A DNA stretch of 32,280 bases, taken from Vicinamibacterales bacterium (lineage in GTDB: Bacteria > Acidobacteriota > Vicinamibacteria > Vicinamibacterales > UBA8438). How positions within the stretch are numbered: the first letter of the stretch is position 1; every line of letters starts with the position of its first letter. The position numbers and the translations under genes were made by a program. Below the pieces are notes generated by a model. That model was not told where the DNA came from, searched no databases, and was given only the letters and a program-made list of their open reading frames with translations. Below are positions 1-32,280 of this stretch, piece by piece. Location: positions 41,164 to 73,443 of the forward strand of contig JAPYUM010000012.1 in the NCBI GenBank assembly GCA_029940535.1, given 5' to 3'.

Positions 1-57
1 CGCGGGCGGCAGGTCACCGCGCGCGTGGTGCCACTACCGTTCTACAAGAGAGGGTGA
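1..57 (+). CDS. gcvT: Aminomethyltransferase GcvT, C-terminal end only (partial)
   Basis: Only the last 18 codons and a TGA stop lie in the window. The frame reads RGRQVTARVVPLPFYKRG and then stops. The ending 'ARVV-LPFY-R' matches the usual C-terminus of the glycine cleavage T-protein, which transfers the aminomethyl group from the lipoylated H-protein to tetrahydrofolate. Its position 6 nt before gcvH, on the same strand, gives the standard gcvT-gcvH-gcvP order. The call rests on a short tail plus context, since the rest of the gene is outside the window. Confidence 0.8.
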   Translation, partial: RGRQVTARVVPLPFYKRG

Positions 58-63
58 GGGGGT

Positions 64-435
64 ATGTATCCGACCGATAGGCAATACACCACCGACCACG
101 AGTGGATCTCCGTGTCAGGCACGACGGCACGTATCGGGATTACCGACTACGCGCAGGACCAGTTGGGCGATGTGGTGTTCGTCGAGCTGCCTGCGGTGGG
201 TCAGGTCTTCGAGTCGGGCGCGCAATTCGGGTCGATCGAGTCGGTCAAGGCCGTCTCGGACCTGTTTTGTCCGGTGGCCGGCCGCGTCGTCGAGGTCAAC
301 GCGGCGCTGAGCGACCGCCCGGAGACCGTGAACGCCGGTCCGCATGACGCCTGGATGATCGTGATCGAACTGAAGGACCCGTCGCAGACCGATGGCTTGC
401 TGGACGCGGCGGCGTATACCGAGTTGGTGTCGTAG
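64..435 (+). CDS. gcvH: Glycine cleavage system H protein
   Basis: This 123-residue lipoyl carrier protein shuttles the aminomethyl group between the P-, T- and L-proteins of the cytoplasmic glycine cleavage complex. The N-terminus 'YTTDHEWI' and the segment 'GITDYAQDQLGDVVFVELP' are family hallmarks. The lipoylated lysine is K62 in 'GSIESVKAVSDL'. Length is normal for GcvH (about 125-130). A G-rich ribosome binding site (GAGGGGG) lies just before the ATG. The stop codon TAG (433-435) shares one base with the GTG start of gcvP, so the two are almost certainly translationally coupled. Confidence 0.97.
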   Translation: MYPTDRQYTTDHEWISVSGTTARIGITDYAQDQLGDVVFVELPAVGQVFESGAQFGSIESVKAVSDLFCPVAGRVVEVNAALSDRPETVNAGPHDAWMIVIELKDPSQTDGLLDAAAYTELVS

Positions 436-3329
436 TGCGCGCCACGGCTGCACCGTTCAGCGACCGACACATCGGGCCGGGACCTGACGAGATCGACGCC
501 ATGGTGGCCGCGGTCGGGGCGGCGTCGCTTGACGCGTTGATCGACGAGGCGGTCCCTCGGCAGATCCGCCTGGCCGCGCCCCTGGACGTGCCGGGCCCAG
601 AGACAGAGGCGGAGTTCCTGGCTCGGATCCGAGCCGTCGGTCAACGCAACCGGCCGGGGCGTCCGTTCATCGGTCTCGGCTACTACGGGTGTTTCACGCC
701 CAGCGTCATCCTCCGCAACGTGTTCGAAAACCCCGGGTGGTACACGCCCTACACGCCGTATCAGGCGGAAGTGGCCCAGGGGCGTCTGGAAGCCCTGCTC
801 ACCTTCCAGACGATGGTTGGCGACCTCACCGGGATGCCGGTGGCGAACGCGTCGCTGCTGGACGAAGCGACCGCCGCCGCCGAGGCCATGGCGTTGTTGC
901 ATCGGGTGCAGGCCCGCACGCGGCCCGACGCGAACCGGTTTCTGGTCTCGTCCGGATGTTTCCCGCAAACCATCGATGTCGTCAGGGGACGCGCCGAGCC
1001 GCTCGGCCTCACGGTCGAGGTGGGTGACCCGTCGGCGTGGCGGTTGGACTCGGGGGCCACCGGCCGTGATGGCGTGTTCGGGCTGCTGCTCCAGTATCCG
1101 GGGGAGGACGGCCAGATCGTGGCCATCGACGGCGTCATCGAACAGGCCCATGCCGCCGGGGTGCTCGTGGCCGTGTGCAGCGACCTCCTGGCGCTGACGC
1201 TGCTGACGCCACCGGGCGAGCTTGGTGCCGACGTTGTGGTGGGCAACTCGCAGCGCTTCGGCGTGCCGTTGGGCTACGGGGGACCGCACGCGGCGTTTTT
1301 CGCCACGCGGACCGAGTTTGCCCGTCAGACGCCGGGGCGCATCATCGGGCTCTCCGTCGATCGGCACGGTAGACCGGCGCACCGGATGTCGCTGCAGACT
1401 CGTGAGCAGCACATCCGGCGTGAGCGCGCGACCTCGAACATCTGTACCGCCCAGGCGTTGCTGGCCAACATGGCCGGGTTCTTCGCGGTGTATCACGGCC
1501 CCGACGGGCTCCGGGCGATTGCGGAGCGCGTGCACGCACTGACCCGGCGTCTGGCCGACGGTCTGCGCGCGTTGGGTCTTGACCCGACGCATGTCTGCTT
1601 CTTCGACACCCTGTCGCTACACATGCCGGATGCGGCGCTCGCGCGGTTCCGATCGGATGCGAGCGCGGCCGGACTGTATCTCCGCTACGAGGCGGAGACG
1701 GTGGGGATTTCGCTCGACGAGACGACGACCGAGGAGGATGTCCGGGAGCTGCTGGCGCTTGCCGCCGCCGCCGTCGGTCAACCGGCGCCCGACCTCGCAT
1801 CGGCGGCCGCGGTCGTGACCCCGAACTGGCCGGAGACGCTGATTCGACGCTCACCGTTCTTGACGCATCCCGTCTTCCACCGCCATCGGTCGGAAACACA
1901 GATGATGCGGTACTTGAAGCAGTTGGAACGCAAGGACATCGGGCTCGACACGTCGATGATTCCGCTCGGGTCCTGCACCATGAAGTTGACGGCGGCGACC
2001 GAGATGCGGCCCGTGAGCTGGCCCGAGTTTTCTCCGGTGCATCCGTTTACGCCGGTAGAGGACGCCGCCGGCTATCAGACGCTCTTCCGTGAGTTGGAAG
2101 ACGCCTTGTGTGCCATCACGGGGCTGTCCGCGGTGTCGTTGCAACCAAACTCTGGCGCGCAGGGTGAATTTGCCGGGTTGATGGTCATCCGGGCGTATCA
2201 GCGGCATCGGCAGCACGAGTCGACCGAGCGGGACGTCGTGCTGATTCCGGCCTCGGCGCATGGCACGAACCCGGCCAGTGCCGCCATGGCCGGGATGCGG
2301 GTGGTGATTGTGGCCTGTGACGAACAGGGCAATGTCGATGTCGACGATCTGCGCACGAAAGCCGAGACGCACGCCGACGCGCTTTGCGCCTTGATGGTGA
2401 CCTATCCCTCGACCCACGGTGTGTTCGAGGACGCCATTACGGAGATCTGCGATCTCGTGCACACGCATGGCGGGCAGGTGTACATGGACGGGGCCAACAT
2501 GAACGCCCAGGTGGGGGTGACCAGCGCGGCGGCCATCGGCGCCGACGTCTGTCATATCAACCTGCACAAGACGTTCGCGATTCCCCACGGCGGGGGCGGA
2601 CCGGGGATGGGCCCGATCGCGGTGGCGGCACATCTGGCGCCCTATCTGCCAGGGCATCCCGTGGTGCCGGTCGGCGGCGAGTCAGCCATCCCAGCCATCG
2701 CGGCGGCGCCGTGGGGTAGTGCCAGTATTCTGCTGATTTCGCACGGCTATATGCGGTTGCTGGGGCCGGGTGGTATGACGCACGCCACCCAGGTGGCGAT
2801 TCTCAACGCCAACTACCTCAAAGCGCGGCTTGCGCCGCACTACGACGTGCTGTTCATGCGGGCGAACGGGCGGGTCGCCCACGAAATGATCTTCGACCTG
2901 CGGGCCTTCAAGTCGGGCGGCGTCACCGAGCTGGATGTCGCGAAGCGGCTGATGGACTACGGATATCACGCGCCGACCGTCTCATTCCCCGTGCCGGGGA
3001 CGATGATGGTCGAGCCGACCGAGAGCGAGTCGAGAGACGAGCTCGACCGCTTTTGCGAGGCGTTGATCGCGATCCGTCGAGAGATTCAATCCGTGGTCGA
3101 TGGTGAGGCGGATGCGGCGGACAACCTCCTGAAGAACGCCCCGCACACCGCGATGGAAGCCACCGCCGACTCGTGGTCCCATCCCTACAGCCGCGAGACG
3201 GCCGTCTACCCATTGCCATTCGTGCGCGAGCACAAAGTGTGGCCGACGGTGGGCCGGATCAACGACGCGCACGGCGACCGCAACCTGATTTGCAGCTGTC
3301 CACCGGTGGACGCCTACGTCGAAGACTAG
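435..3329 (+). CDS. gcvP: Glycine dehydrogenase (decarboxylating), single-chain P-protein
   Basis: This 964-residue PLP enzyme decarboxylates glycine and passes the aminomethyl group to lipoyl-GcvH. It is the fused single-chain type, not split gcvPA/gcvPB. The N-terminus 'FSDRHIGP' is typical of full-length P-proteins and supports the GTG start, which overlaps the gcvH stop by one base. The N-terminal half carries 'YYGCFTPSVILRNVFENPGW'. The C-terminal half carries the PLP-binding lysine K712 in 'HINLHKTFAIPHGGGGPGMG'. Length is normal for the family. The stop TAG lies in the tetranucleotide CTAG, which is also the stop of the convergent aminotransferase gene. No glycine riboswitch is visible because the operon start is outside the window. 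Confidence 0.97.
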   Translation: MRATAAPFSDRHIGPGPDEIDAMVAAVGAASLDALIDEAVPRQIRLAAPLDVPGPETEAEFLARIRAVGQRNRPGRPFIGLGYYGCFTPSVILRNVFENPGWYTPYTPYQAEVAQGRLEALLTFQTMVGDLTGMPVANASLLDEATAAAEAMALLHRVQARTRPDANRFLVSSGCFPQTIDVVRGRAEPLGLTVEVGDPSAWRLDSGATGRDGVFGLLLQYPGEDGQIVAIDGVIEQAHAAGVLVAVCSDLLALTLLTPPGELGADVVVGNSQRFGVPLGYGGPHAAFFATRTEFARQTPGRIIGLSVDRHGRPAHRMSLQTREQHIRRERATSNICTAQALLANMAGFFAVYHGPDGLRAIAERVHALTRRLADGLRALGLDPTHVCFFDTLSLHMPDAALARFRSDASAAGLYLRYEAETVGISLDETTTEEDVRELLALAAAAVGQPAPDLASAAAVVTPNWPETLIRRSPFLTHPVFHRHRSETQMMRYLKQLERKDIGLDTSMIPLGSCTMKLTAATEMRPVSWPEFSPVHPFTPVEDAAGYQTLFRELEDALCAITGLSAVSLQPNSGAQGEFAGLMVIRAYQRHRQHESTERDVVLIPASAHGTNPASAAMAGMRVVIVACDEQGNVDVDDLRTKAETHADALCALMVTYPSTHGVFEDAITEICDLVHTHGGQVYMDGANMNAQVGVTSAAAIGADVCHINLHKTFAIPHGGGGPGMGPIAVAAHLAPYLPGHPVVPVGGESAIPAIAAAPWGSASILLISHGYMRLLGPGGMTHATQVAILNANYLKARLAPHYDVLFMRANGRVAHEMIFDLRAFKSGGVTELDVAKRLMDYGYHAPTVSFPVPGTMMVEPTESESRDELDRFCEALIAIRREIQSVVDGEADAADNLLKNAPHTAMEATADSWSHPYSRETAVYPLPFVREHKVWPTVGRINDAHGDRNLICSCPPVDAYVED

Positions 3330-4240
3330 CCGACGGCGGATGGGCTTCCGCTCTTGGCGAGTGGGCTGGATTCGTGCGCGTGTGCGACCGCGAGCTCACG
3401 GAACCGTGCGAGCAGGCGCAGCGTCACGGGACCGGGTCGTCCAGACCCGATGATTTGATCGCCAACGGCCACCGCGGGGACGATCTCGCGGTTGGTGCTG
3501 GTGACGAACAGCTCGTCCACGGTGTCCAGATCACTCGGTCTGAGCACCGCTTCCCGGATCGTCACACCGAGGTCCGCTCCTACCTCGAACAAGAACTCCC
3601 GGGTGACGCCCCTCAGCAGCCCGGCGTCGCGGGGCGGGGTCAGGACCTCGCCGTCACGGACGACGAACAGGTTCGATTGTGAGCACTCGGCGAGCTCACC
3701 CCGGTGATTCAGCAGAATCGCCTCGAAGGCGTCCTCGCGCACCGCTTCCTGCATGGCCAGCACGTTGTTGAGGAGGTTGTTCGACTTGATGCTCGGGTCG
3801 ACACTCTCCGGGCTATTCCGAACGACCTGCGCTTGCACGAGTCGGACCCCCTCTCGGGTGACGGGCTCCGCCAACTCCGGCAAGGGGCGTGCGATCACGA
3901 CGAGCGTCGGGTCGGGACAGACGGCCGGGTCGTAGCTGAGATCGCCGATGCCACGGGTGATCAGGATACGCAGGGTCACCTCGCCCTCGGGGTTCACGGT
4001 GCGCATGGTGTCCTGCACTCGGTCGGCGAGCTCCTGGTCGGTCACCGGGACCGCGATGGCCAGGCGGCGGGCCGAGGCACGCAGCCGGTCCAGGTGGGGC
4101 TCGAACAGGAACGGGTGGCGGTCGTAGGTCCGCAGCGTTTCATACACCCCGTCGCCGTAGAGGAACCCGTGGTCGAACACCGAGATAACCGCGTGCTCGC
4201 CTCGGCTGACCACTCCGTTGATGTTGACCGTTGCGTCCAT
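3326..4240 (-). CDS. PLP-dependent class IV aminotransferase (D-amino-acid or branched-chain type)
   Basis: The protein has 304 residues from the chosen ATG at 4240, which is preceded by AAGGAA on the minus strand. A longer frame from 4405 exists, but its extra 55 residues are basic and unlike the family. The N-terminus 'FDHGFLYGDGVYETLR' is the fold-type IV signature shared by D-alanine aminotransferase, branched-chain aminotransferase and aminodeoxychorismate lyase. The PLP lysine is K152 in 'SIKSNNLLNN', and 'GELAECSQSNLF' (E185 region) lines the cofactor pocket. Sequence alone does not settle the substrate: a D-amino-acid aminotransferase or an IlvE-like branched-chain enzyme are both possible. 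It faces gcvP tail to tail and is divergent from nnr. The last 15 or so residues (Ser/Ala/Gly-rich) look like a disordered tail. Confidence 0.9.
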   Translation of the reverse strand: MDATVNINGVVSRGEHAVISVFDHGFLYGDGVYETLRTYDRHPFLFEPHLDRLRASARRLAIAVPVTDQELADRVQDTMRTVNPEGEVTLRILITRGIGDLSYDPAVCPDPTLVVIARPLPELAEPVTREGVRLVQAQVVRNSPESVDPSIKSNNLLNNVLAMQEAVREDAFEAILLNHRGELAECSQSNLFVVRDGEVLTPPRDAGLLRGVTREFLFEVGADLGVTIREAVLRPSDLDTVDELFVTSTNREIVPAVAVGDQIIGSGRPGPVTLRLLARFRELAVAHAHESSPLAKSGSPSAVG

Positions 4241-4436
4241 CGGGTTCCTTGTCGTGTCTTGAAAGCGCGGCGTTCGTCGCGTGGGGCGGGCGCGGTTGTG
4301 CCACGTGAGCCGCGTGTCCGCCAGGCAGGTATCGTGATGCGCGGTGGTCCGGCGCTGTGGCGCGCCCGCGAACTCCGGCGGCGACAGGGTACCATAGCAG
4401 GACATCGGCGGCCGTCCTCTTACGAGACCCTACCCC

Positions 4437-6019
4437 ATGCGTGTCCTGACCAGCGCCCAGATGCAGGCGGCCGACCGTACGGCGATCGAGACGGTGGGTC
4501 TGCCCTCGGCGGTGCTGATGGAAAACGCGGGTCGGCAGGTCGCCGCGGCGATGGAGCAGTATCACCCGGCGCGGTCAGACCAGCGAGTCGCGGTGTTGTG
4601 CGGGAAGGGCAACAACGGGGGCGACGGGTTCGTGGTCGCTCGCGTGCTGGCCGCGGCCGGGACCGAGGTGTCCGTGTATCTCGCCGTGCGGGCCTCGGCG
4701 GTGACTGGCGACGCGGGCGGTAACCTGAGTGCGCTCGACGCGCTAGGGTTGGCGGTCACGGAGGTCGCAGATCCAGAGGCGTGGGCTGCCGCGATTCCGG
4801 AGATCGCCGGGGCGGACGTGATTGTCGATGCGTTGTTCGGCACCGGGTTGTCTCGGCCGCTCGACGGGCACTGGGCCGAGGTGGTGCGGGGGCTGAATGC
4901 CACCGGAGTGCCGATCGTGTCAATCGACCTGCCGTCTGGGGCCTCGGCCGACACCGGCGCCGTGATCGGGGAAACGATCGAGGCTGCGCTGACGGTCACG
5001 CTCGGCGCCCCGAAGGTGGCTCTGCTGGTGCCGCCGGCTGCCACCCTGGCCGGGGACCTGGTGGTGGCCGATATCGGTATTCCCGATGCGGTGATCGATG
5101 CCGTGCCCGGACCCCGGATCGAGGTGATCACTCGGGAGTGGGCGCGGGACCAGATCGAACCCAGGCCGGACGAGCTGCACAAGGGCGAGTGTGGCCGCGT
5201 CATGATCGTGGCCGGCTCGACCGGTAAGACCGGCGCGGCGCAGCTGGCGGCCTTGGGCGCGCTTCGGTCGGGGGCCGGGCTGGTTACCGTGGCGACGCCG
5301 CGTGTTTGCCAGGACGTCGTGAGCGGGCTGATGCCGGAGTACATGACCCTGGGACTCGAGTCGACGCCTGAGGGCACGGTGGCTGTCTCAGCGGCCGACA
5401 CGGTGTTGGCTGAACGCTGCGACGTGCTGGCGATTGGTCCCGGTCTTGGGCTGGGGACAGAAGTACAAAGGGTAGTGCGGGTGCTGGTCGATCGGTCGCC
5501 GGTACCGCTGGTGCTGGACGCTGACGCCCTCACCGCGTTCGTCGACCAGCCCGAGGCCCTGGTCGGCCGCGATGGTCGCGACCTGATCATCACCCCGCAT
5601 CCCGGTGAGATGGCCCGTCTGATCGGTGTGACGATCGATCACGTCCAGCAACATCGGGTGGAGGTGGCGCGTGACCTGGCCACCGCACAGCGACTGTATG
5701 TGGTGCTGAAGGGCTCCCGGACCGTTGTCGCGACCCCGGACGGCGCGGTGTGGATCAACGTGACCGGCAACCCTGGGATGGCTACCGGAGGCACCGGCGA
5801 CGTGTTGACCGGGGTGGTGGCCGCGTGGGTGGCCCAGCTCGTGGAGACTCAGTCCGCCTGCGCCGTGGCGGTCTGCGTGCACGGGATGGCGGGGGATCTG
5901 GCCGCCGCGGCCCAGGGCGAGATCGGGATGATTGCCAGCGATCTCGGACAGGCCCTCGGACCCGCCATGAAACAGCTGTCCGCCGAGGGCGGCGCCACGG
6001 ACGACAGGCCACCAGCATC

Positions 6020-6023
<4 letters not shown>
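4437..6023 (+). CDS. nnr: Bifunctional NAD(P)H-hydrate repair enzyme (epimerase plus ADP/ATP-dependent dehydratase)
   Basis: This 528-residue fusion repairs damaged NADHX/NADPHX. The N-terminal NnrE epimerase domain (about 1-215) opens with 'MRVLTSAQMQAADR', carries 'GKGNNGGDGFVVAR' (56-69) and 'VDALFGTGLSRPL' (130-142). The C-terminal NnrD dehydratase domain (about 235-520, ribokinase-like) carries 'AIGPGLGLGT' (332-341), 'TPHPGEMARL' (386-395) and 'NPGMATGGTGDVLTG' (445-459). Length and domain order match the common bacterial fusion. The stop TGA (6021-6023) overlaps the GTG start of tsaE, forming GTGA, a pairing of nnr and tsaE seen in many bacteria. There is only a weak Shine-Dalgarno sequence, but the N-terminus fits the family start. 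Confidence 0.96.
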
Positions 6024-10852
<4,829 letters not shown>

Positions 10853-11058
10853 TAGTTGAAGGGCCGATCAGCGTGTATGACCGCAGGCGCTAGCTCGCGC
10901 ACAAGTGGTGAACTGGGTGCTGCTCCGGGCAGCAGAGAACCGACTCGGGACTCCGGAACGATGCGCGGAGGGGGCATGCACCATCCCTCGCTCCGATAGT
11001 CAGCCCACCGCCGAGGTCCGTGGCACGGCACCAGGGGCCAGAAATTGACTATGGCCCG

Positions 11059-11088
11059 ATTGTAGGAAAGGGGTCCGAACTTCGTCAA
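11059..11088 (-). promoter_or_regulatory. Candidate sigma-70 promoter of secA-guaB
   Basis: On the minus strand there is TTGACG (11088-11083), an 18-nt spacer and TACAAT (11064-11059). Both hexamers match consensus at 5 of 6 positions. It lies between the M23 peptidase gene and secA and points at secA. Predicted transcription would begin near 11052, giving a leader of about 200 nt before the secA ATG. No clear Shine-Dalgarno sequence precedes that ATG. Confidence 0.6.
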
Positions 11089-11126
11089 GCGCGGTCGCGC
11101 GCCGGCAGCTCTGGCGACGATTCGGA

Positions 11127-12023
11127 TCAGTTGGCCGCCTGCGAGCGTGGCTCGAAACCGAGTTGCAGAGGATTGATGGATCGGCCGTTGACCAACACTT
11201 CGTAGTGCACGTGGATGCCTGTGGCACGCCCGGTCGCACCGGCATACCCGATGACGTCGCCTCGCGCCACTGTCTCACCGACCGACGTGGCAAACTGGGC
11301 CAGGTGGCCATACCGCGTGACCAGCCCGAAACCGTGCTCGATCTCAATGAGGTTACCGAAGGCGCCACTCGCGGCCGCCGAGTTGATGGTGCCGCTGGCG
11401 GTGGCGAAGACCGGCTGTCCGGCGTCGGTGGAGATGTCGACCGCGGAATGGAACTGCCTCTCACCGGTGAGGGGGTCGGGGCGGTAGCCGTATCGGCTGG
11501 TGACCCGACCATCCGAGGGGAGGTTGATGGGTGTCGCCGCCGCGAACGCCTGCTGGTGGTCGACGCCGTCACTCGCAACGGCCAATTGCCCGTCGAGCAC
11601 GTTCAACAGGTCGTTCAACAGATTGAAGGTCTCGATGGGCGAGCTCAACGCGACTGAGCGCAAGGCCCGTGCGCCGTCGTCGCCGGCATCCTCCGGGAGA
11701 CGTCCCATGGCCCGACGGACGCGGGGATCGACAATCGAATGATCCCGCAGTTGCATCATCGCCAGCTGGAGGGCGCTGATCCCTCCTGACAGGTCATCAC
11801 TCGCGGTCCGATACCGCGCATTATCCACCTCAAGGGTGGCGTTCTGCAGTTGCAGGTGTTCGATGCGAGCCGTCGCGGCCCAGCGCGCCTGCAGGGTCCA
11901 CCCCACGGGCACGGCGAGCACGGCCATGATCAACGCGACCGTTGGCCGCACCGCCAGCGTAAAGCGGCGAACGACTCCAGACGACCGGTCGGCAACGATG
12001 AGGGAGTAGCGCTTGGGCAGCAT
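11127..12023 (-). CDS. M23 family metallopeptidase, membrane-anchored (LytM/peptidoglycan endopeptidase type)
   Basis: The protein has 298 residues. The basic N-terminus is followed by one membrane segment (about 25-44, 'VALIMAVLAVPVGW'). Then comes a short coiled-coil-like stretch (about 50-95) and a C-terminal peptidase domain (about 165-285). The zinc and catalytic residues are intact: H192 and D196 in 'FHSAVDIS', H240 in 'TRYGHLAQ', and 'HVHYE' (271-275). The likely role is periplasmic cleavage of peptidoglycan cross-links, or a cell-shape or division factor. The layout (TM, coil, M23) resembles proteins often annotated as M23 peptidases near secA in Acidobacteriota and Deltaproteobacteria; that placement is from memory. 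A candidate promoter sits at 12060-12089. It may read through into secA, since no clear terminator follows. Confidence 0.9.
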   Translation of the reverse strand: MLPKRYSLIVADRSSGVVRRFTLAVRPTVALIMAVLAVPVGWTLQARWAATARIEHLQLQNATLEVDNARYRTASDDLSGGISALQLAMMQLRDHSIVDPRVRRAMGRLPEDAGDDGARALRSVALSSPIETFNLLNDLLNVLDGQLAVASDGVDHQQAFAAATPINLPSDGRVTSRYGYRPDPLTGERQFHSAVDISTDAGQPVFATASGTINSAAASGAFGNLIEIEHGFGLVTRYGHLAQFATSVGETVARGDVIGYAGATGRATGIHVHYEVLVNGRSINPLQLGFEPRSQAAN

Positions 12024-12059
12024 CCAGTTCGCGAACGGACGACAGTGAAAAATCCCCGC

Positions 12060-12089
12060 ACTTTACCATGGAAATAGTGTAAACGCCAA
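12060..12089 (-). promoter_or_regulatory. Candidate promoter of the M23 peptidase gene
   Basis: On the minus strand there is TTGGCG (12089-12084), an 18-nt spacer and TAAAGT (12065-12060), with a TG one base before the -10 box (extended -10). Both hexamers match consensus at 4 of 6 positions. The predicted start of transcription is about 30 nt before the gene's ATG. Confidence 0.4.
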
Positions 12090-12380
12090 ACCCTGATGCC
12101 GTCGGGCTTTGCCCACGGCTGGCCCGCCCGTGTGGACGCGGACCACGACCGGACCAGGCCACGCGGCCACCGCTGCGGGTTCAACCGGCATGGGTGCGGC
12201 GAGGGTGCCGCGCTCGATCACGCGGAGCGGGCCCCGCCGCGCTTCGCTCAAGGCTGTCCACGGCACGCCTCCTTGGTGCGCGGGCTGCTAGCAGCCGTGT
12301 CCTGCCTATCCATTCCATGAGCACCGGTCGGAGACGCTGACTAGAACGCGGTAGCGAAGCGGGCCAGCCAGCCGAAACAA

Positions 12381-12409
12381 TTGACATACATATTTCTCGG
12401 AAGTAATCT
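12381..12409 (+). promoter_or_regulatory. Candidate promoter upstream of the small basic protein gene
   Basis: A perfect -35 box TTGACA (12381-12386) is followed by a 17-nt spacer and TAATCT (12404-12409), which keeps the key first, second and last -10 bases. It lies in the AT-richer island and would give a leader of about 210 nt before 12630. It is weakened by the general AT richness of the island. Confidence 0.35.
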
Positions 12410-12629
12410 TTTCTTTGCTTCGTGGGTCTTGCTCCCCGTAACCGGCATCCAACTGTAGCCCGTCGTTCGGGTATCGCAGTTGTATGGTGGAGCGCTATTG
12501 AATAAACAGCTGACCCACCAGCTTCTATTCGCTGTGATCTCGCCGTTGCTTCGTCCACTCATGGATGGGATGATGGCCACGTTCGTCCGAACACGTCGTT
12601 ACTGTCCGTGAAAGGGGCCGCACCATACG

Positions 12630-12881
12630 ATGCAGACTATTATTGACAACCTCAAAGCCGAGCGAGCCGCATTGCTCGACGGGCTCGCCAAGATTGATGC
12701 GGCGCTCGCCGCACTGACCGGCGGTGCGAACAAGGCTACCGCACGAGCGGGCGGGTCCGGCGGCGCGGCGGCGCCGAAACGTCGGCGTCGTCGAAAGATG
12801 ACCGATGAGCAAAAACGCGCCATTTCCGCTCGGATGAAGAAGTCCTGGGCCTCTCGCAAGCGAAAGGCCGCGCGTAAGTAG
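12630..12881 (+). CDS. Small highly basic protein, coiled-coil N-terminus and NUMOD3-like C-terminus
   Basis: The protein has 83 residues. Residues 1-30 ('MQTIIDNLKAERAALLDGLA' onward) form a likely amphipathic helix or coiled coil. Residues 31-50 are a Gly/Ala/Thr linker. Residues 50-83 are very basic: 'PKRRRRRKMTDEQKRAISAR' followed by 'MKKSWASRKRKAARK'. The 'T-EQKRAIS-RMKKSWA' pattern resembles the NUMOD3-type DNA-binding repeat, and small proteins of this style are common in Acidobacteriota and Planctomycetes. A nucleic-acid-binding role is inferred, not shown. A G-rich AGGGG lies 12 bases before the ATG, a rather long spacing. A strong hairpin (12903-12929) follows the stop, which supports an independent transcription unit. 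Confidence 0.7.
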   Translation: MQTIIDNLKAERAALLDGLAKIDAALAALTGGANKATARAGGSGGAAAPKRRRRRKMTDEQKRAISARMKKSWASRKRKAARK

Positions 12882-12902
12882 CGCGCGTCGCGCTCATTTC
12901 GG

Positions 12903-12929
12903 CGGACGCGGGCAGCCTGTCCGCGTCCG
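12903..12929 (+). terminator. Hairpin downstream of the small basic protein gene
   Basis: A perfect 9-bp stem, CGGACGCGG (12903-12911) and CCGCGTCCG (12921-12929), has a 9-nt loop. It is followed by a T-rich but interrupted run (TCATTCCTACCTT). It lies 22 nt after the stop of the 12630 gene, so it is likely an intrinsic terminator of imperfect type. Confidence 0.6.
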
Positions 12930-13023
12930 TCATTCCTACCTTGCTAGCGGCGCAACGTTCCTCGTTCAGCACTACACTCTTTGCGTCGAATATGGGTGGG
13001 CACAGCTTGCCCGCGGAGCGTAG

Positions 13024-16000
13024 ATGATGTCCTTTCGCCGTACATGCCTCGTGCTGTCGTGCTGTGGGCTCGTTGGTGCGTTGATGTCCTCCGATCGGGG
13101 CCGCGCCTGGGCCCAGAGCCCGCTGTCCATTGACGCCGTAGACTTCCAACGGGATGTCCGCCCGATCCTGGCCGACAACTGTTTCCAATGTCATGGTCCG
13201 GACATCGCGTCGCGCCGGGCCGATCTGCGGCTTGACACCCAAGAGGGAGCGCTGGGTGCGCGCCCACGTGGCGCGGCCGTCGTGGCAGCCGACGCGGACG
13301 CCAGTCTCCTCTATCAGCGAATCACCCACCCCGACGAGCGGCGTCGAATGCCCCCGGTCGGCGCCAACAAGACGCTGACCGACCGACAGATCGCCGTGCT
13401 TCGCCAGTGGATCGAGGCCGGGGCGTCCTGGGACCAGCATTGGTCCTTCGCATCGATCGAAGCACCGGTAGCGCCGAGGGTGGCGTCCGAGGGCTGGATT
13501 CGCCAGCCGCTTGACCGTTTCATCCTGTCGAGGCTCGAGGCGGAGGGGTTGTCGCCCGCACCAGAAGCCGATCGGCGGACGCTCGCGCGTCGTGTCGCGC
13601 TGGATCTCACTGGTCTTCCTCCAGACCCTGGAACGCTGGCGACCTTTTTGGGCGATACGTCAGACCAGGCCTATGAGACGTTGGTGGACCGTCTGCTCGC
13701 GTCCAGACACTGGGGCGAGCACCGGGCCCGGTATTGGTTGGATGCCGCGCGTTACGGTGATACCCACGGGATTCATATCGACAACTACCGCGAGATGTAT
13801 GCCTACCGGGACTGGGCGATAGCGGCCTTCAACCAGAACCAGCCGTTTGATCAATTTACCGTGGATCAGATTGCCGGCGATCTCTTGCCACAGCCCAGCC
13901 TTGATCAACTGGTGGCGACGGGGTTTCAACGTAACAACATCACGACCAACGAAGGCGGCGTCGTGCCGGAGGAATATGAGGCGATCTACGCCAAGGACCG
14001 CGCAGAAACGATTGGGAGTGTGTTTCTCGGATTGACGGTCGGATGCGCCACCTGCCACGACCATAAATTCGACCCCATCGCGCAGCGCGAGTTCTATGCC
14101 ATGACGGCGTTCTTCCGGAACACGACGCAGTACGTGATGGATGGGAACGTGTCCGATCCGCCGCCAATCCTCGTCGTCCCGGACGCCGCGGACCGCGACC
14201 TCTGGCGGCAGCTTCGACTGCGGGCGGCCGATGTCGACACGCAGCTCGCGTTCCGAGCGAAGGCGATTGAAACGACGTTCGATGAGTGGTTGACGCGGGG
14301 CGCGCATCGCGATCTGACCACTCCACTCGAGCCCACGGCCGAGATCCTGACGATGGCGCTTGACGATGCCGCTGGTCCGGCCGTCTGGTTCCACGGGGAG
14401 CGTCGTGCGATGCGGGTGCAGCCAGGCGCGCGGATCGAGGAGGGCCCCATTGGACATCCGGCCTTGATGTTCGATGACGCGTCCTGGGCCGAGTTGCCCA
14501 CGATGTCGCTTGACTCCGACACTCCGTTTTCACTGGCGATGTGGATTTATCAGCCCGAGGACGAGGGCAATTTCGTGGTCGGCGGGCAGTACGACCAGGA
14601 GGACGGAGGACGAGGCTGGGCGCTGACGATCGGGTCTCGCCAGCTGACGTTCCGAATGACCGGCGACCGCGCGGCTCCGGGCGTGGGGGCGCCGAGCGCC
14701 CGGATCGGTCCCATCAATACCAAGCGCATGCCGACGGGGGAGTGGACCCACATCGTGGTGACCCATGACGGCACCGGCGAACGCGGCGGTCTCCACATCT
14801 ACCAAGATGGCGATCTCGTGGAGGAACAGGGGAGCGAGTTCTTTGCCAAGGCCGAGGGCAGCATGTTGACCGACGGGCCGTTCTATCTGGGCCGTGGCGA
14901 TGCTGTGGCGAGGGATGGCGCATCTGAGGTACGGCACTTCGGTGGCGGCGGGATTGCGGACCTGCGGGTGTTCAATCGTGTGCTGACCGTCAACGAGGCG
15001 CGGGTCGTCTCGGAGTGGCAGATGCTGCAGGGCGCTCGGGCGAAGGCGCCTGGGTCGCTGAGTGTGGAGGAGCGGGACACGCTCCGGGTGCGCTATCTCA
15101 GTGTCGACGACGACGAGTACCGCGGGCTGGTCGCTCGGCAACAGAGGATCGCTCGCGAGTGGCGGGAGGTGCGACGGCGAGGCAGCATCACGCATGTGAT
15201 GCATGAATCGCCGGACACCGTGCCGGAGGCCCACGTCCTGAGTCGTGGCATGTATGACCAGCCGCTCGAACGTGTCCTGGCGGGCACGCCCGCGGCCCTG
15301 CCGCCGATGGCCGACTCCTTGCCACGTAATCGGCTGGGGCTGGCGCGCTGGCTCGTCGACGACGAGAACCCGCTCACGAGCCGGGTGACGGTGAACCGGT
15401 TTTGGCAGCAGGTGTTTGGCACCGGGATCGTGACCACGAGTGAGGACTTCGGCGCTCAGGGCGAGATCCCATCACACCCGAATCTGCTGGACTATCTCGC
15501 GGTTGAGTTTCTGGAGTCAGGGTGGGATGTAAAGCAGTTCTTCCGCATCCTCGTGACCTCGGCCACCTACCGCCAGGCCGCCTCCCTGACCCCAGACAAG
15601 CTAGAGATCGACCCGCAAAATCGGTTGCTCTCACGCGGGCCTCGCTTCCGGATGGACGCGGAAATGATCCGCGACTACGCGTTGGCGGCGAGCGGGTTGC
15701 TAGTTCGGACGATTGGCGGCCCGAGTGTGAAGCCATATCAGCCGGACGGTGTCTGGTCGACGGTGGCGATGCCCCAGAGCAACACACGGCTGTACGAGCA
15801 AGATTCGGGAGACAAGCTCTATCGGCGGAGCCTCTACACGTTCTGGAAACGTTCGGCCCCGCCGGCCTCGATGGACATTTTCAACGCCCCAACCCGCGAG
15901 CACTCGACGGTGCGGCGCGAGCGGACGAACACGCCGCTGCAGGCCCTGGTCACGATGAACGACACGCAGTTCGTCGAGGCGTCGCGACAACTCGCGCAGC

Positions 16001-16275
16001 GGGCGATGCGTGAAGCGGGTGACGACTTCGACCGCCGGCTCGACTTCGTCACCGCTAGACTGTTGGCGCGCAGTCTTACGGAACCCGAGCGCGCGGTCGC
16101 GAAGCGAACCTTCGACGGGTTCGTCGATCTGTATCAGGTCGATACGGACGATGCCCGCGCCCTGCTCGACGTGGGTGACTCGGCGTTCGACGCGGCCCTG
16201 CCGGTCACGGAGTCTGCGGCGTGGACGATGTTGGCCAGCCAGTTGTTCAATCTCGACGAAGTACTCAACAAGTAG
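13024..16275 (+). CDS. Exported cytochrome-c-type DUF1549/LamG/DUF1553 protein
   Basis: The 1083-residue protein starts with a signal peptide (about 1-31, ending 'RGRAWAQS'). A planctomycete-type cytochrome c motif follows in 'FQRDVRPILADNCFQCHGPD', with haem-binding C53, C56 and H57. Next come a DUF1549 (PSCyt2) domain at about 140-350 ('RDWAIAAFNQNQPFDQFTVD', 'TVGCATCHDHKFDPIAQREF', a second CxxCH) and a LamG/concanavalin-like segment at about 450-670. The C-terminal DUF1553 (PSD1) region, about 750-1040, includes 'NPLTSRVTVNRFWQQVFGTG'. GGAG lies 5 nt before the ATG; a second ATG follows directly. It forms an operon with the DUF1501 gene 42 bp downstream, the usual partnership. The substrate is unknown; the family is abundant in Planctomycetes and Acidobacteria, and roles in polymer breakdown are only suspected. 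Confidence 0.93.
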   Translation: MMSFRRTCLVLSCCGLVGALMSSDRGRAWAQSPLSIDAVDFQRDVRPILADNCFQCHGPDIASRRADLRLDTQEGALGARPRGAAVVAADADASLLYQRITHPDERRRMPPVGANKTLTDRQIAVLRQWIEAGASWDQHWSFASIEAPVAPRVASEGWIRQPLDRFILSRLEAEGLSPAPEADRRTLARRVALDLTGLPPDPGTLATFLGDTSDQAYETLVDRLLASRHWGEHRARYWLDAARYGDTHGIHIDNYREMYAYRDWAIAAFNQNQPFDQFTVDQIAGDLLPQPSLDQLVATGFQRNNITTNEGGVVPEEYEAIYAKDRAETIGSVFLGLTVGCATCHDHKFDPIAQREFYAMTAFFRNTTQYVMDGNVSDPPPILVVPDAADRDLWRQLRLRAADVDTQLAFRAKAIETTFDEWLTRGAHRDLTTPLEPTAEILTMALDDAAGPAVWFHGERRAMRVQPGARIEEGPIGHPALMFDDASWAELPTMSLDSDTPFSLAMWIYQPEDEGNFVVGGQYDQEDGGRGWALTIGSRQLTFRMTGDRAAPGVGAPSARIGPINTKRMPTGEWTHIVVTHDGTGERGGLHIYQDGDLVEEQGSEFFAKAEGSMLTDGPFYLGRGDAVARDGASEVRHFGGGGIADLRVFNRVLTVNEARVVSEWQMLQGARAKAPGSLSVEERDTLRVRYLSVDDDEYRGLVARQQRIAREWREVRRRGSITHVMHESPDTVPEAHVLSRGMYDQPLERVLAGTPAALPPMADSLPRNRLGLARWLVDDENPLTSRVTVNRFWQQVFGTGIVTTSEDFGAQGEIPSHPNLLDYLAVEFLESGWDVKQFFRILVTSATYRQAASLTPDKLEIDPQNRLLSRGPRFRMDAEMIRDYALAASGLLVRTIGGPSVKPYQPDGVWSTVAMPQSNTRLYEQDSGDKLYRRSLYTFWKRSAPPASMDIFNAPTREHSTVRRERTNTPLQALVTMNDTQFVEASRQLAQRAMREAGDDFDRRLDFVTARLLARSLTEPERAVAKRTFDGFVDLYQVDTDDARALLDVGDSAFDAALPVTESAAWTMLASQLFNLDEVLNK

Positions 16276-16317
16276 CCCCTGGACGCCTCAACGTCTGACC
16301 GTACGCGAGAGGACACG

Positions 16318-17784
16318 ATGCACCCATTCAAGGAAGCGATTCGGGCGGAGACCAGACGTCAATTCTTCGGCACCGCCGCCAAGGGCATCGGTGGGATCGC
16401 GTTGGCCAATCTGCTGTCGACCGACGCGTTCGCGTTGCCTCAGACGAATGATGTCGTCGGGGGGCTCCCATCGCTGCCGCACTTCGCGCCGAAGGCAAAG
16501 CGGTGCATCTATCTCCACATGATGGGCGCCCCGCCCCAGATGGATCTGCTCGACTACAAGCCAAAGATGAAGGACTGGTACGACAAGGACCTCCCGGAGA
16601 CGATCCGACAGGGCCAGCGGTTGACCACGATGACCTCTGGACAGTCGCGATTTCCCATCGCGCCGTCGGTCTTCAACTTTGCTCAGCACGGCCAGAGTGG
16701 CGCCTGGTTCTCCGAACTGCTCCCGCACACCGCGAGCATGGCCGACGACCTGGCCGTCATCCGGTCGATGCACACCGACGCGATCAACCACGAGCCGGGC
16801 ATTACGTTCATTCAGACCGGTCAGCAAATTCCGGGTCGGCCGTGTATCGGGTCCTGGTTCGCTTATGGGCTGGGCAGCATGAATGAAAACCTGCCGACCT
16901 TTGTCGTCATGAACGCGGAGCGAAGCCATCCGCGCGCCGGGGTGCAGGCGATCTCAGCCAAGCTCTGGAGCGCCGGGTTCCTGTCGCCGGAATACGCCGG
17001 GGTAGGGCTGCGCACAGGGTCGGATCCCGTGCTCTATCTCAAAGATCCGCACGGCGTGTCCCCGGCGGTGCGTCGTCAGATGCTGGACGGTCTCGGCGAA
17101 TTGAACCGGCTGCGCTACGAACAGGTCGGCGATCCGGAGACGCTCGCGCGTATCGAGCAGTACGAGATGGCCTTCAAGATGCAGTCGTCCGTGCCTGAGA
17201 TGGCGGATCTCTCAAGCGAGCCCGACCGCACGTTCGAACGGTGGGGTGAGGAAGCCAAGCAGGCCGGGAAGTTCCAGAACGCGGCGCTGATGGCGAGACG
17301 TCTCGTCGAGCGCGGCGTGCGATTCGTCCAGATCTACCACCGGGGCTGGGACGTGCACTCGTTCGCGCCGCAAGTGTTGCCGGCGCAGGCGGCAGACGTC
17401 GACCGTGCGGCCTGGGCGCTTATCCAGGACCTGAAAGAGCGTGGACTCTTCGATGAGACCTTGGTGATTTGGGGGGGCGAATTCGGCCGCACGATCTACT
17501 CGCAGGGTCGGCTCACCCCGACCGACTACGGTCGCGACCATCACCCTCGGTGCTTCAGCCTCTGGATGGCGGGGGGCGGAGTGAAGGGTGGCACGGTCTA
17601 CGGGGAGACCGACGATTTTTCGTACAACATCGTCAAGGACCCGGTGCATATCCGAGATTTCCAGGCGACCATTCTCCACCTGTTCGGTATCGACCACGAG
17701 CGGTTCACCCACAACCACCGCGGCCTGGATGCTCGCCTCACCGGTGTGGAACCAGCACGAGTCGTCCACGAAGTCCTCGCCTAG
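16318..17784 (+). CDS. Tat-exported DUF1501 (sulfatase-like) protein
   Basis: The 488-residue protein has a twin-arginine signal at the N-terminus ('TRRQFFGTAAKGIGGIALAN', R13-R14). This predicts folded export through Tat. The body has the DUF1501 features 'CIYLHMMGAPPQMDLLDYKP', 'VIRSMHTDAINHEPG' and 'VIWGGEFGRT', followed by 'DHHPRCFSLWMAGGGVKGGT'. DUF1501 belongs to the alkaline phosphatase/sulfatase-like superfamily, and its conserved acidic and histidine residues probably bind metal. The ribosome binding site GAGAGGA is followed by ACACG and the ATG. The gene is paired with the upstream DUF1549/DUF1553 gene. The true substrate is unknown. Confidence 0.93.
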   Translation: MHPFKEAIRAETRRQFFGTAAKGIGGIALANLLSTDAFALPQTNDVVGGLPSLPHFAPKAKRCIYLHMMGAPPQMDLLDYKPKMKDWYDKDLPETIRQGQRLTTMTSGQSRFPIAPSVFNFAQHGQSGAWFSELLPHTASMADDLAVIRSMHTDAINHEPGITFIQTGQQIPGRPCIGSWFAYGLGSMNENLPTFVVMNAERSHPRAGVQAISAKLWSAGFLSPEYAGVGLRTGSDPVLYLKDPHGVSPAVRRQMLDGLGELNRLRYEQVGDPETLARIEQYEMAFKMQSSVPEMADLSSEPDRTFERWGEEAKQAGKFQNAALMARRLVERGVRFVQIYHRGWDVHSFAPQVLPAQAADVDRAAWALIQDLKERGLFDETLVIWGGEFGRTIYSQGRLTPTDYGRDHHPRCFSLWMAGGGVKGGTVYGETDDFSYNIVKDPVHIRDFQATILHLFGIDHERFTHNHRGLDARLTGVEPARVVHEVLA

Positions 17785-17793
17785 GTTTCCGGG

Positions 17794-17878
17794 CGAGGTC
17801 TTCGTCTGGCGGCGTTACTTCGTCGGTCACAGCCTGCCTGGTTGCTCCCTCCTTGCGCCTTGCCAGACGAAGACCTCG
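17794..17878. repeat. Perfect 17-bp inverted repeat around a 51-nt loop
   Basis: CGAGGTCTTCGTCTGGC (17794-17810) is exactly repeated in inverse at 17862-17878. A further GGCG/CGCC pairing (17811-17814 with 17856-17859) extends the stem past a 2-nt bulge. It starts 9 nt after the DUF1501 stop. The size and layout fit a MITE- or REP-like element, or a very strong bidirectional terminator for the two convergent genes. Confidence 0.85.
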
Positions 17879-17900
17879 TGCGGACACCGGTTCAGCGAGC

Positions 17901-17924
17901 AGGTCGGGTCTAGCGACGCGACCT
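17901..17924. repeat. Inverted repeat, 9 bp with one mismatch
   Basis: AGGTCG-g-GTC (17901-17910) pairs with GAC-g-CGACCT (17915-17924) around a TAGC loop. It is part of the hairpin cluster between convergent genes. Confidence 0.6.
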
Positions 17925-17932
17925 ATTTCGGA

Positions 17933-17947
17933 CGGGGCTGCGCCCCG
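17933..17947. terminator. GC-rich hairpin in the convergent gap
   Basis: CGGGGC (17933-17938), a 3-nt loop TGC, and GCCCCG (17942-17947) form a compact stem. No U-tract follows on either strand, so termination is only a guess. Confidence 0.45.
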
Positions 17948-17982
17948 CACCCCCGAGACGTCGTGTTGTCATTCGTAGCAGC

Positions 17983-17996
17983 GGGTCTTTAGACCC
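17983..17996. terminator. Short hairpin just after the DUF368 gene
   Basis: GGGTC-TTTA-GACCC (17983-17996) forms a 5-bp stem with a tetraloop. It lies 12 nt beyond the end of the minus-strand DUF368 gene and may act as its terminator. The motif GGGTCTTTAGACCC is also typical of dispersed intergenic repeats. Confidence 0.5.
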
Positions 17997-18008
17997 ACCG
18001 CGGGCGAC

Positions 18009-19016
18009 TCAGCGGCCGAAACGGGAGATGCCCCACGACGCGGTGAAGCCGACGAGTCCAAGAGCGGAACCGCCAAGGACTTGTGCGAATGATGGGAGGA
18101 CTTTGATCGTGCGGTAGTCTTCCGGATCGACCGCCGCGACCAGATCGGCCGTGGTGAGGGCGACACCCCGAACGATGTCGCCGACCTGTGGCGGGATCGG
18201 GTCGTTGAATGGCCAGAGTCCGATGACGGCGCCGCACAGCAGGCCAAGGAGAAAGCCGAGCGTCGCCCGCTCATAGTTCGCCAGGAGCCTCCGCACGAGG
18301 TTGCTCACTCCCACGACGCCAAGCCCGACCCCGATAGCCACAGGAATCAGGACGTGGAGCGTCTGCAGCGCGACCATCCAGTCGCCGGCACGGGCGCCAT
18401 CGGCGGCCCTCGCTACCGCGTCGACGATCGCCCGATACTGGCCCAGGATCAGCAGAAGATACGCGCCCGAGACGCCCGGGAGGATCATGGCCGCTCCACC
18501 CGAGAAACCGGCGACGGCCAGCATCGTATAGGCGGCCAGTCCCGGTGCGGCCTGGGTCCCGATACGTTCCGGGTCGGTCAATGCCAGCAAGGCCATCAAC
18601 ACGACGGCGACCGCGCCGCTGGTCATCACGGTGGTGTCGAGGGGCCGAAGCATCCGCCACAACAGCGGCGCGCCTCCCAGCGTGAGACCGATGAAGAGGC
18701 AATACATCGCCCATTGATATCGGTCGAGCAGGCTGCCGATCACCCCCGCAAAGCCGCCGATGGCCACGCCGGCCGCGCCGACGACACAGGCCAGCATGAG
18801 CAGTACCTTGGGCCGGAACCGCAACGTCGAGACCTCCGCCACGCCGCTGATGAACTGGGGGTAGACGCCCACCGCGAGCAGCATGGTGCCGCCCGAGATT
18901 CCGGGGACCAGATTGGCGAGTCCCATGAACGTACCGCCAATGACGCTCCGGATGGCAATCGCGCCGCTACGAAACTGTGCGATATCCAGATGGGTATCGC
19001 CGAGGGGTTGTGTCAT
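18009..19016 (-). CDS. DUF368 membrane protein (polyprenyl-phosphate transporter family)
   Basis: The 335-residue protein is very hydrophobic, with about eight to nine membrane segments. The signature near the N-terminus 'GGTFMGLANLVPGISGGTML' (27-46) and its internal relative 'AAMILPGVSGAYLLLILG' are the DUF368 hallmarks; the two halves look like an inverted duplication. Members of DUF368 have been linked to recycling undecaprenyl phosphate across the inner membrane, a lipid carrier for cell-wall and polysaccharide synthesis. That role is taken from the family, not shown here. The start lacks a clear Shine-Dalgarno sequence. The end faces the DUF1501 gene across the hairpin cluster. Confidence 0.92.
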   Translation of the reverse strand: MTQPLGDTHLDIAQFRSGAIAIRSVIGGTFMGLANLVPGISGGTMLLAVGVYPQFISGVAEVSTLRFRPKVLLMLACVVGAAGVAIGGFAGVIGSLLDRYQWAMYCLFIGLTLGGAPLLWRMLRPLDTTVMTSGAVAVVLMALLALTDPERIGTQAAPGLAAYTMLAVAGFSGGAAMILPGVSGAYLLLILGQYRAIVDAVARAADGARAGDWMVALQTLHVLIPVAIGVGLGVVGVSNLVRRLLANYERATLGFLLGLLCGAVIGLWPFNDPIPPQVGDIVRGVALTTADLVAAVDPEDYRTIKVLPSFAQVLGGSALGLVGFTASWGISRFGR

Positions 19017-19100
19017 GGCCGCGTATCAGAGTCGGTTGAGCAGATGGCTGCTGCCCGCAGCGCGTATAAGAGCAGCGCGTGGTGACCGTCCACGAAGAGT

Positions 19101-19127
19101 GGTGGGGCGGCGCGTGACCGCCCCACC
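19101..19127 (-). terminator. Strong hairpin after the small exported protein gene
   Basis: A perfect 10-bp stem GGTGGGGCGG (19101-19110) and CCGCCCCACC (19118-19127) surrounds a 7-nt loop. On the minus strand it begins 22 nt after the stop at 19149 and is followed by ACTCTTCG rather than a clean U-tract. It likely separates this gene from DUF368. Confidence 0.65.
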
Positions 19128-19148
19128 GTCGGTCGCGTACTGCGTCCA

Positions 19149-19829
19149 CTAGTTGGTCGCGAAGCAGTAGAAGAGCCCGGCCCCGCCGGTGGCCACGAGG
19201 TCGGCTTGTCCGCACCCACGGCTCGGATGCGACGAGTTCCAGGAGCCGTTGTTGCCACCCTGCTTGTCCGAATGACCCAGTTGCGCTGAGCCAGTACCAT
19301 TGCCCGTCCAGTTGTTACACGTGTGGTCCATCCCATCCGTGTACCCGCGCCCGTTCGTGTGGGAGCCGGTCAGGATGTCGTGCTGATTCGGCGAGTCGCC
19401 GACACCGTTGACGCGGTCACCGTTCTCTGTCATCGATATCACCTTGCCCAGCGCGTTGCCCAACTGCGCCAGCTCCAGCGTGTCCCCATGGAGTGACGCG
19501 ACATCCGTGGCGACGCGTCGGCGCCCCCCGCTCGCATACCAGGGCCCGCTGCCGATCCGGTCTCGCGCGTTCACGGCGTTCGGTCCCTGCGTGCTGAGAT
19601 AGGCCTGCCACGTCGAAGCGCCGCGGCCGGCCGCGGTCGCCAGCGTTTGGCAGTGCGCGTCGGCGCCGGCCAGGCCGCCGAGATTGGCCCCGTCTCCCAG
19701 GCCGACACTAGTGACGAAGAACGACATCGGTTGTGGTGGCGCTTGCTGCGCGACCACCGCGTAGGACGTGCCCGCCACCGCGATGGCGACGGCGATGACC
19801 AACGATGCTCGGTGCTTCTTGTTCAACAT
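19149..19829 (-). CDS. Small exported protein with four cysteines (often annotated as lectin or hypothetical)
   Basis: The protein has 226 residues from the ATG at 19829, which is preceded by GGAGGT on the minus strand. A longer frame to 19973 runs into the deletion scar and is rejected. The signal peptide is 'MLNKKHRASLVIAVAIAVAG' and the following few residues, ending near 'AVVAQQ'. The mature part opens with 'SFFVTSVGLGDGANLGGLAG' and contains 'ADAHCQTLA', 'YLSTQGPNAVNARDRIGSGP', 'DILTGSHTNGR', 'HTCNNWTGNGTGSAQLGHSD' and 'SWNSSHPSRGCGQ'. It ends in 'GAGLFYCFATN'. Four cysteines could form two disulfides outside the cytoplasm. The family is widespread in environmental Proteobacteria and Acidobacteria, and its fold may resemble endostatin or C-type lectins. 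No function is established. Confidence 0.88.
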   Translation of the reverse strand: MLNKKHRASLVIAVAIAVAGTSYAVVAQQAPPQPMSFFVTSVGLGDGANLGGLAGADAHCQTLATAAGRGASTWQAYLSTQGPNAVNARDRIGSGPWYASGGRRRVATDVASLHGDTLELAQLGNALGKVISMTENGDRVNGVGDSPNQHDILTGSHTNGRGYTDGMDHTCNNWTGNGTGSAQLGHSDKQGGNNGSWNSSHPSRGCGQADLVATGGAGLFYCFATN

Positions 19830-19972
19830 GATGCTGTGACCTCCGCGTTCAGGGACTTGCCCATAGCCACACGAACACGCCATTGTCGGTGTGACCCTGC
19901 CGGTATCGAACGCTGATTCTCTCACGGGGCTGGCAAAAAGCCCCGCGGCATTCGACCGACGCCGCATCCGCA

Positions 19973-20151
19973 CTCATCTCGCAGCAGCCGCACGGGATCG
20001 GCGCGCATCGCCCGGCGAGCGGGCGGCCACGAGGCTGCGAGGGTCGTACACGCGAGGCGACCTGGAAGACGGTCCAGCTAAGGGGATCGGTGACTGTCGC
20101 ACCGTATCGGAGCGACGCCAATCCACGTGCTCCGGCCCAGAGCCTCGAAAG
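19973..20151 (-). pseudogene. Relic of the C-terminus of an ADOP/MacB-type FtsX permease
   Basis: Two reading frames together recall the end of an ADOP-family ABC permease. One frame gives 'LASLRYGATVTDPLSWTVF', like the usual 'L-SLLYGVSATDPLTF'. After a frame change the next gives 'SWPPARRAMRADPVRLLRDE' (ending 19973), like the usual '-WLPARRAMRVDP-ALR-E' terminus. The 20 or so residues of membrane helix expected between them are mostly missing. The expected stop after 'RDE' is lost and the frame runs on to 19922. The rest of the roughly 800-residue permease is absent. Recognition is by pattern only. Confidence 0.6.
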
Positions 20152-20158
20152 ACACCTG

Positions 20159-20248
20159 TCAGATGTGTTGCTGGACACCCCAGCCGTGATTGGGGCCGAG
20201 CGTGAGCGGCAGGTCGAGGGCCCCCTGCAGGTATTCCGTCTTGAGCAC
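20159..20248 (-). pseudogene. Truncated PadR-family regulator (N-terminal 29 codons)
   Basis: The frame starts at GTG (20248), 5 nt after a strong GAGAGGAG ribosome binding site. It reads MLKTEYLQGALDLPLTLGPN followed by HGWGVQQHI and a TGA. This matches the start of acidobacterial PadR regulators ('LLQGTLDLLILKTLALGP', then 'HGWGIAQRI'), apart from a gap of about four residues after 'LDL'. The winged-helix remainder ('QGSLYPALHRLE') is missing, and the sequence passes straight into the permease relic. Such PadR genes normally sit directly before ADOP permease genes, so this is best read as a scar of one large internal deletion. It could still be translated as a short peptide. Confidence 0.65.
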
Positions 20249-20255
20249 GTCTGCT

Positions 20256-20303
20256 CCTCTCGTGTGGCGAGAGGAAAATACCGCCCGACCGGTAGCCTGT
20301 CAA
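20256..20303 (-). promoter_or_regulatory. Near-consensus promoter with palindromic operator before the padR relic
   Basis: On the minus strand there is TTGACA (20303-20298), a 17-nt spacer and TATTTT (20280-20275). A perfect 7-bp inverted repeat CCTCTCG-N5-CGAGAGG (20274-20256) overlaps the expected transcription start near 20268, and its distal arm contains the ribosome binding site. The position suits an operator for autoregulation. The promoter starts 11 nt after the comM stop codon. Confidence 0.6.
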
Positions 20304-20313
20304 CGACTGCGGG

Positions 20314-21840
20314 CTAGTCCTCCAACCGGAACTGCACCGCTTCGGCCAGATGCTCCACCGTGATCCGGTCCGCCCCGGCGAGGTCGGCGATCGTGCGAGC
20401 GACCTTCATCAGCCGATGACAACTTCGCGCGGACAGGTGGAACCGACGACTGGCGGCATCGAGCACGCGTAGACCGGCGGCGTCGAGGGCGCAGTGGCGG
20501 GTGAGCGCCGCGCCCGCCAGTCGCGCGTTCACGGGGACGATCCCCTCGGAATGGTTCCGCACCGACTGGCGGTCGCGGGCCGCGAAGACCCGTCGCCGGA
20601 CGAAGGCCGACGACTCTCCAGGCGCCGCCATCGCGATCGCGGTGAACGGCACCGCCGGCACCCAGACGCTCAGATCAATCCGGTCGCGCAGCGGCCCGGA
20701 GAGGCGCCCCCGATACCGATCGATCTGCTGGGGTGTGCATCGGCAGACCCGCACCGGGTCGTCGTGATAGCCGCATGGACAGGGGTTCATGGCGGCGACG
20801 AGCATGAACCGGGCGGGAAAGACGGCGGTGCGGAGAGCCCGCGCGATCCGGATCGCGCCTTCTTCGAGTGGTTGGCGGAGCGCGTCCAGCACGTGCCGGG
20901 CGAACTCGGCCGTTTCGTCGAGCAGGAGCACGCCGTTGTGCGCCAGGCTGATCTCGCCGGGCCGCGGCAGGCTGCCACCACCGACGAGTGCGACGTTGGA
21001 CGCGGTGTGATGCGGCGCTCGGAACGGGGCCGCGGTCAGGAGCCCGGCGGCGGGAGGGAGGAGGCCGGCAACCGAGTGAATCGCGGTGGTTTCCAGGGCC
21101 TCGTCGAGCGTCAACGGCGGGAGGATGCCGGGGAGTCGCCGGGCGAGCATGCTCTTGCCGGCCCCTGGGGGGCCGACGAACAGCAGATTGTGCCCGCCGG
21201 CGGCCGCGACCTCGAGCGCCCGACGAGCCAGGGCCTGACCCTTGACGTCCGCCAGGTCGGCGGAGTGGGCCGGGTTCGTGTGGTGGGGGGCGGTGATGGG
21301 CGGCGACGGTGTCGGCGGGCGAGGCTGACGACCACTCAGAATCGCGACGGTTTCCTGCAGCGAGTTGACGCCGACGACGTCGAGTCCGGAGACAAGCGCC
21401 GCTTCCGTCGCGTTGGCCGCTGGCAGCACGATGTCTCGGATACCGTCTCGGCGCGCGCGGGCCGCAATCGGCAGCGTGCCGCGAATGGATCTCACCGCAC
21501 CGTCGAGGGACAACTCGCCGAGGACGATCGCCTCGTCAAGACGCCGGTGGGGGAGCAGACCCGACGCGGCCAGGACGCCGAGGGCAATGGGCAGGTCGAA
21601 GGCGGCCCCGACCTTGCGGATGTCGGCCGGGGAGAGATTGACGGTGACGCGTCGTTGCGGGAATTCGAACCCGGAGTTGCGGACGGCGCTCTGCACGCGC
21701 TCCCGTGACTCGCGCACGCTGGCATCCGGTAGTCCCACCATGGTGATGGTCGGCAGTCCGCCATCGGAGACGTCGACCTCGACATCGACCGGGTAGGCGT
21801 CGATTCCGAAGGTCGCAGCGGTGCGCAGCGTGGCCAACAC
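20314..21840 (-). CDS. comM: ComM/YifB-family Mg-chelatase-like AAA+ ATPase
   Basis: The 508-residue protein is of normal family length. The N-terminal Lon-protease-like domain (about 1-165) opens with 'ATFGIDAYPVDVEVDVSDGG' and contains 'GLPDASVRESRERV' and 'VNLSPADIRKVGAAFDLPIA'. The AAA+ domain (about 195-400) has Walker A 'GPPGAGKS' (223-230), Walker B 'GVLLLDETAEF' and the zinc-like motif 'MNPCPCGYHDDP'. The C-terminal Mg_chelatase_C part contains 'LSARSCHRLMKVARTIADLA'. ComM is a hexameric helicase that promotes branch migration during natural transformation in Vibrio and Acinetobacter; that role here is assumed from the family. It starts with GTG at 21840. The 160-bp gap to the dehydrogenase gene upstream suggests a separate promoter. 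Confidence 0.93.
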   Translation of the reverse strand: MLATLRTAATFGIDAYPVDVEVDVSDGGLPTITMVGLPDASVRESRERVQSAVRNSGFEFPQRRVTVNLSPADIRKVGAAFDLPIALGVLAASGLLPHRRLDEAIVLGELSLDGAVRSIRGTLPIAARARRDGIRDIVLPAANATEAALVSGLDVVGVNSLQETVAILSGRQPRPPTPSPPITAPHHTNPAHSADLADVKGQALARRALEVAAAGGHNLLFVGPPGAGKSMLARRLPGILPPLTLDEALETTAIHSVAGLLPPAAGLLTAAPFRAPHHTASNVALVGGGSLPRPGEISLAHNGVLLLDETAEFARHVLDALRQPLEEGAIRIARALRTAVFPARFMLVAAMNPCPCGYHDDPVRVCRCTPQQIDRYRGRLSGPLRDRIDLSVWVPAVPFTAIAMAAPGESSAFVRRRVFAARDRQSVRNHSEGIVPVNARLAGAALTRHCALDAAGLRVLDAASRRFHLSARSCHRLMKVARTIADLAGADRITVEHLAEAVQFRLED

Positions 21841-22000
21841 GACCGCGGCTATTGCAAGACGGTGTCCAGCAGATGGACCACCGGCGGCTACGTCTGCGTT
21901 CTCAGTGCCGGACTTACGTGAGACGGGACACTAGCAAATCCCGAGACGTCGAGCCGAGTCGGCATGGCAGGATGTGCCATCCGTCGCGCGTGACACGGGC

Positions 22001-23803
22001 CTAACGGGGGAGTTCGGCCTGGACGAACACGTGGTGCTGCTGACCGAGGTCCTGGGCTGACGGCGTGATGATGGTGCCTTCGCCGACGGTAATGCGCCGA
22101 TGGTCCCGTAGCGCCTGACGCACGTCGTCTTCACACACGAAATCGACCGCCACGTCCACCTCGGGGACCACGGACGTGCCAGCGGTGGTGCTCGCCACCG
22201 GTGTGACCGGGGGGGGAGCCGGGACCGGCGCCGTGGCGGAGGGGGTGATGGTCGGCGCGGCCGCAAGACTTGGTGGCGAAGCCTCCGAGGTGGCGGCGAT
22301 GCCGCGCGAGGCCAGGAACGTCTCGATTCGCCCCGAGAGCAGCGCCGGGTCGATGCCGCCGCGCTTCGGTTTGGATGGGGCCTCGGGGAGGCGAGGTCCC
22401 TCGGGAGAGTCGGCTGCGGGTGCGACGGGCGCTCGGGCCGGCCGGATCCCGTAGGCCAGTCGCTTCGTGTTCAGGAGATGTCGCGGAGTGATGTTGTCGG
22501 AGGTGATGTTACCGCCGTGTCCGCCGCAGCCGAGCGTCATTGATGGATCGAGCCCGGTGGTCATCCCGATCGAGCCGAGCGTGGTCGGGGTGTTCACCAC
22601 GATGCGGAACGCCGATTTCTTGAGGCCGAATTCGAGGATGACCTGTTCATCCTGCGAGTGGATCGACATCGTGTGTCCCATCCCGCCGTATCGAAGAATC
22701 TCCTGGCATCGGCTGCACGCCTCGTGCCAGTCCGCCACCACGTAGAACGAGAGGACGGGGCAGAGCTTCTCCATGGAGAGGGGATACTCGCGCCCAACGC
22801 CATCCAGCGGGGCAAGGAGCACCCGGGTGTCAGCCGGGACGTGGATGTCGACTCGGCCCGCAATCTCCAACGCCGTGCGACCGACCAGCTCCGGGTTCGG
22901 TAGGCGGTCCGCGGTGACCAAGGTCGCGGCCAGACGCTCGGCTTCAGCCGGGCTGAGAAAATAGCCGCCTTGTCGTTCGAATTCTCGACGCGCCTCGCCG
23001 GAAATGACCTCGTCGACGACAACGGAGTTCTCCGATGAACAGAGCACTCCGTTGTCGAACGTCTTCCCGGTGATGATGTCAGCCACGGCCTTGGCCAGAT
23101 CGGCGGTGCGCTCGACATAGGCGGGTGCGTTCCCGGGACCGACCCCGTAGGCCGGCTTGCCGGCGCTATAGGCGGCGCGGACCAGGGCCAGTCCCCCGGT
23201 CGCCAGGATGAGGGCCACCTCGCGGCGGCGCATCAGTTCCTGGGTACCTTCGAGCGTAATCGTGGTCATGCAACTGATCGACCCGTCCGGCGCACCAGCC
23301 GCCGTGGCGGCTTCGGTCATCACTTCCGCGACGCGTCGGATCGAGCGAACCGCGGACGGATGTGGGCTCAACACCACGGCACAGCGCGCCTTCAGACAGA
23401 CCAGCAGTTTGTAGATGGCGGTCGACGTGGGGTTGGTCGACGGGACGATGGCGGCGACGACGCCGAACGGTTCGGCGATATCCACCACCCGCACGTCGTC
23501 GTGCCGGGCGATGACGCCGACCGTGCGCATGGGCCTGATGAAGCGGTAAATGGTGTCGGCCGCGAACAGGTTCTTCTGGACCTTGTCCGCCTCAAGCCCG
23601 TATCCGGTTTCCTCGACCGCCATCCGGGCGAACGGCCCCGCCTGGGCGGCCGCGGCGCTGGCCATGGCGTCGACGATCCCGTCAATCTGCTCCTGGTTCA
23701 GCTCGGCCAGGCGTGTCTGCGCCGCTTTGGCACGCCGAGCCATTGTGCGGGCCTGCCGGATGGAGTCGAGGTCTCGGTCAGTCTGCGCGACAGAGTCGGC
23801 CAT
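22001..23803 (-). CDS. Microcompartment-type CoA-acylating aldehyde dehydrogenase with long C-terminal extension
   Basis: The protein has 600 residues from the ATG at 23803; a TTG at 23827 would add eight. The catalytic part (about 1-455) resembles EutE/PduP and the AdhE N-terminal domain. Visible motifs are 'IVPSTNPTSTAIYKLLVCLK', 'GVGPGNAPAYVERTAD' and the catalytic cysteine C255 in 'FDNGVLCSSENSVVVDE'. 'GKPAYGVGPGN' and 'LGCGGHGGNITSDNITPRHL' are also family-like. It should convert an aldehyde and CoA to acyl-CoA with NAD+. The last 145 residues are extra. They comprise a Pro/Ala linker, a short amphipathic helix 'DPALLSGRIETFLASRGI', a second low-complexity linker, and a folded-looking tail 'FVCEDDVRQALRD' to 'GTIITPSAQDLGQQ'. 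Helices on linkers often direct enzymes into microcompartments. It lies directly after the BMC-H gene, probably in one operon. Confidence 0.92.
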   Translation of the reverse strand: MADSVAQTDRDLDSIRQARTMARRAKAAQTRLAELNQEQIDGIVDAMASAAAAQAGPFARMAVEETGYGLEADKVQKNLFAADTIYRFIRPMRTVGVIARHDDVRVVDIAEPFGVVAAIVPSTNPTSTAIYKLLVCLKARCAVVLSPHPSAVRSIRRVAEVMTEAATAAGAPDGSISCMTTITLEGTQELMRRREVALILATGGLALVRAAYSAGKPAYGVGPGNAPAYVERTADLAKAVADIITGKTFDNGVLCSSENSVVVDEVISGEARREFERQGGYFLSPAEAERLAATLVTADRLPNPELVGRTALEIAGRVDIHVPADTRVLLAPLDGVGREYPLSMEKLCPVLSFYVVADWHEACSRCQEILRYGGMGHTMSIHSQDEQVILEFGLKKSAFRIVVNTPTTLGSIGMTTGLDPSMTLGCGGHGGNITSDNITPRHLLNTKRLAYGIRPARAPVAPAADSPEGPRLPEAPSKPKRGGIDPALLSGRIETFLASRGIAATSEASPPSLAAAPTITPSATAPVPAPPPVTPVASTTAGTSVVPEVDVAVDFVCEDDVRQALRDHRRITVGEGTIITPSAQDLGQQHHVFVQAELPR

Positions 23804-23858
23804 GGTGGCTGGTGGCCTGGATGGCAAGGAAAATCAAGAACCGCGTGTGCGGGGGGCC

Positions 23859-24137
23859 TTAGTCGCCGTTCGGCAGGATTTTCTCCACCTCGCCGTGCGG
23901 GCGCGGGATCACGTGTACCGACACCAGCTCGCCGACACGGCGGGCCGCGGCCGCCCCGGCATCGGTCGATGCTTTGACCGCGCCGACATCGCCCCGGACG
24001 AACACGGTGACGAACCCGGCTCCGATGTACTCCTTACCGACCAGCACGACGTTGGCCGCTTTGACCATGGCGTCGGCGGCCTCAATGGAACCAACCAGAC
24101 CCTTCGTTTCCACCATGCCGAGCGCTTCGAGGGACAT
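23859..24137 (-). CDS. BMC-H hexameric microcompartment shell protein
   Basis: The 92-residue protein is a single-domain shell protein of the PduA/EutM/CcmK type. The start '[20 protein letters not shown]' is diagnostic, as are '[20 protein letters not shown]' and '[20 protein letters not shown]'. Six copies would form a hexagonal tile; the loop '[10 protein letters not shown]' lines the central pore. GGAG lies 7 nt before the ATG. The acylating aldehyde dehydrogenase follows at 23803 with a 55-nt gap. No pentamer (EutN/CcmL), BMC-T or signature lyase gene is in the window, so other parts of the shell would have to be encoded elsewhere. Confidence 0.96.
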
Positions 24138-24249
24138 TATCGTTCTCCGGGTCGTACAGCCAGATTGGCGGTTGTGGGTGACTCACTCAGGTCCGTGAGG
24201 CGGAGCGAATCGCGCACCGGAGGCAAGACGCTAGGCCGAAAGCGCCGAT

Positions 24250-24278
24250 AATATAGCATATTGCAGAAGATGCGACAA
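24250..24278 (-). promoter_or_regulatory. Candidate promoter of the BMC shell/dehydrogenase genes
   Basis: On the minus strand there is TTGTCG (24278-24273), a 17-nt spacer and TATATT (24255-24250). It overlaps the promoter of the divergent lipoprotein gene. An inverted repeat AATAT-AGC-ATATT (24250-24262) covers the -10 box and may be an operator. Confidence 0.5.
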
Positions 24279-24290
24279 TAGCGCTATCAT
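24261..24290 (+). promoter_or_regulatory. Candidate promoter of the lipoprotein gene
   Basis: TTGCAG (24261-24266), an 18-nt spacer and TATCAT (24285-24290). A perfect 10-bp palindrome ATAGCGCTAT (24278-24287) overlaps the -10 box. The start codon lies only 14 nt after the -10 box, so the transcript would be leaderless or nearly so. Confidence 0.45.
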
Positions 24291-24304
24291 GTTGCGCTGT
24301 TCTT

Positions 24305-25210
24305 ATGAGCCCACGTTTGATCTCTTATCTGTCTCATCGTAGTGCTGCTGTGATCGGCAGTGCGGCCGTCCTGGCCAGCCTGGCCGGCTGTGGACTGGCC
24401 GATACCGCTTCACCAGTGGCGACGCCCGCGGTGGGGTTGAACCGGGCCCGGGTTCCGCTCGGCGGCCCACTCGAATTGACGTATCGGTTCACGGTGGCCC
24501 CGGATGCCGGTCTGTTTGCTGACGACTATCTCGTCTTCGTACATTTTCTGGACGCGGACGGTGACCTGATGTTCACCGATGACCATGCGCCGCCTCAGTC
24601 GACGACGAGCTGGCGACCGGGTCAGGAAATCAGCTACGACCGGCGGATGGTGGTGCCAGTCTTCCCGTATATCGGAGAGGTCACGGTGGCGCTGGGGTTG
24701 TATTCGGCAACGGCCGGAGACCGTCTACCGCTCGCCGGTGAGCACCTCGGTCAGCGATCCTATGAGGTGGCGACGCTCGAGATGGTGCCACAGTCGGAGA
24801 GCGGGTTCCTGATCTATGAGGATGGGTGGCACGCGGCTGAATCGGTGCCCGAAGAGCCGTATCGGGAGTGGCGTTGGACCACCGGCCAAGCGACCATCTC
24901 GTTCAGGAACACTCAAACTGACTCGACGTTGTATCTCGAGGTCGACGGTCGTCCCGAGTTGTTCGAGAGCCCCCAAATCCTGACGCTGAGTATCGGCGAC
25001 ACGCCGGTCGAGACCATCGAGCTCGGGTCGGCGGAGCCGAGCTACCACATCGTCCCGGTGTCGGGCGCCAGCTTGGGCGGTGCCGACACGGCCACCCTGA
25101 CGCTGACGGTTGATCCCTCGTTCGTGCCGTCGGAGGTCACCAACGGCGCCAACACCGACGGCCGCGAACTGGGGATGCAGGTGTTTTACGCCTTCCTCGA
25201 AGAGAACTAG
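24305..25210 (+). CDS. Predicted lipoprotein of unknown function
   Basis: The 301-residue protein has a lipoprotein signal peptide with the lipobox 'SLAGC' and acylated cysteine C29. The mature part looks all-beta, with two sandwich-like portions: about 40-160 ('LELTYRFTVAPDA', 'YLVFVHFLDADGDLMFTDDH') and about 165-300 ('GWHAAE', 'YLEVDGRPELF'). The second resembles carbohydrate-binding or galactose-binding-like segments found in glycan-related proteins. No enzyme motif was seen. There is no Shine-Dalgarno sequence before the ATG, which fits the close promoter. The lytic transglycosylase gene follows after 64 bp on the same strand. I do not recognise a named family. Confidence 0.8.
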   Translation: MSPRLISYLSHRSAAVIGSAAVLASLAGCGLADTASPVATPAVGLNRARVPLGGPLELTYRFTVAPDAGLFADDYLVFVHFLDADGDLMFTDDHAPPQSTTSWRPGQEISYDRRMVVPVFPYIGEVTVALGLYSATAGDRLPLAGEHLGQRSYEVATLEMVPQSESGFLIYEDGWHAAESVPEEPYREWRWTTGQATISFRNTQTDSTLYLEVDGRPELFESPQILTLSIGDTPVETIELGSAEPSYHIVPVSGASLGGADTATLTLTVDPSFVPSEVTNGANTDGRELGMQVFYAFLEEN

Positions 25211-25274
25211 GACCCCGAGCGGGTTCTTCGCGCACGACTATCGTGTCTTTGCGGTGACGCCGAGAAAGGTGTGC

Positions 25275-25973
25275 ATGAGCACTCTTGTCCGACGGCCGTG
25301 GTATTTTGGGGGAATGGCGTTTGCCTCAAGAGCCTTCCGATTGTCACTGTTGGCGCTGCTGCTGCTGGTCCGGCCAGCCGTCGCACCGGCATCGGCCGAG
25401 CTCGTTCTGTTGACGACCGGGCGGACGCTGGCCATCAGTGGCCATGAGTTCGAAGGCGATCGCGTGGTGCTGCATCTGCCGAACGGCGGGCAGATTGTCT
25501 GTGACCGATCACTGATCGTCCGCATCGAAGCGGACTACGCCCCACCGCCCCCGGTGGAGCGGTTGGCGGAGACGATAGTGCCACCGGCGCCGGTGCGGCC
25601 CTTTGCGGAGATTATCGACGCGGCGTCGGTGCGTCACGGGGTTGATTCCGCGCTGCTCTTCGCGCTCATCGAGGTGGAGTCGTCCTACAAACCGAACGCG
25701 GTGTCCGCGAAAGGCGCGATGGGGCTGATGCAGCTGATGCCCGCCACCGCCCACCAATACGCGGTGGCCGACCCCTACAACCCATCTGACAATGTCGAAG
25801 CCGGCACCAAACACCTCAGGTCGCTCCTCGACCGCTACGATGTCCATGCGGCCCTGGCGGCGTACAACGCGGGGGAGGGCTCGGTGCGCAAGTTCGGGGG
25901 GGTGCCTCCGTTCCCCGAAACCCGCCGCTACGTCACCAAGATTCTCGAACTGGCCGACGTCGAACACGACTAG
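25275..25973 (+). CDS. Lytic transglycosylase (SLT domain)
   Basis: The protein has 232 residues from the ATG at 25275, which follows AAAGG at good spacing. The open frame extends upstream to 25110 but into the previous gene. A signal peptide or anchor covers about 20-41 ('FRLSLLALLLLVRPAVAPAS'). A small beta region (about 43-88, 'GRTLAISGHEFEGDRVVLHL') probably acts in targeting. The SLT domain (about 108-225) has catalytic E135 in 'ALIEVESSYKPNAVS', then 'GAMGLMQLMPATA' and 'AALAAYNAGEGSVRKFGG'. It should cleave peptidoglycan glycan strands to 1,6-anhydro ends. Lying just before the pilus/secretion operon, it may open the wall for the envelope-spanning machine; that link is inferred. Confidence 0.92.
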   Translation: MSTLVRRPWYFGGMAFASRAFRLSLLALLLLVRPAVAPASAELVLLTTGRTLAISGHEFEGDRVVLHLPNGGQIVCDRSLIVRIEADYAPPPPVERLAETIVPPAPVRPFAEIIDAASVRHGVDSALLFALIEVESSYKPNAVSAKGAMGLMQLMPATAHQYAVADPYNPSDNVEAGTKHLRSLLDRYDVHAALAAYNAGEGSVRKFGGVPPFPETRRYVTKILELADVEHD

Positions 25974-26062
25974 CAGCCCGTAGTGAAAGCCCTGCGTCGC
26001 ACCGAGACCGGCGCTGGGCCGCCCGAGCAAGGCGAGAAGCCGGTCGGACCGTGCCCCGCCAC

Positions 26063-26071
26063 TGGTATGAT
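26063..26071 (+). promoter_or_regulatory. Candidate extended -10 promoter of the pilus/secretion operon
   Basis: TGGTATGAT has the TGn extension and a 5-of-6 match to the -10 box. There is no good -35 box. Transcription would begin about 75 nt before the pilC/gspF start. Confidence 0.35.
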
Positions 26072-26152
26072 TTCGTGTGGGCCGGTGCCGACTCTGCCTC
26101 TCTGACAACCGCCCACGCCACATGGCGGCGCGGCCACCCGGGTGCTGACGTT

Positions 26153-27361
26153 ATGGAGTTTCGTTGCAGGCTCGGCACCGACACCGGCGAAGTCATCGAG
26201 GAGATCCACGTCGCCGACAGCGAGCCCCTGCTCAGACGGGAACTGGAGTCCAAGGGACTCTACATCCTCTCGCTCAACCGGAAAGGCGGGTGGTTTGGGT
26301 CAGGTGTCTCCTTCTCGAGGCGGCGTCGAATCAAGACCCGTGAGTTCTTGGTGTTCAACCAAGAGCTTGCCACTCTGCTGCGAGCGGGGCTGCCGCTCGT
26401 GCAGTCACTCGACATTCTGCGCCAGCGCATAGAAGACCCCGGCTTCCGGGCGACACTCAATGACGTCCACGATCGGGTTCGCTCCGGCGCCGCGCTGTCA
26501 GAAGCGTTCGAAGCGCAGGGCGCCCTGATCCCGGGCATCTACACCGCATCTCTCGTGGCGGGCGAGAAAAGTGGTGGGCTCGAGGAAGTGATTCGACGTT
26601 ATGTCACCCACGTCAAGGTCGTCGCGAACGTGAAACGCAAGACCGTGGCGGCCCTCGTCTATCCGGTCATTCTGATGATGCTGTCGCTCGTCGTCGTCAG
26701 TATCATCGTGCTCCGCGTGGTGCCGGAGTTCGAAGGCTTTTACCAGAGCTTTGGTGAAGAACTGCCGGTGATCACACAGGTGATCGTGTCGATGTCAGCG
26801 TTCTTTCGCGCCTATTTCGTTCTGGTGGTGCTCGGCATCGGTGGTGTGATCGCGGCGGGCGGGTACTGGGTCCGGCAACCGGGTCAACTCGCGGTCCTCG
26901 ATCGCCTGATTCTCAGAGTGCCAGGGGCAGGGCGTATCGCGGGACGGTTTGCCACATCGCAGCTGGCGCGGACGCTCGCCACCCTGCTCAGCGGGGGGAT
27001 TCCGCTGGTCAACGCTCTCGATGTAGCGTCTCGCGCCCTCGGTAATCGATTCTTTGCCGAGCAGCTCAAGCTCGTTGGACAACGGGTGCGAGAGGGAGAG
27101 TCGCTGGCGTCGTCGCTGGCAGCGCGAGGCGTGTTCCCCGGGGTGGCGATCAAAATGGTGGAGGTTGGCGAGTCCACCGGGGCGTTGCAGGAGATGCTAA
27201 CGAGCGTGGCCGACTTCTTCGACGAGGAGATCGATACCCAACTCGGCCGGTTCGTGACCATCGTCGAGCCGGCCCTGCTGGTCATCATGGGCGTGGTGAT
27301 TGCGGCGCTGCTCATCGCGCTCTACATGCCGTTGCTGCAGATGGGGTCCGTACTGTCATGA
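26153..27361 (+). CDS. Type IV pilus/type II secretion inner-membrane platform protein (PilC/GspF)
   Basis: The protein has 402 residues from the ATG at 26153; the longer frame from 26051 adds a non-family extension. Two T2SSF domains lie at about 67-190 and 268-393. They share the pattern 'FNQELATLLRAGLPLVQSLD' and 'LARTLATLLSGGIPLVNALD'. Membrane segments are at about 166-189, 214-238 and 370-395. 'VAGEKSGGLEEVIRRY' and 'VEVGESTGALQEML' are the paired family motifs. It anchors the assembly ATPase and helps insert pilin subunits. Its stop overlaps the ATG of the ATPase gene (ATGA). Pilus versus type II secretion cannot be decided from this gene alone. Confidence 0.95.
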   Translation: MEFRCRLGTDTGEVIEEIHVADSEPLLRRELESKGLYILSLNRKGGWFGSGVSFSRRRRIKTREFLVFNQELATLLRAGLPLVQSLDILRQRIEDPGFRATLNDVHDRVRSGAALSEAFEAQGALIPGIYTASLVAGEKSGGLEEVIRRYVTHVKVVANVKRKTVAALVYPVILMMLSLVVVSIIVLRVVPEFEGFYQSFGEELPVITQVIVSMSAFFRAYFVLVVLGIGGVIAAGGYWVRQPGQLAVLDRLILRVPGAGRIAGRFATSQLARTLATLLSGGIPLVNALDVASRALGNRFFAEQLKLVGQRVREGESLASSLAARGVFPGVAIKMVEVGESTGALQEMLTSVADFFDEEIDTQLGRFVTIVEPALLVIMGVVIAALLIALYMPLLQMGSVLS

Positions 27362-29043
27362 CGAACGACCCGCGTTCCAACGTGGAAGTCCCGCCGGCCA
27401 CGCCGGCCGGCTCGTTGGACCCTGAGGAGCTGAATGTCGAGGTCGACACGTCGGCGGCCGACCACGCGGCGGAGGTCGCGCGGGCGCGTCAGCTGGCGGA
27501 ACGGTATCGGCTGGAGTTCGTTGACATGGAGAAGTTTCGCATCGATGCGGAACTTTTCCGGTCGATTCCGGCCGACCTGATGCTCCGCTATGGCTTCGTG
27601 CCCCATCGTAAGGACGACCAGACGCTCGTGATCGTGGTGTCGGATCCGTCCGACCTGCCGATGATCGACGAGTTGACGTTGCTGCTCAATACGACGATTC
27701 GGGTGACCGTCGGGACCTCGTCGGCCATCGAGACCATTCTCAAGAAGAGCGAGGGCTCGCAGCGGGTGCTCGACGAGGCGACCGAAAGCTTCGAGCTGCA
27801 GATTCTGCGGGAGGACGAGGGCAACGAGGACAACCTGACCGTCGAACGGTTGACGAGCGATATCAGTCCGGTGATTCGTCTCGTTGACTCGATGATCTAC
27901 ACGGCCCTCCAGCGGCGTGCCAGTGACATCCATATCGAGACGCAGGATGACGCGGTGTATGTGAAATATCGTATCGACGGCACGCTGCAGTCGGCGATGC
28001 GGCCCGTCGACAAGAGCTTTCACAGCGCGATCCTGTCTCGGGTCAAGGTCATGGCCGAGTTGGACATCGCCGAGAAGCGGGTGCCCCAGGACGGGCGATT
28101 CAAGGTGCGGGTTCCAGGCAAGACGATCGACTTCCGTGTCTCCGTCATGCCGACGGTGCACGGCGAGGACGCCGTCATCAGAATTTTGGACAAGGATGCC
28201 ATCAGCGAGCAGTTCCGCGAACTGCGACTCGACATTTTGGGGTTCGCCGAGTCGGAGTTGCGTCGGTTTCGTCGGGCCATCATGGAACCGTACGGCATGG
28301 TGCTGGTGACCGGGCCGACCGGCAGCGGCAAGACCACGACGCTGTACGCCGCGCTGTCGGAGATTCATTCGTCGGAAGACAAGATCGTCACCATCGAAGA
28401 CCCGGTGGAGTATCAACTGCACGGCATCACGCAGATTCCGATCAACGAACGCAAGGGTCTGACGTTCGCGCGGGGCCTGCGTTCCATCCTCCGACACGAC
28501 CCGGACAAGATCATGGTCGGCGAGATTCGCGACTCCGAAACGGCCCAGATTGCCATTCAGTCGGCCCTGACCGGTCACCTCGTGTTCACGACGGTCCACG
28601 CCAACAACGTGCTGGATGTTCTGGGGCGGTTCTTGAATATGGGCGTCGAGGCCTACCAGTTCGTGTCGTCGCTCAACTGCGTCATGGCGCAGCGGCTGGT
28701 GCGGATGGTCTGCCCCGAGTGTCGGCGCACGGCCACGGTGACACGCGAAGCGCTGGAGGAATCCGGTCTCGACCCGCAACTGGCCTACAAACACGAGTTC
28801 TTTGAAGGCGCGGGGTGTATCGACTGTGGTGGCACCGGCTATCGGGGACGCACGGCCCTATGCGAGTTGCTCGATCTGACCGATGAGATACGAGAGATGA
28901 TTCTCGCCAAGGCTCCCACGTCGGAGATCAAGCAGGTCATGCGGAACGAGGGCATGCGGTTCCTGCGCGACAGCGCGGTGGAGAAGTTGCTCTCCGGTCT
29001 CACCACGCTTCGCGAAATCAACAAGGTGACGTTCATCAAGTAG
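27358..29043 (+). CDS. Type IV pilus/type II secretion assembly ATPase (PilB/GspE)
   Basis: The 561-residue hexameric ATPase powers pilin or pseudopilin assembly. An N-terminal GspE/MshE-type domain (about 35-130) is followed by the catalytic core. Walker A is 'GPTGSGKTTT' (319-328), the Asp box is 'TIEDPVEYQLHGITQIPINE', Walker B is 'KIMVGEIRDSETAQIAIQ', and the His box is 'GHLVFTTVHANN'. A zinc-binding tetracysteine motif is complete: C452, C455, C487 and C490 ('CPEC', 'CIDC'). The length matches extension-type ATPases, not the retraction ATPase PilT. It starts in a 4-nt overlap with the platform gene. Confidence 0.96.
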   Translation: MTNDPRSNVEVPPATPAGSLDPEELNVEVDTSAADHAAEVARARQLAERYRLEFVDMEKFRIDAELFRSIPADLMLRYGFVPHRKDDQTLVIVVSDPSDLPMIDELTLLLNTTIRVTVGTSSAIETILKKSEGSQRVLDEATESFELQILREDEGNEDNLTVERLTSDISPVIRLVDSMIYTALQRRASDIHIETQDDAVYVKYRIDGTLQSAMRPVDKSFHSAILSRVKVMAELDIAEKRVPQDGRFKVRVPGKTIDFRVSVMPTVHGEDAVIRILDKDAISEQFRELRLDILGFAESELRRFRRAIMEPYGMVLVTGPTGSGKTTTLYAALSEIHSSEDKIVTIEDPVEYQLHGITQIPINERKGLTFARGLRSILRHDPDKIMVGEIRDSETAQIAIQSALTGHLVFTTVHANNVLDVLGRFLNMGVEAYQFVSSLNCVMAQRLVRMVCPECRRTATVTREALEESGLDPQLAYKHEFFEGAGCIDCGGTGYRGRTALCELLDLTDEIREMILAKAPTSEIKQVMRNEGMRFLRDSAVEKLLSGLTTLREINKVTFIK

Positions 29044-29055
29044 GCCACACCGACC

Positions 29056-30027
29056 ATGGCGTTTCTCCCACGGGTCCGTCGGTTGTTCGCCCCACGTCCG
29101 CCGGCCGCAAGTATCGAGATTGCGGCTGACCGGGTGACCGGCGTGGCGCTGGATCGCGGGCGGCAGGCGGGACTCTCAGCGGTGGTCACCGAGCCGCTGC
29201 CGGATGGTGCCCTGGTGCCCGCGGCCAACGCGTCCAACGTCATTGACCGGGCGGCGGTCAGCGATGCCGTCGCCCGTGTGTTGCGTCAGATCCCGGGCCA
29301 CCCGACACGCGTCGGGTTGGTCCTCCCCGACAGCGCCGCCAAGGTCTCGCTCATGACGTTCGAGAACGTGCCGGCCGCAGCCGCTGATCTCGACCAGCTC
29401 GTGCGGTGGCAGGCGAGAAAGGCCGCACCCTTCCGGGTCGAAGATACGCAGGTGACGTATTCGGCCGGCATGGTGGGTGAAGACGGCGCCCGCGAGTTTG
29501 TCGTCAGCCTCATGCGACGGGACATCGTCGAAGAGTATGAGAGCGTGTGCACGGCGGCGGGCGGGCACGCCGGTGTGGTGGACTTGGCCAGTTTCAGTCA
29601 GTTGAACGCCATTCTCGCCGAAGGCACCGGGGGCGACGGCGACTGGTTGCTCATCCATGTCGCGCAGAGCTACAGCACCATCGCGGTGGTGCGACACGGT
29701 CACGTCATTCTCTTCCGCAACCGTCCTGCGGACGGCGAGGGCAACCTCGCGGATCTCGTGCATCAAACGACGATGTACTACGAGGATCGGCTGGAGGGCG
29801 CGGGATTCGGTCACGTCTTCCTGGCCGCGAGCGCCGCCAATACCACCGCCGAGGACGCCGAGGTACTGCGCGATTCACTCCAATTGCGACTCGGCGTGTC
29901 CGTCAATCCGATCACGTTTGCGACCAGTCGCATCGGCCAGCGGGGCGATGGCTCGCTCCCCGATCTGGTGGCCGCCCCACTCGGCCTGCTATTGCGCGAG
30001 CACTCGTCGTCCGAAACAGGGGCGTAG
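29056..30027 (+). CDS. pilM: Pilus assembly actin-like protein PilM
   Basis: The 323-residue protein starts with a short basic stretch and 'ASIEIAADRVTGVALDRG', the first phosphate-binding strand-turn of the actin-like PilM/GspL fold. 'LVLPDSAAKVSLMTFENVP' and 'LVRWQARKAAPFRVEDTQVT' are typical of acidobacterial and deltaproteobacterial PilM. 'DWLLIHVAQSYSTIAVVRHG' is the second nucleotide-binding strand. It binds the N-terminus of PilN on the cytoplasmic side and links the ATPase to the periplasmic alignment complex. It lies 12 nt after the ATPase gene. The 66-bp gap to pilN is the largest in this operon. Confidence 0.9.
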   Translation: MAFLPRVRRLFAPRPPAASIEIAADRVTGVALDRGRQAGLSAVVTEPLPDGALVPAANASNVIDRAAVSDAVARVLRQIPGHPTRVGLVLPDSAAKVSLMTFENVPAAAADLDQLVRWQARKAAPFRVEDTQVTYSAGMVGEDGAREFVVSLMRRDIVEEYESVCTAAGGHAGVVDLASFSQLNAILAEGTGGDGDWLLIHVAQSYSTIAVVRHGHVILFRNRPADGEGNLADLVHQTTMYYEDRLEGAGFGHVFLAASAANTTAEDAEVLRDSLQLRLGVSVNPITFATSRIGQRGDGSLPDLVAAPLGLLLREHSSSETGA

Positions 30028-30093
30028 GACTCGTGGCGCCCGGCGGATCGATGTCCGCCGAACTCCAGGGTCTTCAGACCGTGCACTCGGACC

Positions 30094-30771
30094 ATGCTTC
30101 GAACAAATCTCGCGACCAGACCGTTCTACAACGAACGCGCCGTCTATGCGGTGCTCGGCGTCGTGGCCCTGCTGGGGTTGGCGGTGCTGGCTAGCCTTGT
30201 GCTTCGCATCATTGAGTTGTCGGGGCGGAATACGGAACTGGCTGCGCAAGCGGCACAGGCCGAGCTCGAGCGGGAAGACTTGTCGGTGCGCACCGCGGAG
30301 GTGCAACGAACGGTGAGTCCGCTGGCCCTCGAAGGGGTCGCGGCCGCCGCGCGAGAGGCCAATACGCTGATCGATCAGCGCGTCTTCTCATGGACCCAGT
30401 TCTTCAACCGGGTTGAGACCACGCTCCCGCCAGATGTCATGTTGACCGAGGTGCGGCCGGACATCAGCCCGGAATCGGTGGAGGTCTCCATGCTGGTCGT
30501 TGGTCGAGCCCTCGAAGGCATTACCGGTTTTATCGATGCGCTCGAAGAGTCTGGCGCGTTCGCCGAGGTGTTGAATCGCAGCTCGGAATTGACGGACGAG
30601 GGCGTGTATCAAGCGGTGCTGCGAGGCCGGTATCTGCAGGAGGTCGGGGCCGGCATGGCCGACGACGACCCGGACCCGGTGCTCACCACGACGCCAGATG
30701 GCGACCCTTCGGCAGACGCGGAGGCGAACGCGGGAGATCGCCAAGAGCCGCCCGGCGGTGGAGCGCGGTGA
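30094..30771 (+). CDS. pilN: Pilus alignment-complex protein PilN
   Basis: The 225-residue protein begins 'MLRTNLATRPFYNERAVYAV', where the short cytoplasmic tail carries the 'NLATRPF' PilM-binding motif. One membrane segment spans about 17-40. A coiled-coil part (about 42-75) and a ferredoxin-like periplasmic domain (about 95-185, 'FFNRVETTLPPDVMLTEVRP') follow. The final 35 residues are acidic and Pro/Gly-rich, probably disordered. PilN pairs with PilO in the inner membrane. The stop overlaps the pilO ATG (ATGA). Confidence 0.88.
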   Translation: MLRTNLATRPFYNERAVYAVLGVVALLGLAVLASLVLRIIELSGRNTELAAQAAQAELEREDLSVRTAEVQRTVSPLALEGVAAAAREANTLIDQRVFSWTQFFNRVETTLPPDVMLTEVRPDISPESVEVSMLVVGRALEGITGFIDALEESGAFAEVLNRSSELTDEGVYQAVLRGRYLQEVGAGMADDDPDPVLTTTPDGDPSADAEANAGDRQEPPGGGAR

Positions 30772-31349
30772 TGAGGCTGTGGCAGAGAGTTCTTGACGAG
30801 AAGCGCGGTCTGGTCATCGCCGTGGGCGTGATTCTGGCGGTGGATATCGGGCTCTACGCGTTCGCCGTGTACCCATATGCCAACAAGGTTGAGCAATCTG
30901 AGTTGCGCATGGCGACCGCCGGAGGCCAATTAAACGATGTGACCGGCGCGTACGCCGAGGTGAGTGCGTCAGTCGAGAGTAAGTCTCTAGCAGACAATCA
31001 GTTACAGCGTTTCTACAGCGATGTGCTGCCCCGCGATCTCGCGGAGGCGAGGAATCTGCTCTCCCCCTATCTCGATAATTTGTCCGCGGATATGAATCTT
31101 GTGCTGGAGCGGCGGAGCAGTGTGTCCGAAAAGGTGAGAGACAGTCCTCTGACCAAGCTGAGTACGACCATGGTGCTGGCGGGCGAGTATGAAGATCTCC
31201 GTCAGTTCATCTACGAGATGGAGACGGCGCTGGAGTTCATCCTGATTGAGTCGGTTGTGCTGGGCCAGGGAAACGGGGCGGACGACGAGCTCGTGCTCAC
31301 GCTGGGCGTGTCCACGTACTTCTGGGAAGGACCGGATGAGGCGTCGTGA
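30768..31349 (+). CDS. pilO: Pilus alignment-complex protein PilO
   Basis: The 193-residue protein has a short cytoplasmic tail, one membrane segment (about 14-35, 'LVIAVGVILAVDIGLYAFAV'), a coiled-coil part (about 38-80) and a C-terminal ferredoxin-like domain (about 85-185) with 'GEYEDLRQFIYEMETALEFI'. Similar shape and position to PilO, but slightly short. It forms heterodimers with PilN that bridge to PilP and the secretin. The end overlaps the following lipoprotein gene by 14 bases. Confidence 0.87.
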   Translation: MMRLWQRVLDEKRGLVIAVGVILAVDIGLYAFAVYPYANKVEQSELRMATAGGQLNDVTGAYAEVSASVESKSLADNQLQRFYSDVLPRDLAEARNLLSPYLDNLSADMNLVLERRSSVSEKVRDSPLTKLSTTMVLAGEYEDLRQFIYEMETALEFILIESVVLGQGNGADDELVLTLGVSTYFWEGPDEAS

Positions 31350-31938
31350 CCGCCACCCGCTGCGGTGCGGGTTGAGCGTCGGCGCGACGGCGGTGTTCTT
31401 GATGGGCTGTGGATCAACTCCGGACTCGGTGCCGGCCTCGCCGTCCGGTGCGTGGGCCGGGAACCCCATCGCGGGTGCGACCGGTCCGGGAGCGGGGACA
31501 GACCCGAAGGGAGCGGTGCAACCAGTACGACTCGACGACATGGATACTGAGCGATCAGACCCCACGCCCGAACAGCGCAACCCGTTCCGGTTTGGTGGTG
31601 GCGGGCCGCCGGCATCGTTCAACCCCGCGCCTGTGCTGCCACCGCTCCCGAGTCGGGGTGGCGCATTGGACCTCGACGCGGCGCCAGCGCCACTCAGCGG
31701 CGCGCCGACGACCGCGATTCCGCTCACGTTCATCGGGTTCATGGAGAGTCCCGGAATCGAGGGGCGTGTCGTGGTACTGACTGACGGCGATGACGTGTTT
31801 CACGGGAGACGGGGCGACGTGATCGACGGGCGATATCGGATTGTCCGGTTGGACCTCGAGTCGGTGGAATTGGAGCGGATCGACGGCGGGGGACAGGCCA
31901 CACTGCGCCTGCCCAAGGACGTGTCCGACGGCGTATGA
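31336..31938 (+). CDS. PilP-like lipoprotein of the pilus/secretion complex
   Basis: The protein has 200 residues from the ATG at 31336; the open frame continues upstream to 31246 inside pilO. A lipoprotein signal ends in 'LMGC' with C25. A long Pro/Gly/Ala-rich disordered stretch (about 30-125) includes 'EQRNPFRFGGGGPPASF', like the 'RNPF' motif of PilP and GspC proteins. The C-terminal domain (about 130-195, 'IPLTFIGFMESPGIEGRVVV' and 'GDVIDGRYRIVRLDLESVEL') has the beta-rich homology region that contacts the secretin. Its stop overlaps the start of the secretin gene (ATGA). Confidence 0.82.
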   Translation: MRRRDRHPLRCGLSVGATAVFLMGCGSTPDSVPASPSGAWAGNPIAGATGPGAGTDPKGAVQPVRLDDMDTERSDPTPEQRNPFRFGGGGPPASFNPAPVLPPLPSRGGALDLDAAPAPLSGAPTTAIPLTFIGFMESPGIEGRVVVLTDGDDVFHGRRGDVIDGRYRIVRLDLESVELERIDGGGQATLRLPKDVSDGV

Positions 31939-32280
31939 GCACCAGGAGATGGTGGCTGTCGGCGGTGTTCCTCACCCGGCGACTGCTGGTGTTGGGCGTC
32001 GTCGTCCTGGTGTCCGGGTGCGCGAGCGCATTCCGGCAAGGTGAGCAGAGCGCGCGGGCCGGCGACTGGGACACCGCGATTGCCTACTATGAGCGCGCGC
32101 TGCAAGACGATCCCGATCGGCCGGACTATCGTATAGCGCTGGAGCGCGCTACGCTGGCCGCCTCGCGGGCTCACATCGATCTGGGCCGGGCGTTCGAGGA
32201 GCGGCAGGAGCTGGGCTCCGCGGTCCGGGAATATCGGCTCGCGGCCGAATTCGACCCATCGAACAGCGAGGTGGCCGGAA
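31935..32280 (+). CDS. TPR-containing secretin lipoprotein (PilQ/GspD-like), 5' part only
   Basis: About 115 codons are present before the window ends. A lipoprotein signal peptide ends in 'LVSGC' with C29. After it come TPR-like helices: 'GEQSARAGDWDTAIAYYERA', 'LQDDPDRPDYRIALERA' and 'ELGSAVREYRLAAEFDPSNS'. The overlap with the PilP-like gene and the order MNOP-then-this predict a secretin, and acidobacterial secretins of this locus often begin with TPRs. The secretin domain itself is outside the window, so that part of the call is inference. Confidence 0.72.
   Translation, partial: MSTRRWWLSAVFLTRRLLVLGVVVLVSGCASAFRQGEQSARAGDWDTAIAYYERALQDDPDRPDYRIALERATLAASRAHIDLGRAFEERQELGSAVREYRLAAEFDPSNSEVAG

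Follow-up and report, generated by a model that had tools for sequence, protein, structure and literature searches.

How the chromosome is organised and how foreign genes are silenced in the little-studied phylum Acidobacteriota is, to our knowledge, an open question. A short gene in the genome of a Vicinamibacterales bacterium raises this question at a single locus, namely what a very basic protein of 83 residues might do there. The gene was analysed within a stretch of 32,280 nucleotides, hereafter the window. An earlier note, made from the letters of this DNA, had described a coiled-coil head, a NUMOD3-like tail rich in Arg and Lys, and a terminator-like hairpin, and had suggested a nucleoid-associated or RNA-binding protein not yet described. 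A small basic coiled-coil protein with a recurring tail would be a concrete and easily expressed candidate for a role in Acidobacteriota chromosome organisation or silencing, and the tail motif would offer annotators a new module.

The gene, its conservation and its hairpin

The small open reading frame reported in the earlier note proved exact. It opens with ATG, closes with TAG, encodes 83 residues and lies among the following features.

7964 to 10852: secA, on the left side of the 83-residue gene, beyond the M23 peptidase gene.
11127 to 12023, opposite in direction to the 83-residue gene: M23 peptidase gene (Pfam), the left neighbour.
12630 to 12881, plus strand: gene of the 83-residue basic protein, stop codon included, recognised by its reading frame, orthologues and dN/dS.
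12901 to 12931, plus strand: GC-rich hairpin of 14 pairs with a 3-nt loop, 31 nt in all, starting 20 nt past the last base of the stop codon.
From 13024: PSD1/PSCyt-domain gene, the next gene on the right.

The earlier note had made its proposal depend on homologues in related genomes, and orthologues were found there. Three of the four congeners searched carry one, at 84, 80 and 76% identity, and G012, a genome from another genus, carries one at 61%. The fourth congener, G022 (83% complete, in 1,240 contigs), matches best with a more distant paralogue, at 52%. Within the bacterial family, 17 of 28 genomes, the window's own included, match the protein at E ≤ 0.001; the search was run at E ≤ 1, where all 28 match, many of them by chance. 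DNA alignments place the orthologues beside the M23 peptidase/secA region in three congeners, with only the start of secA present on the orthologue contig of G020. The gene is present once at the window locus, with its neighbours kept in three congeners and in G012. Across six pairs from four orthologues, dN/dS on the codons of the N- and C-terminal parts (linker excluded) was 0.046–0.142; these ratios are rough because several dS values exceed 1, and they point to purifying selection on the gene. Judged from these comparisons of sequence, the reading frame represents a real, conserved gene.

Across the phylum, 85 of 396 genomes match a full-length profile at E ≤ 0.01, a count that may be low because the scan scored 14 candidates per genome, and that may include a few chance matches close to the limit; among the better genomes, 79 of 338 match. 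By this count the protein family is patchy, and therefore does not look like a core nucleoid protein. A genome scan yielded 152 pattern stretches, of which 27 loci were confirmed and 125 were not. All but one of the confirmed loci (26) are assigned to Acidobacteria or to groups within them, and the remaining locus, L079, is labelled Acidimicrobiia and encodes the same protein as G202, a genome of the window's order. For the confirmed loci, an occurrence outside Acidobacteriota was therefore rejected.

At -27.7 kcal/mol, the hairpin downstream of the gene exceeds in stability every other 34-nt stretch of the window on both strands, the next being one of -26.5 at 8118 on the minus strand. None of 200 shuffles of the surrounding 85 nt folds as well as the native sequence (z -3.26). 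Counterpart hairpins lie directly after the orthologues in G021 and G020 (-27.8 and -23.8), and by eye the stem changes in these two genomes keep the pairing; the strongest hairpins downstream of the more distant relatives, in G012, G001 and G002, lie between -7.3 and -12.4. A pattern built from the three known copies was searched in five genomes of the genus. It occurs once each in G000, G020 and G021, at the 83-residue gene, and was absent from G022 and from G019, where the contig ends before the site. With one copy per genome, a dispersed repeat was rejected for that pattern. Consensus scans of the plus strand from 12000 to 13100 found neither a sigma-70 promoter nor a T-rich terminator, and Rfam had no match over the same interval at its gathering threshold. 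The terminator-like hairpin of the earlier note is thus confirmed as a stable structure conserved after the gene within the genus, but not as a canonical terminator, as it lacks a T-run and the terminator scan reported none. It probably marks the transcription end of the gene or stabilises its 3' end within the genus.

A helical head, a linker and a basic tail

The very basic character of the protein and its cluster of Arg and Lys were borne out. Its pI is 11.9 and its net charge about +16.5 at pH 7, and 18 of its 23 Lys/Arg residues fall within the last 34 (residues 50–83), which hold two Asp/Glu. Such charge is not unusual in this GC-rich window, where 13 of 193 ORFs of at least 60 aa, the 83-residue one included, are at least equally basic (only one of the 13 with at least 10 Lys), and the case therefore rests on conservation. 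An AlphaFold2 model built with 27 sequences (mean pLDDT 80.9) predicts helices at residues 2–29 and 59–82, joined by a low-confidence linker; at a pTM of 0.32, the model does not fix how the two helices lie relative to each other. Three parts can be laid out along the gene.

12633 to 12716, plus strand: N-terminal helix, residues 2–29, predicted by AlphaFold2 (pLDDT about 92 over residues 1–20) and supported by a heptad test.
12717 to 12776, plus strand: linker, residues 30–49, variable and Gly/Ala-rich, with pLDDT below 50 at residues 37–45.
12777 to 12878, plus strand: basic C-terminal module (KRRRRRKMTDEQKRAISARMKKSWASRKRKAARK), residues 50–83, drawn from an alignment of 31 tails, the predicted helix 59–82 and recurrence in its own genome and in relatives.

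The heptad residues of the N-terminal helix are I5, L8, R12, L15, L19, I22, L26 and L29. Large hydrophobics make up 89% of the best register of the first 30 residues, compared with a mean of 54% in shuffles, and none of 500 shuffles reached the observed value. The 27 sequences together score a mean of 0.80 against 0.52 when shuffled, and for one of them 17% of shuffles equal its score. The predicted helix and a heptad pattern beyond that of shuffles agree with the coiled-coil-type head proposed earlier, and the helix is probably a coiled-coil dimerisation segment. The linker that follows differs among homologues in both length and sequence.

A profile search, which the earlier note had put forward as a check, gave the window protein no significant match in Pfam, NCBIfam or PHROGs. 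When 16 members were compared with Pfam, scattered weak matches were obtained, the best being to Snf7 (E 0.0027, two members) and DUF7260 (0.0062). Among solved structures, the whole-protein profile had 12 matches at E < 0.06, all to designed coiled-coil proteins and an alphabody; the tail profile reached E 1.3 at best. Half of the 16 members match phrog_1709, a phage family of 96 positions whose function is unknown, at E ≤ 1 (best 0.00099). These scores are weak, and in the window protein the tail alone is involved, its residues 52–72 matching positions 73–93. A search of the open-licence literature found no description of the protein family. As far as these libraries and this literature go, the protein is best read as a member of an undescribed family, in keeping with what the earlier note had supposed.

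The tail as a recurring module

The tail motif covers about 31 residues and can be written (R/K)xMSxxxRKAVSxRMKKxWAxRRK. In the alignment of 31 tails (A3), Met and Trp are invariant, and an Ala, an Arg, an Ala and an Arg are nearly so. The tail profile found matches at E ≤ 0.001 in 37 of the 60 genomes searched, the window's own included. In its own genome, the copy count that the earlier note had envisaged came to five copies at three loci, namely the 83-residue gene, a 155-residue frame on contig C6 and a further 83-residue frame on contig C177. The C6 frame holds two copies, and a third overlaps its end in another frame.

Several observations concern the paralogues themselves. All three tail copies of the C6 paralogue (L115:3227-3759) have counterparts within one 188-residue frame in G022 (L163), so that a frameshift in the C6 paralogue, natural or due to assembly error, is likely. 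A second paralogue is present in G021, G020 and G022 (L038:11128-11361, L053:3995-4231 and L052:2281-2514), where it sits between genes matching window positions 19150–19927 and a Mg-chelatase/ComM-type gene (20314–21840). The gap in the window that corresponds to this site holds no tail match.

The arrangement of the motif was followed in 87 distinct ORFs, which came from family-based searches and so describe the family rather than sample genomes. One copy is present in 81 of them, two in 5 and three in 1, so that up to three copies stand in tandem, and the motif is nearly always C-terminal, with a median of one residue after it. By eye, the tail also ends proteins with a different and probably helical head (L072, L077, L089, L104 and others). 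Seven larger proteins that contain a SWIM-like CxC...CxH stretch also finish with the tail (L083, L159, L160, L161, L162, L167 and L169); the SWIM zinc finger model PF04434 matches six of these at E ≤ 0.0074, of which one passes the curated cut-off and five fall below it, and the seventh has no match. An AT-hook-type GRP motif precedes the tail in 15 of the 87 ORFs, against 2.3 expected from shuffles, and 13 of these 15, with a GRPKGS-type stretch ahead of the tail, come from genus g71 alone, in family f19. The tail is a portable module that caps proteins with differing N-termini, and its SWIM-like and AT-hook-like companions suggest DNA as the ligand.

A possible nucleoid role and its alternatives

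An undescribed nucleoid-associated or nucleic-acid-binding protein is still the best reading, and the earlier note pointed in the right direction. We put at about even the chances that the window protein is a small chromosomal DNA-binding dimer with a nucleoid-type role, and it probably helps to package or silence DNA. In the mechanism that we propose, two chains would pair through the N-terminal helix (residues 2–29) as a coiled coil, and each chain would extend, over a flexible linker, a basic C-terminal helix (about residues 50–83) to grip DNA, which we infer to be the ligand rather than RNA. This grip would probably have little sequence specificity and may use the minor groove. A dimer that carries two such tails, each gripping DNA independently, could coat the DNA or bridge it, and would thereby act as a nucleoid-associated or silencing protein.

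According to PMC6936261, H-NS-like proteins have an N-terminal self-association part, a linker and a C-terminal DNA-binding part; a coiled coil occupies site 1 in MvaT and is predicted in Rok, and H-NS and MvaT have two dimerisation sites. The domain plan of H-NS, MvaT and Rok, as given there, resembles the predicted layout of the window protein. However, the window protein shows one obvious self-association site, unlike H-NS and MvaT (PMC6936261), and its tail looks like a single basic helix and not a folded domain. The window protein may join an unrelated DNA-binding tail to a layout of the H-NS, MvaT and Rok kind, and a regulatory effect could follow. Membership of the H-NS and Lsr2 families was rejected. 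The window protein has no such Pfam match, and neither the H-NS domain (PF00816) nor the Lsr2 domain (PF11774) was found in any of 40 genomes, the window's own being included in the H-NS search, while the E. coli and C. glutamicum controls, respectively, were matched. This negative result speaks for the proposed nucleoid-type role, as do the purifying selection, the kept position beside the M23 peptidase and secA genes, the two predicted helices with their heptad pattern, the layout of charge, and the portable tail with its SWIM-like and AT-hook-type companions.

AT-hook proteins, which are HMGA-like, provide a further comparison. Members of the family in one genus of f19 have GRPKGSKN-type stretches immediately ahead of the tail, whereas the window protein has no GRP or hook and the conserved tail is not itself such a hook. 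The absence of an AT-hook from the linker of the window protein and the concentration of the GRP cases in one genus count against the DNA-binding reading, as does the finding that no solved structure or Pfam domain convincingly matches the tail. A wider proposal can be made tentatively, with a rather small chance of being right: the tail would be a new DNA-binding module, and the family an independently arisen Acidobacteriota counterpart of H-NS, Lsr2, MvaT and Rok, consisting of DNA-bridging silencers that serve on the chromosome, travel with mobile elements and occur in fusion with SWIM-type proteins.

A basic tail of this kind could bind RNA or ribosomes just as well, and a fairly unlikely alternative is an RNA-binding or ribosome-associated protein, whose basic helix would bind rRNA, mRNA or structured RNA while its coiled coil would dimerise the protein or dock it on a partner. 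A Lys/Arg-rich tail suits RNA as well as DNA, and the stable, genus-conserved hairpin after the gene could be a self-regulatory RNA target. However, a tail that caps SWIM-finger-like proteins and accompanies AT-hook-type motifs in one lineage points to DNA, and the patchy presence of the family in the phylum is unlike that of a ribosomal component.

It is unlikely, more so than RNA binding, that the protein was spread by mobile elements, as an accessory or silencer of integrative elements or phages, and is now resident at its site. Other members of the family do suggest such movement. G027 holds 13 tail copies, and five of the six loci examined there lie in long repeats (pairwise 3.2–12.5 kb at 98.2–99.95% identity), the sixth, L041, being about 85% identical over only 0.8 kb around the gene. 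In G012, two identical copies lie in a 3-kb duplicated stretch, to which assembly may contribute because the copies sit at contig ends. Two IMG/VR contigs also carry distant relatives, one of them with a phage-type replication initiation gene about 3 kb away. In contrast, the window gene is single copy among conserved neighbours, and at E ≤ 1, tblastn of its protein against 50,697 phage records and 72,556 plasmid records gave no match. The repeats in G027 and G012 thus suggest that some members travel, and the window gene seems to have kept its place. As a separate observation, the near-identical G027 repeats of up to 12.5 kb (L042, L043, L044, L056 and L057) possibly represent an undescribed integrative element, and the longest contains AlpA-type excisionase-like, topoisomerase-like and Lon-C-domain genes.

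An adaptor, whose N-terminal helix would bind a specific partner such as a SWIM-type complex and whose tail would merely add charge, is very improbable. The sharing of the tail with SWIM-type proteins and the variation of N-termini between subfamilies would fit this explanation, but the tail is a specific motif with invariant Met and Trp and not a generic charged stretch, and no SWIM match was obtained in the window's own genome at E ≤ 0.001, although divergent fingers may escape this threshold.

NUMOD3 is found attached to a GIY-YIG or HNH nuclease or in a similar modular array. Pfam finds no nuclease domain in the window protein, which has 83 residues and two predicted helices. The likeness seen earlier can be traced to the tail segment AISARMK, which resembles KISEKMK of the phage T4 enzyme I-TevI (residues 189–195, within its NUMOD3 segment, 178–200 by Pfam) in the run around I-S-x-x-M-K; the Trp that is invariant among the tails is absent from the I-TevI segment. 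KISEKMK is the better of two tiny resemblances that the tail profile found in I-TevI, at 1.5 bits and without significance. The NUMOD3 model (PF07460) recognised I-TevI as a positive control (E 0.0011; 19.3 bits, the cut-off being 20.4) and matched none of 16 full-length members and none of 31 tails (the two sets overlap), and therefore the earlier note had seen a pattern likeness and not membership, which was rejected. A NUMOD3 repeat protein or homing endonuclease remnant, for which a match to PHROG 314 (homing endonuclease) at E = 0.06 could also be cited, is thus extremely improbable.

Finally, we note some gene content farther along the window. The plus strand from 13024 to 17784 carries a PSCyt1/PSCyt2/PSD1 gene followed by a DUF1501 gene, and in G021, DNA matching 13024–16275 was not found between the 83-residue gene and the DUF1501 gene. 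On the minus strand, at 22001–24137, an aldehyde-dehydrogenase-family gene adjoins a bacterial microcompartment (BMC-domain) shell gene.

Follow-up and report, generated by a model that had tools for sequence, protein, structure and literature searches.

We propose that a CoA-acylating aldehyde dehydrogenase of an ACI-type BMC carries an assembly tail of two parts, an encapsulation-peptide-type helix and a small EutQ-N-like module, of which the former would probably be directed to the enzyme core and the latter to the shell. The gene lies in the window (the whole 32,280-nucleotide stretch of DNA that was analysed), whose nearest named matches are Vicinamibacterales bacteria (Acidobacteriota).

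The minus strand carries a gene for a BMC-H shell protein (23859..24137; Pfam BMC, 9.9e-28) directly upstream of the dehydrogenase gene, which is followed by ComM. The dehydrogenase ORF (22001-23827, minus) has 608 aa, and translation more likely starts from the ATG at 23803 than from the TTG at 23827, as homologue matches mostly start at residues 4-17. The best NCBIfam match of the protein is TIGR02518, acetylating acetaldehyde dehydrogenase (2.6e-177, slightly below the curated cut-off), and Pfam Aldedh matches it at 5.8e-26; the catalytic domain is at residues 9-459 (22451..23803). This is followed, all on the minus strand, by a Pro/Ala-rich linker (linker 1, residues 460-492, 22352..22450), the helix DPALLSGRIETFLASRGI (residues 493-510, 22298..22351), a second Pro/Ala-rich, disordered linker (linker 2, residues 511-560, 22148..22297) and a C-terminal module of 44 residues (residues 561-604, 22016..22147) that resembles EutQ-N, EutT-N and TIGR02536-C. 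FVCEDDVRQALRD begins at residue 563 of the dehydrogenase, and GTIITPSAQDLGQQ lies inside the module. The layout of linker, helix, linker and terminal module had been noticed in a first-pass annotation and is borne out by the ORF, by conservation and by AlphaFold2; the tail length of 145 residues given there should read 144 aa (residues 465-608) plus the stop codon (22001-22435). Third-codon-position G+C is 0.59 in the tail (22001-22436) versus 0.82 in the catalytic part.

The helix and the module are under constraint, and the linkers drift. The tails came from two sources, 30 genomes of the order and named public contigs, the latter mostly of Acidobacteriota. Mean pairwise identity among 80 aligned orthologues was 0.66 in the catalytic domain, 0.57 in the module and 0.42 in the helix, with 0.27 and 0.25 in linkers 1 and 2; pooled pN/pS (250 pairs at 80-97% catalytic identity) was 0.18, 0.29, 0.34, 0.64 and 0.79 in the same order. 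The first-pass annotation had named two outcomes that would speak against its reading, namely a helix and tail without conservation, or disorder predicted throughout. Both helix and module turned out to be conserved, and structure prediction of the tail alone gave a confident beta-alpha-beta-alpha-beta module (pLDDT 96-98) and a confident helix (about 91) with linkers of low confidence, so the tail is not disordered throughout. In the full-length AlphaFold2 model, the module scored 92-94, the helix 71-84 and linker 2 about 40, and linker 1 was mostly of low pLDDT. The pN/pS constraint together with the confident AlphaFold2 module rules out a neutral low-complexity extension. Nor is the arrangement, first described as unusual, a one-off: the module is present in 81 of 91 complete homologues, and helix plus module is the normal state across this Acidobacteriota lineage. 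Foldseek and VIA-align searches with the tail model returned no match at E<=0.001 or Z>=5; their best rows, pseudomurein-ligase and IF2/eIF5B fragments, were uninterpretable, and no fold is claimed. The module profile, run against PDB sequences, gave nothing below E 0.26, and weak Pfam matches to E3-binding and Pex14_N (E 0.04-0.13) were taken as chance.

The helix of the window would be an encapsulation peptide (EP), and the basis for this reading is homology and position, not amphipathicity. It occupies the position of the terminal DIAEVVKKVLAEL helix in Clostridia homologues, which stop at a single helix such as ISADDIAEVVKKVLAELGR without the module (L082, L084, L085, L088), and it is a conserved helix on a flexible linker, as are BMC C-terminal encapsulation peptides. 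The word 'amphipathic', first applied to it, is not confirmed for the window's own helix, as its helical moment is not above that of shuffles of its own composition (reached by 68% of them on the Eisenberg scale and by 19% on the Fauchere-Pliska scale); helices at the same place are clearly amphipathic in some Blastocatellia-like (L021, L089) and Clostridia (L085) homologues. Helix and module are separable because four homologues (L075, L097, L101, L104) keep the module without an obvious helix. In Bryobacterales-type orthologues (L092, L094, L099, L103, L114), tandem EP-like helices, VEQYLASKG and VDRFLSGRR, separated by Cys-rich stretches, precede the module.

The resemblance of the last module to EutQ and EutT, raised earlier from motifs, reflects with near certainty a true homology, which by the same profile comparisons includes TIGR02536-C. 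The hhalign probabilities of the ALDH module were 98% with EutQ-N (E 1.8e-13), 96.6% with TIGR02536-C, 96.3% with EutT-N and 96.1% with RpiB-N, against control maxima of 6.3% for 30 windows of the dehydrogenase catalytic domain and 16.4% for 60 column shuffles. Among 37 aligned module members, NCBIfam models matched 35 (TIGR02536, best 2.7e-5), 12 (PduM), 11 (EutQ) and 2 (EutT). The genome profile search found EutQ N-termini, EutT N-termini, EutT-PduL-like fusions and RpiB N-termini, as well as the C-termini of TIGR02536-like proteins with an EP-like starting helix. Across 26 members, the core is approximately [IV]-T-P-x-A-[RK]-[DE], preceded by a D-[VI]-[RK] helix, and only the T and A of T-P-x-A are invariant. 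PduM-C appears to join the family by way of TIGR02536: it matched TIGR02536-C at 96.4% and RpiB-N at 86-88%, and its direct hhalign match to the ALDH module was weak (43%). The PduM sequences used came from plasmid records (L175, L176, L177, L178), found with a PduM query and confirmed by record annotation and by Pfam/NCBIfam (PF15953/TIGR04493); a search of the sampled Gammaproteobacteria genomes found no PduM. In E. coli EutQ, the module lies at residues 4-45 and is followed, near residues 85-97, by an EP-like helix. Residues 6-92 of the same protein match the first 88 positions of the NCBIfam EutA model NF007991 (E 1.6e-9; L117 18306-19004), and a further carrier of the module may exist in EutA or its gene models.

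Several known proteins come close to this architecture, each with a difference. The EutQ N-terminal region of the Eut BMC has the same module and a helical segment on one chain with a flexible stretch between them, but the order is module, helix and cupin on a dedicated linker/kinase, whereas it is enzyme, helix and module in the ALDH; the C-terminal cupin domain of EutQ (PF06249) is absent from the dehydrogenase, in which Aldedh is the sole family found. PduM of the Pdu BMC, in our own reading of its sequence, also joins an encapsulation peptide and the module on one chain, but it is a low-abundance structural protein and not an enzyme. The TIGR02536 ethanolamine utilization protein shares the C-terminal module and has an EP-like N-terminal helix, but its middle domain differs from the ALDH. 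EutT, a cobalamin adenosyltransferase, has this module as its N-terminal part, and no linker role is reported for it. The type I BMC aldehyde dehydrogenases (PMC8217296) are of the same enzyme class and have a C-terminal EP; that paper does not mention EutQ, nor did we find a second C-terminal domain mentioned in it.

The system to which the dehydrogenase belongs is, judging from its gene content, of the published ACI type (Sutter 2021), so that the compartment itself is already known. A second contig of the same genome, C186, encodes one BMC-H, three BMC-P (EutN_CcmL), a class II aldolase (PF00596, 7.3e-49, C186:26977-27876) whose tail ends in the helix-like VRLTYRELTALIADAVNQLR, and a D-2-hydroxyacid dehydrogenase (C186:24632-25768; PF02826, 2.3e-58, and PF00389, 9.8e-27). 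The ALDH and its BMC-H are on contig C128 and the main locus is on C186, which places the AldDh in a satellite locus. The ACI features are therefore present: the PF00596 aldolase with a C-terminal EP-like helix, PF00389/PF02826, the BMC-P triplet with BMC-H, and the satellite AldDh. Both the satellite position of the ACI AldDh and the C-terminal EP on type I AldDh have been described (PMC8217296). Of 44 related genomes, 39 have a BMC-H gene adjoining that of the ALDH orthologue (counted by positions). The source genome shows two single-domain BMC-H and three BMC-P only, with no detectable double-BMC trimer protein, and neither a single-sequence search nor the combined profile found a second copy of the module in it; the copy in the window is the only one detected.

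The module is also borne by other enzymes. Outside the window's own family, other families of the order have an RpiB paralogue with an N-terminal module. In most of the regions examined, its gene adjoins DeoC (TIGR00126, 1.6e-83), which starts with an EP-like helix, and an Hpt-like gene is often nearby. Among 32 such genomes, presence of the RpiB fusion goes together with presence of the ACI dehydrogenase (22/22 versus 1/10; Fisher 3.6e-7, the genomes not being phylogenetically independent). Such DeoC-RpiB satellites were located at L185 8737-10484, L186 8438-9322, L187 7634-8500, L188 8691-10333 and L189 8312-9301, and none was found in the window's own family. This satellite of other families, often with an Hpt-like gene, points to a (deoxy)ribose phosphate derived from nucleosides as a possible substrate of some ACI compartments, yielding acetaldehyde for the ACI dehydrogenase. 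A class II aldolase with an N-terminal module and a C-terminal EP-like helix was seen in two genomes, in a different BMC locus (L257 9798-11489; L256 4407-5879). At E<1e-3, all module matches in 60 relatives belonged to the ACI dehydrogenase, to a co-occurring RpiB or to a BMC locus, one module fragment at a contig end being assigned by position.

Published work on EutQ and PduM bears on what the two parts of the tail might do. In Salmonella EutQ, helices H1/H2 (residues 9-41) are needed for shell attachment and H3/H4 (residues 62-99) bind cargo peptides; EutQ lacking residues 9-41 remains with the cargo, and shell and cargo separate (PMC12487888). The EutQ of Gram-positive Eut operons reportedly has no counterpart of the first helices. 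Pull-down of the BMC-H protein EutM needs the first 100 residues of EutQ (PMC4827028). PduM is needed for full association of core and shell (PMC9132943, PMC12108088), and was still said in a 2025 paper to lack any known sequence homology beyond Pdu compartments (PMC12108088). Within the module family, binding to shell hexamers has been shown for EutQ only (PMC4827028, PMC12487888).

By analogy, we infer shell binding for the module and a linking role between core and shell for the tail. The helix would insert into the condensed core of enzymes, as it would in the Clostridia homologues without the module, and the module would dock on shell hexamers, with the BMC-H encoded next door as the first candidate partner. 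The two flexible linkers could allow one enzyme to span the distance from core to shell, and a separate EutQ or PduM linker may be unnecessary in the source organism. The two parts of EutQ recur in the dehydrogenase tail in reversed order, and this reading, with the helix for the core and the module for the shell, is the most economical. Several findings speak against it. EutQ docks at an EutM/EutL interface, in which EutL is a trimer, and no double-BMC trimer is detectable in the source genome; EutT and RpiB carry the module with no reported linker role; four homologues have it without the helix; and the direct PduM match is weak, as described above.

If the module were instead an adhesive between cargo proteins, binding enzymes or encapsulation peptides and condensing the core with no shell contact, this would agree with its presence on several enzymes (ALDH, RpiB, class II aldolase), with the location of PduM at the core and not at the shell, and with an association of EutQ that is stronger with cargo than with shell (PMC12487888). 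However, the cargo-binding part of EutQ maps to residues 62-99, outside the module (PMC12487888), and we regard this explanation as unlikely. That the module is a domain for regulation or for binding a ligand (nucleotide, CoA or cobalamin), common to EutQ, EutT and the ALDH and unrelated to assembly, seems more doubtful still: EutT handles cobalamin, EutQ has been reported as an acetate kinase and, in the ALDH version of the module, a Cys and a Glu are invariant (FVCED), but the EutQ kinase activity has been assigned to the C-terminal cupin domain (PMC12487888), PduM is structural, and the FVCED Cys is not common to the other module families. That the module is simply a second, redundant encapsulation tag adding targeting strength to the helix is very improbable, even though EutQ 1-99 alone sends GFP to compartments (PMC12487888) and some homologues retain the module only, as the module is a folded domain and not a short helix, and the EutQ region homologous to it acts separately from the cargo-binding helices (PMC12487888).

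The ACI locus, the C-terminal EPs on type I AldDh and EutQ as a linker were already known. In the literature searched, outside of which lie most subscription journals and preprints, we found neither a union of PduM-C, EutQ-N, EutT-N and TIGR02536-C as one domain, nor the module on the ACI dehydrogenase, RpiB or the aldolase, nor an EP-plus-module architecture on an enzyme. A broader proposal, which we place slightly below an even chance, is that PduM, EutQ, EutT, TIGR02536 proteins and several cargo enzymes share a common metabolosome shell-anchoring module, often with an EP on the same chain, and that this is a general core-to-shell linker unrecognised as one family, carried in ACI by the ALDH itself. 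Such a module together with its helix would be a ready-made two-part tag to load and anchor enzymes in engineered shells. The attachment of core to shell in metabolosomes has so far been solved singly, for PduB/PduM and for EutQ; a common module would reduce these cases to one testable mechanism and would offer compartments lacking both EutQ and PduM a candidate linker.
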